Origin: Sphingomicrobium clamense | GTDB taxonomy: Bacteria; Pseudomonadota; Alphaproteobacteria; Sphingomonadales; Sphingomonadaceae | NCBI RefSeq assembly: GCF_019264355.1 | Contig: NZ_JAHVAH010000001.1 | Location: 1,038,001-1,102,000 of the forward strand | Direction: 5' to 3' | Length of the DNA stretch: 64,000 bases | Part shown: positions 1 through 64,000 of the stretch, piece by piece | How positions within the stretch are numbered: position 1 is the stretch's first letter | Layout: each line of letters opens with the position of its first letter | Notes under the pieces: model-generated | What the model saw: only the letters and a program-made list of their open reading frames with translations | Database searches by the model: none | What the model was told of the DNA's origin: nothing | Made by a program: the position numbers and the translations under genes

Positions 1-2
1 CC

Positions 3-101
3 GAAGGCGGCGCCTACCAGCTGGCCGATGGCGAGTGGCGCACGCGCACGGCGGAAACACCGCTCGTGCTGCCGACCTATTGCCCGAAAGATTCGCGGTA
101 A
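3..101 (+). CDS. C-terminal end of an unidentified protein (5' end outside window)
   Basis: An open frame enters from the left edge and ends at a TAA at 99-101, giving 32 residues that begin EGGAYQLADGEWRTRT and end in TYCPKDSR. The composition looks like real protein rather than antisense noise. The last 25 bases overlap the 3' end of the lipoprotein gene on the other strand, the kind of short convergent overlap seen repeatedly in this window. No family can be named from so little sequence. Confidence 0.45.
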   Translation, partial: EGGAYQLADGEWRTRTAETPLVLPTYCPKDSR

Positions 102-880
102 GGCTCGGCGATCGCCGCGACCCGGTCGGGAAGCATGGCGAGATCGATGCGATACTCGCCTTCGGCCCAGGACCCCGCGACATAAGGATCGGCGATCAGC
201 CGCACGATCTTGAACCGGCCATCGCCATCCCCGTCCACCGGGACGATCGTAATGGCATCGAGGTCGGGACAGTCGGCGAACATGCTGTCGTCAGGCACAT
301 CCCCGACCCGCTGCCGTCGCTCGGCTGCCAGCTTTTCGCAAAATTCCTTCCGCAACGCATTGTCGCGACCATCGGCATTGCCGAACAGGACGGCGGCATC
401 GACTGGTTTTTCGGTGACCCGGTCCCAGAACAGGCTGCTCGTGCCGCGATTGCCGTGCGCGCCGCCGGTATAGGTCTCGATGGTGGCCAGCAGGCTGAGG
501 AAGCGCCGGTGATTGCCCAGCACCTCGTAGACGGTGTGCGACCGCATGGGTACGGGCGTGCCGCCCAGCTCGGCGCGCATTTCTGCTTCGTTCTCCGCAG
601 CGCGCACGATCTCCCTGCGTGCCCGATCGGCCTTGTCGTCGAGCATGATCTTGAGGCGCGGGATGGCGGCGGCGGCCTTGGGGTACGCGAAGCGGAAGTC
701 GATCCGCTCGTCCTCAACCCGCATATCTACGGCCTCGGCATCCGGATTTTCGGGCACGTTGACGGGCACGCCCTCGGCCATGCGCGCGAAATCCTCGTCC
801 GACAGCCGCGCCTTGTCTTCGTCGGCGCAGGCGGCAATGGTGAGGGCGGCACAGGCGATGGCGAGGGTCGATCTGCTCAT
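77..880 (-). CDS. Lipoprotein with DUF4163/DUF3298-type domains
   Basis: The predicted protein has 267 residues and starts MSRSTLAIACAALTIAACAD, a lipoprotein signal peptide with lipobox IAAC, so it should be anchored in the periplasmic face of a membrane. An upstream in-frame start at 916 would bury the signal peptide, so 880 is preferred. The middle carries the TYTGGAHGN segment followed by a TSSLFWD stretch, typical of the DUF3298/DUF4163 pair found in PdaC and RsiV-like proteins. The C-terminal half resembles the DUF3298 fold. Its biochemical role is unknown. It lies divergent from the ATP synthase operon with no evident link to it. Confidence 0.8.
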   Translation of the reverse strand: MSRSTLAIACAALTIAACADEDKARLSDEDFARMAEGVPVNVPENPDAEAVDMRVEDERIDFRFAYPKAAAAIPRLKIMLDDKADRARREIVRAAENEAEMRAELGGTPVPMRSHTVYEVLGNHRRFLSLLATIETYTGGAHGNRGTSSLFWDRVTEKPVDAAVLFGNADGRDNALRKEFCEKLAAERRQRVGDVPDDSMFADCPDLDAITIVPVDGDGDGRFKIVRLIADPYVAGSWAEGEYRIDLAMLPDRVAAIAEPYRESFGQ

Positions 881-919
881 GAAAGACCAATCAATTCGTG
901 TCACAGACGTTCCCATCGG

Positions 920-948
920 TTGACACTAGGGTCCCCCCTTCATAAAGG
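920..948 (+). promoter_or_regulatory. Possible sigma70 promoter for the atp operon
   Basis: A perfect TTGACA at 920-925 is followed after 17 bases by TAAAGG (943-948), a weak -10 match. The -10 lies beside a small inverted repeat, CCCCTT/AAGGGG. It is the only recognisable promoter-like element in the 155-bp gap before atpI. This is inference only. Confidence 0.35.
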
Positions 949-1035
949 GGCGGCGCCTAGGCGGGTTCGTGGACGAACCCATGCTTCTCGCGCCAGCCTT
1001 TCCAAAGGGTTGGCGCTATTCGCAAGGAGAGAAAC

Positions 1036-1356
1036 ATGGTCGAAAACGAGCCCGGGCAGGGACCGCTGAAGACCCCCGAGGATGCGCGGATCGATTCGCT
1101 CGAGGAGCGACTTGAACGTGCGCAACATCGGGAAGCGGAGCGAACGGGGAGCCGGACGCCCAAAGCCGACGAGAACGAGCGGCTGGGCAACAAGGTTCTT
1201 TCGCTCTTGATTGGCGGACTTGCCGGCGGCGCGTTGGTCGGATGGGTGCTCGATCGCCTGTTCGGGACCGGCAACCTGCTTCTGGTCGTCATGATGGTGC
1301 TTGGGGTCGTTGGCGGCTTCTGGTCCATCTTCAAGATTGCAAACACGCCCAAATAG
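1036..1356 (+). CDS. atpI: ATP synthase protein I (AtpI)
   Basis: This 106-residue protein has a charged N-terminal half and two hydrophobic C-terminal segments (about residues 52-75 and 81-103) containing the AtpI-type GGLAGGALVGWVLDRLFGTG sequence. AtpI is the non-structural first gene of many ATP synthase operons and is thought to help assemble the c-ring or supply Mg2+. A good ribosome site, AAGGAG, lies just before the ATG. It leads the F0 operon with atpB 25 bp downstream. Confidence 0.93.
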   Translation: MVENEPGQGPLKTPEDARIDSLEERLERAQHREAERTGSRTPKADENERLGNKVLSLLIGGLAGGALVGWVLDRLFGTGNLLLVVMMVLGVVGGFWSIFKIANTPK

Positions 1357-1381
1357 GGCGTTCGAGATTACGGGATTTCTA

Positions 1382-2167
1382 GTGGCTGACGAGTCCGGCA
1401 AGATCGATCCGATGTACCAGTTCGAAGTCCATCCGCTCTTGGGTCAGGAGTGGCAGGTCGCTGGCTACAACATCGCTTTCACCAACAGCGCCGCCTGGAT
1501 GCTGCTCACGCTCGTCGTGCTGTGGCTGTTCATGCTCGGCGGGATGAAGCGAGAGCTGATCCCGGGTCGCTGGCAGATGGCCGTGGAAGGCTTCACCGGC
1601 TTCATTACCGACATGATGGACACCAATATCGGCAAGGGCGGGCGTCGTTTCGTGCCCTACGTCTTCTCGCTGTTCATGTTCATCCTGTTCGCCAACCTGC
1701 TTGGCATGCTGCCCACCGCTCTGGTCGGCGTCCACGCCTTCACGGTCACCAGCCACCTGACGATCACCGGCATCCTCGCCATCGTCAGCTTCGCGATCGT
1801 GCTGGTCGTCGGTTTCGCCAAGCACAAGCTGCATTTCTTCAGCCTGTTCGTGCCGCACGGCACGCCGCTGCCGATGATCCCGCTCATCTTCGTGATCGAG
1901 CTGGTCAGCTTCATGGTCCGCCCCTTCAGCCTCGCGCTGCGACTGTTCGTCGCGATGACCGCGGGACACATCCTGCTGAAGGTGCTGGCGGGCTTCGTCA
2001 TCAACGGGGCGGCCGCCGGTGCGGGCACCGCGCTGATCGTGTCGGTGCCCAGCTTCATCCTGATGATCGGCATCACGCTGCTCGAGATCCTGGTGGCTGC
2101 CATCCAGGCCTATGTTTTCGCCCTGCTCACGTCGCTGTACCTGAACGACGCGATCAACCTTCACTAA
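1382..2167 (+). CDS. atpB: F0F1 ATP synthase subunit a
   Basis: Subunit a is the proton-channel component of the F0 sector in the inner membrane. I place the start at a GTG (1382), giving 261 residues beginning with ADESGKIDPMYQFEVHPL after the initiator, the usual sphingomonad-type N-terminus. An in-frame ATG at 1301 would overlap atpI and add 27 residues that do not look like the family. The essential arginine lies in the segment PFSLALRLFVAM near residue 185, and the last helix contains LEILVAAIQAYVFALLTSLYL. No convincing Shine-Dalgarno precedes the GTG, so translation may be coupled to atpI. Confidence 0.95.
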   Translation: MADESGKIDPMYQFEVHPLLGQEWQVAGYNIAFTNSAAWMLLTLVVLWLFMLGGMKRELIPGRWQMAVEGFTGFITDMMDTNIGKGGRRFVPYVFSLFMFILFANLLGMLPTALVGVHAFTVTSHLTITGILAIVSFAIVLVVGFAKHKLHFFSLFVPHGTPLPMIPLIFVIELVSFMVRPFSLALRLFVAMTAGHILLKVLAGFVINGAAAGAGTALIVSVPSFILMIGITLLEILVAAIQAYVFALLTSLYLNDAINLH

Positions 2168-2197
2168 TCACACGAATTTCAACTGGGAGTTTTTATC

Positions 2198-2425
2198 ATG
2201 GACGCAGAAGCTGCAAAATTGCTCGGTGCCGGTCTCGCCGCGATTGGCGTTGGCATGGCCGCCCTCGGCGTGGGTAACGTCTTCGGCTCGTTCCTCGAGA
2301 GCGCGCTGCGCAACCCGGCCGCCGCTGACGGCCAGCAGGGTCGCCTGTTCATCGGCTTCGCCGCTGCCGAACTTCTCGGCCTGCTGGCGTTCGTCGTCGC
2401 GATGATCCTGCTCTTCGTCGCGTAA
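2198..2425 (+). CDS. atpE: F0F1 ATP synthase subunit c
   Basis: This 75-residue proteolipid has two transmembrane helices joined by a short polar loop (ALRNPAA). The proton-binding glutamate is in the second helix, GFAAAELLGLLAFVVAMILLF. The size and hairpin architecture are typical of the alphaproteobacterial c-ring subunit. The RBS CTGGGAG is about 10 bases upstream of the ATG. It sits between atpB and the two b-type subunit genes, as in other Rhodospirillales and Sphingomonadales. Confidence 0.97.
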   Translation: MDAEAAKLLGAGLAAIGVGMAALGVGNVFGSFLESALRNPAAADGQQGRLFIGFAAAELLGLLAFVVAMILLFVA

Positions 2426-2453
2426 CAACACTTAGCTTTCTAGGGGTCGGCCA

Positions 2454-2948
2454 ATGCCGCAGATCGCCCAAATCGGCGAAATCTACGCATCGCAGCTCTT
2501 CTGGCTCGCGATCTTCTTCGGGCTCATCCTGATCGTCATCGGATACGGCATGCTGCCGAAGATCCAGGCGACGGTCGATGCGCGTGACGAAAAGATCGCG
2601 GCCGACCTCAAGGAAGCCGAGGATGCCCGCGCCCGCGCGGACGCCCTCGAAGAAGACTATCGCGCAGCGCTCGATGCCAGCCGCGCCGAGGCGAACAAGC
2701 TCGCTTCGGAAGCCAAGGCGACCGCTGCGAAGAAGACCGAGGCGAGCCTCAAGCGCGCCGACACTTCCATCACCAAGAAGCTGGACGCTGCGGCGGCCGA
2801 GCTGGCCGAAGCGCGCGCTGCGGCGATGAAGGAAGTCGAAGCCGTGGCCGCCGAAGCGGCGCAGGACATGGTCGCCAAGATTGCCGGCCTCAAGGTCGAC
2901 AAGCAGACCGCTGCCGCCGCCGTCGCGAAGGAATTGACCCATGGCTGA
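2454..2948 (+). CDS. atpF': F0F1 ATP synthase subunit b'
   Basis: This 164-residue subunit has one N-terminal membrane helix (about residues 14-34, SQLFWLAIFFGLILIVIGYG) followed by a long charged Ala/Lys/Glu-rich coiled coil. It forms the peripheral stalk that joins F0 to F1. Two divergent b-type genes in tandem (b' then b) are characteristic of alphaproteobacteria and photosynthetic bacteria. Its 3' end overlaps the start of atpF by 8 bases, suggesting translational coupling. Confidence 0.94.
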   Translation: MPQIAQIGEIYASQLFWLAIFFGLILIVIGYGMLPKIQATVDARDEKIAADLKEAEDARARADALEEDYRAALDASRAEANKLASEAKATAAKKTEASLKRADTSITKKLDAAAAELAEARAAAMKEVEAVAAEAAQDMVAKIAGLKVDKQTAAAAVAKELTHG

Positions 2949-3486
2949 TGGTGCCATCACCGGCGAAGCCGTGATCGAACCCGAAGTCGCAACGCACGCG
3001 GAATCGAAGGGTTATTTCACCGACGGTGCCGTGATCGTTGCGCTGGCGATGATGGTCGTCATCGCGCTGATGCTCTGGAAGAAGGTTCCGGCCGCGATCG
3101 GCAAGAGCCTCGACGACAAGATCGCGGCAATCCGCGAACAACTCGACGAAGCCAAGACGCTGCGCGAAGAAGCCGAAGCGCTCAAGGCCGAGTATGAGAA
3201 GAAGGCCAAGGCCGCGACCAAGGACGCGAAGGCGATCGTCGCCCGCGCCGAGGAAGAAGCCGACGCCATCGTCAAGAAGGCCGCCGACGACGCCAAGGCG
3301 CTGGTCGCGCGCAAGAAGGCGATGGCCGAAGCCAAGATCGACGCCGAGAGCCGCCAGGCGATGGCCGAGATCAAGGCCGCTGCCGCCAACGCGGCTTCCG
3401 CTGCCGCTGCCAAGATCATCGCCGAGAAGGGCGACGAGGCGATGGACGCGAAGCTGACCGACGACGCGATCTCGTCGATCAATTAG
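2941..3486 (+). CDS. atpF: F0F1 ATP synthase subunit b
   Basis: This is the second peripheral-stalk subunit, 181 residues. An N-terminal extension of about 25 residues precedes a membrane helix (AVIVALAMMVVIALMLWKKVP), then a long coiled coil rich in Lys, Ala and Glu. It is the last gene of the F0 operon and is followed by a strong terminator. The F1 genes (atpHAGDC) are not in this window, consistent with the split F0/F1 arrangement in this class. Confidence 0.94.
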   Translation: MADGAITGEAVIEPEVATHAESKGYFTDGAVIVALAMMVVIALMLWKKVPAAIGKSLDDKIAAIREQLDEAKTLREEAEALKAEYEKKAKAATKDAKAIVARAEEEADAIVKKAADDAKALVARKKAMAEAKIDAESRQAMAEIKAAAANAASAAAAKIIAEKGDEAMDAKLTDDAISSIN

Positions 3487-3518
3487 AGTTTTCCGTCGGG
3501 AGAGGACGGACCAAAAGA

Positions 3519-3550
3519 GAAGGCCCGGAGGCAAGCGCCTCCGGGCCTTC
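3519..3550. terminator. Strong, probably bidirectional terminator after atpF
   Basis: A perfect 14-bp stem (GAAGGCCCGGAGGC and its complement) encloses a 4-base AAGC loop and is followed by TTCTTCG. An A-rich stretch (CCAAAAGAGA) precedes it, so it could also stop transcription from the minus strand. It separates the atp operon from the convergent CBS-domain gene. Confidence 0.85.
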
Positions 3551-3583
3551 TTCGTCACGAGGGGGGCATGAACCCCGCGTCGC

Positions 3584-4015
3584 TTACGACTGGTTATGCA
3601 ATTCGCTGCGTTCGCTTACGCCTTCGAGCGCGGCGCTGCTGGCACCTTCCTCGCTCGAGCGTGCGAGGTCGCCAAGACTGACGACACCGACGAGCTTGCT
3701 GTTGTCGTCGATCACCGGCAGACGGCGGACCTGATGGTCGGCCATCTTGTGTGCGATCGTATCGATATCGTCGCTTTCGCGGGCGATCACGAGATGGTCG
3801 GTCATGAATTCGCTGACCGAGCAACTCGGGTCGCGACCTTCGGCAACGGCACGCACCGCAATGTCACGGTCGGTAATCATGCCGAGCACGGTGTCGCCAT
3901 CACAGACGGGGAGCGAACCCGTATCTTCCTTGAGCATGAAGCCGGCCGCTTCCTTGAGGCTGCAATCGGGTTTCACGACCTTGTAGTCGCTGGTCATCAC
4001 TTCGCGGATCTGCAT
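3584..4015 (-). CDS. CBS-domain pair protein
   Basis: The 143-residue soluble protein starts MQIREVMTSDYKVV and contains two CBS motifs, about residues 1-58 and 68-125, each with the G-x-x-T-x-x-D/LGDL pattern (GMITDRDIAVRA, GVVSLGDLAR). CBS pairs bind adenosyl ligands such as AMP, ATP or NAD and act as sensors. The start at 4015 is chosen because GAGGGAG lies upstream. A start at 4054 would add 13 residues. It stands alone between a terminator and paaZ. The family is firm but the target is unknown. Confidence 0.88.
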   Translation of the reverse strand: MQIREVMTSDYKVVKPDCSLKEAAGFMLKEDTGSLPVCDGDTVLGMITDRDIAVRAVAEGRDPSCSVSEFMTDHLVIARESDDIDTIAHKMADHQVRRLPVIDDNSKLVGVVSLGDLARSSEEGASSAALEGVSERSELHNQS

Positions 4016-4086
4016 GTTGAGCACTCCCTCTTTTTCGTTTTCATTCAACGACATAAACGATAAGAGAGTGGGCCGCGTTCCAGCGA

Positions 4087-6105
4087 TCAGGGGGTGTTTT
4101 CGGTCAGGAGGTCATAAGTTGCGACGAGTTCGTCATCCTGGTTGAAAATCTCGACTGCCCACTTCACGACACCCGTCTCGTCCGACTTGATCGACTTGGA
4201 TCGCACCGTCAGTTCGACGCGCATCGAATCGCCCGGATAGAGCGGGGTGAGGAAACGCAGATTCTCGAGCCCGGTATTGGCGAGCACCGGCCCCGGCGGG
4301 GCGTAGACGAACAGGCCGGCGGCGAAGCTGAGGATCAGATAGCCGTGGGCAACGCGCCCTTCGAAGATGGGAGAGGCCTTGGCCGCTTCCTCGTCCATGT
4401 GCGCGTAGAACTTGTCGCCGGTGAATTCGGCAAAATGCTCGATATCTTCCACCGTCACCGTGCGCGCATCGGTGTAGAGCGTGTCGCCGATTTCCAGTTC
4501 GCTCATGGTGAGCTTGAAGGGATGCGTGTCGAGCTTCCGCTTGGGGCCGCCCGGAATGTACTGCTGCGCGATGGCGGCGATCATCGACGGGGTCGACTGG
4601 ATCGCGGTGCGCTGCATGTAGTGATGGACGCCGCGCACGCCGCCCATTTCCTCGCTGCCGCCCGCACGACCGGGGCCGCCATGGACGAGGACGGGGAGGG
4701 GCGAGCCGTGACCGGTTGATTCCTTGGCGTTGTCGCGATTGATGACCAGCATGCGCCCGTGGAAGGCCGCGGCGCCGCGGATGAACTCGCCCGCGATTTG
4801 CTCGTCGTAGGTGAAGAGCGAGAGCGCAAGACTGCCCATGCCCCGATTGGCGAGCGCGATGGCGTCGTCGATATCCTTGTAGGGCATGACGGTGGCCACG
4901 GGGCCGAATGCCTCGACCTCATGCACCGCGTCCGCCGCCCACGGGTCGTCCGCACGCAGCAGGGTGGGGGAGATGGCCGCGCCACCCTCCGGCCCGACCG
5001 CGGCATCGGGGTCGCCATGCACGATCCGCGCGCCGCCCTCGACCAGTTCGGCGATCTTGGCGCGCACGTCGTCGCGCTGCGACGTCGACACGAGGCAGCC
5101 GAGTTGCGTTTCCTTCTCGCGCGGGTCGCCAGCAGCGATATCGGCGAGCTTGCCCGCAATCGCGCCCTGGACGGCGTCGAGATGTTGGGCGGGCGCCAAT
5201 ATGCGGCGGATGGCGGTGCACTTCTGACCCGCTTTGGTGGTCATCTCGCGCACCACCTCGGCGATAAACAGGTCGAATTCAGGCGAGCCCGGCGCGGCAT
5301 CGGTGCCGAGCATCGAGGCGTTGAGGCTGTCCTGCTCGGCCACGAACTGGACGCTTTCGCGCAGCACCGTGGGATGGTTCTTGAGCTTGCCCGCGGTGGC
5401 CGCCGACCCGGTGAAGCTGACGACGTCCTGCCCGGTCAGATGGTCGAACAGATCGCCGACACCGCCGACGATCAGCTGGACCGCGCCTTCGGGTAGCTTG
5501 CCCGTCTCGATCAGGATGCGGAACGCGGCTTCGCACAGATAGGCGGTCGCAGTCGCCGGTTTGACGATGCAGGGCATGCCCGCAAGTAGCGTCGGTGCCA
5601 TCTTCTCGAGCATGCCCCAGACGGGGAAGTTATAGGCGTTGATGTGGACGGCCGCGCCCTGATGCGGGGTGAGGATATGCTGGCCGACGAAGGTGCCGCC
5701 CTTCGACAGCGGTTCGAGCTCACCGTCGAGCAGCACGTGCGCGTTGGGCAGCTTCTTGCGGCCGGTCGAGGAGTAGCTGAGCAGCGTCAGCGCGCCACCA
5801 TCGATGTCGATCCACCCATCGCCCTTGGTGGCACCGGTATGCGGGTTGAGCGCATAGAGCTCGTCCTTGCGCTCCATGATGGCGAGGCCCAGGTCCTTAA
5901 GCATCCACGCGCGCTCGTGGAAGGTCATCTTGCGCAGTGCGGGGCCACCGACATTGCGCGCATGGTCGAGCATGGCCTTGAAATCGAGCCCGTCCGAGCC
6001 GGTCGACGCGATGGTCGATCCGTCGATCGCGCTGGGAATTTCGCGCACGCCCTCGCCGCGGGTCCACGCGTCGCGCGCATAGTTGAGCAGTTCGATCGTC
6101 TTCAT
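4087..6105 (-). CDS. paaZ: Oxepin-CoA hydrolase / 3-oxo-5,6-dehydrosuberyl-CoA semialdehyde dehydrogenase
   Basis: This 672-residue bifunctional enzyme opens the oxepin-CoA ring and oxidises the resulting semialdehyde in aerobic phenylacetate degradation. The N-terminal part (about 1-520) is an aldehyde dehydrogenase with the catalytic cysteine in AGQKCTAIRR and a glutamate in QFVAEQDSLNAS. The C-terminal part (about 530-672) is a MaoC hot-dog hydratase with the FTGDKFYAHMDE and FEGRVAHGYLILS motifs. An AGGAG site lies 7 bases before the ATG at 6105. An upstream start at 6156 is less likely. It is divergent from the PilZ gene and on the opposite strand from paaABCE. Confidence 0.95.
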   Translation of the reverse strand: MKTIELLNYARDAWTRGEGVREIPSAIDGSTIASTGSDGLDFKAMLDHARNVGGPALRKMTFHERAWMLKDLGLAIMERKDELYALNPHTGATKGDGWIDIDGGALTLLSYSSTGRKKLPNAHVLLDGELEPLSKGGTFVGQHILTPHQGAAVHINAYNFPVWGMLEKMAPTLLAGMPCIVKPATATAYLCEAAFRILIETGKLPEGAVQLIVGGVGDLFDHLTGQDVVSFTGSAATAGKLKNHPTVLRESVQFVAEQDSLNASMLGTDAAPGSPEFDLFIAEVVREMTTKAGQKCTAIRRILAPAQHLDAVQGAIAGKLADIAAGDPREKETQLGCLVSTSQRDDVRAKIAELVEGGARIVHGDPDAAVGPEGGAAISPTLLRADDPWAADAVHEVEAFGPVATVMPYKDIDDAIALANRGMGSLALSLFTYDEQIAGEFIRGAAAFHGRMLVINRDNAKESTGHGSPLPVLVHGGPGRAGGSEEMGGVRGVHHYMQRTAIQSTPSMIAAIAQQYIPGGPKRKLDTHPFKLTMSELEIGDTLYTDARTVTVEDIEHFAEFTGDKFYAHMDEEAAKASPIFEGRVAHGYLILSFAAGLFVYAPPGPVLANTGLENLRFLTPLYPGDSMRVELTVRSKSIKSDETGVVKWAVEIFNQDDELVATYDLLTENTP

Positions 6106-6248
6106 TGCAGTCTCCTGTTCGGGGCGAGCGATAGACCAAGGCGAGCGCGGGGCCAACCTTGCGCGAAATGCTCCGCTTTGGAGGGTTTGGCGAGGAGCGC
6201 GTAACCGGCTCTGGCCAAGATGCCGCCTTCCGACGCTGGAGGGCTAAG

Positions 6249-6716
6249 ATGCGCCAGAGAGAACCGAGGACGAGGGTCCGGCTTCCCGCGCGCCTCAACG
6301 CGGGGCGACGCTGGTGCGACGCGACCATCCACAACCTGTCGCGCACGGGCATCATGTTCAGCGCGGACGAAGGGCTCGACGGCGGCGAATATCTCGAATT
6401 GCGGCGCGGCAAGCATGTCATGATTGCGCGGATCGTCTGGAGCGACGGCAGCTTTTGCGGAGCGCGGATGCAGGACCCGATCTGCGTCGCTGACATCGTC
6501 GCGGACCGGCCGACGCCCAAGCGCCCTAATGCGTCGGTGGAGCGTCGCCGCCTGCCGCGCGCGCAGGCTGCCGAACGCAGCCGCGCGACCGGACGCCTGC
6601 TCGATTATTGCCTATGCGCTGCGGCGTTGATGGCGGGGGCAGGCGTGCTGGCGACCAGCGCCTACGATGCGCTCGCCGGCTCATTGCGCGCGGTCGAGAC
6701 CGGCCTGAAGCGCTGA
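6249..6716 (+). CDS. PilZ-domain protein with C-terminal membrane helix
   Basis: The 155-residue protein starts at 6249, behind GGAGGG. The N-terminal 80 residues match a PilZ domain: RQREPRTRVRLPARL supplies the arginine-rich c-di-GMP motif and NLSRTGIMF the [D/N]xSxxG motif. A basic linker rich in Arg and Pro follows, then one hydrophobic segment (about 118-140, YCLCAAALMAGAGVLATSAY). It could tether a c-di-GMP sensor to the inner membrane. It lies inside the phenylacetate region between paaZ and paaG without an obvious link to it. An in-frame start at 6159 has no good ribosome site. Confidence 0.8.
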   Translation: MRQREPRTRVRLPARLNAGRRWCDATIHNLSRTGIMFSADEGLDGGEYLELRRGKHVMIARIVWSDGSFCGARMQDPICVADIVADRPTPKRPNASVERRRLPRAQAAERSRATGRLLDYCLCAAALMAGAGVLATSAYDALAGSLRAVETGLKR

Positions 6717-6722
6717 GGCGGC

Positions 6723-7502
6723 TTACTTGCCCTTGAACTCGGGTTTGCGCTTTTCGAGGAAGGCGGCGACGCCTTCCTTATAGTCTTCGGTATAGCCGAG
6801 ACGGCGCATCTCGTCGCGCTGCAGGTCGAGTTCGGCATCGAGGCTGCGGCTCGCGCTGGTTCGGATCAGCTTCTTGGTCGCCGCTAGCCCCAGCGGCGGG
6901 AAGTTGGCGAGCTTTGCCGCCAGCTCGTCGACATGCGTATCGAGCTGGTCGTCCTCGACCGCTTTCCAGATCAGCCCCCAGTCGGCCGCCTGCTCCGCGC
7001 TCAGCGGCTCGTCGGTCAAGGCGAGGCCCAGCGCGCGCGCCTGCCCGACATGGCGCGGCAAATGCCAGCTGCCGCCGCTGTCGGGAATGAGGCCGAGTTT
7101 GGCGAAACCCTGGATGAATTTGGCCGATCTGGCCGCGATGACGATGTCGCAGGCCAGCGCGATATTGGCGCCGGCACCTGCCGCTACGCCGTTGACCCGC
7201 GCGATCACCGGCTGGTCGATCGTCGCCAGCGTCCGGATCAGCGGGTTCCAGCTTTCCTCGACCGTTTCACCAAGGTCGACCGCTTCGCCCGGCGCGACAT
7301 TGCGATCGTTCAAATCCTGTCCGGCGCAGAATCCGCGCCCTTCGCCCGTCAGCACGACGACGCGCGCATCGTCGAGCTTGTATAGCGCGTCGCGCAATTC
7401 GGCATGCATGGCGCGTGTAAAGCTATTGAGGCGGTCGGGGCGGTTGAGCGTGATGCGGGCGACGTGGCCGTCACGCTCGAAGCGGATGCTTTCATAGGTC
7501 AT
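6723..7502 (-). CDS. paaG: 1,2-epoxyphenylacetyl-CoA isomerase (PaaG-like enoyl-CoA hydratase/isomerase)
   Basis: This 259-residue crotonase-fold enzyme has oxyanion-hole segments GRGFCAGQDL and NGVAAGAGANIALACD, and the LIPDSGG motif around residues 138-144. That motif supplies the aspartate in PaaG-type isomerases rather than the two glutamates of hydratases. In the pathway it converts ring-epoxidised phenylacetyl-CoA to oxepin-CoA. The assignment to PaaG rests on the Asp motif and the neighbourhood. It is convergent with the PilZ gene, 6 bp apart. Confidence 0.88.
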   Translation of the reverse strand: MTYESIRFERDGHVARITLNRPDRLNSFTRAMHAELRDALYKLDDARVVVLTGEGRGFCAGQDLNDRNVAPGEAVDLGETVEESWNPLIRTLATIDQPVIARVNGVAAGAGANIALACDIVIAARSAKFIQGFAKLGLIPDSGGSWHLPRHVGQARALGLALTDEPLSAEQAADWGLIWKAVEDDQLDTHVDELAAKLANFPPLGLAATKKLIRTSASRSLDAELDLQRDEMRRLGYTEDYKEGVAAFLEKRKPEFKGK

Positions 7503-7612
7503 GGGGTAGGGGCGTAGGCCCGCCCGGCATGGGTGATCAAGCCCGCCGCTATGGTTAAGTCAAAATTTACCCTGTTGGCCTAGACCCGGCATGTTCGAAC
7601 GAAAAGCATGCC

Positions 7613-8122
7613 ATGAATCGCCTTTTTACCCTCCTGACAGCGCTACTGGGCGCGGCGCTCCTCGCCGGGGCGCCGACGAGCGCGCATGCGCAGCAGGTGA
7701 CCAAGAATGCGAAGGTCAAGGTCAACATCAAGAAGCCGCTGGTGATCACGCTGGTGCAGGACCTGGAGATGGGCAATATCGTCCTGCCGACGGGGCCGGG
7801 CAGCCATACGGTCACGCTTGCCCAAGACGGGACGTTGACTTGCCCGGCGGCACTGACCTGCTCGGGGGTTGTCCAGCCTGCCGCCTACAACCTGACCGGC
7901 TCGCACAAGCAGAGTGCCACGATCCAGGCGCCGGACTTCGATCTCGTCAACGCGGCGACCGGCGATGCCATCCGCTTTTACCCCGATGCGCCGGCGACCG
8001 TGCAGCTTCCGAACTCGGGCAACAGGGGCGTCGATTTCAATGTCGGTGGCAGCATCACGATCCCCTCGACCGCCGAGGGTGCTTACGAAGGCACGATCAC
8101 CATCATCGCAGACTACGAATAG
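7613..8122 (+). CDS. Secreted DUF4402-family protein
   Basis: The 169-residue protein has a clear signal peptide (MNRLFTLLTALLGAALLAG, cleavage near AHAQQ). A beta-rich mature region with the pattern LEMGNIVLP followed by G-S-H-T-V and a C-terminal GGSITIPSTAEGAYEGTITIIADY is typical of DUF4402, a pilus-subunit-like domain of unknown function common in sphingomonads. Two cysteines (TCPAALTC) could form a disulfide. The start is supported by the signal peptide, although no strong Shine-Dalgarno is visible. It precedes paaA by 48 bp but is probably not part of that pathway. Confidence 0.8.
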   Translation: MNRLFTLLTALLGAALLAGAPTSAHAQQVTKNAKVKVNIKKPLVITLVQDLEMGNIVLPTGPGSHTVTLAQDGTLTCPAALTCSGVVQPAAYNLTGSHKQSATIQAPDFDLVNAATGDAIRFYPDAPATVQLPNSGNRGVDFNVGGSITIPSTAEGAYEGTITIIADYE

Positions 8123-8170
8123 CCCTTCGTCTGCATTGAAAATTGCCCTATTCGCGCCTATCTAGGCGGC

Positions 8171-9178
8171 ATGTACACGACCGAACTCGACAAGCAGCCG
8201 AAGCCCGAAAAGGGCGCGAAAGTCACCTCGATTGACGGTAACGAGCCGCAAGAGCTCGTCGATGCCTTCGAAGCGCGCGTGGCCGCGGACGAGTTTATCG
8301 AGCCCAAGGACTGGATGCCCGAAGCGTATCGCAAGACGCTGGTCCGCCAGATCTCGCAGCACGCTCATTCGGAAATCGTCGGCATGCTCCCCGAGGGCAA
8401 CTGGATCACGCGCGCGCCGTCGCTGCGCCGCAAGGCGATCCTCCTGGCGAAGGTTCAGGACGAGGCGGGCCACGGCCTCTACCTCTACTGCGCCGCCGAA
8501 ACGCTCGGCACGAGCCGCGAGGAGATGATCGAGGCGCTCCATTCGGGCAAGGCGAAGTACAGCACCATTTTCAACTACCCGACGCTCACCTGGGCCGACA
8601 TCGCCGCGATCGGCTGGCTGGTCGATGGCGCGGCAATCATGAACCAGGTGCCGCTGCAGCGCACCAGCTACGGCCCCTATGCCCGTGCGATGGTCCGCGT
8701 GTGCAAGGAAGAAAGCTTCCACCAGCGTCAGGGTTATGAGGCAATGACCGTGCTCGCGCAGGGCACCGAGGAGCAGAAGCGCATGGCGCAGGATGCGCTC
8801 AATCGCTGGTGGTGGCCGAGCCTCATGATGTTCGGTCCGCCAGACGACAAGTCGCCCAATACCGAGCGCTCGATGCGCTGGCGGATCAAGCGCGAAACCA
8901 ATGACGAGCTGCGCCAGAAGTTCGTCGACATCACCGTCCCGCAGGCCGAGTTTCTCGGGCTGACCGTCCCCGACGAAGACCTCGCTTGGAACGAGGAAAA
9001 AGGCGGCTACGATTTCGGCGACATCGACTGGGAAGAATTCTATGCGGTCGTGCGCGGCGAAGGCCCGGTTGCGAAGGAGCGCATGAAGGCGCGCCGCGAC
9101 GCCTGGGAACAGAATGCCTGGGTCCGCGAAGCCGCCGACGCGCACGAAGCCAAGAAGCGCGCCGCCGCAGCCGCCTAG
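8171..9178 (+). CDS. paaA: Phenylacetyl-CoA 1,2-epoxidase subunit A (catalytic)
   Basis: The 335-residue diiron subunit of the multicomponent monooxygenase inserts oxygen into the ring of phenylacetyl-CoA. Iron ligands lie in [11 protein letters not shown] (about residues 96-106) and [11 protein letters not shown] (about 180-190), the ferritin-like E-x-x-H pairs of PaaA. The C-terminus is a charged helix. It starts the paaA-B-C-E run, with paaB 54 bp downstream. Confidence 0.97.
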
Positions 9179-9232
9179 ACAAAGACCCGCCGACGCGACT
9201 AAGCCCGCTCACGAAATTCGACGGGAGTAATC

Positions 9233-9514
9233 ATGTCAGACTGGCCGCTTTGGGAAGTGTTCGTTCGCGCCAAAGGTGGGCTTTCCCACCGTCACGTCGG
9301 CAGCGTTCATGCACCCGACAAGGACATGGCGATCAACCACGCCCGCGACACCTATACGCGCCGCATGGAAGGCGTGAGCCTGTGGGTCGTGAAGTCCGAC
9401 GACATCGTCGCCAGCGACCCCGAGGAAGCGGGCCAGATCTTCGAGCCCGCTAAGGACAAGATTTATCGCCACCCGACATTCTACGACATTCCTGACGAGG
9501 TGAAGCACATCTGA
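9233..9514 (+). CDS. paaB: Phenylacetyl-CoA epoxidase subunit B
   Basis: This 93-residue small subunit has the family's N-terminal WPLWEVFVRAKGGLSHRHVGS and the downstream YTRRMEGVSLWVV stretch. PaaB bridges PaaAC heterodimers in the epoxidase complex. A GACGGGAGTAATC ribosome site precedes the ATG. Its stop overlaps the paaC start by one base (TGATG), so the two are coupled. Confidence 0.96.
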   Translation: MSDWPLWEVFVRAKGGLSHRHVGSVHAPDKDMAINHARDTYTRRMEGVSLWVVKSDDIVASDPEEAGQIFEPAKDKIYRHPTFYDIPDEVKHI

Positions 9515-10365
9515 TGCCGAGCCTTCCGACCATTTCACCCGAAGAAGAAGCGAAGGCCGAGGCCGAGGACGGTCAGACGACCGGTAGCTTCGACGCGCCC
9601 ACGACGGGCAGCCGCGATGCAGAAACGATCGCCTATTATCTGATGCTGGGCGACGACGCGTTGATCCTCGGTCAGCGCCTGTCGGAATGGTGCGGCCACG
9701 CGCCGTCGGTGGAGGTCGACCTCAGCCTTGCCAACATGGGGCTCGACCTGATCGGCCAGGCGACCAACTACCTCAATGGCGCGGCGGGCGCGATGGACGG
9801 CGACAAGGACGCCGATGCGCTCGCCTTCAAGCGCGACGTGCTCGATTTTCGCAATTGCCTGATGGTCGAGCAGCCCAATGGCGACTTCGCGCAGACGATG
9901 GCGCGGCAGTTTCTCTTTTCGACCTGGCAGCACATGCTGCTCCAGCGACTGACGCAGTCGAAGGACGGGCATCTCGCTGCCATCGCCGCCAAGTCGGTCA
10001 AGGAAGTCGCCTACCATCGCGAACTGGCGACCGACTGGGTCGTGCGACTGGGTGACGGGACCGAGGAGTCGACCCGCCGCATGACCGAAGGGCTCGACTG
10101 GAACTGGCGCTTCATCCCCGAGCTGTTCGACGTCGACGAAACGCTCCAGAAGGTCATCAATCAGGGCATCGCCGTCGATCCGCGCGAATTCGAAGACGAA
10201 TATCGCTCGGCGCTCGCCGAAGCGCTGGCGCAGGCCAAGCTGGCCGTCCCCGACGACCAGCGTCCGATCCTGGGCGGACGCAAGGGCCATCACAGCGAAC
10301 ATCTCGGCCACCTGCTGGCAGTGATGCAATATCTGCCGCGCACCTATCCGGACGCGGAGTGGTAG
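9514..10365 (+). CDS. paaC: Phenylacetyl-CoA epoxidase subunit C (structural)
   Basis: This 283-residue ferritin-like subunit pairs with PaaA and is catalytically inactive in the family. Recognisable segments are YYLMLGDDALILGQRLSEWC, LSLANMGLDLIGQA, and the C-terminal GGRKGHHSEHLGHLLAVMQYL. An acidic N-terminal extension of about 35 residues precedes the conserved core. The stop is separated from the paaE start by a single base, leaving no room for a paaD gene. Confidence 0.95.
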   Translation: MPSLPTISPEEEAKAEAEDGQTTGSFDAPTTGSRDAETIAYYLMLGDDALILGQRLSEWCGHAPSVEVDLSLANMGLDLIGQATNYLNGAAGAMDGDKDADALAFKRDVLDFRNCLMVEQPNGDFAQTMARQFLFSTWQHMLLQRLTQSKDGHLAAIAAKSVKEVAYHRELATDWVVRLGDGTEESTRRMTEGLDWNWRFIPELFDVDETLQKVINQGIAVDPREFEDEYRSALAEALAQAKLAVPDDQRPILGGRKGHHSEHLGHLLAVMQYLPRTYPDAEW

Positions 10366-10366
10366 G

Positions 10367-11443
10367 ATGAGCGATCATTTCCACACGCTGACGGTGCGCG
10401 AGGTCGTGCCCGAAACCGACGATGCCAATTCGGTCGTGTTCGATGTCCCCGCTGAACTGGCCGAGACGTTTGGCTTTAAGGCGGGCCAGCATCTGACGCT
10501 GAAGGCCGACATCGACGGCGAGGATATTCGCCGCAACTATTCGCTTTGCGTCGCGCCGCACGAGGGGCTGACGAAGGTGACCGTCAAACGGATCGCGGGC
10601 GGGGTCATGTCCAACTGGGTCGGCGATCACCTCAAGGCCGGTGACGCGATCGAGGTGCTGCCCCCGCATGGCAGCTTCACCTACGACTTCTCGCCTGAAG
10701 CACCGCCTCGCCATTATGTCGCCTTTGCGGGTGGGTCGGGCATCACGCCGATCATGAGCCTTGTGCGCACCGCCTTGAGCGTCGAGCCGCAAGCGCGCTT
10801 CACGCTCTTCTACGGCAACCGCGACAGCGCGAGCGTGATTTTCCTCGACGGCCTGTCGGACCTGAAAGACCGCTATCTCGGCCGCTTCGAACTCTATCAT
10901 TTCCTCTCGGACGAGGCCGGCGACATCGACCTCTTTAATGGCATGCTGGATCGCGAGACGTGCGATGCGGTGATCGACCAGCTGGTGCGCGATCCCAAGG
11001 ACGTCGACGCCTATTTCATCTGTGGTCCCGGCCCGATGATGGATGCCGCCGAGGCAGCGCTGCAGGACTCTGGCGTCGCGCAGGACAAGATCCACATCGA
11101 ACGCTTCACGGCGGGTCGACCGTCGGCCGCCGAGGCCGCGCAGATGCAGGCCGCGGCGCAGCAGGCTTCGGGCAAGGCGATGTGGGTCACGCTCGACGGG
11201 CGTGCGCGCAAGGTCGAGTTTAACGGCGACAACATCCTCGATAGCGCGCGAGAGGCGGGGCTTCCGGCCCCCTACGCATGCAAGGCGGGCGTGTGCGCGA
11301 CGTGCCGCGCCAAGGTGACGGAGGGCGAGGTCGAGATGGGCGCACGTTATGGCCTCACCGACGAGGAAATCGCCAGCGGCTACGTGCTGACATGCCAGTC
11401 GGTGCCCAAGGGCGAAGGCGTGAAGGTCGATTACGACGCCTGA
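10367..11443 (+). CDS. paaE: Phenylacetyl-CoA epoxidase reductase subunit E
   Basis: The 358-residue reductase passes electrons from NAD(P)H to the diiron subunit. An N-terminal FAD-binding ferredoxin reductase domain carries RRNYSLC (about residue 52) and GGSGITPIMSL. The C-terminal plant-type 2Fe-2S domain has cysteines in CKAGVCATC and a fourth in YVLTCQS. It directly follows paaC. The usual intervening paaD, whose product helps mature this Fe-S cofactor, is absent here. Confidence 0.95.
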   Translation: MSDHFHTLTVREVVPETDDANSVVFDVPAELAETFGFKAGQHLTLKADIDGEDIRRNYSLCVAPHEGLTKVTVKRIAGGVMSNWVGDHLKAGDAIEVLPPHGSFTYDFSPEAPPRHYVAFAGGSGITPIMSLVRTALSVEPQARFTLFYGNRDSASVIFLDGLSDLKDRYLGRFELYHFLSDEAGDIDLFNGMLDRETCDAVIDQLVRDPKDVDAYFICGPGPMMDAAEAALQDSGVAQDKIHIERFTAGRPSAAEAAQMQAAAQQASGKAMWVTLDGRARKVEFNGDNILDSAREAGLPAPYACKAGVCATCRAKVTEGEVEMGARYGLTDEEIASGYVLTCQSVPKGEGVKVDYDA

Positions 11444-11497
11444 TTTTTGCGACTTGGCGCTTTGCGCTTCCCCATTTTTCCCGCTAGACCGCCGCGC

Positions 11498-12688
11498 ATG
11501 ACGGAAAAAACAGGGGGCCTGTTGTCCGGCCTCGAAGCAATCAAGCCGGATTCGCTGCTCCAGCTCATCCAGATGGCCAGTGCCGACACGCGACCAAACA
11601 AGATCGACGTCGGTGTCGGTGTCTACCGCACCTCGAACGGCGCCACGCCGATCCTTTCGGCGGTGAAAAAGGCCGAGAAGATCCTGTGGGAACGCCAGGA
11701 AACCAAGGCCTATCTCGGGATGAGCGGCGACAAGGTCTATGCCGAATTGTTGAAGCCCATCGTGTTCGGGCAGCATGCCGATGACGAAGGACTGATCGGG
11801 CTGCAGACGCCGGGCGGCTGCGGCGCGCTGACGCTGGGCTTCAAGCTGGTCAAGGCGGCGCGGCCCGATGCGCGCGTACTGGTCGGCACCCCGACCTGGG
11901 CCAACCACCAGCCGGTGATCGAGGGCGCAGGGCTCAAGATCGTCGAATATCCATACTACCTGAAGGAAGAGACGCGCATCGATTTCGATGCGATGATAGC
12001 AGCCTTCGATGCCGCGCGTCCGGGTGATGTCGCCCTGCTCCACGGCTGTTGCCACAATCCGACCGGTGCCGACCTCGATGCCGGCCAATGGGCCAAGGTG
12101 CGCGCCAAATGCGCCGAAAAGGGCATCATCCCCTTCGTCGACATCGCCTATCAGGGGCTTGGCGACGGACTGGACGACGATGCCGAAGGCCTGCGCGGGC
12201 TGATGGGTGCCTGCGACGAAGTCATCGTCGCGCAAAGCTGTGACAAGAATTTCGGCGTCTATCGCGACCGCGTCGGTTGCCTGTTCGTCAAGGCGGGCAG
12301 CGACGAGACGGCCAACATCGTCAAGAGCCACATCATGCAGATCGCGCGCGAAATGTGGTCGATGCCGCCCGACCACAGCGCGGCTGCCGTCCGGATCGTT
12401 CTCGAAAATGACGATTTGCGCGCCGAGTGGCTCGACGAGCTCTCGATCATGCGTGGTCGCATCAAGGACTTGCGCAAGCGGATCGCGTCGAAAGACCCGC
12501 GTCTGGCCTATATCGGTGAGCAGAAGGGCATGTTCTCGATGATGCCGCTGACGCCGCAGCAGGTCGACACGCTGCGCGACGAGCACGCCATCTACATGGC
12601 GGATAGCGGCCGCTTCAATGTGTGCGGTATGGCCGATGAGGACGTCGATCGCTTCTGCGACGCCGTGCTGGAGGCGATGGATGGCTAG
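11498..12688 (+). CDS. Aromatic amino acid / aspartate-type aminotransferase (class I)
   Basis: The 396-residue PLP enzyme has fold-type I hallmarks: the N-terminal DVGVGVYRTSNG segment, HGCCHNPTGADL (Asn/Pro loop) and the PLP lysine in SCDKNFGVYRDRVGC. It belongs to the AspC/TyrB branch, which transaminates aspartate and aromatic amino acids. The substrate cannot be read from sequence. It lies 54 bp after paaE and overlaps the E1 gene by 8 bp, suggesting it supplies a 2-oxoacid (phenylpyruvate is my guess) to the next two enzymes. The start at 11498 is chosen over an in-frame start at 11447 because it matches the family N-terminus. Confidence 0.9.
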   Translation: MTEKTGGLLSGLEAIKPDSLLQLIQMASADTRPNKIDVGVGVYRTSNGATPILSAVKKAEKILWERQETKAYLGMSGDKVYAELLKPIVFGQHADDEGLIGLQTPGGCGALTLGFKLVKAARPDARVLVGTPTWANHQPVIEGAGLKIVEYPYYLKEETRIDFDAMIAAFDAARPGDVALLHGCCHNPTGADLDAGQWAKVRAKCAEKGIIPFVDIAYQGLGDGLDDDAEGLRGLMGACDEVIVAQSCDKNFGVYRDRVGCLFVKAGSDETANIVKSHIMQIAREMWSMPPDHSAAAVRIVLENDDLRAEWLDELSIMRGRIKDLRKRIASKDPRLAYIGEQKGMFSMMPLTPQQVDTLRDEHAIYMADSGRFNVCGMADEDVDRFCDAVLEAMDG

Positions 12689-14729
12689 CGTGCTCGACCG
12701 CGACAAGACTTCTGCCGACGAGCCTGCCTTTAGTTGGGAGGATGTCGCGCGCCTCGTCCTGACGAGCCGCGAGATGGACCGGCTCGAGGAAGAGGAACTC
12801 GTCCCCGCCAAGAAGGTGCTCTACCAATTCTCCGCGCGCGGCCACGACATGGCGCAGGTCATGCTCGGCCTGCATTTGCGCGATGGCGACGCGGCGTGCG
12901 GCTATTATCGCTCGCGCCCGATGCTGCTGGCGCTGGGCGTCGATCTTGCCGATGCGCTAGGGTCGGGCATGGGCCGTGAAGGCGGCTATTCGGACGGGCG
13001 CGATATCGGCGTCGTGTTCAACTATCCCAACCCGGGCGGGGCGCACGCGCTGCCCATGTGCGGCGGCGTCGGGGCGCAATATACGCCCGCAGCGGGCTGG
13101 GCGCAGTCGATCACCTACAAGGCGAAGGTGCTGGGCGAAGAAGACGATGGCGCGGTTGCGGTCGTGCTGGGCGGTGACGCGAGCTGTGCCACAGGCGGCT
13201 TCTGGTCCGCGCTGACCATCGCGACGACGCAGCAACTGCCGTTGCTCTTCTACGTCGAGGATAATGGCTACGGCATTTCGGTGCCTTCGACCTACCAGAC
13301 GCCGGGTCAGGACATCGCGGCCAACCTTGGAAGCTTCAAAGGCCTGGAAATCTTCAACGGCGACGGCACCGAGCCCGAAGAGGCCGCCGACCTGATCGCC
13401 AAGGCCTTCGCACATGTGCGCGGGCGCAAGGGGCCGGCGCTGTTGCGCCTGACCGTCCCGCGCCTCGAAGGGCATAGCGCGCAGGACACGCAAACCTACA
13501 AGTCGGACGATGAGATCGCCGCCGAATGGGCACGCGACCCGCTGCCCAAGCTCAAGGCCAAGGCCAACAACCTCGACTGGGACATGATCGAAGCGTCGGT
13601 CGCCGCCGAGGTCGACAAGGCGCGCGAAGAGGCCGAGGCGAGGGGCGTTTCCGACCCTGATGACGTCGCCAAGAGCGTCTTTTTCGAAGGCGAACACGCC
13701 AAGGTGGGCGGGCAGGCGGGACTGTCGCTCGACGGCACGCACGAGGACCCGCGTCCCGAAGGTCAGCGCATCAACATGGTCACCGCGATCCGCCGCGTGC
13801 TCGACCAGGAGCTCGAGGCCAATCCGAAGATGAGCGTCTTTGGCGAGGATGTCGGTCCCAAGGGCGGCGTCCATGCGGTGACACTCGGTCTCCAGGAGAA
13901 GTTCGGGCACGACCGCGTGTTCGACACCTCGCTCAACGAGGAAGGCATCGTCGGCCGTGCGGTCGGGATGGCGATGGCGGGTCTGCTGCCCGTGCCCGAA
14001 ATCCAATTCCGCAAATATGCCGAGCCTGCGACGGAGCAGATTAACGATTGCGGCACGATCCGCTGGCGCACGCACAACCGCTTCGCCGCGCCGATGGTGC
14101 TGCGCATCCCGGGCGGCTTCTTCAAATGCGGCGACCCGTGGCATTCGCAGACCAACGAGGTGCAGTTCGTGCACAATCCCGGCTGGAAGGTGGCGGTGCC
14201 GAGCAATGCCGAAGATGCGGTCGGTCTCCTTCGCATGGCGCTGCGCGGTAACGATCCCACCATCTTCTTCGAACATCGCGCGATGCTCGACGACAGCTGG
14301 GCGCGGCGGCCGTATCCGGGCGACGGCTACGTGCTGCCGTTCGGCAAGGCGAAGAAGACGATGGAAGGCGACCAGATTACCATCGTGACCTGGGGCGCGA
14401 TGACGCCGCGCTGCGAGGCGGCAGCCAAGGATGTCAGCGCCGACGTCATCGACCTTCGCACGCTGATGCCGTGGGACGAGGAAATGGTGCTCGAAAGCGT
14501 CGCCAAGACCCATCGCTGCCTTATCGTCCACGAAGATCTGCGCACCGGCGGCTTCGGTGCAGAGATCGCAGCTGTCGTCGCCGACAAGGCTTTTCTCGAC
14601 CTCGATGCACCGGTCGAGCGCGTGACGATGCCCGACATCCCGTCACCGCATCATCCCAAGCTGCTCGAGGCGGCGGTCCCGTCGGTCGAAGATATTAAGG
14701 CGAAAATCATCGAAATGCTGGAGTTTTAA
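12681..14729 (+). CDS. 2-oxoacid dehydrogenase E1, fused alpha-beta subunit
   Basis: The 682-residue protein joins an E1-alpha-like half (about 1-340, with the thiamine diphosphate motif GGDASCATGGFWSAL ... EDNGYGISVP) to an E1-beta half (about 370-682, with FGEDVGPKGGVHAVT and TSLNEEGIVGRAVGMAMAG). It catalyses thiamine-dependent oxidative decarboxylation of a 2-oxoacid, most like the branched-chain type. The start overlaps the aminotransferase stop and is preceded by GGAGGCG. With the following E2 it should form a complex. No E3 gene is present, so a shared lipoamide dehydrogenase is likely. Confidence 0.9.
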   Translation: MASVLDRDKTSADEPAFSWEDVARLVLTSREMDRLEEEELVPAKKVLYQFSARGHDMAQVMLGLHLRDGDAACGYYRSRPMLLALGVDLADALGSGMGREGGYSDGRDIGVVFNYPNPGGAHALPMCGGVGAQYTPAAGWAQSITYKAKVLGEEDDGAVAVVLGGDASCATGGFWSALTIATTQQLPLLFYVEDNGYGISVPSTYQTPGQDIAANLGSFKGLEIFNGDGTEPEEAADLIAKAFAHVRGRKGPALLRLTVPRLEGHSAQDTQTYKSDDEIAAEWARDPLPKLKAKANNLDWDMIEASVAAEVDKAREEAEARGVSDPDDVAKSVFFEGEHAKVGGQAGLSLDGTHEDPRPEGQRINMVTAIRRVLDQELEANPKMSVFGEDVGPKGGVHAVTLGLQEKFGHDRVFDTSLNEEGIVGRAVGMAMAGLLPVPEIQFRKYAEPATEQINDCGTIRWRTHNRFAAPMVLRIPGGFFKCGDPWHSQTNEVQFVHNPGWKVAVPSNAEDAVGLLRMALRGNDPTIFFEHRAMLDDSWARRPYPGDGYVLPFGKAKKTMEGDQITIVTWGAMTPRCEAAAKDVSADVIDLRTLMPWDEEMVLESVAKTHRCLIVHEDLRTGGFGAEIAAVVADKAFLDLDAPVERVTMPDIPSPHHPKLLEAAVPSVEDIKAKIIEMLEF

Positions 14730-15958
14730 TGTCCGTGATCGACGTCATCGTTCCCGACGAGCAGGAAGGCACCAAGGCGGTCGTCCGCTCGTGGCTGGTC
14801 AAGGTCGGCGAAGCGGTCGCCGAGAACGATCCGCTGGTCGAGCTGGAAACCGACAAGGTCACGCAGGAAGTGCCTGCGCCCGCCACAGGCGTGCTGAGCG
14901 AGATCATCCTCGATACCGATGCCGAGGCCGAACCCGGCGCATTGCTCGGAAAGATCGACGCCGATGCATCTGCGACCGCTCGTCCTGAGCCTGTCGAAAG
15001 ACCGTCACCGTCTGGCGGAGAAGATGAAAAACTGGACACAGACAAGCTCGGCCCGAACAGCGTAAAAAAGGCTGAAGTCTGCAAGGAAACACGCCTGTCT
15101 CCCGCCGTGAAACGCGCTGTCCTGCAGCACGACATCGACCCCACGCATATCGAAGGCACCGGCAAGGGCGGGCGCGTGACGCTCGAGGATGTCGACCGCG
15201 CCGTGGCCTCCGCCACGGTCAGCCATGTCGGCAAGCCCAAGACCGCGCAGCCGCGTGTGATCGAGCCATTCAACGCGACCGATATTCCGCACGACCGAAT
15301 GCGCAAGACGATTGCCGAAAACATGGTCAAGGCGGTCACCGACGCGCCGCATGTCACCGCGCTGTTCGAATGCGATTTCTCCGCTGTCGCCGCGCACAAG
15401 GCGGCGATGAAGGCCAAGGGCAAGATGCTCAGCTACACCGCCTACATCCTCAAGGCGGCCGCTGACGCGATGGCGGTCGCTCCCGCGATCAACGGGCGCT
15501 GGGAAGAGGATCGTATTGCGGTTTCGCCCACGATCGACATCGGGGTCGGCACCGCGCTGGGTGACAAGGGCCTCGTCGTCCCCGTCGTGCGCGACGTCGG
15601 CTCGCTCAGCCTCGAAGAGGCGGGTGCCTCGCTTGACGCGCTGACCGGCAAAGCGCGCGACGGCAAGCTCGATCGCAAGGATGTGAGCGGGGGCAGCTTC
15701 ACCATTTCCAATCATGGCGTGTCGGGCAGCCTGCTTGCCTCGCCCATCATCCTGCACCAGGGGCAGGCCGCAATCCTCGGCGTTGGCAAGCTGGAAAAGC
15801 GCGTTATCGTACGCGAGCTGGACGGTCAGGATGTGATGGTCATTCGTCCAATGGCCTATGTCACGCTCACCATCGACCACCGCGTCGTCGACGGCCACCA
15901 GACCAACGCATGGCTCAGCCGTTTCGTCGAGATCCTCGAGACCTGGCCCGCGGCCTAG
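14729..15958 (+). CDS. 2-oxoacid dehydrogenase E2 (lipoyl acyltransferase)
   Basis: The 409-residue E2 has a lipoyl domain (1-75, lipoyl lysine in ELETDKVTQEVPAP), a linker (about 78-120), a subunit-binding domain (LSPAVKRAVLQHDIDPTHI ... GGRVTLEDV) and a catalytic acyltransferase domain with the active-site histidine in DHRVVDGHQT near the C-terminus. Start and stop overlap as TAATG with the E1 gene. The linker contains a sphingomonad-type repeat sequence in frame. It ends in a 4-bp convergent overlap with the CPBP protease gene. Confidence 0.92.
   Translation: MSVIDVIVPDEQEGTKAVVRSWLVKVGEAVAENDPLVELETDKVTQEVPAPATGVLSEIILDTDAEAEPGALLGKIDADASATARPEPVERPSPSGGEDEKLDTDKLGPNSVKKAEVCKETRLSPAVKRAVLQHDIDPTHIEGTGKGGRVTLEDVDRAVASATVSHVGKPKTAQPRVIEPFNATDIPHDRMRKTIAENMVKAVTDAPHVTALFECDFSAVAAHKAAMKAKGKMLSYTAYILKAAADAMAVAPAINGRWEEDRIAVSPTIDIGVGTALGDKGLVVPVVRDVGSLSLEEAGASLDALTGKARDGKLDRKDVSGGSFTISNHGVSGSLLASPIILHQGQAAILGVGKLEKRVIVRELDGQDVMVIRPMAYVTLTIDHRVVDGHQTNAWLSRFVEILETWPAA
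14976..15003. repeat. Single arm of a sphingomonad-type interspersed repeat inside the E2 linker
   Basis: The sequence CGTCCTGAGCCTGTCGAAAG (14981-15000) matches, from memory, a short palindromic element that is very common between genes in sphingomonads. Here it is translated in frame as ARPEPVER within the flexible linker. Only one arm is visible and no other copy was found in the window. The surrounding linker DNA up to about 15100 is more A-rich than its neighbours. Confidence 0.5.
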
Positions 15959-16791
15959 GCCGGGGTCGGCGTGATCCGCGCCTGTCGCTTGGACCAGCGC
16001 AGGAAGCTGATCAGGATGAGGATGCCGATAATCGGCTCGAAATAATGCACGGCAAAGCTCAGCACGGGCGAGGGGCCTGACGCCTCGTCCGGCAATCCCG
16101 TATTGACGCCCAGCAGCACCGCGTTGCTGGCGACCGTGAAGTCCCACAGCGCGTGCAGGAACACGCCCGGCCAGATGGAACGGGTGCGCAGCGCGATCGC
16201 GCCGTAAAGAATGCCGGCCAAACCGGCGTGGATGACCTGCTGGTGCGTGCCTGCCAGCGTCTGACCGCCAATGAAATTGACGTAGTGCATGATGCCGAAC
16301 AGGAAGGACGAGACCAAAAGCGCGATGACCGGCCCCCATTTGATTTCGAGGCCGCGCAGCGCGATGCCCCGAAAAAGCGTCTCTTCGAAGATGCCGACGA
16401 AGATCACCAACAGCAGCGCGTTCTGCGGAATGCCGCTTTCCCAGAGAACGCCGAAGGAGACGTCATTCTCGATGGCGACGGCAAATCCGATGGCGAGCAG
16501 GCCGCCGGTAATGATTGCCGGGACCAACGCCCACCGCAGCCCCGACCAGATCGGTCGACTGGTCACGCGGGCTTCGCGCGCCCAGCCCAGCAGGAACACC
16601 AGCGCAAGGACCGAGGCGGCGAGACCGACCTCGAAGGGCAATTGCCCGAGGGGCAGTTGCTGCGGCGATTTGCCGGGCTTGTTGCCGAAGGCTCCGCTTT
16701 GGAAGAGCAGCGGGGCGGCAAGGATTGCGAAGTAGAGTAGGGCGATGCCGATGGCCGTCGCGGCGGAACGCTTCCTGAAGAACTGACGCAT
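15955..16791 (-). CDS. CPBP family intramembrane metalloprotease
   Basis: The 278-residue membrane protein has about seven hydrophobic segments and the CPBP/Abi signature residues: the glutamate pair in FEETLFRG, a histidine in FGIMHYVNF and a final LHALWDF motif. These residues bind the catalytic metal in Rce1-like proteases. The substrate is unknown. The N-terminus begins with a basic stretch (RQFFRKRS) followed by a hydrophobic helix. It is convergent with the E2 gene (4-bp overlap). Confidence 0.88.
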   Translation of the reverse strand: MRQFFRKRSAATAIGIALLYFAILAAPLLFQSGAFGNKPGKSPQQLPLGQLPFEVGLAASVLALVFLLGWAREARVTSRPIWSGLRWALVPAIITGGLLAIGFAVAIENDVSFGVLWESGIPQNALLLVIFVGIFEETLFRGIALRGLEIKWGPVIALLVSSFLFGIMHYVNFIGGQTLAGTHQQVIHAGLAGILYGAIALRTRSIWPGVFLHALWDFTVASNAVLLGVNTGLPDEASGPSPVLSFAVHYFEPIIGILILISFLRWSKRQARITPTPA

Positions 16792-16883
16792 GATTACCCC
16801 GGCCGTTACGAGCTCGATCCCCAGACTAGCAGATGAGGGTCGATGTCCAAGCCCACGCCGCGCGAGCAGGCGCGCGATGGATT

Positions 16884-17462
16884 TTAGGCCAGATCGCCGT
16901 CCCCGATATCCTCTTTTTCATTTCGCTCCGTGATGAGCTTGACGGCCTTGCTGGTCTTGCTGGTCGAGATGACGTGATCCACACCCGCGACCGTGACCGC
17001 GATGGTGCCGTCCTCGATCGTGTCGATCAGCCCTTTCGAGCGCAGATACCAGACGTGGAAATCGAACTCCTCCTTCGAACAGCCCAGCATGTCCTGAAGC
17101 ATCCAGGGGCCAAGGCCGGGCTCCTTCGCGCTCTTCCGACGCTGCTTGTAAAGGTTTGAAAGGATCAATTCATGCGCTTGTGCGTCGCCGAGCGCTTCAT
17201 CTTCCTGCAGGCCGCTTGACGAGGCGCCGCCGCCATTAAGCGCTGCATAGGTGCGATCATACTTTGCCCGCCGCTTGGGATCCTTGAGCACCTTGTAGGC
17301 GGCAAGGATCGTCTTGAATTTTTCCGGGTCGGCCGTGTCGGCGTGATCGGGATGATATTTCTTGAGAAAGTGATGGTAGGCCGCCTCAAGGATGCGATCA
17401 TCGCATCCTGGCGTGACATGCAGCAGTTCGTAATAGTCGACGAACTTCTCGTCGTCTTCCAT
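16884..17462 (-). CDS. J-domain protein with C-terminal winged-helix-like region
   Basis: The 192-residue protein has an N-terminal J domain (about residues 8-75) with the HPD tripeptide in [11 protein letters not shown], so it should stimulate an Hsp70 partner. After a Gly/Ser-rich linker, a second region (about 95-180) reads as a small winged helix-turn-helix: [34 protein letters not shown], then [18 protein letters not shown]. No zinc-finger or Gly/Phe region is seen, so it is not a canonical DnaJ. The start at 17462 follows GAGGAGGA. Confidence 0.8.
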
Positions 17463-17540
17463 CGCTATCCTCCTCGCGTCGCGCATTTACTTTGCGTTCA
17501 TGCAAAGCGTCAGTGCAAGGCGAAATTGTCACCGTAATGA

Positions 17541-17568
17541 CAAAAGCCCTCCGCGTGCGCGAAGGGCC
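17541..17568 (-). terminator. Terminator downstream of tRNA-Arg
   Basis: Read on the minus strand, GCCCTTCGCG pairs with CGCGGAGGGC (one G-U pair; the real loop probably opens the inner pairs), followed by TTTTGTC. It lies just after the encoded CCA end of the tRNA. Confidence 0.7.
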
Positions 17569-17576
17569 TTTGGGAA

Positions 17577-17653
<77 letters not shown>

Positions 17654-17703
17654 CTGAAGCCGGTTCGAGAGCGCCTAACCCAAGCGCTTGAGTGGAGCAA
17701 GTC

Positions 17704-18330
17704 TTACCAGCGCAGCAGGCGCGAGACGCCCCAGCGGCCGATGGCGGCCCACAGCGCGACGATCCCGACATGCCAGATGGCGAGATGGGCGAGCGCGGTC
17801 CCCGAGCATTCGAGCGTGACTGCGAAGGCGCCGACGCTACCCGCGGCGAGGCCGGTGAGCAGCCCCGCCTTTTCGGGCAGGACCGGCGCGCCACGACGAA
17901 GGAACAGGGTGATGGCGCTTGCTGTGAAGATGCTGCCGATCAGGCCGAATGTCAGGCAACGTGCGCCGAACTCGGCGTTTATGCCCACACCATGGCCAAG
18001 CGCCAGTTCGATCGCACTGACGGCGGGCAGGATCAGGATCGCACCGAACAGCCACAGCGCGCCGGTCTGGTTGGCGCTGCCGACGGCAGGGCGGGCGAGG
18101 CGCGTTGCGGCCCAACCGGCGGCGATCGCGGTGAGGAGGAACAGGCCTGCCGTGACGAGGATCAGCGGGGCGGGGCGTCCTGCGGCAAGATCGGGGCGAA
18201 TGCCGTACAGTGCGACGACACCGATGGTGGTCGCAAGCGCCACGCTGGCCGCGGCGATGCGTCCGCGCGTGAGCGACAGGATCGACGTCGGTTCGAGGTC
18301 GTCGGCGAGGGTGTCGATGAGATTGGTCAT
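17704..18330 (-). CDS. nrsF: NrsF-type anti-sigma factor (DUF1109), regulator of SigF
   Basis: The 208-residue integral membrane protein has about six hydrophobic segments. It carries two cysteines in membrane-associated segments, Cys125 (GARCLTFG) and Cys175 (TLECSGTAL), spaced 50 residues apart. In Caulobacter NrsF two conserved cysteines are needed for stress sensing and release of the sigma factor, and I recall the same spacing. The start at 18330 leaves one base after the sigF stop. A start at 18345 would overlap. It is the last gene of the bufferin operon. Confidence 0.88.
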
Positions 18331-18331
18331 G

Positions 18332-18856
18332 TCAGTCGCTTTCAACGAGCGCGGCGAGTTTCTTGAGGCCGCGATGGATGTTCACTTTGACCGCGGATTC
18401 GGATTGGCCGGTCATTGCGGCGGTTTCCTGAATCGACATCCCCTCGACCTTGGTGAGGGTGATGGCGGTGGCTTGTTTTGTAGGAATGTGGGTGAGCAGG
18501 CGGTCGAGGCTGAGGCGCGCAAGAACCGGCTCTTCGGCGGAAGGGACGGGCAGGTCGGCGTCTTCGGCGGCGTCGGGTGTCCGCTGCAGTTTCCGAAGCG
18601 CGTCGATCCAGCGGAAGCGGGCGATGGCGGCGAGCCAGGGATAGAAGGGCCGCGTGGCGTCGTAGGTCGCGCGCTTGGCGTGGAGCGCCATCAGCGTTTC
18701 CTGGACGAGGTCATCGACCGACTGGGGCGCGATCCGCTTGGCGAAATAGCGCGCCAGCCAGTCCTGCGCACCGGCAAGCGCGACTCGATAGGAGGACTTG
18801 TCGCCCTCCTGCGCCCGCGCCATCAGCCGGCGAATATCGTCATCGGCGAGGATCAT
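18332..18856 (-). CDS. sigF: ECF RNA polymerase sigma factor, SigF type
   Basis: The 174-residue sigma factor has region 2 (about 20-90, with [19 protein letters not shown] and [19 protein letters not shown]) and region 4 (about 115-170, [19 protein letters not shown], a helix-turn-helix). There is no anti-sigma-like extension. It sits between doxX and nrsF in the same order as the Caulobacter sigF locus. Its start overlaps the doxX stop as ATGA. Because a SigF-type promoter heads the operon, it probably activates its own transcription once released by NrsF. Confidence 0.92.
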
Positions 18857-19305
18857 CTGTCGGCCAGTCTACCTGAAATGGCATGATCGAACGAGACCCG
18901 CCCGGGGCCTTGTGTCAGGATGACGAGGCCGAGGGCGATCCAGCTCATGTGCGGGCTCCACCATGCGTCGGGATAGACGAACAGCTGGATGACCAGCGTC
19001 ATGGCGATGAGGCCGGCCGCAGCAAAGCGGCTGGCGAGCCCGAAGACGAGCAATAGCGGAAGCACGTGCTCGGCGGCTGTCGCAGCATAAGCGGAAAATT
19101 CCGGCGGCAGCGGCACGCCCGAATATTCATTCTCGAACAGGAAGAAGGTCGTTTCCGAAATGTCGAACCACGTGCCCTCTTCGATCTTGGTGCGCCCCGA
19201 TCGCCAGAAAATGGCGGCCAGCGCGATGCGCACGAACAGGAGCACGATGTCGCGGATCAGCGGCCGCGCTGCGAATTCGGTCAGTCGGTCATACAGTCGG
19301 GTCAC
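18853..19305 (-). CDS. DoxX-family membrane protein of the bufferin operon
   Basis: The 150-residue protein starts at a GTG that overlaps the bufC stop as GTGA. Four membrane segments are visible: [48 protein letters not shown] and [12 protein letters not shown]. The [10 protein letters not shown] motif after the first helix is typical of DoxX/DoxD proteins. DoxX genes regularly accompany DUF692-containing operons. The molecular role is unknown; quinone-linked redox or membrane stress functions have been proposed for the family. Confidence 0.9.
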
Positions 19306-19997
19306 AGGACAAGCTCCAGCAGGGGGCGTAGCGCTCCGCTGCGCACGAGATGGGTGGCCGCCTCCGCATTGCGGGCGAGGAGGCGACCAAAAGCGATCGG
19401 CGTGGCGGCAAGCTCGAGGAGGTGGGCCTCGGCGCTGTCCGCCAGGTTGACGAGGACATCGGCCTCGGGCCGCGTGATCAGGACGTGCGTGCCCTTGCCC
19501 GAAAGGTCGGGGAAAAGCTGTTCGCCAGGCTGTTCGAGCGCGACGATGCGCGTGGTGGGATGGATCAGCACCTTGGCCTCGACAAGCTTTTCCGGGCTGA
19601 CGCCCTTCAGTCGCTCGAGCAGCATGGCGGGCGCGTCGGCCGCGCCATGACTTTCGAGCCAGGCCCATTCGATACCGGCAAGATCGCGCGCCGCCGCCTC
19701 ATCGAGCGTTTCGGGAAAACCATCGCCGATCAGGCGCAGCGCGTGCGAGCGCGGGTGGGGGCCTTCGAGAAAGCGGGTCGCTGCCGCGTGGAAGGCTTCG
19801 TCGCCAAGATGCTGGCGGGTGAGCGGGTAGGTATCCTCGAGCGCGACATGACGCGCGTGGCTGATCGTGTTGGCATAGGCCTTGAGCGCGCGAAATTGCG
19901 ACGGGCGCGAACCTGCCAGCAGCGTGTCGGGCAGGAATGCGGGGCCGCCACGGATCGCGGCCGCCATCTGTTGCTGGAGGTCAGGCGACATATGCAA
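19302..19997 (-). CDS. bufC: Bufferin maturation partner BufC (DUF2063)
   Basis: The 231-residue protein has an N-terminal DUF2063 domain (about 5-95, with YANTISHARHVALEDTYPLTRQHLGDEAF) that serves as precursor-recognition partner for the DUF692 enzyme in bufferin-type RiPP biosynthesis, plus a C-terminal extension. The start is 19997 or 19991 (ATGCATATG). Either way it overlaps the end of bufB by 11-17 bases, so synthesis is coupled. Confidence 0.88.
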   Translation of the reverse strand: MHMSPDLQQQMAAAIRGGPAFLPDTLLAGSRPSQFRALKAYANTISHARHVALEDTYPLTRQHLGDEAFHAAATRFLEGPHPRSHALRLIGDGFPETLDEAAARDLAGIEWAWLESHGAADAPAMLLERLKGVSPEKLVEAKVLIHPTTRIVALEQPGEQLFPDLSGKGTHVLITRPEADVLVNLADSAEAHLLELAATPIAFGRLLARNAEAATHLVRSGALRPLLELVL

Positions 19998-20847
19998 GCC
20001 TCCGCGTCAGCATGGCGTCGGCGCGCTCGGCCTCGCCGAGCAGTTCGTCGAAGTCCGGAATGTCGTTGTCGCGTTCGAGCAAGACGGGGCGCGGGCCGAT
20101 GCGATCGAGCAGTCGATCAAGCAAGGTCCAGCATTCCTCGCTGACCGGCGATCCGTGATCGTCGACCGCGAGCATCTCGCCATTGCCATGATCCTCGACG
20201 CTGTGGCCGGCAATGTGGATCTCGCCAATGAGGCTCCCGTCGAGCGCGCCGACATAGTCGTTGGGGTCGATCCCGAGATTGGTGCGCGACACGAGGAGAT
20301 TGTTGACGTCCATGAGGAGGCCGCAGCCGGTGCGCCGCGCGAGTGCGTGAAGGAAGTCGACCTCGCCATAGGTGTCGCCCTGGAAGGCGGTCATGCGGCT
20401 GGGATTTTCGACCAGCATGGGTCGTCCGAGCTTTTCCTGCACCAGATCGACCTGATCGGCGAAATGATCGAGCGTTTGGTCGGTCATCGGGAAGGGGAGG
20501 AGGTCGGGAAATTGTTCGCCACCCAGGCTCGACCAGCTCAGATGATCGGAGACCAGAGCGGGCTGGTACCGGTCACAGAGGGAAACGAGCTGGTCGAGTT
20601 CGGCGCGGTTGACGCCGCCCGGGTCGCCCATGGACAGGCCGACCGAATGGAAGCTGACCGGCAACGCGTCGCGTATCTGCGCCAGCCAGCGATGCATCGG
20701 CCCGCCGTCCATGAAGTAATTTTGCGGGTGGACTTCCACCCAGGTAGGAGCGGCGCCCCGCGCCGCGCAGTCCATGACAGCCTCAAAGAATGCGGGCTTG
20801 AGGCCTAGACCTGCGCGCTTTGGGGGCAGTGGCGGGACGCCGTCCAT
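19981..20847 (-). CDS. bufB: MNIO-family peptide-modifying enzyme BufB (DUF692)
   Basis: The 288-residue TIM-barrel enzyme is of the multinuclear non-heme iron oxidative (MNIO) family. Metal-ligand segments are visible in order: EVHPQNYFMDGG, SVGLSMGDPGG, LVSDHLSWSSLGG, LVENPSRM, DVNNLLVS, EIHIAGHS and VDDHGSPV. In Caulobacter the homologue converts core cysteines of bufferins to 5-thiooxazoles, which chelate copper. The start at 20847 lies 4 bases after the second bufA stop. Longer in-frame starts run back into bufA and are rejected. Confidence 0.93.
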   Translation of the reverse strand: MDGVPPLPPKRAGLGLKPAFFEAVMDCAARGAAPTWVEVHPQNYFMDGGPMHRWLAQIRDALPVSFHSVGLSMGDPGGVNRAELDQLVSLCDRYQPALVSDHLSWSSLGGEQFPDLLPFPMTDQTLDHFADQVDLVQEKLGRPMLVENPSRMTAFQGDTYGEVDFLHALARRTGCGLLMDVNNLLVSRTNLGIDPNDYVGALDGSLIGEIHIAGHSVEDHGNGEMLAVDDHGSPVSEECWTLLDRLLDRIGPRPVLLERDNDIPDFDELLGEAERADAMLTRRLAYVA

Positions 20848-20851
20848 CTCG

Positions 20852-21142
20852 TCAGCCCTTCTTCTTGGCAACGGGCTTGGCATTGCCCTCGCGAGGCTTG
20901 AGCGACCCGCCCATCTCTTCGCAGGTGCCGGCCTCGACATATTTCCAGGCGTTGCCCTGGTAATCGACCTTGGAGGTGCCGGCACAGCTGGTGCCGGGGC
21001 CTGCCGCGCAATCATTCTTGCCGGCCTTGGCCACGCCGTAGCATTTTTCCTTGCCGGCGATGCTGGCGTCGGCGGGGGCGGCGGCGATGCCGGCCAGCGC
21101 GACCAATGCGGTCGCGGCCGAGAGAGTGGTGATGCTATTCAT
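20852..21142 (-). CDS. bufA2: Bufferin precursor (DUF2282), secreted form
   Basis: The 96-residue precursor has a classical signal peptide ([18 protein letters not shown], cleavage near APADA) and a core with four cysteines at 34, 45, 53 and 74 in EKCYG, GKNDC, TSCAGTS and GTCEEMGG. A Lys-rich tail (KPVAKKKG) follows. The predicted mature peptide is exported to the periplasm after its cysteines are modified. It is a near copy of the upstream bufA but with a cleavable signal instead of a lipobox. Confidence 0.92.
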
Positions 21143-21156
21143 CGAACGATCTCCGC

Positions 21157-21504
21157 CTAGGCTTGGTCGGCCGGGCTGCCGACGCCGTCAAAGGCCTCGA
21201 GCTTGCCGCCCATGTCTTCGCATTCGCCCGTCGGGACATATTTCCAGGCATTGCCCTGGTAATCGACGGTCGAGGTGCCCGCGCAGCTGGTGCCGGGACC
21301 GGCGGCGCAATCATTCTTGCCCGCGAGGCTGACGCCGTAGCATTTTTCCATTTCGCCATCGGCGGCGGCTTCGGCGAGTTCGGCGTCGACCGGTTCACCG
21401 GCCATGGCGGTATCTTCCGCAGCCGTTTCGGTCGTGCCGCTGTCGCTACAGGCGGCGAGCGCGAGCAGCGCCGTCGCGGCACCAAGCGTGGATACTGTCT
21501 TCAT
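21157..21504 (-). CDS. bufA1: Bufferin precursor (DUF2282), predicted lipoprotein form
   Basis: The 115-residue precursor has four core cysteines at 55, 66, 74 and 95, with the same spacing as its neighbour (11, 8 and 21 residues). Its N-terminus ends in a lipobox, LLALAAC (Cys19) followed by Ser, the arrangement for an outer-membrane-sorted lipoprotein. An acidic linker of about 33 residues rich in Ala, Glu and Asp separates the lipid anchor from the core. It is the first gene of the operon, 54 bp downstream of the SigF-type -10. The lipobox is the unusual feature: typical bufferins have a cleavable signal peptide. Confidence 0.9.
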
Positions 21505-21557
21505 GATGTTCTCCCTATTTACGTCGTGGGGAGCATCGGCCCGCCACTGCCCACTGG

Positions 21558-21583
21558 TTCGGGAGAGGGTGGTAGAAGGTTAC
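21558..21583 (-). promoter_or_regulatory. SigF-type ECF promoter (GTAACC-N16-CGAA)
   Basis: On the minus strand GTAACC (21583-21578) is followed by exactly 16 bases and CGAA (21561-21558). This is, as I recall it, the motif of Caulobacter SigF promoters. The TAA of the -35 is also the stop codon of the upstream amidohydrolase. Transcription should start near 21550, about 45 bases before the first bufA start. No other full match was found in the window. Confidence 0.85.
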
Positions 21584-22962
21584 TGGCCCTTGGAATTTTC
21601 TTTATCGAGCGCGGCGGCAAGCGCCGCGTCGAGTTCGGCCTTGGGCTTGTAGGTCCCGGAATGGACGACGCCCGCGATCGAGCGGACGTTCGAGATTTCG
21701 GCGAGCGGATCGTGGTCGAGGAGGACCAGGTCGGCAATACAGCCGGCGGCGATGCAGCCGAGGCCCTCAATCTCGAACACGCGCGCAGGCTCCGTCGTCG
21801 CGGAGGCGAGGGCCTCTCGCGGCGTCATCCCGAATTCGGTCAGATACTCGAGTTCGCGTATCAAGGAGGCACCCGGAGCAATGAAGGGATTGCCGACGTC
21901 CGTCCCCGCAAGGACGGTGACTCCGGCGTCTCGAAAGTAGTCGATGTTGCGTCCATAATACTGGAGTTCGGAAGCGCTCAATTCGCTCACGGCGCGTCCC
22001 AACGGACTGGCGGCCATTTCCATCCAACGCTCGTATAGAGGGCGGGGAAGCGAGTTCTCCTGACCTTGTGTGGCCATTGCGGTTAGTGCCATCCGGGACG
22101 CCGTATTGACGATGGTGGGGACTGAAACCGTTCCGTGCTCAGCCATCAATTCCGCGACGGCTGCGCAGCGTTCCTCGTTCCGGCTCGCATTGTCGGCGCG
22201 GCTCATGATCGCGAATTCGATGGGTCCGGAGGGGCCATCGACTTCAGGTCGCTCCGCGGCGGCGACCAGCGCATCCGCTTTATCCCAATCGCTGCAGCCA
22301 TGAGACATTTCGATGCCATGCTCGATCGTGCGCTGGCCCAGTTTCACCGCTTCTTGCGTCTTGATGTCTCCAGGCAGATGTCCGTCGACCGGGAGCCCTC
22401 GCTCGTCGGCATATGCGATCAGTGCGCGATACTGTTCGGCCCGCATGCTATGATAGACCTTGATGAGATCCATGCCATTTTCGATGTGGGCATCGACCGC
22501 CGCGCGCGCATCCTCGGCGTCGAGCACCTTGATCATGCCGCCCCACTCAGACTCTTCGCCGCCAACGATGAAGCCGTTGGCGATTATGCGGGGTGCCTCG
22601 CCGCGCTCGCCCTGCGCCTTGATGTCGCGGATCAGCGCGTAGCCCTCGGCCTCGCTGGTGTGCAGGTTGCGGACGCTCGTGATGCCATAAGCGAGGAAGG
22701 CAGGCGCGTGCCAGCTCCAGTTGGTGACCGAGTGAACGTGCGTGTCCCACAGGCCGGGAATGAGATAGCGTCCGCCGGCCTCGACGATGGTCGTTTCGCC
22801 ATCGGTGTCCGAGGCCGTGTCGCCGACCGACACGATCTTGCCGGCGTCGATTGCGACATGGCCCATGACGTGGGTGCCGCTGTCGACGTCGACGATACGC
22901 GCGTTGCGGATGACGAGGTCTGGCGCGGTGCCCGCCAGTGCAAGTGTGACGAGTCCGATCAT
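21580..22962 (-). CDS. Amidohydrolase-family metal-dependent hydrolase
   Basis: The 460-residue TIM-barrel hydrolase has the N-terminal metal motif DTHVHS (about residue 72), then VDGHLPGD, IEHGIEM and the late aspartate in VLAGTDVGN. The N-terminus MIGLVTLALAGTAPDLVIRNA may be a short signal peptide. The start at 22962 follows GGGGAA. It resembles imidazolonepropionase/prolidase-like members, but the substrate is unknown. It precedes the bufferin operon on the same strand, and its stop codon lies within the SigF -35 element. Confidence 0.85.
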   Translation of the reverse strand: MIGLVTLALAGTAPDLVIRNARIVDVDSGTHVMGHVAIDAGKIVSVGDTASDTDGETTIVEAGGRYLIPGLWDTHVHSVTNWSWHAPAFLAYGITSVRNLHTSEAEGYALIRDIKAQGERGEAPRIIANGFIVGGEESEWGGMIKVLDAEDARAAVDAHIENGMDLIKVYHSMRAEQYRALIAYADERGLPVDGHLPGDIKTQEAVKLGQRTIEHGIEMSHGCSDWDKADALVAAAERPEVDGPSGPIEFAIMSRADNASRNEERCAAVAELMAEHGTVSVPTIVNTASRMALTAMATQGQENSLPRPLYERWMEMAASPLGRAVSELSASELQYYGRNIDYFRDAGVTVLAGTDVGNPFIAPGASLIRELEYLTEFGMTPREALASATTEPARVFEIEGLGCIAAGCIADLVLLDHDPLAEISNVRSIAGVVHSGTYKPKAELDAALAAALDKENSKGQ

Positions 22963-23003
22963 CTGGATTCCCCTGCTGTCACCACCACCATAATGCTGCA
23001 CCC

Positions 23004-23040
23004 ATGTTGCGCAACATAAGTCAATGTTGCGGTGCGGCAT
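23004..23040. promoter_or_regulatory. Candidate operator pair between amidohydrolase and phaR
   Basis: A perfect 14-bp palindrome ATGTTGCGCAACAT (23004-23017) is followed by a second imperfect copy, ATGTTGC-GGT-GCGGCAT (23024-23040). A related ATGCTGCA lies just upstream at 22993. The sites lie 46-82 bp before the phaR start in a divergent intergenic region, fitting autoregulation by PhaR or control of the amidohydrolase. The binding protein is not known. Confidence 0.4.
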
Positions 23041-23085
23041 GGGCGGGTGCTAACGATGGACAACCGCGTTTTGAGGGAGCCCTCC

Positions 23086-23625
23086 ATGGGTAAGGACAAG
23101 GGCGACAAGGTCGTCATCAAGAAATACGCCAATCGCCGTCTCTATGACACCGAACGGTCGGCTTACATCACGCTCGACACGCTCGCCGGGATGATCCGCG
23201 AGGGGCGCGATGTCGAGGTCTTGGATGCCAAGTCGGGCGACGACATTACCCACCAGGTGCTGACCCAGATCATCGTCGAGGAAGAGGCCGGCGGGGCGGG
23301 CATGCTGCCCGTATCTTTCCTGCGCCAGATCATCTCCATGTACGGTGGCAACATGCAGGGCGCGGTGCCCAACTATCTCGAAGCCGCGATGGACGCGTTC
23401 AAGAAGCAGCAGGCGGCGATGAGCGGGGCGATGGGCGCGGGTGCGTTCGACCCCAACGCCTTCACCGAAATGGCCAAGAAGAACATGCAAATGTTCCAGT
23501 CGGCAGCCTCCGCCTTCTCGGGCGGCAGCGGCGCGTCGAAAGCGGCCAAGGCGAGCGAGGGCGATGACGTCGAAGCGCTCAAGGCCGAGTTGGCGGCGCT
23601 CAAGGCAAAGGTCGACAAGCTTTGA
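23086..23625 (+). CDS. phaR: Polyhydroxyalkanoate synthesis repressor PhaR
   Basis: The 179-residue regulator has an N-terminal DNA-binding domain (VVIKKYANRRLYDTERSAYITLDTLAGMIREG), the hallmark of the PhaR/PHB-accumulation regulator family, followed by a granule-associated region with DITHQVLTQIIVEEE and a C-terminal coiled coil (DDVEALKAELAALKAKVDKL). PhaR senses polyhydroxybutyrate granules and represses phasin genes. Upstream in-frame starts lack support; 23086 is preceded by GAGGGAG. No pha biosynthetic genes are in the window. Confidence 0.93.
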   Translation: MGKDKGDKVVIKKYANRRLYDTERSAYITLDTLAGMIREGRDVEVLDAKSGDDITHQVLTQIIVEEEAGGAGMLPVSFLRQIISMYGGNMQGAVPNYLEAAMDAFKKQQAAMSGAMGAGAFDPNAFTEMAKKNMQMFQSAASAFSGGSGASKAAKASEGDDVEALKAELAALKAKVDKL

Positions 23626-24032
23626 TCCTCGCCGCGCTGTCATTGCTGGTGCAGCAGGTGCCGATGCTGGAGACGGCGAGCGGCGTGCCGACCGCCAACG
23701 GCCAGTGGCGGATCGTCGAGCAGGGGAGTGTCGTCTCGGCGCGCTTCGGCAACCTGGTCGACCTGTCCTGCTATCGTTCGAACAAGGTGCTGCGGCTGGC
23801 GGTGAGCGATCCTGCGCAGCCGCTTGCGCCGCTGCCGACGCGGCTGCTCGTCTCGACCACCTATGGCGACCGCTGGGTCGAGCATCCCGCGCCGCTCCAT
23901 GTGCGCGACCCGCTGGGTGACTGGATGGCCTATTCGCGCGGACGCATCCTGCTCATGCCCGAGGGCGCGGCGCCGGTGATCGTCCCCAACCATGCCGAGG
24001 TCGCGCGCGTGATCGAGGCCTGCCGAAGCTGA
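23622..24032 (+). CDS. Small secreted protein of unknown function
   Basis: The 136-residue protein begins at a TTG that overlaps the phaR stop as TTGA. The N-terminus ILAALSLLVQQVPMLETASG looks like a short signal peptide. The rest is beta-rich with one central cysteine (DLSCYRSNK) and no recognised domain. The next in-frame ATG (23664) would remove the signal. It is probably co-transcribed with phaR. Confidence 0.65.
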   Translation: MILAALSLLVQQVPMLETASGVPTANGQWRIVEQGSVVSARFGNLVDLSCYRSNKVLRLAVSDPAQPLAPLPTRLLVSTTYGDRWVEHPAPLHVRDPLGDWMAYSRGRILLMPEGAAPVIVPNHAEVARVIEACRS

Positions 24033-24100
24033 ATTTCGGGAACATTTCGCCAGCGTATTGGTCCTATCCTGACAGGAGTAATCGAACAGGGAGCCGGGTG

Positions 24101-24691
24101 ATGGCGAAGGCGAAGAAAACCACGACGCGCAAAAGCACTGCCAAGAAAACGACCGCCAGCAAGGCGGCGGACAATCTGATGGGCTCGCGGGTCAGCAAGG
24201 AAATGCTTGCGGCCGGGCTCGCGGCGGCAGCGGCAATGATTGCGGCCAGCCCCAAGGCGCGCGCCAAGGTCAAGAAAGCTAGCAGCGATGCTGCCGACCA
24301 GATGAGCAAGGCGACGCAGGCGGCCGCGGAAAATGCGGCGACGCTGGGCGGTGCGATTGCCGAGGCGGTGGCCGATGCGGCGCAGCGCTTCATGTCGGGC
24401 GACTGGCTCGACGAGGACGATGCGCCTGCCAAGAAGAAACCGGCAGCGAAGAAGAAGCCCGCCGCGAAGAAGGCTGCGCCCAAGAAGAAGGCGGCGACCA
24501 AGAAGGCGCCTGCCAAGAAGAAGGTCGCGACCAAGAAGGCGGCGACGACTGCGAAGAAGGTCGCGGTTGCGAAGGCGACCGCCAAGACGGCGCGCGCGAC
24601 GGCGAAGAAGCCCGCTGCCAAGAAGCCCGTTGCGAAAAAGGCTGCGCCGAAGAAGAGCACGGCCCGCAAAACGCCGCCCAAGAAGAGCTGA
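24101..24691 (+). CDS. Histone H1-like Lys/Ala/Pro-rich protein
   Basis: The 196-residue protein has a globular-looking Ala-rich segment (about 20-110, VSKEMLAAGLAAAAAMIAAS and GGAIAEAVADAAQRFMSG) between two very basic regions. The C-terminal 80 residues are built of degenerate KPAAKK, PAKKK and KKAAPKK units, as in eukaryotic H1 tails and bacterial H1-like or AlgP-like proteins. Nucleic-acid binding is likely; nucleoid compaction is inference. The ATG at 24101 is preferred over an adjacent GTG (24098). The gene is followed closely by glmU. Confidence 0.8.
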   Translation: MAKAKKTTTRKSTAKKTTASKAADNLMGSRVSKEMLAAGLAAAAAMIAASPKARAKVKKASSDAADQMSKATQAAAENAATLGGAIAEAVADAAQRFMSGDWLDEDDAPAKKKPAAKKKPAAKKAAPKKKAATKKAPAKKKVATKKAATTAKKVAVAKATAKTARATAKKPAAKKPVAKKAAPKKSTARKTPPKKS

Positions 24692-24730
24692 ACGCTTGAC
24701 ATGCGTTAGGTGTCGGGAGACAGCGCGCGC

Positions 24731-26065
24731 ATGAGTTTTGCAGTCGTCATCCTCGCCGCGGGGCAGGGTTCCCGCATGAAGTCGCGCACCCACAAGGTGC
24801 TCCACCCGATCGCCGACAAGCCGATGCTGATGCATCTGCTCGATACGGTCGAGGCGATGGGTTCGGCGCGTAATGTGGTCGTGGTCGGCCAGTCGCGCGA
24901 GCAGGTCGAGGGCGCGCTGGCGGATCGCGATGTCGCGATCGCGGTGCAGGAAGAGCAGAAGGGCACGGGGCACGCGGTGCTGATGGCGCGCGATGCGCTG
25001 GCCGATTATTCCGGGCCGATCGTGGTGCTGTACGGCGATGTGCCGTTCGTGGGGCGCAAGACGCTCGAGACGATGGTCGCGCGCCTGGGCGAGCGCGATG
25101 CGCCGGGCGTGGTGGTGCTGGCATCTTCGCCCGAAGACCCCAAGGCCTATGGCCGCGTCATCCTGGGCGAAGGCGACCGCATCGCCAAGATGGTCGAATA
25201 TAAGGACGCCAACGAGGCCGAGCGTGCCTGCCGTCTGTGCAATTCGGGCATGATGGCGGTCGAGAGCGCTTCGTTGTGGGGCTGGCTCGACCGTGTCGGG
25301 AACGACAATGCCGCAGGCGAGTATTATCTGCCCGACGTCGTGATGCTGGCGCAGAAGGACGGGCGCACGCCGGTGGCGGTGGAGGCGGATCCTGTCGAGA
25401 CGACGGGCATCAACAGCCGCATCGAGCTGGCCGAGGCCGAAGCGCAGTTCCAGCAGCTGGCGCGCGAGGATGCGATGGCGGCGGGGGTGACCTTGCGCGA
25501 TCCTGCGAGCGTCTTCTTCAGCCATGACACCAAGCTGGCGCCCGACGTCATCGTCGAGCCCAACGTCGTCTTCGGCCCGGGCGTGAGCGTGGGAGCGGGC
25601 AGCCGCATTCGTGCCTTCTCGCACCTCGAGGGGGCGAGCGTCGGCGAGGGCTGCGAAGTCGGACCCTATGCGCGCCTGCGCCCCGGTGCGGTGATGGAGA
25701 CCGGCTCCAAGGTCGGCAATTTCGTCGAGATGAAGAAGGCGACGCTGGGCGAGGGGGCGAAGGCCAATCACCTGACCTATCTGGGCGATGCGACGGTGGG
25801 TGCCGGCGCGAATATCGGCGCGGGCACGATCACCTGCAACTATGACGGTTTTGGCAAATACAAGACCGAGATTGGCGAAGGCGCCTTCATCGGATCGAAC
25901 AGCTCGCTTGTCGCGCCGGTCACGATCGGTAAAGGTGCCATCGTTGGCGCGGGCAGCGTCATTACGAAAAATGTGGACGAAGATTCGCTGGGCGTTGCGC
26001 GCGGCGATCAGCGCGGACTGGCCGGCTGGGCCGCCAAGTTCCGCGAGAAGATGAAGAAAGAGTAG
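24731..26065 (+). CDS. glmU: Bifunctional GlmU (GlcN-1-P acetyltransferase / UDP-GlcNAc pyrophosphorylase)
   Basis: The 444-residue enzyme makes UDP-GlcNAc for peptidoglycan and LPS. The N-terminal nucleotidyltransferase carries LAAGQGSRMKSRTHKVLHPI and the C-terminal left-handed beta-helix has hexapeptide repeats and the acetyltransferase segment GDATVGAGANIGAGTITCNYDG. The start at 24731 gives the family N-terminus. A 5-bp gap precedes glmS, so the two form a natural operon for hexosamine synthesis. Confidence 0.96.
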   Translation: MSFAVVILAAGQGSRMKSRTHKVLHPIADKPMLMHLLDTVEAMGSARNVVVVGQSREQVEGALADRDVAIAVQEEQKGTGHAVLMARDALADYSGPIVVLYGDVPFVGRKTLETMVARLGERDAPGVVVLASSPEDPKAYGRVILGEGDRIAKMVEYKDANEAERACRLCNSGMMAVESASLWGWLDRVGNDNAAGEYYLPDVVMLAQKDGRTPVAVEADPVETTGINSRIELAEAEAQFQQLAREDAMAAGVTLRDPASVFFSHDTKLAPDVIVEPNVVFGPGVSVGAGSRIRAFSHLEGASVGEGCEVGPYARLRPGAVMETGSKVGNFVEMKKATLGEGAKANHLTYLGDATVGAGANIGAGTITCNYDGFGKYKTEIGEGAFIGSNSSLVAPVTIGKGAIVGAGSVITKNVDEDSLGVARGDQRGLAGWAAKFREKMKKE

Positions 26066-26070
26066 CGTAC

Positions 26071-27894
26071 ATGTGTGGGATCGTCGGGATTGTCGGCAAG
26101 GAACCGGTCGCCGAACGTCTGTTCGACGGGCTCAAGCGGCTCGAATATCGCGGTTATGACAGCGCGGGCATCTGCACGCTGACCGAGGACGGATTCGACC
26201 GTCGCCGGGCCGAGGGCAAGCTCAACAATTTGCGTGCCGAGCTCGACGCCAAGCCGCTGTCGGGCGACATCGGGATCGCGCATACGCGCTGGGCGACCCA
26301 TGGTGCGCCGGTCGAAAAGAATGCGCACCCGCACATCGTCGGCAAGGTCGCGATCATCCACAACGGCATCATCGAGAATTTCAAGCCGTTGCGCGAAGAG
26401 CTCGCCGCTGAGGGGCGCGAGTTCCAGAGCGATACGGACAGCGAAGTGGTCGGCCACTTGGTCGACCGCGAGATCCAGGCGGGCAAATCGCCGCGCGATG
26501 CGGTCGCCGCTGTCCTCAGCCGCCTGCAGGGCGCGTTCGGCATGGCGTTCCTGTTCCTCGACCATCCCGATCTGATCATCGGTGCGCGCCACGGCTCGCC
26601 GCTCACGGTCGGTTTTGGCGAAGGCGAGAATTATCTCGGGTCGGACGCGATCGCGCTTGCGCCGCTGTCGCAGCGCATCGCCTATCTCGATGATGGCGAC
26701 TGGGTTGTGCTGACCCCCGATGCCGTCGAGATTTACGACAAGGACAATGAGCGCGTCGAGCGCGAGATCGTCAATTCGGGCGCCAGCGCCGCGGCGGTCG
26801 AAAAGGGCAATTATCGCCACTACATGCAGAAGGAAATCTTCGAACAGCCGATCGTGGTCGCCCAGACCCTTCAAAGCTACGTTCGCCCGTTCGAGGGCAA
26901 GATCGCCTTGCCCGATATCGATCTCGATCTCGCCGGGGTCAATCGCGTGACGATCGTCGCGTGTGGGACCAGCTTCTACGCCGGGATGGTCGCCAAATAC
27001 TGGATCGAGCAGTTCGCGCGCGTGCCGGTCGACATCGATGTCGCCTCCGAATTCCGCTATCGCGATCCGGTGATGGAAGATGGCGGGCTCGCGCTCTTCA
27101 TCTCTCAGTCGGGCGAAACCGCCGACACGCTCGCGGCTCTGGCTTATGCCAAGGAGCAGAAGCAGGTCATCGCGGCCGTCATCAACGTTCCGACGTCGAC
27201 CATGGCGCGCGAGGCGGACATCGTTCTGCCGACGCATGCCGGCCCCGAAATCGGTGTCGCCTCGACCAAGGCCTTCACTTGCCAGCTTGCCGTGCTCGCC
27301 GCGTTCGCCGCCAATCTCGCGCGTGCCAAGGGGAAGATGAGCGAAGAGGAGGAGGCCGACCTGGTCGCGCATCTTCGCGAAGTGCCCGAAACGCTCAACC
27401 AGGCGCTCGATCATGACGAGGATATCGCCTCAATGGCGCACCTCGTCGCCCCGGCGCGCGATGTGCTCTATCTCGGTCGCGGGCAGGACTATCCGCTGGC
27501 GATGGAAGGCGCGCTCAAGCTCAAGGAAATCAGCTACATCCACGCCGAAGGCTACGCCTCGGGCGAGATGAAGCACGGGCCGATCGCACTGATCGACGAC
27601 AAGGTGCCGGTGATCGTGCTCGCGCCCTCGGGACCGCTGTTCGAGAAGACGGTCAGCAATATGCAGGAAGTCGCCGCGCGCGGTGGCAAGATCATCCTCA
27701 TCTCCGACGCGAAAGGCATCGCGGAGGCCGGCGAAGGCTGCATGGCGACGATCGAGATGCCCGAGGCGCATCCGCTGATCCAGCCGATCGTCTATGCCGT
27801 CCCGGTGCAGCTGCTTGCCTATCACGTCGCGGTTGCCAAGGGCACCGACGTCGACCAGCCGCGCAACCTCGCCAAGTCGGTAACGGTCGAATAG
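26071..27894 (+). CDS. glmS: Glutamine-fructose-6-phosphate aminotransferase
   Basis: The 607-residue enzyme produces glucosamine-6-phosphate. The N-terminal glutaminase starts at the nucleophile in MCGIVGIVG (Cys2). Two SIS domains follow (VACGTSFYAGMVAKYW, SQSGETADTLAALA and the second near LYLGRGQDYPLAMEGALKLKE). The C-terminus ends in PRNLAKSVTVE, the conserved tail. It is convergent with the LysR gene, one base apart. Confidence 0.97.
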   Translation: MCGIVGIVGKEPVAERLFDGLKRLEYRGYDSAGICTLTEDGFDRRRAEGKLNNLRAELDAKPLSGDIGIAHTRWATHGAPVEKNAHPHIVGKVAIIHNGIIENFKPLREELAAEGREFQSDTDSEVVGHLVDREIQAGKSPRDAVAAVLSRLQGAFGMAFLFLDHPDLIIGARHGSPLTVGFGEGENYLGSDAIALAPLSQRIAYLDDGDWVVLTPDAVEIYDKDNERVEREIVNSGASAAAVEKGNYRHYMQKEIFEQPIVVAQTLQSYVRPFEGKIALPDIDLDLAGVNRVTIVACGTSFYAGMVAKYWIEQFARVPVDIDVASEFRYRDPVMEDGGLALFISQSGETADTLAALAYAKEQKQVIAAVINVPTSTMAREADIVLPTHAGPEIGVASTKAFTCQLAVLAAFAANLARAKGKMSEEEEADLVAHLREVPETLNQALDHDEDIASMAHLVAPARDVLYLGRGQDYPLAMEGALKLKEISYIHAEGYASGEMKHGPIALIDDKVPVIVLAPSGPLFEKTVSNMQEVAARGGKIILISDAKGIAEAGEGCMATIEMPEAHPLIQPIVYAVPVQLLAYHVAVAKGTDVDQPRNLAKSVTVE

Positions 27895-27895
27895 G

Positions 27896-28789
27896 CTAGG
27901 CCGCGCCGGTTTCCTTCGCGCGCTCGATCAACAGGTCTCCCAGCCCCGTCATGACCGCCTTGATGTGCGGTTGGCGGCGGATACGGTCGTGCGTGATCAG
28001 CCAGGTGCGGTAGCCGCGCGGGTGGGGCGGGAAGAGCTGCACGAGGTCGGGAAAATGTGAAGCCGTCATCGTCGAGATGAAGGTGATGCCAAGCCCGGCG
28101 CGCGCCGCCGAAATCATGCCGGTCAGCGTATCGTAATGCAGGTCGGGTTCGACGCCCGGCGCGTATTTCTCGAGCCAGGCGTCGAAGATCCCCTCGATAG
28201 AGGCGCCGCCCCCGGAGATAAAATGGTGCCCCGCCAATTGCTTGAGCGTTTTGGGGCGCCCATGCTCGGCGGCATACTCCTCGCTGCAGTAGCAGGTCCA
28301 GGCATCGTCAAAGAGGTGTCGGACAACCAGCGCGTCGCCCTTGGGGTCCTTGGTGAATCGAAGCGCGACATCGGCCTCGCCCTTGGCGAGATCGCGATTG
28401 GTCTGGCTGTGATCGACCTCGATGCGAACGTCGGGATATTGGCGCCTGAACTTGGCGAGCAGCGGCGGCAGCACGATTTCAGCGTAAGTCTCGTTGGTGG
28501 TCAGGCGGACGACGCCGGCGACTTCGCGCGTCGCCGCATTGGCCTCGGCCTCGACCGCCGCCGCAGCCTTCGCCGTCGCGCGGGCCTTTTCGAGCAGGTC
28601 CTGTCCCGCCGAGGACAGGCGATAGCCTGACTGCCGCTTTTCAAAGAGTTCGAGGCCCAGCGCCGCCTCGAGCGCGGACACGCGACGCGCCACGGTGGTC
28701 TGGTTCGCGCCCAGCAGGCGTGCCGCCTTGAGCGTGCTGCCTTCGTCGGCAACCGCGAGGAAATATTTGACGTCGTTCCAGTCGAACAT
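27896..28789 (-). CDS. LysR-family transcriptional regulator
   Basis: The 297-residue regulator has an N-terminal winged helix-turn-helix (FDWNDVKYFLAVADEGSTLKAARLLGANQTTVARRVSALE) and a periplasmic-binding-protein-like effector domain from about residue 90. The start at 28789 is preferred; 28801 is possible. A perfect palindrome lies 35-52 bp upstream, so autoregulation is plausible. The effector and targets are unknown. It is divergent from urcA. Confidence 0.92.
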   Translation of the reverse strand: MFDWNDVKYFLAVADEGSTLKAARLLGANQTTVARRVSALEAALGLELFEKRQSGYRLSSAGQDLLEKARATAKAAAAVEAEANAATREVAGVVRLTTNETYAEIVLPPLLAKFRRQYPDVRIEVDHSQTNRDLAKGEADVALRFTKDPKGDALVVRHLFDDAWTCYCSEEYAAEHGRPKTLKQLAGHHFISGGGASIEGIFDAWLEKYAPGVEPDLHYDTLTGMISAARAGLGITFISTMTASHFPDLVQLFPPHPRGYRTWLITHDRIRRQPHIKAVMTGLGDLLIERAKETGAA

Positions 28790-28823
28790 GGGTGTGAGCA
28801 TAGCCTAAGCGATGCGCGATAGC

Positions 28824-28841
28824 TTCTGCAAATTTGCAGAA
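28824..28841. promoter_or_regulatory. 18-bp perfect palindrome upstream of the LysR gene
   Basis: TTCTGCAAATTTGCAGAA is fully self-complementary and lies in the 163-bp divergent gap between the LysR gene and urcA, 35 bp from the LysR start. A perfect even palindrome of this size is typical of a dimeric regulator site; LysR regulators bind dyads in this position. Confidence 0.6.
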
Positions 28842-28952
28842 TGAAAGCGCGTTCTTGTGGCTGCCGGGGGCGAAAATGTGCGCCTATTGAGAGGTTCGTC
28901 GAGACGCCGGACCTGCTCCGCGTCCACCCCAAGAACCGAAGAGGGACGAACC

Positions 28953-29234
28953 ATGACCAAGACTTTCCTGACCGCCGCCGCATTGGCCTTTGCCACCCCG
29001 GCGTTTGCCGAACCCGTTACCGTCATCGTGCCGACCGCAGGCTATGACCTGTCGACGCCCGAGGGCCGCGCCGCGCTCTACGACCGCGCCGCCCGTCTCG
29101 CCGAGAAGGAATGCGGCGATGCGTCCGCATTCGACCTTAAGGGCAAGAAGGCGGTGCGCGAATGCCGTGAGACCGTGATGACCGCGGTTCAGCGCCACGC
29201 CGCCCAGTCGCGGCTCGTCGACGCCGCTCGCTGA
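28953..29234 (+). CDS. UrcA family protein
   Basis: The 93-residue exported protein has a signal peptide MTKTFLTAAALAFATPAFAEP and the UrcA-type body YDLSTPEGRAALYDRAARLAEKECG with a second cysteine in RECRETVMTAV, so a disulfide is likely. UrcA proteins are small periplasmic proteins of unknown function, common in sphingomonads. GAGGGACGAACC precedes the ATG. It is followed by a hairpin resembling a terminator. Confidence 0.85.
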   Translation: MTKTFLTAAALAFATPAFAEPVTVIVPTAGYDLSTPEGRAALYDRAARLAEKECGDASAFDLKGKKAVRECRETVMTAVQRHAAQSRLVDAAR

Positions 29235-29250
29235 TCACGAACCCGCGCCG

Positions 29251-29281
29251 AGGGTCGCTGCCCAAGACGGGCGGCGGCCCT
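29251..29281 (+). terminator. Terminator-like hairpin after urcA
   Basis: AGGGTCGCTGCCC pairs with GGGCGGCGGCCCT (13 pairs including two G-U) around an AAGAC loop, followed by TGTTCG. The U-tract is poor, so this is a moderate call. Confidence 0.5.
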
Positions 29282-29333
29282 TGTTCGTAACTATCGCCGC
29301 CGCCATGCGTATGTAGAGGCAAGGAGGGCGGCG

Positions 29334-30551
29334 ATGATCACGACCGAACCATATCGATTTACCGGTGCCGGCGGGATGACGCTCGACGGACGTCTCGAAA
29401 AGCCGCGTTACGGCACCCCGCGCGCGGTCGCCATTTTCGCGCATTGCTTCACGTGCGGGAAGGACAGTCGCGCGGCGACTTTCATCACGCGCGCGCTGGC
29501 GGCGCAGGGCATAATGGTATTGCGCTTCGACTTTGTCGGCCTGGGCGGCTCGGCGGGCGACCTGTCGGGTTTTGCCAGCCAGGTCGCCGATCTCGAGGCT
29601 GCAGCGAATGCGCTCGAGGCCGACGGGCACGCGCCCTCGCTGCTGATCGGGCACAGCCTGGGCGGCGCGGCGGTGATTGCGGCCGCGGGCCAGTGCGAGA
29701 CGGTGCGCGCGGTGGCGACGATCGGCGCGCCGTCGGACACCGATCACGTGCTCACGCACTTGGGAGACAGTATTGAGGAGATCGAGGTCGAAGGCGAGGC
29801 GGTCGTCAAACTCGCGGGGCGCGATTTCTGCATCAAGAAGGACTTCATCGAGGATACGCGCGGGCAACGGCAGGAAGATGCGATCCGCAACCTTGGCAAA
29901 CCGCTGCTCATTCTCCATTCGCCGACCGACGAAATCGTCTCGGTCGAGCATGCGCGCACGATCTACGAGACGGCGCGCCACCCCAAGAGCTTCATCGCGC
30001 TCGATGGCGCCAGTCATTTGCTCACCGATGACGAAAACGCCCATTATGCCGCCGACCTGATCGCGGCGTGGGGCTCGCGCTATGCCGAGGGCGATCGCGT
30101 GGAAGAGGAGGAGCGCCCGCTCGAGGGCGTGGTGCGCGTGACGACGGCTGGCGGCAAATTCGCGCAGCATGTGATGACGGGCACTCACGACTTCATCGCC
30201 GACGAACCCAAAAGCTATGGCGGGGAGGATGACGGGCCGACGCCCTACGACCTGCTGCTCGCCTCGCTCGGCACCTGCACGTCGATGACCATGAAAATGT
30301 ATGCCGACCGCAAGGGGATGAAGCTCGACAAGGTGCGCATCGAGCTGGAGCATAGCCGCGACCACGCCAAGGATTGCGCCGATTGCGATTTCGAGAATGG
30401 CAAGCAGATCCAGGCGATCGATCGCGCGATCGAGCTGGAGGGCGAGTTGAGCGACGAAGAGCGCGCGAAATTGCTCGAGATTGCCGACAAGTGCCCGGTT
30501 CACCGGACGCTCGAAAGCGAGCTTCACATCCACACGACGGAGGTCAAATGA
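29334..30551 (+). CDS. Alpha/beta hydrolase-OsmC fusion protein
   Basis: The 405-residue fusion joins an N-terminal alpha/beta hydrolase (about 1-255), with the nucleophile motif GHSLGG and a late histidine in GASHLL, to a C-terminal OsmC domain (about 265-405). The OsmC redox cysteines are in SLGTCTSMTMKMY and CPVHRTLES. OsmC proteins reduce organic hydroperoxides; the fusion suggests a linked ester or lipid-peroxide substrate, which is inference. AAGGAGGG precedes the ATG. It overlaps the GFA gene by 4 bases (ATGA). Confidence 0.92.
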   Translation: MITTEPYRFTGAGGMTLDGRLEKPRYGTPRAVAIFAHCFTCGKDSRAATFITRALAAQGIMVLRFDFVGLGGSAGDLSGFASQVADLEAAANALEADGHAPSLLIGHSLGGAAVIAAAGQCETVRAVATIGAPSDTDHVLTHLGDSIEEIEVEGEAVVKLAGRDFCIKKDFIEDTRGQRQEDAIRNLGKPLLILHSPTDEIVSVEHARTIYETARHPKSFIALDGASHLLTDDENAHYAADLIAAWGSRYAEGDRVEEEERPLEGVVRVTTAGGKFAQHVMTGTHDFIADEPKSYGGEDDGPTPYDLLLASLGTCTSMTMKMYADRKGMKLDKVRIELEHSRDHAKDCADCDFENGKQIQAIDRAIELEGELSDEERAKLLEIADKCPVHRTLESELHIHTTEVK

Positions 30552-30916
30552 AGGGGGGATGCCATTGCGGGGCGGTGCGCTACGAATTTGCGGGCGAGCC
30601 ACCGTTCGAGGTGCTCAAGTGCAACTGCTCGATGTGCGCACGCACGGGCTTCCTGCACCTGATGGTGCCGCATGAGGAGTTTACGCTGCTCAAGGGCGAG
30701 GATTCGCTGACCAGCTATCGCTTCGGCACGGGCGCAGCGAACCATCTCTTCTGCAAGCATTGCGGGGTGAAGAGTTTCTACCAGCCGCGCAGCCATCCCG
30801 AGGCGTGGAGCGTCAACGCCAATTGCCTCGGCGAGGAGGTCGAGCTGCGCGTGACACCGTTCGACGGAAAGAACTGGGAAACAGCATTCAAGAAACTTCC
30901 GGGGGAAGATTCTTGA
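30548..30916 (+). CDS. GFA-family zinc-binding protein
   Basis: The 122-residue GFA/CENP-V-type protein has zinc cysteines in MKGGCHCGAVRY, KCNCSMCARTG and FCKHCGVKSF, the three clusters of the family. Members include S-(hydroxymethyl)glutathione synthase, but most are of unknown function. The start overlaps the upstream fusion gene's stop as ATGA, so the two are probably translated together. Confidence 0.9.
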   Translation: MKGGCHCGAVRYEFAGEPPFEVLKCNCSMCARTGFLHLMVPHEEFTLLKGEDSLTSYRFGTGAANHLFCKHCGVKSFYQPRSHPEAWSVNANCLGEEVELRVTPFDGKNWETAFKKLPGEDS

Positions 30917-30971
30917 AGTTGTTCGAAGGCTTCGCTCGACGACGAGGCTGGCGCTGGCTAGTCCTGAGCGC

Positions 30972-32003
30972 GTGACCCATCGACCGCTCCGCCTGATGCT
31001 CAACAAGAGCGCGCTCCAGTCCAACTGGCGCTGGCTGAACGACCGTGGCGGCGCGCCCGCCGGGGCGGCGATCAAGGCGGACGGATACGGGCTCGGCGCG
31101 CGCGAGGTGATGGCGCATCTCTACGAGGCGGGTTGCCGCGATTTCTTCGTGTCGACCTGGGCCGAGGCCAAGGCGCTTGGGGAGGTGCCGGAGGGTGCTT
31201 CGCTCGCGGTGCTGCATGGTCTAGGCCCCGACGACGGTGCGGCGGCGGCGGGGAGCGAGGCGCGACCCGTCCTGTGCAGCGCGGCGCAAGTGCAGCGCTG
31301 GCGGATCGCCTTTGCGGATCGCCCCTGCGACGTGATGGTCGATACCGGCATGAACCGGCTTGGCCTGTCGCTGGACGAGCTCGATGCGCTCGACGGGCTG
31401 ACAATCGACACGCTGCACAGCCATTTGGCCTGCGCGGACGAGGACCATCCGCTCAACGGGAAGCAGCTGGAGCGCTTTCGCGCTGTGCGTGAGCGGGTCC
31501 CGGCGAAGCGCTACTCGCTGGCGAATAGCGCGGGGATTTTCCTTGGTGACGAATACGGGTTCGACCTGACGCGCCCGGGGCTGGCGCTTTATGGCGGAAT
31601 TCCGCGCGAGGAGGCGCGTTGTAATATCACCGGCGTGGTGACACCCGAGGCGCAAATCTTGCAGCTCAGGACGCTCAAGGCGGGCGAGGCGATCGGCTAT
31701 GGCGCGAAGTTCACCGCAGAGCGCGACATGCCGGCCGCGATCCTCAACATCGGCTATGCCGACGGATACTGGCGCAACCTGACGGGGCAGGGGCATGCGC
31801 GCGTGGGCGCCACGCTGCTGCCGCTGGTCGGGCGGGTCTCGATGGACCTCGTCGCGGTCGATGTTTCGCGCATGCCCGACTGGCGCGAGGGCGACTGGAT
31901 GGCGCTCGATTTCGATCTCGAGCAAGTCGCGCGGCAGGCGGGGCTGTCGCAATACGAGGTGCTGACCGGGCTCGGCAGCCGCTTCGAGCGGGTGTGGCGC
32001 TAG
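30972..32003 (+). CDS. alr: Alanine racemase
   Basis: The 343-residue PLP enzyme converts L- to D-alanine for peptidoglycan. The PLP lysine is in AAIKADGYGLGA (about residue 35), and the catalytic tyrosine in AIGYGAKFTAERD. MPA-AILNIGYADGYWR and VGRVSMDLVAVD are typical of the C-terminal domain. The GTG at 30972 is chosen as start; an ATG eight codons later (30996) is an alternative. The N-terminus is shorter than in E. coli Alr. It overlaps the convergent nth gene by 4 bases. Confidence 0.94.
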   Translation: MTHRPLRLMLNKSALQSNWRWLNDRGGAPAGAAIKADGYGLGAREVMAHLYEAGCRDFFVSTWAEAKALGEVPEGASLAVLHGLGPDDGAAAAGSEARPVLCSAAQVQRWRIAFADRPCDVMVDTGMNRLGLSLDELDALDGLTIDTLHSHLACADEDHPLNGKQLERFRAVRERVPAKRYSLANSAGIFLGDEYGFDLTRPGLALYGGIPREEARCNITGVVTPEAQILQLRTLKAGEAIGYGAKFTAERDMPAAILNIGYADGYWRNLTGQGHARVGATLLPLVGRVSMDLVAVDVSRMPDWREGDWMALDFDLEQVARQAGLSQYEVLTGLGSRFERVWR

Positions 32004-32653
32004 GCTTTCTTGCGCTTGGGCGCGGGGGATTTCTTTTTGTAGGCGCACAAGTCGGCGACGACGCATCGCCAGCACTCGGGCGTGCGCGCCTTGCACGTGT
32101 AGCGACCGTGAAGGATCAGCCAGTGATGCGCGCCGAGCCTGAAGGGTTGGGGCGTGACCTTATCGAGCTTTTTCTCGACCGCGAGCGGAGTCTTGCCGCG
32201 CGCAAGGCCGGTGCGGTTGCCGACGCGAAAAATGTGGGTGTCGACCGCGAAGGTTTCCTGCCCGAAGGCGCAGTTGAGGACGACGTTGGCGGTCTTGCGC
32301 CCGACGCCGGGCAGCCGTTCGAGTGCGTCGCGGTCCTGCGGCACCTCGCCGTCATAATCGTTGACCAGGATCTGCGCGGCCTTGATTACGTTCTTGGCCT
32401 TCTGGTTGAACAGGCCGATCGTCTTGATGTGCTCCTTGAGCCCGTCCTCGCCCAGCGCGAGCATCTGTTCGGGCGTCTTCACCTTGTCGAACAGCGCGCG
32501 CGTGGCCTTGTTGACGCCAACATCGGTGGCCTGCGCCGAGAGCGCGACCGCGACGACCAGCTGGTAGGGATTGCCATATTCCAGCTCGGTCTCGGGGTTG
32601 GGATTGTCCTCCGCGAGCCGCGAGTAGAATTCGAAAATGTCGTCCTTTTTCAT
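32000..32653 (-). CDS. nth: Endonuclease III
   Basis: The 217-residue base-excision glycosylase/AP lyase acts on oxidised pyrimidines. Motifs: the catalytic lysine in helix-hairpin-helix LPGVGRKTANVVL, the aspartate in VDTHIFRV, and a C-terminal 4Fe-4S loop CKARTPECWRCVVADLC with C-x6-C-x2-C-x5-C spacing. The C-terminal tail is basic (KKKSPAPKRKKA). It is the last gene of a minus-strand run behind dapB and a thioesterase. Confidence 0.96.
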   Translation of the reverse strand: MKKDDIFEFYSRLAEDNPNPETELEYGNPYQLVVAVALSAQATDVGVNKATRALFDKVKTPEQMLALGEDGLKEHIKTIGLFNQKAKNVIKAAQILVNDYDGEVPQDRDALERLPGVGRKTANVVLNCAFGQETFAVDTHIFRVGNRTGLARGKTPLAVEKKLDKVTPQPFRLGAHHWLILHGRYTCKARTPECWRCVVADLCAYKKKSPAPKRKKA

Positions 32654-32656
32654 GGA

Positions 32657-33343
32657 CTAACCGATGACATCTTTCATCGAATAGAGGCCGGGCTTCTGGC
32701 TGGCGAGGAAGCGAGCGGCGGCGATGGCGCCGCGAGCGAAGATGGCGCGGCTCTCGGCGCGATGCGAGAGAATGAGCCGTTCTTCGGGGCCCAGGAACAT
32801 CACGTCATGGTCGCCCGCCACGGTCCCGCCGCGCACCGCGCTATAGCCGATCGAGCCAACTTCGCGGCGCAGGTCCTTGCCGCAGCGTCCCATATCGTCG
32901 AGCGCGTCCTCGTCGCGGCCCCGTTCTGCTGCGAGGCCGAGATGGAGCGCGGTGCCGGAAGGGGCGTCGGCCTTATGCTTGTGATGCGCCTCGACGATCT
33001 CGATGTCCCAGTCTTCGCGTCCCAGCACCCTGGCAGCGCGTTCGACGAGGTCGGAAAGGAGTGCGACGCCCACCGACGTATTGGGGGCGTAAAGCAGGGG
33101 GATGTCGCCCGCCGCCTCGCGCATCATGGATTCATGTCCTTCATCGAGCCCCGTCGTGCCGACCAGCAGCGCCTGCCCGGCGTCGAGCGCGCGGCTGATG
33201 CTGGCGCGAAGGCCCTCGGGCGAAGAGAAGTCGATCAGCACGTCGCCGCCGCTGTCCACGACGGCAAGATCGCCTTCGTCCTTGGCAGCATCGGCGATGG
33301 CACGGCCCATGCGGCCGTCGGGTGCGAAGAGTTCGATGTTCAT
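32657..33343 (-). CDS. dapB: 4-hydroxy-tetrahydrodipicolinate reductase, short form
   Basis: The 228-residue NAD(P)H-dependent reductase of lysine and meso-DAP synthesis has an N-terminal PDGRMGRAIADA nucleotide loop, DFSSPEGL, GTTGLDE, and the catalytic EAHHKHKADAPSGTA stretch with the GYSAVRGGTVAGDHDV segment. It is about 40 residues shorter than E. coli DapB; the region between the nucleotide loop and DFSSPEGL is reduced. The catalytic motifs are intact. The 22-bp gap to the thioesterase suggests cotranscription. Confidence 0.93.
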   Translation of the reverse strand: MNIELFAPDGRMGRAIADAAKDEGDLAVVDSGGDVLIDFSSPEGLRASISRALDAGQALLVGTTGLDEGHESMMREAAGDIPLLYAPNTSVGVALLSDLVERAARVLGREDWDIEIVEAHHKHKADAPSGTALHLGLAAERGRDEDALDDMGRCGKDLRREVGSIGYSAVRGGTVAGDHDVMFLGPEERLILSHRAESRAIFARGAIAAARFLASQKPGLYSMKDVIG

Positions 33344-33365
33344 GAGGGCCTTGATGGCCCAGCGG

Positions 33366-33761
33366 CTAGAGGTCCGGCAAGAACTTCTTTGCCACGTCAC
33401 GGGCGAGGCGGGCAGGACGCTGGCTCGCCGCGTCGAGGCAGCACCAGACGCTCTTCGCCTCGGCAACCACCTGGTCGCCGCGCTTGATCACGGTCGTGAA
33501 GAAGACGCGCGCGCCCTTCATCTTGTCGGCGATCACGTCGGCGACGACATCGTCCTCGAGAAAGGTCGGGCGGCGGTAGCTGATCTCGTGCTTAAGCGCG
33601 ACCCACAGGTGCTTGGCCACCGCCTCGGGCGGGGCAAGGCTCTCCCAGTAGCGAACGACCGCATCCTGCACCCATTTGAGGTACACGGCGTTGTTGACAT
33701 GACCCATATGGTCGATGTCGCCTTCGCTAATGCCGATCGTATGATGATACGCGCTACCCAT
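33366..33761 (-). CDS. 4-hydroxybenzoyl-CoA-type (hot-dog) thioesterase
   Basis: The 131-residue hot-dog protein has the 4HBT signature DIDHMGHVNNAVYLKWVQDA with the catalytic aspartate. Members hydrolyse acyl-CoA thioesters, and the substrate here is not known. A TGACAT inverted repeat lies just upstream. A near-perfect TTGACA-N16-CATGAT could be the promoter, which would place the transcript start almost on the ATG and produce a leaderless mRNA. Confidence 0.88.
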   Translation of the reverse strand: MGSAYHHTIGISEGDIDHMGHVNNAVYLKWVQDAVVRYWESLAPPEAVAKHLWVALKHEISYRRPTFLEDDVVADVIADKMKGARVFFTTVIKRGDQVVAEAKSVWCCLDAASQRPARLARDVAKKFLPDL

Positions 33762-33767
33762 GATGCG

Positions 33768-33799
33768 ATCATGACATAACTGACATTGATGTCAACAGT
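33768..33799. promoter_or_regulatory. Promoter/inverted-repeat region upstream of the thioesterase-dapB-nth genes
   Basis: TGACAT-TG-ATGTCA (33781-33794) is an inverted repeat with a 2-base centre, and related TGACA units occur on both sides. On the minus strand TTGACA (33797-33792... overlapping the repeat), 16 bases and CATGAT form a sigma70-like promoter. The repeat lies between -35 and -10, where a repressor would block transcription. Regulator unknown. Confidence 0.4.
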
Positions 33800-33818
33800 A
33801 TGACAGCGTTCCCGGTCT

Positions 33819-34082
33819 TCAGCGGCTGACCGGCGGATCCGATTTCAGCCCTGCCAGCGCGACGCCGGCAGCGGCGGCGGCAGCGACCGGCAGGATGATG
33901 ATCGTCTTGCCCGATGCGCCGGTTGCCGGAATGGCCAGCGCCTCGCGACACTTGCGCACGATGAGATCGGGCTGGCCGGTCAAATCATCGGGGCATTCGA
34001 ACTCGACGGTGTCGTCGCGCTCGTCGCCCGCCGCGGGGTCGGGAGCGATCGCCAGAAGGGAGAGGAAAATTTTGGTCCACAT
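33819..34082 (-). CDS. Small membrane-anchored protein of unknown function
   Basis: The 87-residue protein has a short hydrophobic N-terminus (MWTKIFLSLLAIAPDPAAG), an acidic middle with two cysteines (EFECPDDL and VRKCREAL), and a C-terminal hydrophobic helix after an IPATGASGK segment, ending in polar residues. The topology resembles a periplasmic peptide held by its C-terminus. No family is recognised. A longer start at 34166 has no support. It lies divergent from cobB. Confidence 0.55.
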   Translation of the reverse strand: MWTKIFLSLLAIAPDPAAGDERDDTVEFECPDDLTGQPDLIVRKCREALAIPATGASGKTIIILPVAAAAAAGVALAGLKSDPPVSR

Positions 34083-34186
34083 GTGAGACAACCCTTGGGT
34101 TGTGGGACCGAGCAAGGCGGGACTAACATCGTTACGCGCGGCGAACAACAGCTTGCGTTGCGGCATCTCGCAGGCGACAGGATGGC

Positions 34187-34888
34187 ATGGCCAGCGACAT
34201 CTCGAACATCGTCATTCTTACCGGCGCCGGGATCAGCGCGGAAAGCGGATTGGCGACGTTTCGCGGCCCCGAAGGGCTTTGGGAAGGGCACCGGGTCGAG
34301 GATGTCGCCACGCCCGAAGCCTTTTCGCGCGACCCTGCACTGGTCCAGCGATTTTACGACGCGCGACGGGCCAACTTGGCGACGGTCGAGCCCAATGCGG
34401 CGCACGAGGCGCTCGCGCGGCTCGACGCGGGATGGGACGGCGAGCTGCTGATCGTTACGCAGAATGTCGATGATCTTCACGAGCGGGCAGGGGCGAATCG
34501 CGTGCTTCACATGCATGGCGAGCTTAACAGCGCCTGGTGCCTTGAATGCGATACTCGCACCGCGAGCCCGGCGGCATTGCTTGAGGAGCCATCATGCCCC
34601 GAATGCGGCGAGGCTGCGTTGCGCCCCGACATCGTCTGGTTCGGCGAAATGCCCTACGGCATGGACGCGATCGAGCAGGCGTTGATGGACGCCGACCTGT
34701 TCGTGTCGATCGGGACGTCGGGTGCGGTCTACCCCGCCGCCGGCTTCGTCCAGACCGCGCGCTACCGCGGCGCGCGAACGCTCGAGCTCAACCTCGACCC
34801 CAGCCAGGGAAGCATCTTCTTCGACGAAAGCCGGATGGGGCCGGCCAGCGAGCTGGTGCCCGCTTGGGTCGACGAAGTCCTAGGCTGA
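34187..34888 (+). CDS. cobB: NAD-dependent protein deacylase (sirtuin, class III)
   Basis: The 233-residue sirtuin has the NAD motif TGAGISAESGLATFRGPEGLW, the TQNVDDLHERAG segment, the catalytic histidine in LHMHGEL and zinc cysteines CLEC/CPEC. The Y-x-x-R pattern in FYDARRANL marks class III members, which remove succinyl and malonyl groups. It overlaps era by 9 bp in convergent orientation. Confidence 0.94.
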   Translation: MASDISNIVILTGAGISAESGLATFRGPEGLWEGHRVEDVATPEAFSRDPALVQRFYDARRANLATVEPNAAHEALARLDAGWDGELLIVTQNVDDLHERAGANRVLHMHGELNSAWCLECDTRTASPAALLEEPSCPECGEAALRPDIVWFGEMPYGMDAIEQALMDADLFVSIGTSGAVYPAAGFVQTARYRGARTLELNLDPSQGSIFFDESRMGPASELVPAWVDEVLG

Positions 34889-35773
34889 CCAGTCGAGCCC
34901 GACTTCCTCGTAAATCTCGCGATCTTCGTCCCACTTGGGATCGACCTTCACGTGGAGGAAGAGATGGACACGGCGGCCGAGATGTTCCTCGATCTCCTTG
35001 CGCGCGGCCTCGCCAATCGACTTGAGTTTCTGCCCGCCCTTGCCCAGCACGATGCCCTTCTGGCTGTCGCGGGCGATGCGGATCTGCTGGTGGATCGAGG
35101 TCGAGCCGTCCTTGCGTTCTTCCCACTTCTCGGTGACCACTGCGCTCGCATATGGCAGTTCCTGGTGGAGCTGCGTGTAGAGTTGTTCGCGGGTCAGTTC
35201 GGCGGCGATCATGCGGTCTGTAGCGTCCGACAGCTGGTCCTCGGGGAAGTGCCACGGTCCTTCGGGCATCACGGCGGCGAGATGTTCCTTGAGGTCCATC
35301 ACGCTGTCGCCATTCTTGGCCGAAATCATGAAGACCTGCTCAGGATCAAGCGTCGTGGTCAGTTCCTGCGCGAGCGCCAGCAGCTCCGCCTTGTTGGCGA
35401 TATCGACTTTATTGAAGACGAGGATCTTGGGCTCCTTGCGGCCTTCCAGCCCCTCGACCAGCATCCGCGCCTTCTTGTTCATGCCAGTCGAGGCATCGAT
35501 CATCACGACGAGGCGATCGGCGTCTTCGGCGCCTTCCCAGGCGGCCTTCACCATCGCGCGGTCGAGCCGGCGGCCAGGCGCGAAGATGCCCGGCGTGTCG
35601 AGCAGCAGGATTTGCGCCTCGCCATGGATGGCGATCCCCATCAGGCGGGTGCGGGTGGTCTGCGCCTTGGGGCTGACGATCGCGACCTTCTGGCCGACCA
35701 GCGCATTGACGAGGGTCGACTTGCCCGCATTGGGCGCGCCGAGGATCGCGACGAGGCCGCAAGTCTTGGTCAT
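34880..35773 (-). CDS. era: GTPase Era
   Basis: The 297-residue Ras-like GTPase acts in 16S rRNA processing and 30S assembly. G motifs are clear: GAPNAGKST (G1), DTPGIFAPGRR (G3), NKVD (G4) and SAKNGDSV (G5), followed by a KH domain with ILGKGGQKLKSIG that binds the 3' end of 16S rRNA. The start overlaps the rnc stop as ATGA, giving the usual lepB-rnc-era order. Confidence 0.97.
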   Translation of the reverse strand: MTKTCGLVAILGAPNAGKSTLVNALVGQKVAIVSPKAQTTRTRLMGIAIHGEAQILLLDTPGIFAPGRRLDRAMVKAAWEGAEDADRLVVMIDASTGMNKKARMLVEGLEGRKEPKILVFNKVDIANKAELLALAQELTTTLDPEQVFMISAKNGDSVMDLKEHLAAVMPEGPWHFPEDQLSDATDRMIAAELTREQLYTQLHQELPYASAVVTEKWEERKDGSTSIHQQIRIARDSQKGIVLGKGGQKLKSIGEAARKEIEEHLGRRVHLFLHVKVDPKWDEDREIYEEVGLDWSA

Positions 35774-36438
35774 TTCAATTGTCCTAATAGTGTGGCGGCA
35801 GCGGCGCTTTCGGCTTCCTGCTTGGTGGTGCCTTCGCCTTCGGCCTCGCGATCACCCGCTAGGGTGACCCTGACGACGAAGGACGGGGCATGGTGGGGGC
35901 CCGAGCGGCTGACCAGTTCGTAGCGCGGGGTGCCGATCCGCATGGCCGCGGCCATTTCCTGCAGCGCATTCTTGGGGTGGACGGGAGCACTGCGCTGGGT
36001 CTCGAGCAGGTCCTTCCAGTGTGCGCGCACGAATGCGTCGCAGGTCGCGAGCCCCTCGGTGAGATAGAGCGCACCCAGAAGCGCTTCGACCACGTCGCCG
36101 ACGACATTGTCGGACAGTTCGGCGCGGGCCTCGCGCGCCTGCTTGGAGAGACGGATATGGTTAGGCAGACCGATCGCGCGCCCGACCTCGGCGCAGGTTT
36201 CGCGCGCGACAAGCGTGGACAGTCGGCGGTTCATCTTGCCCTCCGGCTCGCGCGGGAATCGCTCGTAGAGCCATTGGGCGACGATCAGCCCGAGGACGCG
36301 GTCGCCGAGAAATTCGAGCCGCTGGTAATTGGCATCGTCCTGGCGGCTGCCATGGGTCAGCGCGCGTTCGAACAAGGTCGGGTCTTCGATCGTGATGCCG
36401 AACAGGCTTTCGGCGAACTGCTTCGCGTCGCGATTCAT
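35770..36438 (-). CDS. rnc: Ribonuclease III
   Basis: The 222-residue endonuclease cleaves double-stranded RNA. The signature segment LEFLGDRVLGLIVA and the DVVEALLGALYL metal site are in the N-terminal nuclease domain, and the C-terminal double-stranded RNA-binding domain spans about 150-220. The start at 36438 lies 4 bases after the lepB stop. A much longer upstream frame runs back through lepB in another frame and is rejected. Confidence 0.96.
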   Translation of the reverse strand: MNRDAKQFAESLFGITIEDPTLFERALTHGSRQDDANYQRLEFLGDRVLGLIVAQWLYERFPREPEGKMNRRLSTLVARETCAEVGRAIGLPNHIRLSKQAREARAELSDNVVGDVVEALLGALYLTEGLATCDAFVRAHWKDLLETQRSAPVHPKNALQEMAAAMRIGTPRYELVSRSGPHHAPSFVVRVTLAGDREAEGEGTTKQEAESAAAATLLGQLK

Positions 36439-36442
36439 CGGG

Positions 36443-37285
36443 CTAGTAGCCCACGCCGATGCGGCTCCCGCGGAGCGAGGTGAACCAGGTCCAGGGCAGG
36501 AAATAATTGGCGCTGCCGTCGGTCGACCAGAAATTGAACATCGCCTTCCCGACGAGATTGTCGACTGGCACGAAGCCGACGCCGCCAAGGGCAGGACCGA
36601 AGCGGCTGTCGAGGCTGTCGTCGCGATTGTCGCCCATCACGAACACGAAGCCTTCGGGCACGGTGACAGGGCCGAACTCGTCCGCGGGCGGGACGAAGGT
36701 CTGGTCGATCGTGACGTAGGATGCGCCGCCCGGAAGCGTTTCGCGATAGGCCGGGTAGCGGCACAGGCGATTGCCGTCTGCGTCGGTCTCGATCCGCTGC
36801 TGCGCGGGCGGGATGACGCGGCAGACGCTGTTGGGCGACATGGGCAGCGCAAAATCGGCGAGCCGTTCGCGCTCGATGTTTTTGCCGTTGAGCACCAGCT
36901 GGCCGCCGCGGACTTCGATGCGGTCGCCCGGCAGGCCGATGACGCGTTTGACATAGTCCATGTCTTCCTTGCCCGGGGGGCGGAACACGACGATGTCGCC
37001 TCGCTCTGGCAGGCTCTCCATCACGCGGCCGTCGAAGCTGGGGATGCCGAAGGGAAAGCTGTATTTCGAATAGCCATAGGGCCACTTGGCGACGAACAGG
37101 TAATCGCCCACGAGCATGGTGGGCAGCATCGATCCCGACGGGATGACGAAGGGCGCGACGATGAAGCTGCGCAGGACCCAGGCGAAGACGGCGAGCCCGA
37201 GCAGGAACCGCCAGATCGAGCCCTTGGGCTTTTCCTTGGTCTCGACCTCCGGTTCGACCGGCGTTTCGTTCGTCGCTTCGTTCAT
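36443..37285 (-). CDS. lepB: Signal peptidase I
   Basis: The 280-residue membrane peptidase removes signal peptides from exported proteins. One N-terminal membrane helix (WRFLLGLAVFAWVLRSFIVA) precedes the catalytic serine Ser52 in PSGSMLPT, and the general-base lysine is Lys113 in DYVKRVIGLPGD. The box E segment GDNRDDSLDSR is present. Two cysteines (VCRV, LCRYP) lie in the periplasmic insert. It heads lepB-rnc-era. Confidence 0.96.
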   Translation of the reverse strand: MNEATNETPVEPEVETKEKPKGSIWRFLLGLAVFAWVLRSFIVAPFVIPSGSMLPTMLVGDYLFVAKWPYGYSKYSFPFGIPSFDGRVMESLPERGDIVVFRPPGKEDMDYVKRVIGLPGDRIEVRGGQLVLNGKNIERERLADFALPMSPNSVCRVIPPAQQRIETDADGNRLCRYPAYRETLPGGASYVTIDQTFVPPADEFGPVTVPEGFVFVMGDNRDDSLDSRFGPALGGVGFVPVDNLVGKAMFNFWSTDGSANYFLPWTWFTSLRGSRIGVGY

Positions 37286-37363
37286 TCGAGGCGCTTTCGG
37301 GCAGGGGGCGCGCAAGGTCAAGCGGGGATGGCAATTGCGGCCTGCAAGGCTAAGAGGGGGGCG

Positions 37364-38890
37364 ATGAGCGATTCACCCAAAGCCAAAGCCGATTCCGACG
37401 CCGCGTGGAGCGCGATCGAGGATTTCGATTCACCGCCGATCGAGGCGCTGTTTGCTGCCGAACCCGACCGGGTCGAGAAGCTGGTGACCGACGTCGCCGG
37501 CATTCGTTTCGACTGGTCCAAGACGCATCTCGACAAGGACCTGGTCGACCTGTTCGTGGCGCTCGCGGATGCGCAGGGCCTGAAGGAAAAGCGCCGCGCC
37601 CTGTTCGCGGGCGAGGTGGTCAACGCATCGGAGGGACGCAGCGCCACCCATGTCGCCGAACGCGGCGAGGGCGCGCCCGAGGATAACGACCTCGCCAAGG
37701 CATTTCGCGGCCGCATGCGCAGCCTGATCGACGCGATCGAGGCCGAGGCGTTCGGAGAAATCGACGCGGTACTGCACATCGGCATCGGCGGATCGGCGCT
37801 GGGGCCGGCATTGATCGTCGACGCGCTGGGGCGTGGCGGGACGCGGCTCGACCTGCGCACGGTCGCCAACATCGACGGCGAGGCGATGGACGAGGCGCTC
37901 ATCGGTCTCGATCCGGGTACCACGCTGATCGTCGCGGTCTCGAAAACGTTTTCGACCACCGAGACGCTGTCCAATCTCGAAAGCGCGCTCGACTGGCTCG
38001 ACGGGGCGGGAATCGAGGATCCGATGGCGCAGGTCATCGCGGTGACCGCCAACCCGGACAAGGCGATCGGGTTCGGCATCGACGAGACGCGCATCCTGCC
38101 TTTCTCGGAAAATGTCGGCGGACGCTATTCGCTCTGGTCGTCGGTGGGCGTGTCGATCGCGCTGGCGCTGGGATGGGATGCCTACGAAGCGCTGCTCGAA
38201 GGCGCGGCCGAGATGGACCGGCATTTCAAGCTCGCGCCGCTGCACGAAAATGCGCCGGTGCTCGCCGCGTTCAGCGACCTCTATTACGCGCAGAACCGAG
38301 GCGCGGAGACGCGCGCGCTGTTCGCCTATGACGAGCGGTTGCGGCTGCTCGTGCCCTACCTCCAGCAGCTTGTGATGGAGAGCAATGGCAAGAGCGTGAC
38401 TGCCGAAGGGCAGCCGCTCCAGCGCAATACCAGCGCGGTCCTGTGGGGCGGGGTCGGGACCGATGCGCAGCATGCCGTGTTCCAGCTGCTCCACCAGGGC
38501 AGCCATCTCGTCCCGCTCGAATTCGTCGCGGTGACCGAGAATGAGGACAGCCAGGACCCGCGCCAGCATCGCCAGCTTCTGCTCAATGCCTTCGCGCAAG
38601 GCGCGGCGTTGATGACCGGGCGCGATCATGACGATCCGGCGCGCGCCTATCCGGGCGACCGTCCTTCGGCGACCGTGCTGCTCGACCGGCTCGATGCCCG
38701 GACCCTCGGCGCGCTGATCGCCTTTTACGAGCATCGCACCTTCGTCGAGGCGGCGCTCCTCGGCATCAATCCATTCGACCAGTTCGGGGTCGAGCTGGGC
38801 AAGGAAATGGCGCGCGCGGTCGACGATCCCGAAGCGCGCGGCGAGTTCGACGCATCGACCCGGGCGCTGATCGAGAAGGCCGAGCTATGA
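37364..38890 (+). CDS. pgi: Glucose-6-phosphate isomerase
   Basis: The 508-residue isomerase has the signature FSENVGGRYSLWSSVG, HIGIGGSALGPALI, VSKTFSTTETLSN and the C-terminal GINPFDQFGVELGK. It interconverts glucose-6-P and fructose-6-P, the latter being the substrate of GlmS. The start at 37364 follows AGAGGGGGG. The stop overlaps the gor start as ATGA, beginning a chain of four coupled genes. Confidence 0.96.
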   Translation: MSDSPKAKADSDAAWSAIEDFDSPPIEALFAAEPDRVEKLVTDVAGIRFDWSKTHLDKDLVDLFVALADAQGLKEKRRALFAGEVVNASEGRSATHVAERGEGAPEDNDLAKAFRGRMRSLIDAIEAEAFGEIDAVLHIGIGGSALGPALIVDALGRGGTRLDLRTVANIDGEAMDEALIGLDPGTTLIVAVSKTFSTTETLSNLESALDWLDGAGIEDPMAQVIAVTANPDKAIGFGIDETRILPFSENVGGRYSLWSSVGVSIALALGWDAYEALLEGAAEMDRHFKLAPLHENAPVLAAFSDLYYAQNRGAETRALFAYDERLRLLVPYLQQLVMESNGKSVTAEGQPLQRNTSAVLWGGVGTDAQHAVFQLLHQGSHLVPLEFVAVTENEDSQDPRQHRQLLLNAFAQGAALMTGRDHDDPARAYPGDRPSATVLLDRLDARTLGALIAFYEHRTFVEAALLGINPFDQFGVELGKEMARAVDDPEARGEFDASTRALIEKAEL

Positions 38891-40224
38891 GCTACGATCT
38901 GGTCGTCATCGGTGCCGGTTCAGGCGGCGTCCGCGCGGCGCGGATTGCCGCAGGGCACGGCGCGAAGGTCGCCATCGTCGAGGAATTTCGCGTCGGCGGC
39001 ACTTGCGTCATTCGCGGCTGCGTGCCCAAGAAATTGCTGATCTACGGCGCACACTTTGCCGAGGATATCGAGGACGCGGCGCGCTTTGGCTGGGATATTC
39101 CCGAGCGCAAGTTCCACTGGGAAACACTGCGCGACAATGTTCTTGCCGAGGTCGATCGGCTCGAGGGTCTTTATCGCCAGACGCTCGCCAACAACGACGT
39201 CGACATTTTCGAGGCGAGGGGCGTCCTGAAGGGCGATGGCAAGGTCGAGCTGTCCACCGGCGAGACGATCGAGGGGAAGAAGATCCTCATCGCGGTCGGC
39301 GCGCGGCCGAACATGCCCGAGATCGAGGGCATCGAACACGCCATCAGCTCGAACGAAGTCTTCCACCTCGAAAAGCTGCCCAAGCGCGTCGCGATTGCGG
39401 GCGGGGGCTATATCGCCAACGAGTTTGCCGGCATTTTCAACGAGCTCGGCGCGCGCGTGTGCATCATCAACCGCTCGGACCAGATTTTGCGCGGTTATGA
39501 CGAGCAAGTGCGTGATCGGCTGCTCCAGCTCTCGCTCACCAAGGGCATCGTTTTCCATTTCAACACGACCTTCGAAAGAATTGAGAAGCAGGAAGACGGC
39601 TCGCTCAAGCTCATCATGAATGGCGCCGATGACATGGTCGTCGACCAGCTGCTGTTCGCGACGGGTCGCAAGCCCAACATCGAGGGGCTGGGGCTTGAAG
39701 ACGCCGGCGTCGAGATCGAGGACGGTGCAATCAAGGTCGACGACTATTCGAAGACCAGCGCCGACAATGTCTGGGCCGTGGGCGACGTCACCGACCGTAT
39801 CCAGCTGACCCCGGTCGCGATCCGCGAGGGGCATGCCTTCGCCGACACCGAGTTTGGCGGCATGGACCGCAAGGCCAGCCACGACTGCGTGCCCAACGCG
39901 GTCTTTTCGCACCCGCCCATCGCGGCCGTCGGCCTGACCGAAAGCCAGGCGCGTCAGAAGTTCGGCAACGAGGTGAAGACCTACACGTCCGACTTCCGCG
40001 CGATGAAAAACGTGCTGGCCGACCGTAACGAACGCTCGCTCTACAAGCTGGTCGTCAACCCGCTCAACGACAAGGTGGTCGGAATCCACATGATCGGACC
40101 CGAGGCGCCCGAAATCCTGCAGGCCGCAGCCATAGCGGTGAAGGCGGGGCTCACCAAAGCGCAGTTCGACGACACGGTCGCGCTGCACCCGACCATGGCC
40201 GAAGAACTGGTGTTGATGCGCTGA
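38887..40224 (+). CDS. gor: Glutathione-disulfide reductase
   Basis: The 445-residue flavoprotein has the FAD motif IGAGSGGVRAARIA, the redox disulfide in GGTCVIRGCVPKK, the NAD(P) motif IAGGGYIANEFAG with Arg nearby, and the dimer-interface ALHPTMAEELV histidine. It keeps glutathione reduced with NADPH. gshB elsewhere in the window completes the glutathione theme. It overlaps the next gene as TGATG. Confidence 0.95.
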   Translation: MSYDLVVIGAGSGGVRAARIAAGHGAKVAIVEEFRVGGTCVIRGCVPKKLLIYGAHFAEDIEDAARFGWDIPERKFHWETLRDNVLAEVDRLEGLYRQTLANNDVDIFEARGVLKGDGKVELSTGETIEGKKILIAVGARPNMPEIEGIEHAISSNEVFHLEKLPKRVAIAGGGYIANEFAGIFNELGARVCIINRSDQILRGYDEQVRDRLLQLSLTKGIVFHFNTTFERIEKQEDGSLKLIMNGADDMVVDQLLFATGRKPNIEGLGLEDAGVEIEDGAIKVDDYSKTSADNVWAVGDVTDRIQLTPVAIREGHAFADTEFGGMDRKASHDCVPNAVFSHPPIAAVGLTESQARQKFGNEVKTYTSDFRAMKNVLADRNERSLYKLVVNPLNDKVVGIHMIGPEAPEILQAAAIAVKAGLTKAQFDDTVALHPTMAEELVLMR

Positions 40225-41810
40225 TGCCCAAGGCAGTCATTATCGGCGGCGGGCATAACGGCCTCGTCTGCTCCTACTACCTCGCCAAGAAAGGCTTCGA
40301 CGTCACCGTCTACGAAGCCGCGGGCACGGTCGGGGGCGCGGCGGTCACCGACGAGTTTTCGCCCGGATTTCGCAACAGCGCCGCGAGCTACACGGTCAGC
40401 CTGCTCAATCCCAAGGTCATCGCCGATATGCAGCTCCAGGCCCATGGGCTGGAGGTGGTGCTACGCAAGATCGATAATTTCCTCCCCGGAAAGGGGCATG
40501 ACTATCTGCTGGCGGGACGTGACGGGCTGACCCGGTCGGAGCTGGTGCGTCACTGCGCTGCCGATGGTCCGGCCTACGACCGCTACGTCGCCGATCTGGA
40601 AGGCATCGTCGCGCTCATCCGCAAATGGTTGCTGCGAAGCCCGGTGGAGGCAGGCGCGGGGCTTCGGGGGCTGCCCAAGCTGCTGTCGTTGGGCAAGGAT
40701 TTGGTCGGGCTCTCTACCAACGAGATCGCGAAGCTCCATCGCTTCGCGACGCGCAGCGCGGGCGACATTCTCGACGAATATTTCGAAGGGGAAATGGCCA
40801 AGGCGCTGTTCGGCTTCGACGGCATCGTCGGCAATTTCGCCTCGCCCTACCAGCAGGGCACGGCTTACGTGCTGCTCCACCATTTATTCGGCGAGGTGAA
40901 CGGCGTCGAAGGGGCATGGGGCCATGCCATCGGCGGGATGGGCGCGATCACGCGGGCGATGGCCAAGGCGGCGCGCGGCGCGGGCGTGGACATCGTCCTC
41001 AATAGCAAGGTCGAGGAAGTCATCGTCGATCGCGGCCGCGCGACCGGCGTGGTCGTCGGCGGCAAAGGCGTTCACGCCGACACCGTCGTCGCGGGGGTCA
41101 ATCCAAAGCTATTGTTCGACCAGCTCGTGCCCGAAGGTGCGGTCGAAAGGCGGGTCGAGCGGCATTTCGCCAACTGGTCGTGCGAAAGCGCGACTTTCCG
41201 CATGAACGTCGCGCTGTCGCGCTTGCCCAATTTCACCGCCATCCCGGGACGGGGCGATCACCTGACCGCGGGCATCATCATCGCGCCGAGCCTCGACTAT
41301 ATGGACCGCGCCTATGCGAGCGCGTCGCTCGACGGCTGGTCGAGCGAGCCGGTGGTCGAGATGCTGGTGCCCTCGACGCTCGATCCGACGCTGGCGCCCA
41401 AAGGCAAGCATGTCGCCAGCCTGTTCTGCCAGCATTTCCGCTACAAGCTTCCAAATGGCCGATCCTGGGACGACCTGCGCGAGCAGGCGGCCGACCATGT
41501 CATCGCGACGGTCGACGCCTATGCGCCGGGCTTTGCCGAGAGCGTCATCGACCGCCAGATCCATTCGCCACTCGATCTCGAACGGCGCTTCGGGCTGGTC
41601 GGCGGCGATATTTTCCATGGCAAGATGGGGCTCGACCAGCTCTTCTCGGCACGGCCGATGATCGGTGCCGCCGATTATCGCATGCCGCTCGACGGGCTCT
41701 ATCTGTGCGGGTCGGGCGCGCATCCGGGGGGCGGGATAACCGGCGCGCCCGGGCATAATGCAGCGCGGGCGGTCATTGCCGACAAACGCAAGCTGGGGAA
41801 AGTGGCATGA
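40224..41810 (+). CDS. Phytoene dehydrogenase-like (PYROXD2-type) FAD oxidoreductase
   Basis: The 528-residue flavoprotein has an N-terminal GxGxxG motif, VIIGGGHNGLVCSYYLAKKG, and the C-terminal LYLCGSGAHPGGGITGAPGHNAAR typical of the CrtI/PYROXD2 superfamily. The substrate cannot be assigned. No carotenoid cluster genes are nearby. It is translationally coupled to gor (TGATG) and to the CaiB gene (ATGA). Confidence 0.88.
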   Translation: MPKAVIIGGGHNGLVCSYYLAKKGFDVTVYEAAGTVGGAAVTDEFSPGFRNSAASYTVSLLNPKVIADMQLQAHGLEVVLRKIDNFLPGKGHDYLLAGRDGLTRSELVRHCAADGPAYDRYVADLEGIVALIRKWLLRSPVEAGAGLRGLPKLLSLGKDLVGLSTNEIAKLHRFATRSAGDILDEYFEGEMAKALFGFDGIVGNFASPYQQGTAYVLLHHLFGEVNGVEGAWGHAIGGMGAITRAMAKAARGAGVDIVLNSKVEEVIVDRGRATGVVVGGKGVHADTVVAGVNPKLLFDQLVPEGAVERRVERHFANWSCESATFRMNVALSRLPNFTAIPGRGDHLTAGIIIAPSLDYMDRAYASASLDGWSSEPVVEMLVPSTLDPTLAPKGKHVASLFCQHFRYKLPNGRSWDDLREQAADHVIATVDAYAPGFAESVIDRQIHSPLDLERRFGLVGGDIFHGKMGLDQLFSARPMIGAADYRMPLDGLYLCGSGAHPGGGITGAPGHNAARAVIADKRKLGKVA

Positions 41811-43021
41811 GCGCGCAGCCGTTGAAGGGCCTGAAAGTGCTCGACCTCTCGCGCGTGCTGGCGGGGCCGTGGTGCACGCAGCTGCTCGCCGACATGGGCG
41901 CCGAGGTGATCAAGATCGAGCAGCCGGGCGCGGGCGACGATACGCGGCACTGGGGGCCCCCCTGGCATGAGCATGGGGACGAGCGGGTCGCGGCCTACTT
42001 CCTTGCCGCCAACCGCGGGAAGAAGAGTGTGGCGCTCGATTTTTCTAGCGAGGAAGGCGCCGACATCGTGCGCCGGATGGCCGCCGAGGCCGACGTACTG
42101 GTCGAGAATTTCCGGGTTGGCGGGCTGGAAAAATACGGGCTGGACGCGGCGAGCCTGCGCAACGCCAATCCGCGCCTGATCTACGCTTCGGTGACGGGGT
42201 TCGGACAGGATGGGCCGTACGCCAGCCGTGCGGGCTACGACTATATCATCCAGGCGATGGGCGGGATGATGAGCGTAACCGGCCTGCCCGACGGCGAGCC
42301 GGGCGGTGGGCCATTGAAGGTCGGGGTCGCGATCGCCGACATCTTCACCGGCATGTACACGGCCAGCACGATCCTCGCCGCGCTGCACGAGCGTGAGCGG
42401 ACAGACGAGGGTGCTCATGTCGACATGGCGCTGTTCGACACACAGCTTGCGGTGCTCGCGAACCAGGCGTCGAACGCAATGGTGTCGGGCCGCGACCCGC
42501 AGCGGCTGGGCAACGGTCACCCAAACATCGTGCCTTACCAGCCCTTCACCGCGAGCGACCAGCCGTTGGTGATTGCGGTCGGCAACGACCGACAGTTCGC
42601 CAAGCTTGCCGCTTTATGCGGCCACCCCGAATGGGCCGAGGACGAGCGGTTCGCGACCAATGCGGCGCGCGTCGCCAATCGGGACGCGATCGTCGCCAAG
42701 GTGGGGGCGGTGATTGCCGACCAACCGGCTGCATACTGGCTTGAGAAGCTGCTCGAGGCAGGCATCCCCGCCGGGCCGATCAACAAGATCACGCAGGCGC
42801 TGGACGATCCGCAGGCAACGCATCGCGGTGCCAAGCAGAAGCGTGGGGCAGGGGCGTTGGGTCCGGTGCCGATGGTCGGCTCGCCGATCCGTCTTGACGG
42901 CGTGCGCGCCGACGCCGACCTCGCGCCGCCCGCGCTTGGCGAGCATAGCGACGAGGTCTTGTCTGACTGGCTCGATGCGAATGCGCTTGCCGCGCTTCGC
43001 GACAAGGACGTCGTCGGCTAG
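41807..43021 (+). CDS. CaiB/BaiF family CoA-transferase
   Basis: The 404-residue class III CoA-transferase has the N-terminal LDLSRVLAGPWCTQLLADMGAEVIKIE, RGKKSVALD, and the catalytic aspartate in GAHVDMALFD. It moves CoA between carboxylates such as succinate and a second acid, which is not identifiable here. It ends the pgi-gor-oxidoreductase-caiB chain. Its stop overlaps the convergent XpaC-like gene by 4 bases. Confidence 0.9.
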   Translation: MSAQPLKGLKVLDLSRVLAGPWCTQLLADMGAEVIKIEQPGAGDDTRHWGPPWHEHGDERVAAYFLAANRGKKSVALDFSSEEGADIVRRMAAEADVLVENFRVGGLEKYGLDAASLRNANPRLIYASVTGFGQDGPYASRAGYDYIIQAMGGMMSVTGLPDGEPGGGPLKVGVAIADIFTGMYTASTILAALHERERTDEGAHVDMALFDTQLAVLANQASNAMVSGRDPQRLGNGHPNIVPYQPFTASDQPLVIAVGNDRQFAKLAALCGHPEWAEDERFATNAARVANRDAIVAKVGAVIADQPAAYWLEKLLEAGIPAGPINKITQALDDPQATHRGAKQKRGAGALGPVPMVGSPIRLDGVRADADLAPPALGEHSDEVLSDWLDANALAALRDKDVVG

Positions 43022-43809
43022 AGCGCTTCTTCGTCCTTGCCGTAGCGCGACTGGATGAAGCGGCCTTGCGTTTCGAAGGCCTGCATGTCCGCCTTGGCGA
43101 TCGTCTCGGCGAGCTCGGACAGCGCCTTGCGCCCTGCCTTGAGGCCGTCCACCAACCGTTCGTCAACGCTCATGCCTTCACCGTCGATACTGTCGCGCAA
43201 GCCCTCGGGAACATGCTCGTAGCGCTCGATCAGGCCGGGCAAATGCTTGCTCATCAAGCGCCGGGCTTCCTGCGCGTTGGGATCGAGCGTGGGAACGCGT
43301 GACAGGCTCTTCTTGAAGTCGGGCACCATCTTGTGGATCGCGTCGATCTCCGCGCGCGCGGCCTGCGGGAGGCGATTGCGCTTGCGGGTCAGGTAGCTGT
43401 CGAAGCGCGCAATCATGATCGCGTTGGAGACATCCTGCGGAAGGTCGGAAAGGCGCTCGACCTTGGGCCCGCCCCACATCGCCGCCATCGCGGCGAGGCC
43501 GATAGCCAGCCCGACTGCGCCAACGAAGCCGAGAATGCCGAGCGGAAAGAACCAGCCGAGGATAATCGCCAGGATGCTGACCGCGCCAACGGCGATGCCG
43601 GCGCGAATGAGCTTGGCGCCAAAGCCTCCCATGACGCGCTCATATTCGCGGCGGCGCGCCTCGCGGGCGGCGCCGTCATGCGCGTCGACCCGCTCCATCA
43701 CCCGCTCGTAGCGGGCAAGCGTGCGGTCGGTCTTGGCCGCGACCTCGACGGCACGGTCCATTTCCAGGTTGTGCCGCTCGATCGTCTTGGTGAGGTCGGA
43801 AACGCTCAT
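43018..43809 (-). CDS. XpaC-like membrane protein paired with TelA
   Basis: The 263-residue protein has a charged helical N-terminus, two membrane helices (about 69-110, AGIAVGAVSILAIILGWFF and LGFVGAVGLAIGLAAMAAM), and a long helical C-terminus beginning VERLSDLPQDVSNAI. Size, order and pairing resemble Bacillus XpaC, which lies beside a TelA homologue. The assignment is inference from architecture and context. It follows telA by 6 bp. Function unknown, perhaps envelope stress or toxic-anion tolerance. Confidence 0.6.
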   Translation of the reverse strand: MSVSDLTKTIERHNLEMDRAVEVAAKTDRTLARYERVMERVDAHDGAAREARRREYERVMGGFGAKLIRAGIAVGAVSILAIILGWFFPLGILGFVGAVGLAIGLAAMAAMWGGPKVERLSDLPQDVSNAIMIARFDSYLTRKRNRLPQAARAEIDAIHKMVPDFKKSLSRVPTLDPNAQEARRLMSKHLPGLIERYEHVPEGLRDSIDGEGMSVDERLVDGLKAGRKALSELAETIAKADMQAFETQGRFIQSRYGKDEEAL

Positions 43810-43815
43810 TGGAGA

Positions 43816-45030
43816 CTACTGGCTTTCGATGGCTTCGAAGGGCGAGGGCTCGGGCGAGGTCTTGTTCTGTTCGACCCCTTCGGCGCGGGCGATGTAACCC
43901 TTCGACTTCTCGACCTCGTTTTCGAGCACGTCGACCGTCTGCTTCATATTGCCGAGCGCCTGCAGCTTGAACTGGTCGATCGTGTCCATCGTGTCATAGA
44001 TGTTCTGGAATGCGCGCTGGAGCGTTTCGAGCGGGATGGTTGAACTCGCCGCCTGCTCGTGGATCTGCGCGGTGTTGGTCTTGAGCATCTCGCCAGTGCT
44101 GTCGATCATTCCGGCGGTCGTCGTGTTGAGCGCGTTGACCTGTTCGAGCACCAGCTTCTGGTTGGTCATCGCGCTGGCGACGGTTACTGCCGTGCGCAGC
44201 GCCGAGACGGTGGTCGTTGAGGCGCGGTCGACGCCCTTCACCAGCTCGACATTATTCTTCTTCACCAAATCGAGCGCCAGGTAGCCCTGCACCGTGACCG
44301 CCATCTGCGTCAGCAGGTCTTGCGTGCGCTGGCGCGTATAGAAGAGCGCGGTTTCGCGCAGCGCCTTGGCTTTGGCAGGCTCGGTCGCGTCGAGCTCGTT
44401 GGCCTTCGCCTCGAGCTGGGCATCGAGCGTCTTGGAGATGTGGATCATTTGCTCGAGCTTGTGCATCGTCTTCCACAGCCCGGCGCGCTCGGTGTCGATC
44501 GAGGCGTTGTCCATCAGCAGCTCGTCCTTGCCGTTCTGCAAGGCGGCGAGCACCGCGCTGATGTGGCTCTGGCTGGAGCGATACTTGTCGAAATAACGGT
44601 CCATCTTGCGCCCGAACGGGATGATCCCGAGGAATTTGCGTTTCGACATCCGCTTGCTGTTCTCGCTCGGATCGAGATCCTCGACCACGCGACGCAATTC
44701 GGTGAGGTCGGCGCCGATGCCGGTTTCCTTGTCGATCGCCTTGACCGGGCGGTCGAGAAAGCGCGAACTGGCCCCCGCGGCCTCGGCGATCTCGCGCCGG
44801 CCCATTGCGGTAAGCTGGTCGACCTTCTTGCCATATTCCGGGCTGTTGGGATCGAGCGCGGTCAGTTCGTCGATGAACTTGTCGACCTTGCCCTCGAGCT
44901 CGGTCTTCTCTTCGGTCTTGAGCGGGACGAGCCCGGCCGCCTGTTCGGCCTCGAGCGGCTGGAGCACGTTAGGCGGGTCCAGCGTCAGCTTGGTCTTGGT
45001 TTCGGTCGTGGTCTCGGTTTCGGTGGCCAT
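43816..45030 (-). CDS. telA: TelA family toxic-anion resistance protein
   Basis: The 404-residue mostly helical protein has the TelA/KlaA-type segments FLGIIPFGRKMDRYFDKYRS and QHISAVLAALQNGKDELLMDNA-like helices, ending in a long coiled coil. It is soluble, with an Thr/Glu-rich N-terminal tail. Family members are linked to tellurite resistance and envelope stress; the mechanism is unknown. It is the first gene of the telA-xpaC-like pair, divergent from the Tad-type pilin genes. Confidence 0.9.
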   Translation of the reverse strand: MATETETTTETKTKLTLDPPNVLQPLEAEQAAGLVPLKTEEKTELEGKVDKFIDELTALDPNSPEYGKKVDQLTAMGRREIAEAAGASSRFLDRPVKAIDKETGIGADLTELRRVVEDLDPSENSKRMSKRKFLGIIPFGRKMDRYFDKYRSSQSHISAVLAALQNGKDELLMDNASIDTERAGLWKTMHKLEQMIHISKTLDAQLEAKANELDATEPAKAKALRETALFYTRQRTQDLLTQMAVTVQGYLALDLVKKNNVELVKGVDRASTTTVSALRTAVTVASAMTNQKLVLEQVNALNTTTAGMIDSTGEMLKTNTAQIHEQAASSTIPLETLQRAFQNIYDTMDTIDQFKLQALGNMKQTVDVLENEVEKSKGYIARAEGVEQNKTSPEPSPFEAIESQ

Positions 45031-45183
45031 GAAAACCTGTCCTTCAACTATCTGTGTCGTGGAACGTGGCGTGCCGAGGCACTCGGCGCAACCATTTCCG
45101 CTGTATTATCGATGTAATACGCAAGTGCTGTGTCTGCAAGTCCCGCGACCCGTTTCGGGACAGATTTCATGGTCAGTATCCCG

Positions 45184-45191
45184 TTAACCAT
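45184..45191 (+). promoter_or_regulatory. Possible CtrA half-site upstream of the Tad-type genes
   Basis: TTAACCAT matches the CtrA half-site of alphaproteobacteria and lies 79-86 bases before the TadG-like start within the 239-bp divergent gap. The rest of that gap shows no other clear signal. A single 8-bp match is weak evidence. Confidence 0.3.
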
Positions 45192-45269
45192 GGGGCGCAA
45201 CGGTTCGCTCACCCTGTTCGGTATATTCGGCCCAATGATTTGCGGCAATTTCGCCAGGAGGCAACGCGT

Positions 45270-46532
45270 ATGAAAAGCCTGTTCAAGCGCATCTGGAATG
45301 ACGACCGAGGGAATATGCTGGTGCTGGCAGGCGCCACCATGCCCATCATCGTTGGGGCCGCGGGCCTCGCGACCGATACCGTGCAATGGACCGTCACCAA
45401 GCGTCAGTTGCAGCGCGCAGCGGACTCGGCGGCCTTCGCGGGCGTCTATGCCAATATGCAGGGGCAGACTGTCAACGACGCGGTCGCGGACGATCTGGGT
45501 CATAACAACACGACTGGGCTCGCACCGGTCGGTGGGGCGCAGATTACCTATCCGGCGGATACTGCGGACTACAGCAACGCCGTGCGCGTCGAGCTCACGG
45601 TGCAGCGCCCGCTGAGCTTTACGTCGATGTTCCTGACCCGGCCGGTGTCGATCACTGCGGCAGGGACGGCGGCAATCACGCCTACTGGCGAATATTGCGT
45701 AATCAGTCTGGAAAACTCCTCGGCGACAGGGATCACCGCGTCGGGGTCGACCGGTGTCGATCTGGGCTGCGGGATGATCACCAATTCCACCTCGCTTGAT
45801 GCGGCGGTGGCGCAGGGCGCCTCGTCAGTGAATGCCAGCCCGATTGCGGCAGTCGGCGGGATCGACACGACGGGGAACTGGGGCGAAGACACGCAGTTCC
45901 TACCGTTCACGCTGGCACAAGAAGATCCGTTTGAGGACGTGACGGCTAACCCGCCATCTAGTTGCGACGGTGGCCAGCTGAGAGTCAATCCGGGGGTCAC
46001 CAAGAACGTCTCACAGGAGGAGGACCCGGAAGACAATTGCTACACGCTGATGGACCTCAAGGGTAATGTTACTTTCGAACCCGGTGTCTACTACATCTCG
46101 GGCGGGGACATGAAGATCAACTCGGGCGCAGTCGTGAATGCGACGGGCGGCGTAACCTTCATCCTGACCAACGTGTCGACCGCAACTAGCGCCTCGATCG
46201 GCAATACTGACTGGAACGGTGGCGCTACCATCAAGATCGAAAGTCCCGACACGGGCGATTATGCAGGTATTGCAGTCTACCAGGATCGACGAGCTACTGA
46301 CTCCGGTACCGGGCCTAAGATCAATGGCGGGAGCGGAAGTGAGCTGGAAGGCGCTTTTTACTTTCCGTCGCGCGAACTTACATTCAACGGCAACGCGGGA
46401 ATGACAACCAACTGCGTGCAAATGGTTGCACGTCGCGTCAAGTTCACCGGCAACAGTAATATCTCAAATTCATGCGACTCTTCGGGCGGAGCCCAAGCCT
46501 TCGAAGGTCAGCATGTTCGGTTGGTGGGGTAA
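45270..46532 (+). CDS. TadG-like pilus-assembly protein
   Basis: The 420-residue secreted protein has an N-terminal prepilin-like segment, KRIWNDDRGNMLVLAGATMPIIVGAAGLATD, which is the TadE/TadG-type hydrophobic stretch with the characteristic DRG before it. The rest is beta-rich and Thr/Ser/Gly-rich, with repeated N-x-T/S and several cysteines (GEYCVIS, LGCGMIT, DNCYTLM). A CAGGAGG ribosome site precedes the ATG at 45270. The earlier in-frame start (45054) lacks one. It begins a three-gene unit. Confidence 0.85.
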   Translation: MKSLFKRIWNDDRGNMLVLAGATMPIIVGAAGLATDTVQWTVTKRQLQRAADSAAFAGVYANMQGQTVNDAVADDLGHNNTTGLAPVGGAQITYPADTADYSNAVRVELTVQRPLSFTSMFLTRPVSITAAGTAAITPTGEYCVISLENSSATGITASGSTGVDLGCGMITNSTSLDAAVAQGASSVNASPIAAVGGIDTTGNWGEDTQFLPFTLAQEDPFEDVTANPPSSCDGGQLRVNPGVTKNVSQEEDPEDNCYTLMDLKGNVTFEPGVYYISGGDMKINSGAVVNATGGVTFILTNVSTATSASIGNTDWNGGATIKIESPDTGDYAGIAVYQDRRATDSGTGPKINGGSGSELEGAFYFPSRELTFNGNAGMTTNCVQMVARRVKFTGNSNISNSCDSSGGAQAFEGQHVRLVG

Positions 46533-46536
46533 GGCC

Positions 46537-46992
46537 ATGCGTAATCTCAATACACTTCGTCGCGACGAGCGTGGGACCTCGGTCATCGAACTGGCACTTA
46601 TCGCGCCGATCCTCGCAACAATGATTATCGGTACCATCGACCTGTCCACCGCTTACTCCGAAAAGCTCCGCCTCGAGCAGTCGGCACATCGAGCGGTTGA
46701 AAAGGTTCAGGCACTATCTGCCAATGGGACGACCGCAGGCACCTTGAAATCTGAGGCAGCGGAAGCCGCCGAAGTAGAAGAAGAAAACGTTACGGTGGAA
46801 TATTGGCTGGAATGTGATGGTGTTAAGCAGGCTGATTACGACACGACCTGCGGAGATGGCGAAACGTACGCACGCTATCTCTCGGTCGAGATCGTTGACG
46901 AGTTCACTCCATTCTTTCCGCTCAAAACGTTCGGCGCGAATGACAATGGAAAATACGACATTTCAGGCAAGGCAGGGATCCGCACGCAATGA
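46537..46992 (+). CDS. TadE-like minor pilin
   Basis: The 151-residue protein has the TadE signature LRRDERGTSVIELALIAPILATMIIGTIDLS, with the prepilin-type Glu in position 5 of the hydrophobic segment. The start is at 46537 (behind GGGGTAAGG) or at 46513. Cysteines are in LECDGVK and TTCGDGE. It overlaps the third gene by ATGA. Confidence 0.86.
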   Translation: MRNLNTLRRDERGTSVIELALIAPILATMIIGTIDLSTAYSEKLRLEQSAHRAVEKVQALSANGTTAGTLKSEAAEAAEVEEENVTVEYWLECDGVKQADYDTTCGDGETYARYLSVEIVDEFTPFFPLKTFGANDNGKYDISGKAGIRTQ

Positions 46993-47522
46993 TAAAATTC
47001 TTGAAAAAGCTACACCGCGACCATCGCGGTACCGCAGCAGTCGAATTTGCGTTCGGCGTGCCGATCTTCGTGACCTTCGTCATGGGCTTTTGGCAGGTGG
47101 GCCTGATCTATTGGGCCAATGCCGGCGTCCACAACGCACTGGGTGAAGCCGCGCGCTTCGCGACGGTTTGGCCGGTTCCCAGCACCGACGAAATCGAAGA
47201 CATGGTCGAAGAGAAGGATTTCGGAACCCATAACGGGACGCTTACGACCGTCGATGCCGATCCGCGGGGCGATGGGACGATCCTGCTCAGGATTGTCTAT
47301 TCGCAGCCGACCGACTTCATCTTTTTCGAAGGCCCTACCATTGAGGTCGAACGCGAAAAACTGATCTACACGCCCGACGCGACCGCGGCTGACGCCGATG
47401 ACGACGCTGATGAGGGTTCGGGTGGGACTGGCGGCACCGGCGGTGACGGCGGCGATACCGGTGGCGACACGGGTGGCGATGACGGCACCTGCTGGCACCC
47501 CAATCCGAAGAAGTGCCAATAG
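46989..47522 (+). CDS. TadE-like minor pilin with Gly/Asp-rich tail
   Basis: The 177-residue protein has the HRDHRGTAAVEFAFGVPIFVTFVMGFWQVG TadE-type N-terminal helix region and a body ending near residue 130. The C-terminus has a low-complexity tail of about 30 residues with repeats such as GGTGGDGGDTGGDTGGDDG, followed by a short Cys-containing end (CWHPNPKKCQ). The tail resembles a calcium-binding or flexible spacer, which is inference. A terminator follows at once. Confidence 0.85.
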   Translation: MIKFLKKLHRDHRGTAAVEFAFGVPIFVTFVMGFWQVGLIYWANAGVHNALGEAARFATVWPVPSTDEIEDMVEEKDFGTHNGTLTTVDADPRGDGTILLRIVYSQPTDFIFFEGPTIEVEREKLIYTPDATAADADDDADEGSGGTGGTGGDGGDTGGDTGGDDGTCWHPNPKKCQ

Positions 47523-47531
47523 CCAAATTGG

Positions 47532-47561
47532 AAAGGCGGGTCTCGGCCCGCCTTTTTTTTT
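47532..47561 (+). terminator. Strong terminator after the Tad-type genes
   Basis: AAAGGCGGG pairs with CCCGCCTTT around a TCTCGG loop, followed by a run of eight or nine T's. It overlaps the stop codon of the convergent enoyl-CoA hydratase gene. Confidence 0.92.
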
Positions 47562-48318
47562 ATTTCTTCGCGCGCGCCGCAAAAAAGGCGGTGATGACCT
47601 CGCGCACTTCGTCGGACGTCAGGCGTTCGGCAAAGTGGCTGTTCTCCAGCGACATTCGCTCCTTCACCGCCTCGCGATCGACCTTGCGCAGCAGTGCCTG
47701 CGTCAGGCGCATCGACTGGGGCGGGCGCGAGAGGAACAGCGACTTCAGTCGATCGAATTCGGCATCGAGCCCGCCCTCGTCGGCGACATGGCTGGCGATG
47801 CCGTAGGACAGCGCTTCGTCGGCGCCGAAACTCTCGCCCAGAAGCAGCACCTTTGCCGCCACACGACGACCGGCAAAGCCCGGGATGATCATCGAGCTGG
47901 CGGCTTCGGGAACCAGGCCCAATTCGGTGAACGGCATTTTGAAGCGGCAGCCACGCTCGGCGACCACCAGGTCGCTGTGCAGCAGCATGGTGGTTCCGAT
48001 ACCGACCGCATTGCCCTGAACGCCGGCGAGGATTGGGACCTCGTTGTCCGCCAAGGCGCGCAGAAACCGCCAGACGGGAATGTCGCTTCCGTCGCGCGGC
48101 ATTTCAGCCATGAAATCCATGAGATCGTTGCCGGCGGTGAAGTCCTGGCCCTCGCCGCGCAGGGTAATCAGTCGAATGTCGTCATTGCCCTGCGCGCTCT
48201 CGACCGCCTCGGCGAGCTTGGTGTACATTGCGACCGTAATCGCGTTGCGCGCCTCTAGACGGGCGAAGGTGATCGCCATCACACCATCGGAAATGTCGAC
48301 CTTCACGTGTTCGGTCAC
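47560..48318 (-). CDS. Enoyl-CoA hydratase/isomerase family protein
   Basis: The 252-residue crotonase-fold enzyme has the oxyanion segments GQDFTAGNDLMDF and VQGNAVGIGTTMLLHSDL and the C-terminal helical tail. At the first usual glutamate of hydratases it has a non-acidic residue, so it may be an isomerase or of other activity. The GTG at 48318, 7 bases after GAGGAG, is preferred over an ATG at 48348. Not obviously part of the paa set. Confidence 0.86.
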   Translation of the reverse strand: MTEHVKVDISDGVMAITFARLEARNAITVAMYTKLAEAVESAQGNDDIRLITLRGEGQDFTAGNDLMDFMAEMPRDGSDIPVWRFLRALADNEVPILAGVQGNAVGIGTTMLLHSDLVVAERGCRFKMPFTELGLVPEAASSMIIPGFAGRRVAAKVLLLGESFGADEALSYGIASHVADEGGLDAEFDRLKSLFLSRPPQSMRLTQALLRKVDREAVKERMSLENSHFAERLTSDEVREVITAFFAARAKK

Positions 48319-48402
48319 GAATTTTCTCCTCGAATCGGGTGACGGCACTGCTTCCCCTCGCTATCGCTTGGGCGACCACAGCGCCAGACCGGGAGCCCCG
48401 AA

Positions 48403-49056
48403 ATGAAATTCTTCGCCGACACCGCCGACACCGATGCCATCCGCGAACTTGCCGCGACCGGTCTGCTCGATGGCGTGACGACCAATCCGTCGCTGATCAA
48501 GAAGTCGGGACGCGACATCATCGAGGTCACGAAGGAAATTTGCGGCATCGTCGACGGGCCGGTGAGCGCCGAAGTCGTCGCGACCGAGCATGACGCGATG
48601 ATGAAGGAAGCCGAAGCGCTCCGGAAGATCGCCGACAATATCGCGATCAAGGTACCGCTGACCATCGACGGGCTGAAGACCTGCAAGAAGCTGACCGACG
48701 ACGGCACGATGGTGAACGTCACGCTTTGCTTCTCGGCGAACCAGGCGTTGCTCGCGGCGAAGGCGGGGGCCTCATTCATCTCGCCCTTCGTGGGGCGGCA
48801 TGACGATATCGGCTATCCGGGGATCGAGCTGATCGCCGACATCCGCATGATCTACGATAATTACGACTTCCCGACCGAGATCCTGGTCGCGTCGGTGCGC
48901 AGCCCGATCCACATTCACGACAGCGCGAAGCTGGGTGCCGACGTCATGACTGCGCCGCCCGAAATCATCTGGAAGATGTTCAACCATCCGCTCACCGACA
49001 AAGGCCTCGCCGCATTCCTCAAGGACTGGGAAGCGACCGGCCAGAAGATCGGCTGA
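48403..49056 (+). CDS. fsa: Small transaldolase / fructose-6-phosphate aldolase
   Basis: The 217-residue class I aldolase has [28 protein letters not shown], the Schiff-base lysine in IAIKVPLT and [14 protein letters not shown]. Whether it acts as transaldolase (TalC) or Fsa cannot be decided from sequence. It uses fructose-6-phosphate, the product of Pgi. Confidence 0.92.
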
Positions 49057-49132
49057 GCGCGGTCCGTTAAATCGCGGGAAACTGCCATCCGCGTTAACCG
49101 AAGCGACGAAGTATTAACCCCGTTCGGCCACC

Positions 49133-49711
49133 ATGATGGCCATGGCAGAAGTGATTCGCTTTGAAGAGGTGGCCGTCGCCAAATTGCGCGATCGGCTCGG
49201 GGCGGTGGAGACGGCGAATGCCGACCTCATCGCCTATGCCCGCGGCCACCACCGCGCGACCAATGCCATCCACGATGCGGTCCTCGCCATTCTCGCCGCC
49301 GAGGGCGTCGAGGACGCGCTCCAGATGATCGTCGAGTTATGGCCGGGCCTACTCGGCATCGACCGCGCGACGGTCGCGCTAGTGATCGGCGACACGGCCT
49401 ATCGCGTCGATGTTGACGGCACCTATTCGCTGGAGCCGCAATGGGTGGAGCGGGCCTTCGCGCTCGCCGATCCGGTCGCGCTGCGCACGGGCGACCACGG
49501 CGACGCATTGTTCGGCGCTGCAGCGCGCGACATGAAGAGCGAAGCGATCATCCGTATCGGTGATCGTCATTCGGGCAGCCCTTTCGGCGTGTTGCTGCTG
49601 GGTGAAGAACGCCGGCGCGAATTGCCGGGCGGCGAAGGCACCAGCCTTCTCGCCTTTCTCGGACGCTCTCTCGGCGCTATGATCGGCGGGTGGACGGGGA
49701 CCAACCGCTAG
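49133..49711 (+). CDS. DUF484 family protein
   Basis: The 192-residue protein belongs to the DUF484 family, which regularly sits next to xerC. It has an N-terminal helix (VIRFEEVAVAKLRDRLGAVE) followed by a GAF-like alpha/beta domain. The start is at 49133 or 49142 (ATGATGGCCATG). It overlaps xerC by 22 bp, so their expression is linked. Function unknown. Confidence 0.85.
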   Translation: MMAMAEVIRFEEVAVAKLRDRLGAVETANADLIAYARGHHRATNAIHDAVLAILAAEGVEDALQMIVELWPGLLGIDRATVALVIGDTAYRVDVDGTYSLEPQWVERAFALADPVALRTGDHGDALFGAAARDMKSEAIIRIGDRHSGSPFGVLLLGEERRRELPGGEGTSLLAFLGRSLGAMIGGWTGTNR

Positions 49712-50622
49712 AAGAGCATCCGGCTCGCGCACTGGCAGTACGCTGGGGCGATCATCTCGCGCATAATCTGAGGCGTAGTCCGCACACGGTGCGCGCCTAT
49801 GTCGCCACCGCTCATCGCTTCATTGACTTTCTCGGCCGCTATCGGGGCGAGGAAATCGGCAAGTTCGGCCTGTTGGCGCTGAAGGCGCAGGATCTGCGTG
49901 CCTTCCTGTCGGATCGGCGATCGGAAGGGCTGGGCGCTTCGTCGGCGGCGCGCGAGATGTCGGCAGTGCGCGCCTTCCTGACTTTTGCCGCCGAAGATCA
50001 GGGCCATGTCCCGCAAGTGCCCAAGACGCGCGCGCCGAGGCGCCCCAAGACCCTGCCGCGCGCGGTCGCGCCCGACGAGGCGACCGCGCTCGCCGACGAA
50101 GCCGAGGCACAGGCGCTGGTCGATTGGATCGGCAAGCGCGATCTGGCGGTCCTGCTGCTGCTCTACGGCTCGGGCCTCCGCATTGCCGAAGCCTGCGGCT
50201 TGACCGGCTCGAGCGTGCCGCTCGGTCGGACGCTGCGCGTGACGGGCAAGGGCGGCAAGATGCGGGTCGTACCGATCGTGGAGAAGGTGCGCGAGGCGGT
50301 CGATGCCTATGCTACGGCCTGTCCCTATCCGATCGAAGCCAGCGAGGCGCTGTTCAAGGGCGCACGCGGCGGGCCGCTGTCGCCCGACATGGTACGCCGC
50401 TCGGTGCGCAAGGCGCGCGACATGCTCGGCCTTCCCGATACGCTGACGCCGCACGCGCTACGCCACAGTTTTGCGACGCACCTGCTCGCGGGCGGTGCCG
50501 ACTTGCGCTCGCTCCAGGAACTGCTCGGCCATGCCAGCCTGTCTTCGACCCAAATCTATACGAAGGTCGATGCCGCGCGCCTGCTCGACGTTTATCGCAA
50601 CGCGCATCCACGCGCTTCTTAG
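49690..50622 (+). CDS. xerC: Tyrosine recombinase XerC
   Basis: The 310-residue recombinase resolves chromosome dimers at dif with XerD. The catalytic residues are visible: Arg in YGSGLRIAEACGL, Lys in GKGGKMRVVPI, His/Arg in TPHALRHSFATHLL, His in LLGHASLSST and the nucleophile tyrosine in TQIYTKVDAARL. The start is a GTG inside the DUF484 gene. The N-terminal SAM-like domain (HTVRAYVATAHRFIDFL) is complete. Confidence 0.95.
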   Translation: MDGDQPLEEHPARALAVRWGDHLAHNLRRSPHTVRAYVATAHRFIDFLGRYRGEEIGKFGLLALKAQDLRAFLSDRRSEGLGASSAAREMSAVRAFLTFAAEDQGHVPQVPKTRAPRRPKTLPRAVAPDEATALADEAEAQALVDWIGKRDLAVLLLLYGSGLRIAEACGLTGSSVPLGRTLRVTGKGGKMRVVPIVEKVREAVDAYATACPYPIEASEALFKGARGGPLSPDMVRRSVRKARDMLGLPDTLTPHALRHSFATHLLAGGADLRSLQELLGHASLSSTQIYTKVDAARLLDVYRNAHPRAS

Positions 50623-50632
50623 TGGTAAAGTT

Positions 50633-50670
50633 GGCCCCGATGCGCGGGGGGAGAGTGCGACATCGGGGCC
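50633..50670 (+). terminator. Long-loop hairpin after xerC, likely terminator
   Basis: GGCCCCGATG pairs perfectly with CATCGGGGCC (10 bp) around an 18-base G-rich loop, followed by TTGTTGG. It begins 10 bases after the xerC stop. Confidence 0.55.
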
Positions 50671-50830
50671 TTGTTGGACACCGCCGGGACCAGCAGCGAT
50701 GCGAGGAGCCCTGGACCATCGCTCGGAAGCGTCGGGCTCCTGCACATCGCGATGGCGCGGCGTGCTTAACGCGGACTTAAATGCCGGAAATGGAGGGTTT
50801 CGGACGTGATCGGCTGACGCGAGAGCGCGG
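50671..50830. other. Structured intergenic stretch with several inverted repeats
   Basis: Between the xerC hairpin and dedA there is no convincing gene. The sequence contains AGCGATG/CATCGCT, AGGAGCCC/GGGCTCCT and the palindrome CATCGCGATG, which could form mutually exclusive stems. Whether this is a small RNA or only the leftover of a repeat is unknown. Confidence 0.35.
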
Positions 50831-51454
50831 CTATTCGCTATCGTTCCGGACCTTTTTCCCGACATTGCGGTGGGTCCAGAGCCGCCAGACATAGCCGACC
50901 ACGAGCACCGCGATGACCGTGTTGGACACCGGACCGAGATAGGCGTCGATCTCGTCGATATTCTCGCCCAGCTTGTAACCGGCATAGGCGAGCATCGCGG
51001 TCCAGCCGAAGGTGCCGATGGTGGACGCGATGAGGAAGCTCTTCATGCGCATCTTGAGCAGGCCCGCGGGCACCGACACGAGGCTGCGCACGGTCGGCAG
51101 CATCCGGCCGAGAAAGACGAAGAAGGTGCCGTGCTGCTCGAACCAACGCTGCGCGCGTTCGACTTCCTTCCACGTGACGGTCAGCCAGCGGCCCCAGCGA
51201 TCGATGAATGGCTTGAACCGCTCGATGCCCAGCGCGCGGGCGAACAGGTACCAGAGGAAATTGCCCGCCATCGCCCCGAACGTGCCGGCGACGACGACGA
51301 GCCAATAGTCGAGCTCGCCCTGGCCGGTGCGGATGCCCGCGATCGACATGATCAGTTCGGACGGGATTGGCGGGAACACCGTCTCGATGAACATCAGGAA
51401 GGCGATGCCCAGATAGCCCGCCCCGTCGATCAGGTTGACGACCCAGTCGCTCAT
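50831..51454 (-). CDS. DedA family membrane protein
   Basis: The 207-residue protein has about five hydrophobic segments and the DedA motifs FPPIPSELIMSIAG and FLGRMLPTVRSLVSVPAGLLKMRMKSF. DedA proteins are thought to move phospholipids such as undecaprenyl phosphate carriers across the membrane. Its start overlaps the gshB stop as ATGA. Last gene of the rsmI-yraN-gshB-dedA set. Confidence 0.92.
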   Translation of the reverse strand: MSDWVVNLIDGAGYLGIAFLMFIETVFPPIPSELIMSIAGIRTGQGELDYWLVVVAGTFGAMAGNFLWYLFARALGIERFKPFIDRWGRWLTVTWKEVERAQRWFEQHGTFFVFLGRMLPTVRSLVSVPAGLLKMRMKSFLIASTIGTFGWTAMLAYAGYKLGENIDEIDAYLGPVSNTVIAVLVVGYVWRLWTHRNVGKKVRNDSE

Positions 51455-52407
51455 TGTTCGGCGAGCGCCAGCCGCGTTTCGACCGCATCCCAGATTGCGG
51501 CCGCGCTATTGATGCCATCGAACTTGTCGAGCGCGACGATGCCGGTGGGGGAGGTCACATTGATCTCGGTGAGCATGCCGCCGATGACGTCGATGCCGAC
51601 GAACAGCAGCCCGTTGTCCTTGAGCGTCGGCGCCAACGCGTCGCAGATTTCCTGTTCGCGCACCGTCAGTCCGACTTTTTCCGCTCGACCGCCCGCGGCG
51701 AGGTTCGAGCGGATTTCGCCCTTGCCCGGAAGACGGTTGATCGCGCCGATGGGCTCGCCGTCGACGAGAATGATGCGCTTGTCGCCCGCGGTGACGGCAG
51801 GAAGGAACGCCTGCACGATGAAGGGTTCGTCGCCGAGCGACTGGAACATTTCGACCAAAGCAGCGAGATTGGCGCCGTCGTCGCGGACGCGGAACACGCC
51901 TTCGCCCGCCTTGCCATGCAAGGGCTTGATGACGATGTCGCCATATTCGTCGTGAAACTCGCGCACCTGCGGCAGCGAGCGGGTGATCAGGGTCGGCGGC
52001 ATATAGTCGGCGAAATCGAGCACCATCAGCTTCTCGGGCGCATCGCGCACGGCACGCGGGTCGTTGAGCACGAGGGCTTCACCCTGCACGCGTTCGAGCA
52101 GGTAGGTGGCAGTGATATAGCCGATGTCGAACGGCGGGTCCTGCCGCATCCAGACGACGTCGGTCTCGCGCCCGAGATCGACCATCCCGCGATGCCCCGC
52201 CTTAAAGTGGCTCTCGCCGCCCGGCGTGACGGTCACGTCGCGCGCTTCGGCGACTACGCGACCGTCGACATAGGACAGGTGGCGCGGCTGGTATTCGAGC
52301 AGGCGGTGCCCGCGCTCCTGCGCTTCGACCATCAGTCGATAGGTGGAATCCCCGGCGACCTGGATCTGCTTGATCGGGTCCATCTGAAAAGCGACGGTGA
52401 GGCTCAT
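51451..52407 (-). CDS. gshB: Glutathione synthase
   Basis: The 318-residue ATP-grasp ligase joins gamma-glutamylcysteine to glycine. Motifs: MDPIKQIQVAGDSTYRL, VVWMRQDPPFD, IVIKPLHGKAGEGVFRV and the C-terminal GGMLTEINVTSPTGI. The start follows the yraN stop by 20 bases. Confidence 0.96.
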   Translation of the reverse strand: MSLTVAFQMDPIKQIQVAGDSTYRLMVEAQERGHRLLEYQPRHLSYVDGRVVAEARDVTVTPGGESHFKAGHRGMVDLGRETDVVWMRQDPPFDIGYITATYLLERVQGEALVLNDPRAVRDAPEKLMVLDFADYMPPTLITRSLPQVREFHDEYGDIVIKPLHGKAGEGVFRVRDDGANLAALVEMFQSLGDEPFIVQAFLPAVTAGDKRIILVDGEPIGAINRLPGKGEIRSNLAAGGRAEKVGLTVREQEICDALAPTLKDNGLLFVGIDVIGGMLTEINVTSPTGIVALDKFDGINSAAAIWDAVETRLALAEQ

Positions 52408-52427
52408 GGGGAGGAGGTAGCGGGGCC

Positions 52428-52781
52428 TCAGCCGCCTTGCCAGACATTTTCGAGGTGGCGGGGCAGGCGGCCCGGCGCGACGTAGACCGCGTCGATGCGA
52501 ACGTCTTCGCCATTTTTCGCATATTCGTGGACTAGCGAACGCGCGGCATCGGCAACCCGGCGCAAGCGATATTCGTCGAGCGAGCGTTCCGCCTCGTCCA
52601 TCGTCCGGCGCGCTTTCACTTCGACGAAGGCGACGATCTTGCCGCGCTTGGCAATGAGGTCAATCTCGCCGTGCGGCGTCTTCACGCGGCCATCGAGGAT
52701 GCGCCAGCCCTTGGCGCGCAGCCAGGTCGCGGCATAGAGTTCGGCGCGGCGTCCGCGCGCTTCGGCTTCGCGGCGTTTCAG
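52428..52781 (-). CDS. yraN: UPF0102/YraN family protein starting at CTG
   Basis: A 117-residue reading is obtained from a CTG at 52781, which overlaps the rsmI stop as CTGA and follows GGAG at 6 bases. It gives the family-typical N-terminus KRREAEARGRRAELYAATWL, then LRAKGWRILDGRVKTPHGEIDLIA. The only conventional start in this frame, a GTG at 52685, would delete the first 32 residues, including the conserved RRAE and KGWRIL elements. YraN is an endonuclease-fold protein of unknown cellular function. Confidence 0.85.
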   Translation of the reverse strand: MKRREAEARGRRAELYAATWLRAKGWRILDGRVKTPHGEIDLIAKRGKIVAFVEVKARRTMDEAERSLDEYRLRRVADAARSLVHEYAKNGEDVRIDAVYVAPGRLPRHLENVWQGG

Positions 52782-53617
52782 TGGCCGCTCCGTTCGAGCG
52801 CGCGGGCATAGGCGCGCTTTTTCTTGATGCCGAGCCGCTCGGCGACTTCGGCCGCCGCTCGGCTGGGCGAGAGGCGGGTCAGCGCTTCGTCGATCGCGGC
52901 GTCGAGATCGTCCTCTGTGGCTTCCGAGGGCGCCGCCGGTGGCCCGACGACGATCACGATCTCACCCTTTGGGCCTGTCTCGGCATAGCGCTCCGCGAGC
53001 TGCAAAAGCGACCCCGTGACCGTTTCCTCGTGCAGTTTCGAGATTTCGCGCACGACCGCGGCGTCGCGTTCGCCTATTCCCTCGGCGAGCGCTGCAAGAC
53101 TTGCACCGAGCCGGGGACCGCTCTCGTACAAGATGAGGCTGGCGCGGATCGGTGCGATCTCCGCAATCACCTCTGCGCGCGCCTTGGCCTTGGCAGGTAG
53201 GAAGCCCACGAAAAGAAAACGATCCGTGGGCAGACCCGCCAGCGTGAGCGCCGCAATGGCCGCAGACGGGCCGGGAACAGTATGCACCGCGAGCCCCGCC
53301 GCCCGCGCGGCACGCACTAATTTGTAGCCCGGATCGGAGATTAGCGGCGTTCCCGCATCGCTGACCAGCGCGATCCTCTTGTCGCCGAGATCGGCCAAAA
53401 CCCTTTCTCGCAGCGTGCCGTCGCTATGGTCGTGATAGGCGGTCATCGGCGTGTCGGCGCCGATATGGCGGAGCAGCTTGGCGGTGACTCGCTTATCCTC
53501 CGCAAGAATGCGATCTGCATTCTTGAGTACATCCGACGCCCTCGGGCTCAAATCGGAAAGATTGCCGATTGGCGTGGCCACGATATAGAGGCCTGGGGGG
53601 AACGTAGAATCGGACAT
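52778..53617 (-). CDS. rsmI: 16S rRNA (cytidine(1402)-2'-O)-methyltransferase
   Basis: The 279-residue SAM-dependent enzyme has the N-terminal GLYIVATPIGNLSDLSPRA, AEDKRVTAKLLRH, SDAGTPLISDPGYKLV and the VPGPSAAIAALTLAGLPTDRF motif of the RsmI/tetrapyrrole-methylase fold. It methylates C1402 in the ribosomal decoding centre. The start at 53617 leaves 15 bases to the divergent lipoprotein gene. Confidence 0.95.
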   Translation of the reverse strand: MSDSTFPPGLYIVATPIGNLSDLSPRASDVLKNADRILAEDKRVTAKLLRHIGADTPMTAYHDHSDGTLRERVLADLGDKRIALVSDAGTPLISDPGYKLVRAARAAGLAVHTVPGPSAAIAALTLAGLPTDRFLFVGFLPAKAKARAEVIAEIAPIRASLILYESGPRLGASLAALAEGIGERDAAVVREISKLHEETVTGSLLQLAERYAETGPKGEIVIVVGPPAAPSEATEDDLDAAIDEALTRLSPSRAAAEVAERLGIKKKRAYARALERSGH

Positions 53618-53632
53618 AGGGTCAAGGACATC

Positions 53633-54781
53633 ATGGCAATCACCCCCAAAAAGCAAGCACGGCGCAATTTCATGAAGGGTGCGCTTGCCGCGGCAGTCCT
53701 GGCATTGGGCGCCTGTACGACATCTCCCGCTCCGCGCGGCCCTGCACCCAGCGAGCCCGCGACGGCGCCGACGCCCGCACCGACGCCGGTGGCCGAGCGC
53801 AACGGCGTGGCCGTGCTTGTCCCGCTGACCGGTGACAACCAGGCGGTAGGCAACTCTATTGCCAATGCCGCGAAGATGGCGCTGCTGGACAGCGAGGTCG
53901 ATACGTTGCGCCTGACCATCTACGACACGGCGGGAGGCGCAGAGGCCGCCGCACGCCAGGCGCTGGCCGAAGGCAACAAGCTGATCCTCGGGCCGCTCCT
54001 GTCGGAGAATGTCCGCGCGGTAGGACCGATCGCCGCAGCTGCAGACGTGCCCGTGATCGCCTTCTCGAATGACGAGGGCGTTGCAGACGACAATGTCTAC
54101 ATCATGGGATTCACCCCGACCCAGTCGATCGCGCGCTCGGTGGCCTTTGCCGCCGACAATGGCGTTTCGACCTTTGCCGGGCTCATCCCGAACAGTCTTT
54201 ACGGCCAACGCGCGATCAATTCGCTGATCGTCAGCGTTGAGGATCATGACGGACGTCTGGCCGCACTGGAAACGTACGAACGCAGTCGAAGCGCGCTCGA
54301 AGCCGCGATCGGCAAGATCAACGCGCGCGACGGCATCGACGCGGTCGTGATCGGCGACGGCGGGCAGATCGCCAAGCTGGTCGCACCGCGCCTGACCCAT
54401 GGCGGGTGGAAGATCGGTAACGAGCTCTGGGCCGCCGAGCGAGACCTTGGCCAGACTGCCGCGCTGCGCGGGGCAATCTACTCCGCCGTACCCGACGGGC
54501 GGTTCCAGACCATGTCAAACCGTTATCGCAGCCGCTACGGCAATGCGCCTTACCGCCTGTCGAGCCTTGGCTATGACGCGGTCCTATTAGCGGCACGCCT
54601 GTCGCGCGATTGGGAGTCGGGCGGTGATTTCCCGACCCGCCTGCTGCGCGCCGATGATGGGTTCGGCGGCGTCGACGGCATCTTTCGCTTTGAAGACAAC
54701 GTAGCGATCCGCGCGCTCGAAGTTCGCCGCGTCACGCCCGGCGGGACCGAGATCCTCGATCCGGCGGCGCGCGCTTTCTAG
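53633..54781 (+). CDS. LpoA-like penicillin-binding protein activator lipoprotein
   Basis: The 382-residue lipoprotein has a signal peptide with lipobox LALGAC (Cys about 28) followed by an Ala/Pro/Thr-rich linker and a periplasmic-binding-protein type I fold starting at VAVLVPLTGDNQAVGNSIANAAKMAL. Genes next to rsmI and yraN in proteobacteria usually encode LpoA, the outer-membrane activator of PBP1A. The family assignment rests on fold and neighbourhood. It overlaps hemW by 4 bases in convergent orientation. Confidence 0.85.
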   Translation: MAITPKKQARRNFMKGALAAAVLALGACTTSPAPRGPAPSEPATAPTPAPTPVAERNGVAVLVPLTGDNQAVGNSIANAAKMALLDSEVDTLRLTIYDTAGGAEAAARQALAEGNKLILGPLLSENVRAVGPIAAAADVPVIAFSNDEGVADDNVYIMGFTPTQSIARSVAFAADNGVSTFAGLIPNSLYGQRAINSLIVSVEDHDGRLAALETYERSRSALEAAIGKINARDGIDAVVIGDGGQIAKLVAPRLTHGGWKIGNELWAAERDLGQTAALRGAIYSAVPDGRFQTMSNRYRSRYGNAPYRLSSLGYDAVLLAARLSRDWESGGDFPTRLLRADDGFGGVDGIFRFEDNVAIRALEVRRVTPGGTEILDPAARAF

Positions 54782-55920
54782 GCCGCGATTTCCGCGAGGA
54801 TCGAGTCGAGCAGGAGCCGCCCTTCGTCCGTGAGGCGAAGGCGCGGCTCTTCTCTTTCCAGCAGACCCTGCGCAATCAAGCGGTCGACGGCTGCCTCGTC
54901 GACGACCCGTTCAACGCCCAGTCGAGAGGCGAGGGCGTCGGGATCGATCCCTTCATTGAGTCGCAAGCCCATGACCAGTGCTTCGTGGGCAGCCTCGGTG
55001 GCGCTAAGCGATTCTTCCTCGCGCATGCCGTGGCCATTGCGCTGCACGGCGGAAAGGAAGTTTTCGGGCTTCTTGTGACGGAAGGTGCGCATGCCGGTGC
55101 GCCGCCCGTGCGCGCCCGGACCGATGCCGATATAGTCGCGATAGCGCCAATAGGTGAGGTTGTGACGGCTTTCCGCGCCTCGTCTGGCGTGATTGGAGAT
55201 CTCGTAGGCGGGAAGGCCGGCCGCAGTGGTCTTCGCCTGTGTCATCTCGAAGATGTCGGCAGACGTCTCCTCGTCGAGCGGCACGAAACTGCCCTTTCGA
55301 ACATCCGTCTCGAAGCGCGTGCCCGGTTCGATCGTGAGCTGGTAGATCGAAAGATGCTCGGTGCCCTTCGCGATGGCTCGGTCGAGCAGCGATGATACGC
55401 TGTCGACCGTATCGCCAGGCAGCGCGACGATCAGGTCGAAACTCACACGCTCGACGGCGCGCTGGGCAGCGTCGAGCGCGTCCTGCCCTTCGGCAGCGTC
55501 GTGCGCGCGGCCAAGGAAGCGTAGCGACGCGTCGTCGAACCGTTGGAGCCCAAGGCTCAAACGATTGACGCCCGCGCTTGCAAGGTCGGCGAAGCGTGCC
55601 GCCTCGGCGCTGTTGGGGTTGGCTTCCAGCGTGATCTCGACGTCCTCGGCTTGCGCCCAGAGTGTCCGCGCATCCGAGATCACGGCTTCGACGGTGCGCG
55701 GATCCATCAGGGACGGTGTGCCGCCGCCGAAAAAGATACTCGTGAGGTGATGGTCGGGCGTCAGCGCCGCCTCGTACCGCAATTCGTCGAGCAGGGCTTG
55801 CCGCCACGCCACCTCATCGACACTCTCGCGGACATGGGAGTTGAAGTCACAATAGGGACATTTGACCACGCAGAAGGGCCAGTGGACGTAAAGCGCCAGC
55901 TGGGATCGGTCGTCGGTCAT
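54778..55920 (-). CDS. hemW: Radical SAM heme chaperone HemW
   Basis: The 380-residue protein has the radical SAM cluster CVVKCPYCDFNSHV (C-x3-C-x2-C) near residue 17 and the following GGGTPSLM. HemW resembles coproporphyrinogen III oxidase HemN but binds and delivers heme. The C-terminal HemN_C domain (LRLNEGIDPDALASRLG) is present. It starts 3 bases from the divergent CAP lipoprotein. Confidence 0.94.
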   Translation of the reverse strand: MTDDRSQLALYVHWPFCVVKCPYCDFNSHVRESVDEVAWRQALLDELRYEAALTPDHHLTSIFFGGGTPSLMDPRTVEAVISDARTLWAQAEDVEITLEANPNSAEAARFADLASAGVNRLSLGLQRFDDASLRFLGRAHDAAEGQDALDAAQRAVERVSFDLIVALPGDTVDSVSSLLDRAIAKGTEHLSIYQLTIEPGTRFETDVRKGSFVPLDEETSADIFEMTQAKTTAAGLPAYEISNHARRGAESRHNLTYWRYRDYIGIGPGAHGRRTGMRTFRHKKPENFLSAVQRNGHGMREEESLSATEAAHEALVMGLRLNEGIDPDALASRLGVERVVDEAAVDRLIAQGLLEREEPRLRLTDEGRLLLDSILAEIAA

Positions 55921-55923
55921 GGC

Positions 55924-56499
55924 GTGGCGCTCTTCTTGCTCCTCTCGCTTGCGGCGTGCAGCCCTTCGCGCGTGGCGCCCGAGCCGTCAATCACCATCCC
56001 GCGCATGGGCGCACCCGAACCGCTGGTCGAGGATGGGAGCATTCGCCGTGTCATGGTAGCTCGCCACAACGAAGAACGCGCGCGCTGGGGCGCAGCACCG
56101 CTTGGTTGGGACGATGCACTGGCGGCGGACGCCAAGGCCTATGCGACACGGCTGGCGGTGCGCGAGGAAATGGTTCACGACCAGTCGATCCGCGGTGTGC
56201 AGGGCGAGAATTTGTGGAGCGGGACGCGCGACGCCTTCGGCTATGAGCAGATGATCCAGGCGATGATCGACGAACGCGCGATGTTTCGCCCGGGCCTGTT
56301 TCCCGACGTGTCGACCAGCGGCCGATGGCAGGACGTCGCGCACTATACGCAGATGATCTGGCCCACGACGACGCGGCTGGGCTGCGCGACAACGCGGGGC
56401 TTGTTTCGCGAGTATCTCGTGTGTCGCTATGCCCCCGCCGGAAATATTCGCGGTCGCCCCGTCGGCGGATTCGTTCCGCCTGCGCCCGACGAGGAATAG
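55924..56499 (+). CDS. CAP/SCP-domain lipoprotein
   Basis: The 191-residue protein starts at a GTG (55924) giving ALFLLLSLAACSPSRVAPEP, a lipoprotein signal with lipobox LAAC. The CAP domain has ARHNEERARWG, LAADAKAYA, GENLWSG, HYTQMIWPTTTRLGC and VCRYAPAGN. Bacterial CAP proteins are extracytoplasmic and of mostly unknown function. Longer in-frame starts lie inside hemW and are unlikely. A secreted paralogue follows. Confidence 0.85.
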   Translation: MALFLLLSLAACSPSRVAPEPSITIPRMGAPEPLVEDGSIRRVMVARHNEERARWGAAPLGWDDALAADAKAYATRLAVREEMVHDQSIRGVQGENLWSGTRDAFGYEQMIQAMIDERAMFRPGLFPDVSTSGRWQDVAHYTQMIWPTTTRLGCATTRGLFREYLVCRYAPAGNIRGRPVGGFVPPAPDEE

Positions 56500-56597
56500 G
56501 CACGCTTCGTCGGTAACGGTCGTTCACCTTGTTGAATTAACCCCTCGGCGAGGCTGAAATTGTCTCAATTCGGGCCGTCGGGGGCAGGGTTTTGTTA

Positions 56598-57146
56598 ATG
56601 CGTATGCGCCAGAGTGGCGCCATGTTTTCTCGTCTTTTCATGGGGTTGGCGGTTGTCGCGATGGTCGCGCCCGCGACCGCATCCAGCACTGCAGCGCGGG
56701 GCGAAAAGCAGTTGAGAGCAGCCGTCCTCGACAACCATAATCGCGCCCGCGCACAGCATGGCGTGCGTCCACTCGCCTGGGACAATCGGCTTGCGGCCAG
56801 CGCAATGGAGCATGCGCGCTACATGGCCCGCACCGGGCGCTACCACCATGACCGGACGCCGGGCCGCCGCAAATATCAGGGCGAAAATATGTGGCGCGGC
56901 CAGCGCGGCTTGTTCAGCTACGAAATCATCGTCGGCACGATGACCGACGAAGTCCGCCATTTCCGGGCCGGCACCTTCCCCCATGTGAGCCGGTCCGGAT
57001 CTTGGCACGATGTCGGCCACTACACGCAGATCGTGTGGCCATCGACGACGCATGTCGGCTGCGCGATGGCAAGCAGCGCCACCACCGATTATTTCGTCTG
57101 TCGTTATTCGCCGCCCGGCAACAAGGACGGCGTGCGGCTCAGCTAG
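56598..57146 (+). CDS. Secreted CAP/SCP-domain protein
   Basis: The 182-residue paralogue of the preceding gene has a cleavable signal peptide ([16 protein letters not shown]) in place of the lipobox and the CAP motifs [34 protein letters not shown] and VCRYSPPGN. The ATG is at 56598, with 56622 as alternative. It overlaps rdgB by 4 bases convergently. The two genes look like a tandem duplication with different membrane fates. Confidence 0.85.
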
Positions 57147-57751
57147 GCCTCGAGCCAGGCCACCAGCTTCGCGAAGGCATCGGCGCGGTGGCTCATCGCG
57201 TGCTTCTTCGCCGGCTCCATTTCCCCGAACGTAACGTCATGGTCGGTCGGCACGAACATCGGGTCGTAGCCGAACCCCTTGTCGCCGCGCGGGGGCCAGG
57301 TGAGCGTGCCGAACACCTTGCCTTCGAACGTCTCGACCCGCCCGTCGGGCCATGCAAGCGACAGTGCGCAGACGAAGTGCGCGTCGTGGCCCGCGTCGGG
57401 CCCTTCGGCCTCGACCGCGGTCCAGACCTTCTCCATCGCGCGTCCGAAGTCGCGATTTCCCTCGCTGTCCTCGGCCCAACGTGCCGAGCGGATGCCCGGA
57501 TCGCCGTTGAGCGCATCGACCGCCAGCCCGCTATCGTCGGCGAGCGCGGGAAGCCCCGACAGATCGGCTGCCTGACGCGCCTTCAGCTCGGCATTGTCGA
57601 CAAAGGTGACGCCCGTTTCCTCAGGATCGGGGAGACCGGCCTCGGCAGCGCCGACACACTCGATCCCGAACGGTTCGAGCAACTCGCGGATTTCGCGAAG
57701 CTTGCCGTCATTATGCGTGGCGATGACCAGTTCGTCCCCGATTTTCTTCAT
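57143..57751 (-). CDS. rdgB: XTP/dITP pyrophosphatase
   Basis: The 202-residue Ham1/RdgB enzyme removes non-canonical purine nucleotides. Motifs: [51 protein letters not shown], and the C-terminal [10 protein letters not shown] and MSHRADAF. The start overlaps the rph stop as ATGA, and this pair runs toward hemW as in other alphaproteobacteria. Confidence 0.96.
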
Positions 57752-58464
57752 TTTCCGACTGCTTTCAGCTGGGCCGCGAAAATTTCCTTGCAGCCGATAT
57801 CGGCCAGCCGCATCAGCCGCAGCAGGCCTTCCTGATCGAACCGGTCGCCCTCGGCACTGACCTGTGCTTCGACGATCTTGCCGTCGCCGGTCAGCACGAA
57901 ATTGCCGTCCGATCCGGCATTGCTGTCTTCGGGATAGTCGAGGTCGAGCACCGGCGTCCCGTCATAGACGCCGCAGCTGACCGCCGCGACCTGTGTCTCG
58001 ATCGGATCCTCCTCGATCTTGCCCTCCGCCATCAGCTTGTCGACCGCGATGCGCAGCGCGACCCACGCGCCCGAGATGGAGGCGGTGCGGGTGCCGCCAT
58101 CGGCCTGGATGACGTCGCAATCGACCGTGATCTGGCGCTCGCCGAGCTTTTCGAGATCGACGACCGCGCGCAGCGAGCGACCGATCAGGCGCTGGATTTC
58201 CTGCGTGCGCCCCGACTGCTTGCCGCGCGCCGCTTCGCGATTGCCGCGCGTGTGGGTCGATCCCGGCAGCATGCCATATTCGCCCGTGACCCAGCCTTTG
58301 CCCTGGCCGCGCAGCCACGGCGGCAAGCGATCTTCGACGCTGGCGGTCACGAGCACGCGCGTATCGCCGAAGCTGATGAGGCAGCTACCCGCCGCATGCT
58401 TGGTAAAGCCGGGCTCGATCGTGAGGGTACGTAGTTCGTCGGGGGCGCGGCCGGATGGGCGCAT
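57748..58464 (-). CDS. rph: Ribonuclease PH
   Basis: The 238-residue phosphorolytic exonuclease trims tRNA 3' ends. Signatures: [53 protein letters not shown] and [13 protein letters not shown]. The ATG at 58464 follows AGGAGAGA. A start at 58488 is possible but less well placed. Confidence 0.96.
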
Positions 58465-58541
58465 AAAAATCTCTCCTGGGTGCAACATGATTTGACGGGG
58501 GGACTAGCCGCGCTAGGCTCGCAAGGGAAGGGAGAGGCGTC

Positions 58542-59015
58542 ATGGTGAGGAAACTTCTGGTCTTGGGGATGGCAGCCGCGTTGGCGGGATGCGTGGGCCT
58601 TCCGGGCAGCAAGGCCCCGGTCGAAACGATCCGCTACGTCACCGGACCGTGTCTTGGCCCATGCCCCGTTTATGTCGTGACTGCGGCTTCCGACGGCATC
58701 GGCGTCTATGACGGGCGCCAGAACGTGCTCGTCACAGGCAAGCGGACGTTCGCGATGAGCCAGGCCGAATGGGAGGCCTTCAAGGCCGCGCTCCAGCCCT
58801 ATCGCCCGACCGGCAACATGGAATATCGCGGCGCCAACTGCACGACCATCGCTACCGACCTGCCCAGCGTCGAGGTCGCCTGGGGCGGCGACGGACAGCA
58901 GGACATTCTCCACGCCGATTTCGGGTGCGACATGGAGAAGAACCAGGCGATGTACAACGCACTCGCCGCCGCACCGCGCCACCTCCCGATCGACATCTTC
59001 GTGGGCAGGCGTTGA
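58542..59015 (+). CDS. DUF6438-type lipoprotein
   Basis: The 157-residue lipoprotein has a signal with lipobox ALAGC (Cys17) and a core with YVTGPCLGPCPVYVV, the GPC-x-G-x-CPVY pattern of DUF6438, plus two later cysteines (ANCTTIA, FGCDMEK). Function unknown. It lies between rph (divergent) and hrcA, on the hrcA strand 33 bp before it. Confidence 0.78.
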   Translation: MVRKLLVLGMAAALAGCVGLPGSKAPVETIRYVTGPCLGPCPVYVVTAASDGIGVYDGRQNVLVTGKRTFAMSQAEWEAFKAALQPYRPTGNMEYRGANCTTIATDLPSVEVAWGGDGQQDILHADFGCDMEKNQAMYNALAAAPRHLPIDIFVGRR

Positions 59016-59048
59016 GCACCGGCACCGCGCTACCTACATAAGGCAGCG

Positions 59049-60080
59049 ATGAGCGAGACGATCCCCGACCTGACCGACCGCATGCGCGAGATTTTCGCGC
59101 AGGTCGTCGAGGCGTATCTCGACAGCGGGCAGCCGGTCGGGTCGAAAGCGCTTGCCGGCAAGGTCCAGCTTTCGCCCGCGTCGATCCGCGGGGTGATGAG
59201 CCAGCTCGAGAGCCAAGGCCTGCTCACCCATCCGCATACCAGCGCGGGGCGTCTGCCGACCGAATTCGGCCTGCGCCTGTTCGTCGACGGCATCATGCAG
59301 GCGCGTATGCCGGGGAAGCGGACGCGAGAGACGATCGCGCGCGAGCTCGACGATCGTCCGGTCGAAGAAATGCTCGAGGCGGCGACGACGACCCTGTCGG
59401 GCCTGTCCGCCTGTGCTGGCGTTATCACCGCTCCGACGCAGGAGCTGCGCCTGCGCCAGCTCAGTTTCGTCCAGCTTGATGCCACGCGTGCGCTGGCAGT
59501 GCTGGTGGGCGAAGGCGGGGAGGTCGAGAATCGCATCCTCCCGATCACGCCCGGCATGTCGCCCATGGCGCTGGACGAGATCGCGAACTTCGTCTCCGCG
59601 CGCCTTGCGGGCCTGACCTTTGCCGAAGCCGGCCGACGGCTGGTCAGCGAGATCGAAAATCGCGAGCAGGCGCTCGACCAGGCGGCCGGGAAGCTGGTCG
59701 CGCAGGGGCTTGCCGAATGGCGCCGCGACGGAGACGAGCGCCCCGTGCTGATCGTGCGTGGGCAGGCCAACCTGCTCGACGAGACGGCGACCGCCGATCT
59801 CGAACGCGTGCGCCAGCTGCTCGACGAACTCGAAAACCGGCAGGAAATCGCCAATCTGCTCGGCGCCGCGCGTGAAGCGGAAGGCTGCCGTATCTTCATC
59901 GGGTCGGAAAACCGCATGTTCGCGCTTTCCGGCTCTTCGGTCATCGCCGCGCCCTATCGAGGGAGCGATGGCAAGGTCATCGGCGTTGTCGGGGTCATCG
60001 GCCCCACGCGCCTCAATTATGCGCGGGTGGTCCCGATGGTGGACTTTACCGCCGAAGCGCTTACGAGACGGATGCAATGA
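59049..60080 (+). CDS. hrcA: Heat-inducible transcription repressor HrcA
   Basis: The 343-residue repressor has an N-terminal winged helix (IFAQVVEAYLDSGQPVGSKALAGK, LSPASIRGVMSQLESQGLL) and the GAF-like and inserted dimerisation domains of HrcA (HPHTSAGRLPTEFGLR is diagnostic). It binds CIRCE operators before groESL; no CIRCE is visible in this window. It overlaps grpE as ATGA. Confidence 0.96.
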   Translation: MSETIPDLTDRMREIFAQVVEAYLDSGQPVGSKALAGKVQLSPASIRGVMSQLESQGLLTHPHTSAGRLPTEFGLRLFVDGIMQARMPGKRTRETIARELDDRPVEEMLEAATTTLSGLSACAGVITAPTQELRLRQLSFVQLDATRALAVLVGEGGEVENRILPITPGMSPMALDEIANFVSARLAGLTFAEAGRRLVSEIENREQALDQAAGKLVAQGLAEWRRDGDERPVLIVRGQANLLDETATADLERVRQLLDELENRQEIANLLGAAREAEGCRIFIGSENRMFALSGSSVIAAPYRGSDGKVIGVVGVIGPTRLNYARVVPMVDFTAEALTRRMQ

Positions 60081-60616
60081 CAGAAGAACATCACGAAGAA
60101 GCCGAGGAAATCCGCGAGGAAACAGCGGAGGAATCGCCCGAACTGGCCGAGCATGACCGCGTGGCCGAACTCGAATCGCAGCTGGAGGAAGCGCACCAGA
60201 AGGCGCTCTATGCCGCCGCGGAAGTCCAGAACGTCCGCCGCCGGCTGGAAAAAGAGAAGAGCGACGCCGCCTCCTATGCGTCGGCAGGATTCGCTCGCGA
60301 AATCCTGTCTGTGAGGGATCATCTCGAGCGCGCGCTGGGCCATGTGCCGGACGAGGCACGCGAGGGGCGTGCCGCCAATTTCATCGAGGGCATCGAGGCG
60401 ACCCTGCGCGAGATGGATGCGATCTTCGAGCGACAGGGCATCACGCGCGTCGAAGCCAAAGGGCTCGAACTCGATCCCAATCTTCACCAGGCGATGGTCG
60501 AAATCCCGACCGAGGACGCCGAGCCCGGCACGATCGTCGAAGAGATGCAAGTCGGATACCGCCTTAAGGACCGGCTCCTGCGCCCCGCGCTCGTCGGCGT
60601 CGCGAAAAAGCCCTAG
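60077..60616 (+). CDS. grpE: Nucleotide exchange factor GrpE
   Basis: The 179-residue cochaperone releases ADP from DnaK. A very acidic N-terminus (EEHHEEAEEIREETAEESPE) and coiled coil lead to the conserved FAREILSVRDHLERAL and the C-terminal GLELDPNLHQAMVEIPTED with LKDRLLRPALVGVAK. It is coupled to hrcA. Confidence 0.96.
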   Translation: MTEEHHEEAEEIREETAEESPELAEHDRVAELESQLEEAHQKALYAAAEVQNVRRRLEKEKSDAASYASAGFAREILSVRDHLERALGHVPDEAREGRAANFIEGIEATLREMDAIFERQGITRVEAKGLELDPNLHQAMVEIPTEDAEPGTIVEEMQVGYRLKDRLLRPALVGVAKKP

Positions 60617-60670
60617 GCGCTTTCCCTGACCCCGGAACTTGTCACCAGCCTGACGCGCGTCGCCGACCTA

Positions 60671-61069
60671 ATGGAAGGCGCGCGGCAGGACTGGTGGATC
60701 ATCGGCTCAACTGCCGTCGCGTTGCACGGGCGTGACCCTGGCGGGATCGCCGATATCGACGTGATGCTGTCGGTCGAGGATGCCGAACGGCTGCTCGAGC
60801 CGCGCGCGATCCTGCCCGAGAACAAGCCGCCGCATCCGCAATTTCACAGCGCATGGTTTGCGCGCTGGGACGGCACGCCCGTGCCGGTGGAGTTCATGGC
60901 GGGCTTCAGCATGTATGAGGACGGCGATTGGCAGCGGGTGACACTGGAAACCCGACAGGAGATCGATCTCAACGGTCATCGCCTGTTCGTGCCGTCGGTG
61001 GACGAGTTGCGGTCGCTCTTCCTGCGCTTCGGACGCGGCAAGGATTTGCAGCGGGCAGCCTCGCTTTAG
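60671..61069 (+). CDS. Nucleotidyltransferase-fold protein, probable N-terminal extension
   Basis: The 132-residue reading starts at an ATG (60671) and has the minimal nucleotidyltransferase pattern IIGSTAVALHGRDPGGIADIDVMLS, with a DxD-like metal site. No ribosome site precedes the ATG. The same frame is open back to the grpE stop and encodes LTPELVTSLTRVADLM, which reads like the missing N-terminal helix, possibly from a CTG at 60626. It overlaps the convergent oxidoreductase by 4 bases. Partner or substrate unknown. Confidence 0.6.
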   Translation: MEGARQDWWIIGSTAVALHGRDPGGIADIDVMLSVEDAERLLEPRAILPENKPPHPQFHSAWFARWDGTPVPVEFMAGFSMYEDGDWQRVTLETRQEIDLNGHRLFVPSVDELRSLFLRFGRGKDLQRAASL

Positions 61070-62316
61070 ATGACGCTGCGCGCTTGCGTGGTTTCCTTGG
61101 TGGCAAGCGTGAAGCGGGGCTGGTCCTGCTCGCCGCCCATTGCGATCTGCGCTGCCAATCGTCCGAGTGACGGCCCATGCTTGAAACCATGTCCCGAGCC
61201 CGCGCCGACCAAGGTTACATTCGGATGGCCGGGATGCCGGTCGATCAGGAAATCGCCGTTGGAGCTATTCTCATACTGGCAGACGCGGGTCTCGAGCAAT
61301 TGGGCGCCGCGCAGTGCCGGGAAGACGCGATCGCGGTAGGCGACGATCTCGGCTAGGCCCTCTTTGGTGACACGGCGCGGATTGGTGTCGGGGTCGACCT
61401 CCGGTCCATGATTATCGAAGCAGATCTTGGCTCCCCGCGCCTCGATGTCGGGGAAACCGTAATGGAGATCGCCACTCTCGAAATGCGCCCAACCGGGTAG
61501 GCGTTGCGGCGCGAAGCGATCATCGCCTTCCGGTGGTGCGAAGAAGAATACCTCCTGGCGCGATGTAACGATCCGGCGATCGAGAACGTCCGGAAAACCC
61601 TGTGGCAGCCATGGGCCGAGCGCATAGATGTAGGCATCACCTTCCACCCGTTCGCCGTCCATCAGGTCGACGCCAGGGAGCGGTGAGGGACCGCGCGGCA
61701 TGGGAACCGGTTTGGCCTGTCCGCGACGCCAGACAAGCCCCTCCTTGACCATTTCGGCCACAAGGGTCTGGACCGAACGGCGCGCCATGATCGCCCCGAA
61801 GTCGGGCTCGAACATGCCGATCGCCACCCCGTCAAAGTCGATCATCGGATAGCGCCGCGCCATTTGCGCGGGCGTCAGAACTTGTGTCGGGAGCCCCATC
61901 TCGCGATGGACGCGGATCGTGTCGGTGAAATAGTCGATCTCTTCGTCGAAAAAGAACAGCACGCCGTGCGGGTGGAATAGGGGCAACGCGGCGCGGTCAC
62001 TGAGTGCTTTCCAGTCCTTAAGGCTATCGAGCGCCATCTTCGCATAGATGGCGTCGGCACCGTAGCCCGCCCGTGTCATGCGCGTTTCACCGGCGCTTGA
62101 AGCTCGCGCGTTGGCGGGCCCATGCTTGTCGATCAGGGTGACCCGCATACCTGCGTCCATCAGAGCCCTGGCAGTCCATGTGCCGAAGACTCCCGCGCCC
62201 ACGACCACCGCGTGCCCGTCGCTTCCCAAGCTTCGTGCACGAACGATCGAGGGGGCAAGCGCCCCCGCACCGATGCCGCCGAGAATCTGGCGGCGGGTCA
62301 GCGGCCAGGTATTCAT
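61066..62316 (-). CDS. Tat-exported FAD-dependent oxidoreductase (sarcosine oxidase-like)
   Basis: The 416-residue protein begins MNTWPLTRRQILGGIGAGAL, a twin-arginine signal, and has the DAO-type FAD motif AVVVGAGVFGTWTARALMDAG. The C-terminal part has RVCQYENSSNGDFLIDRHP, which places a cysteine where monomeric sarcosine oxidases carry covalent FAD, and GSGHGFKHGPSLG. The substrate is not known; N-methyl amino acids or similar amines are plausible. The start at 62316 gives the Tat motif. Confidence 0.85.
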   Translation of the reverse strand: MNTWPLTRRQILGGIGAGALAPSIVRARSLGSDGHAVVVGAGVFGTWTARALMDAGMRVTLIDKHGPANARASSAGETRMTRAGYGADAIYAKMALDSLKDWKALSDRAALPLFHPHGVLFFFDEEIDYFTDTIRVHREMGLPTQVLTPAQMARRYPMIDFDGVAIGMFEPDFGAIMARRSVQTLVAEMVKEGLVWRRGQAKPVPMPRGPSPLPGVDLMDGERVEGDAYIYALGPWLPQGFPDVLDRRIVTSRQEVFFFAPPEGDDRFAPQRLPGWAHFESGDLHYGFPDIEARGAKICFDNHGPEVDPDTNPRRVTKEGLAEIVAYRDRVFPALRGAQLLETRVCQYENSSNGDFLIDRHPGHPNVTLVGAGSGHGFKHGPSLGRLAAQIAMGGEQDQPRFTLATKETTQARSVI

Positions 62317-62352
62317 GTGCTGACCGTAGCGCACGTCCAACGCAAAAGAGAA

Positions 62353-62378
62353 GGGCCGGGTCCTCACAGACCCGGCCC
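62353..62378 (-). terminator. Terminator after the TonB-dependent receptor
   Basis: GGGCCGGGTC pairs perfectly with GACCCGGCCC around a 6-base loop; on the minus strand it is followed by TTCTCTTTTG. It lies 25 bases after the receptor stop and before the oxidoreductase start. Confidence 0.85.
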
Positions 62379-62402
62379 CCACTTCTTTTCGCGATGTACC
62401 GA

Positions 62403-64000
62403 TTAGTCGTTACGGAAATCGCGCCGTAGCGTGATGCCGATCACGCGCGGTTGGCCGATGTTGTAGGCCCGGCGCGCGAGACCGCTCAGTTCGCGATCGA
62501 ACGACAACAGCGGCGTCTTGTCGAAGATGTTGTTCGCGTAGAGCGACACTTCATATCCACGGTCGAGCCTCAGGCCGAACGACAGGTTCACCAATTCGTA
62601 GCTCGGCAGCGTCAGGTCGATCGTCTCGCTATCTGCAGTGGTCGCTCCACGATAATCGAAGAAGACTGGGAAGGTGCGCGGGTTGTCTTCCTGGTCGGTG
62701 GGTTGCGTCAGGCGCGAACCGACATGTTGGACGCTAGCCTGAACGAACCAGTCCGTGTTGCGATTGAGGCGACCCTCATAATAAGCGGTCGCCGCCATCT
62801 GGAATTTCGGCACGGTCGGAAGTCGGTTTCCGTCGCGAATACCGGTACGGGCCGCAAGGTCGCCCGGCAGGGTCGTGTCGAATTCCGCCTCGACGTAACT
62901 GCCCGATACGGACACGTCGAAGTTATCGGTGATCCGAGCCGCAAATTCGGCTTCAAGACCCATGGTGTGGGCCTTCTCAGCGTTGAAAACGACGCGGCTC
63001 GAACACGTACCGGCGTCGACAGTCGTCTGCAGGTTCGAGATGTCGGAATAGAACGCTGCGGCGTTGAACGTGATGCGGCGGGTCGAATATTTCGCGCCCG
63101 CTTCATAGTTCCAAAGCGTCTCGTCATCGTAGGTCTGGAAGCCCCCGAACGCAGCGAGATCCTCATCTTCGCAGAGCGGTACGTTCAGTGGATCGTTGAC
63201 GCCACCGAGACGGAAGCCCTTCGAAGCCTGAAGGTTCAGGTTGAGATCCGGCGTTGCCTCATAGGTCACGATGAGACGCGGCGAGAAGCCGTCTGAAGAG
63301 GTGGAATCCCCGATAAAGGTATCAACGCCCGAGAAGACGCCACCCGAGACAAAGTCACGTTCCTCTTCGAAGTCGTAATACCGACCACCAGCGGTGACAA
63401 TCACGGGGCCGAAGGCATAGCTCGCCTCTCCGAACAACGCATACTGGGTGAAGTCGTAGGTGAGGTTCGCGGCATATGGGCTGTCCATGATGTACGGGAA
63501 ACCCGAGAAGCTGCCTTCGGAAGCGCCAGCTCCAAGCGCTGCATCCACGATCGCGTCATAACCTTCCGTTGGTAGGCGTTGCGTATAAGCGCGATCGACC
63601 TTCGAGTAGAATCCTCCGATGACCCATTGCAGCGGACCGAAGCCCGTCGAACCGAGGCGGACCTCTTGCGTAAACTGCTCGAGATCCGTCGTGTCGACGA
63701 GGTTCGAAGGAATGTCCACCGTGTCTAGATCGAGACCAAGGATCGCACCGCTGACGGAGCCGGTAAGCGCTGACGCGTCACGCGAAACCACGATGTCTCG
63801 TTCAGTGTAGCTCGAAACGCTGGTCAACTCGACGCCGCCGAGGTCGTAGCTGGCCGTCAAGTCGATGATCATCGTTTCATCATCGAACCCTTCCTGTAGC
63901 AGCAAATACTGCTCGCGTTCACGAAGTCCGCCCCCGGTAAACTGGTTGTCGAAGATGATAAAATCGTCCTGACGGTTGAAACCGTTGGTCGAAATGTCCT
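62403..64000 (-). CDS. TonB-dependent receptor (N-terminal part outside window)
   Basis: About 531 residues of an outer-membrane beta-barrel are visible; the frame stays open to the right edge, so the plug domain and signal lie outside. The barrel shows alternating strands and loops, the late LNLQASKGFRLGGVNDP and the terminal GLARRAYNIGQPRVIGITLRRDFRND. The last residue is Asp rather than the usual aromatic, which is odd for BAM recognition. Substrate unknown. It is not clearly linked to the downstream oxidoreductase, from which a terminator separates it. Confidence 0.9.
   Translation of the reverse strand, partial: DISTNGFNRQDDFIIFDNQFTGGGLREREQYLLLQEGFDDETMIIDLTASYDLGGVELTSVSSYTERDIVVSRDASALTGSVSGAILGLDLDTVDIPSNLVDTTDLEQFTQEVRLGSTGFGPLQWVIGGFYSKVDRAYTQRLPTEGYDAIVDAALGAGASEGSFSGFPYIMDSPYAANLTYDFTQYALFGEASYAFGPVIVTAGGRYYDFEEERDFVSGGVFSGVDTFIGDSTSSDGFSPRLIVTYEATPDLNLNLQASKGFRLGGVNDPLNVPLCEDEDLAAFGGFQTYDDETLWNYEAGAKYSTRRITFNAAAFYSDISNLQTTVDAGTCSSRVVFNAEKAHTMGLEAEFAARITDNFDVSVSGSYVEAEFDTTLPGDLAARTGIRDGNRLPTVPKFQMAATAYYEGRLNRNTDWFVQASVQHVGSRLTQPTDQEDNPRTFPVFFDYRGATTADSETIDLTLPSYELVNLSFGLRLDRGYEVSLYANNIFDKTPLLSFDRELSGLARRAYNIGQPRVIGITLRRDFRND

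Follow-up and report, generated by a model that had tools for sequence, protein, structure and literature searches.

A SigF/NrsF-type bufferin operon with a predicted lipoprotein precursor beside a free one, and the recurrence of this pairing in Sphingomonadaceae

The window analyzed here, a stretch of 64,000 nucleotides, holds on its minus strand a compact operon of seven genes that Pfam and NCBIfam profiles identify as a bufferin operon, bufA1-bufA2-bufB-bufC-doxX-sigF-nrsF. The genes bufA1 (21157..21504, 115 aa) and bufA2 (20852..21142, 96 aa) encode precursors of the DUF2282 family (Pfam PF10048, with 88.7 bits for the first and 90 bits for the second, the cut-off being 22.4). They precede bufB (19981..20847), which encodes the MNIO maturase (Pfam MbnB_TglH_ChrH, 294.9 bits; its start was assigned inside a longer open frame), and bufC (19302..19997), which encodes a DUF2063 partner protein (Pfam DUF2063, 55.8 bits). 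The two neighboring DUF2282 precursors located 5' of bufB and bufC in the earlier note are borne out, with both precursors scoring over the Pfam cut-off. The interval 17704..21583 also takes in three minus-strand genes that the note did not name: doxX (18853..19308; DoxX membrane protein, Pfam 66.5 bits), a gene for a SigF-like ECF sigma factor (18332..18856; Pfam Sigma70_r2 and Sigma70_r4_2), and nrsF (17704..18330; anti-sigma factor, Pfam NrsF 110.8 bits). The starts of doxX and nrsF were assigned in this analysis.

The NCBIfam equivalog profiles give a more divided picture. BufB lies above the MNIO_BufB cut-off (317.1 vs 310), and its closest solved chain is 3bww, while BufC stays under that of HvfC (20.4 vs 142), DoxX under that of HvfX (52.2 vs 80), the NrsF protein under that of NrsF (32.3 vs 300), and both precursors under the cut-off of 60 of NF050166, the BufA2 family bufferin (19.6 for BufA1 and 29.9 for BufA2). 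The two cysteines of the NrsF protein, C125 and C175, do not align with C131 and C181 of the Caulobacter protein. By Pfam, a DUF2282 precursor with four conserved cysteines, an adjoining MNIO, and a DUF2063 partner are all present, which is the composition of a Buf1 gene cluster. The whole genome contains a single MNIO gene (bufB) and two DUF2282 genes, as well as genes for Lgt and LspA.

A SigF-type promoter, GTAACC-N16-CGAA, is found at 21558..21583 on the minus strand (G000:C1:1059558-1059583), 53 nt upstream of the bufA1 start, and matches exactly the sequence bound by sigF in Caulobacter (PMC3511200). Together with the NrsF protein, this element gives the locus the two features of a SigF/NrsF regulon. 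Since the genome holds 8 exact sites (3 for the reversed control), the site acquires meaning only in combination with its position and conservation; judged by eye, the frames that follow the remaining seven sites form no obvious copper set. Many relatives share a SigF-type element upstream of their copy. As far as the available text of the sources goes, the Caulobacter sigF regulon CC3254-CC3257 with CC3253/CC3252 (PMC3511200) and the Buf1 class (PMC12452194) have in common with the window the DUF2282 precursor, the MNIO, the DUF2063 partner, DoxX, the ECF sigma factor, and NrsF, along with the promoter and the four conserved cysteines. What sets the window apart from these Buf1 operons is an extra precursor, with a lipobox and an acidic linker, ahead of the ordinary one.

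Both precursors show the core cysteine offsets 11, 8, and 21, and their cores share the same residue at 41 of 50 positions. The earlier note had pointed to the identical spacing, which is true of both proteins. As a sign of a special relation between BufA1 and BufA2, however, it has to be rejected, because the same offsets are the family norm, occurring in 130 of the 143 Buf1 copies of Sphingomonadaceae (the family of the window, judging from its named relatives) and in 78 of 136 copies of a wider sample. What distinguishes the two proteins is the N-terminal part. BufA1 fits the lipobox rule of PROSITE PS51257 type at C19 (L16-A17-A18-C19, 21448..21459, minus strand), with Ser at position +2, Asp at +3, and a Lys or Arg within the first seven residues. 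Its C19 is separated from the first core cysteine by an Asp/Glu-rich linker of 35 residues (20-54; 21343..21447, minus strand). BufA2 carries an ordinary signal peptide of the signal peptidase I type and no cysteine ahead of the core. The lipobox, Ser, and acidic spacer proposed for BufA1, and their absence from its sister, hence stand under this rule as coded here, so that the signal class is a rule-based prediction.

The same rule was applied to related DUF2282 proteins. Among the first 143 family copies, in which the first 45 residues were inspected, 104 have no cysteine before the core, 36 match the lipobox, and 3 have a cysteine elsewhere; one of the matches (L073/G244) lacks a linker and was counted as free, leaving 35 lipobox and 108 free copies, and it is on these 35 that promoters, sites, linkers, and tails were counted unless stated otherwise. 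With later additions, a lipobox is found in 41 of 151 copies within the family, compared with 2 of 150 outside it, the outside set being a part of the matches found that favored the best-scoring and multi-copy genomes and was drawn as two overlapping samples. The locus L002, a duplicate, and the truncated copy of L108 were left out, L178 and L179 were removed from the outside set as family members, no start was present for L150 in the wider sample, and for L379 the first of two candidate lipobox cysteines was used. Lipobox-bearing DUF2282 proteins, whose being already common and described would have refuted the case made in the earlier note, are thus common inside the family and rare in the outside samples. 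A plasmid search returned DUF2282 in 248 records, none of which covered 80% of BufA1.

A lipobox that is no more than a stray cysteine in an ordinary signal peptide, with signal peptidase I cleaving BufA1 to give a second soluble bufferin, is very improbable. The assignment does rest on a coded rule, and there are free copies with an N-terminal cysteine outside any lipobox (L085, L109, L255, L263, and L300). However, except for L073, every rule-fitting cysteine of the first 143 copies precedes a linker of 17-48 residues, which is net negative in 33 of 35 and missing from the free copies. Moreover, the pattern recurs at fixed chromosomal sites and is concentrated in one family. The two classes also differ in the net charge of the C-terminal tail (median -2 in the 35 lipobox copies vs +3 in the 108 free ones). 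A tree of 188 rows and 53 columns, made by a quick method from the 143 family copies and 45 of the 136 others, requires 11 changes of the lipobox label, compared with a mean of 33.2 after shuffling. The class is clustered on this tree, but a single origin was not established, since the starred branches force at least 3 changes.

A free copy is also present in 33 of the 36 genomes that hold a lipobox copy, and only 3 are lipobox-only, whereas label shuffles, which ignore relatedness, gave a mean of 20.2 such genomes and a minimum of 11. Judging by these relatives, the pairing appears to be a lasting feature of one bacterial family. The claim of a tethered and a released precursor can accordingly be kept as a predicted, conserved tethered/free pairing, in which "released" is better worded as "free in the periplasm".

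The lipobox copies occupy different genomic sites. In seven genomes, including this one, the lipobox and free genes form a tandem next to bufB. Of the first 35 family copies, 9 lie near bufB and 26 stand alone, recurring at fixed chromosomal sites, with no bufB within the up to 5 kb searched on each side; six copies added later, whose surroundings were inspected for tgt only, lie beside that gene. Any modification of the stand-alone products would therefore have to occur in trans. The exact SigF element precedes 6 of the 9 copies near bufB and 7 of the 26 stand-alone ones, while its reversed form precedes none of the 143 family copies. Because it is missing from most stand-alone copies (19/26, followed by 3/3 and 3/3 in further sets), co-regulation is not general. 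A copper-responsive promoter was sought by eye at the tgt-site copies, and none was established.

An MNIO is encoded in 34 of the 36 genomes with a lipobox copy. The two exceptions, G051 and G128, are 99-100% complete and belong to the same genus (g52), and it is in their lipobox copy that both central cysteines are gone; the remaining family lipobox copies retain all four. As the two genomes share a genus, the loss counts as one event. This natural test supports modification in trans, in that the central cysteines appear to be kept where an MNIO can use them. The same genus also bears on another explanation, by which BufA1 would be a lipoprotein left unmodified or poorly modified by BufBC, acting as a plain thiol metal trap or sensor input, with BufA2 as the sole thiooxazole metallophore. 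The persistence of the g52 copy without an MNIO implies that an anchored domain can serve without modification. Most family lipobox genes stand alone without a nearby bufB (26/35, and six more beside tgt), and recognition may involve the signal peptide itself (PMC12452194), in which case an altered signal might be misread. Against this, the other 34 genomes retain the central cysteines, lipobox and free genes stand in tandem beside bufB in the seven genomes mentioned above, the cores of BufA1 and BufA2 are closely similar, and lipidated MNIO substrates did become modified in the cases described in PMC12636315. On balance, an unmodified BufA1 seems improbable.

The reading that we consider probable is that of a SigF/NrsF-controlled Buf1 operon in which one maturase complex, BufB-BufC, acts on two paralogous precursors bound for different places. 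What the sequences show, as called by profile and rule, is the operon with its SigF-type promoter, the lipobox and acidic linker, the single MNIO, and the pairing across the family. On this reading, metal stress would relieve NrsF, and SigF would then drive the bufferin operon. In the cytoplasm, BufBC would turn the two central cysteines of both precursors into thiooxazoles, after which both would be exported via Sec. Cleavage by signal peptidase I would turn BufA2 into a positively charged copper buffer dissolved in the periplasm. In BufA1, Lgt would acylate C19 and LspA would remove the signal, so that a negatively charged copper-binding domain would be held on an acidic leash at a membrane, probably on the periplasmic side of the outer one. 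Copper would then be buffered by one pool in the periplasmic volume and by the other at the membrane surface. That the precursors are modified, and that BufA1 is lipidated and placed in the outer membrane, are thus predictions.

The placement step leans on the lipoprotein sorting rule of E. coli. Acidic residues shortly after the lipobox cysteine mark some retained or surface-exposed lipoproteins, and such residues are found in BufA1 (Asp at +3), in the Sphingomicrobium lutaoense copy (Glu at +2), and in L378 and L147 (Asp at +2). An anchored form at the inner membrane, or one exposed at the surface and leaving, for instance, in outer-membrane vesicles, is therefore a credible competitor for this step only, although we rate it below an even chance. 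Export of lipidated copper peptides in vesicles has been suggested (PMC12636315), but 39 of the 41 family copies have Ser, Gly, or Thr at +2 (Ser 27, Gly 11, Thr 1, Asp 1, and Leu 1).

Parts of this picture are already in print. Tandem precursors have been published, as have lipoprotein signals on ~16% of Buf2 bufferins (PMC12452194). Like BufA1, these Buf2 proteins are MNIO-associated bufferin precursors with a predicted lipoprotein signal, but they have 6 or 12 cysteines and lack sigma and NrsF genes; the available text of that source gives neither a share of lipoprotein signals among Buf1 nor a tethered/free pairing. SPII signals on "a subset" of bufferins are also on record (PMC12636315). 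In the same source, the DAG-RiPPs DybA and NedA are MNIO peptides proven by experiment to be lipidated, combining lipidation and MNIO modification on one substrate. They resemble BufA1 in using the lipoprotein pathway, which for BufA1 is a prediction, and NedA further resembles the window system in its partner protein and its link to copper. Their precursor families differ from DUF2282 (chryseobasin-like, and EGKCG/oxazolin), and no mention of a free sister gene was found in the text available. No earlier description of a lipobox-bearing Buf1 (DUF2282) was found in the literature text examined. As far as the literature searched goes, the pairing of lipidated and free Buf1 across a family is new, as a variation on a known system, and the novelty of a paired tethered/free metallophore is smaller than had been claimed.

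What began as one odd operon becomes a family-wide pattern open to testing, in which a single RiPP maturase would have two sister substrates sent to two addresses. As a natural experiment, it bears on whether a lipoprotein signal is tolerated when an MNIO matures Buf1, on how BufBC finds substrates encoded elsewhere in the genome, and on why copper would be held at a membrane surface besides in solution. A speculative extension, which we think rather unlikely, is that Buf1 has split in Sphingomonadaceae into a soluble cationic metallophore produced from the bufBC operon and a membrane-tethered anionic one, the latter encoded in the operon or, as a separate gene whose product the same BufBC modifies in trans, at tgt or argB. 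Being oppositely charged, the two forms could meet, and copper captured in the periplasm would be passed to a membrane store or to outer-membrane vesicles, as a two-compartment relay built on one RiPP maturase. The same lipobox-then-free tandem, syntenic with the window, is found in a named type strain, Sphingomicrobium lutaoense DSM 24194.

The genes at positions 17704-21583 of the window form a compact minus-strand operon, transcribed in the order bufA1, bufA2, bufB, bufC, doxX, an ECF sigma gene and nrsF, whose borders overlap or leave 1-14 bases between neighbours (a spacing that depends on the starts of bufB, doxX and nrsF, which were chosen by us). All seven genes (7/7) are assigned by Pfam, as two DUF2282 proteins, MbnB_TglH_ChrH, DUF2063, DoxX, Sigma70 regions 2 and 4, and NrsF. 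BufB also scores 317.1 with the NCBIfam BufB equivalog (cut-off 310), while the cut-offs of the BufA2, HvfC, HvfX and NrsF equivalogs are not reached by the operon proteins. Upstream of bufA1, at a distance of 53 nt, an exact copy of GTAACC-N16-CGAA occupies 21558-21583; in Caulobacter this sequence is bound by SigF (PMC3511200). Seven further exact sites occur in the genome, one of them 117 nt ahead of a frame resembling a nitroreductase and another 87 nt ahead of one resembling an L,D-transpeptidase (both named by eye); since the reversed element, used as a control, finds three sites, several of these seven are likely due to chance.

The two precursors differ ahead of their cores, which agree at 41 of 50 positions. 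BufA1 satisfies at C19 a lipobox rule of the PROSITE PS51257 type, and 35 residues, many of them acidic, separate C19 from the first core cysteine. BufA2 is cysteine-free ahead of the core. The net charge (K/R minus D/E) is -15 for BufA1 from C19 and +5 for BufA2 after residue 26, a cut that was guessed. The bufferin operon with two DUF2282 precursors, one of them bearing a lipobox, which the earlier note had proposed, is confirmed by the Pfam assignments, C19 of BufA1 and the lack of a pre-core cysteine in BufA2.

In the published system, metal stress frees SigF from NrsF and the operon is switched on, after which BufBC introduces thiooxazoles on two central cysteines and the peptide is exported by Sec to bind copper in the periplasm (PMC12452194, PMC3511200). 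The window's genome holds two DUF2282 genes and a single MNIO gene, so BufB would modify both precursors, if both are modified; Lgt and LspA have one match each. One maturase would thus serve two substrates: BufA2 would follow the published path of thiooxazole formation, Sec export and periplasmic copper binding, and BufA1 would be processed by Lgt and LspA and retained at a membrane. By the E. coli sorting rule, this would be the outer membrane. Modification by an MNIO and lipidation of the same peptide have been shown for DybA and NedA (PMC12636315), whereas for BufA1 both are predicted from sequence.

DUF2282 is present in 104 of 298 genomes of the Sphingomonadaceae. A survey of its homologues for a lipobox found one in 41/151 copies of this family, a set that covers all 104 positive genomes, leaves out one truncated copy and counts as free one doubtful case (fitting the rule, with the linker missing), versus 2/150 copies from outside it. 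The latter are part of the matches found in a class sample (135/385 genomes with a match) and a phylum sample (102/398), which overlap and contain some family genomes. In a further set of 80 loci picked by similarity to BufA1, and hence not usable as a frequency, 11/86 copies carry a lipobox (10 from Sphingomonadales, one from an unplaced alphaproteobacterial MAG). Sphingomicrobium lutaoense DSM 24194 has the same lipobox-then-free tandem, syntenic with the window, which suggests an origin of the window in or close to this genus.

The lipobox copy occurs in 36 family genomes, 33 of which also hold a free copy, and both kinds are found in 33 of the 38 multi-copy genomes. Lipobox-only genomes number 3, against a mean of 20.2 and a minimum of 11 when labels are shuffled over copies, ignoring kinship. 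Both kinds stand in tandem beside bufB in seven genomes, with the lipobox gene first in four and second in three. The first 35 lipobox copies lie near bufB (9), beside tgt (20), beside argB (4) or elsewhere (2), and tgt is likewise the neighbour of six added later; of the 108 free copies, 99 are near bufB and none is at tgt or argB. These fixed chromosomal sites argue for old, vertically inherited genes. In five family loci a tandem of two lipobox genes sits beside tgt, its second gene being the more divergent, and the free copy is found elsewhere, at a bufB locus.

The first 35 lipobox copies keep all four core cysteines and have linkers of 17-48 residues, net negative in 33; their C-terminal tails have a median net charge of -2, versus +3 in the 108 free copies. 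At position +2 they have Ser (23), Gly (11) or Thr (1), the six added copies Ser (4), Asp (1) or Leu (1), and S. lutaoense Glu. An exact SigF element precedes 6/9 of the lipobox copies that lie near bufB (the remaining three come second to a free gene), 7/26 stand-alone lipobox copies and 61/108 free copies; it is found in 0/6 loci of the added stand-alone copies, and an exact reversed element precedes 0/143 copies. Some stand-alone lipobox genes are thus wired to the same SigF regulon, a link seen in a minority.

An MNIO gene is present in 34 of the 36 lipobox genomes (in G022 only as a fragment, where a contig ends) and absent from G051 and G128, two genomes of one genus that are 99 and 100% complete. 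The sole DUF2282 copy of each is a lipobox gene beside tgt that retains the outer two cysteines and has lost both central ones, on which Buf1 peptides are modified (PMC12452194). Loss of the central pair has no case in other, overlapping sets of 143, 136, 86 and 20 copies, in which a single copy (L119) lacks the last cysteine. Retention of the central cysteines where an MNIO is present favours the view that stand-alone lipobox copies are modified in trans, on the strength of one event in one genus, and the two genomes show that the tethered domain can also be kept without modification.

The paired tethered and free metallophore had been put forward as a new variant. Tandem precursors are already published, as are lipoprotein signals on ~16% of Buf2, with no corresponding Buf1 figure in the same section (PMC12452194); SPII signals are reported on a bufferin subset of unstated class (PMC12636315), and the word "lipoprotein" is absent from the main text of PMC13097082. 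The literature searched on bufferins, MNIO and DUF2282 yielded, in its accessible portions, no account of a lipidated Buf1 that has a free partner. The novelty is accordingly judged to be this pairing, a variation within the known bufferin system and not a new system, and its interest lies in its family-wide regularity.

Two other architectures were observed. Microbulbifer rhizosphaerae (L301, at 5575 and 8341) encodes, in one locus with a free copy, a DUF2282 protein in which LPSC comes close to a lipobox and a long linker is charged; it fails the rule used here and may be a parallel that arose independently in a different class. At 4449-5195 of locus L038, a 244-residue protein, encoded beside a free copy of the usual kind, has two cysteine cores like those of DUF2282, with a long segment rich in Ala and Glu between them; Buf1/Buf1 fusions have been mentioned previously (PMC12452194).
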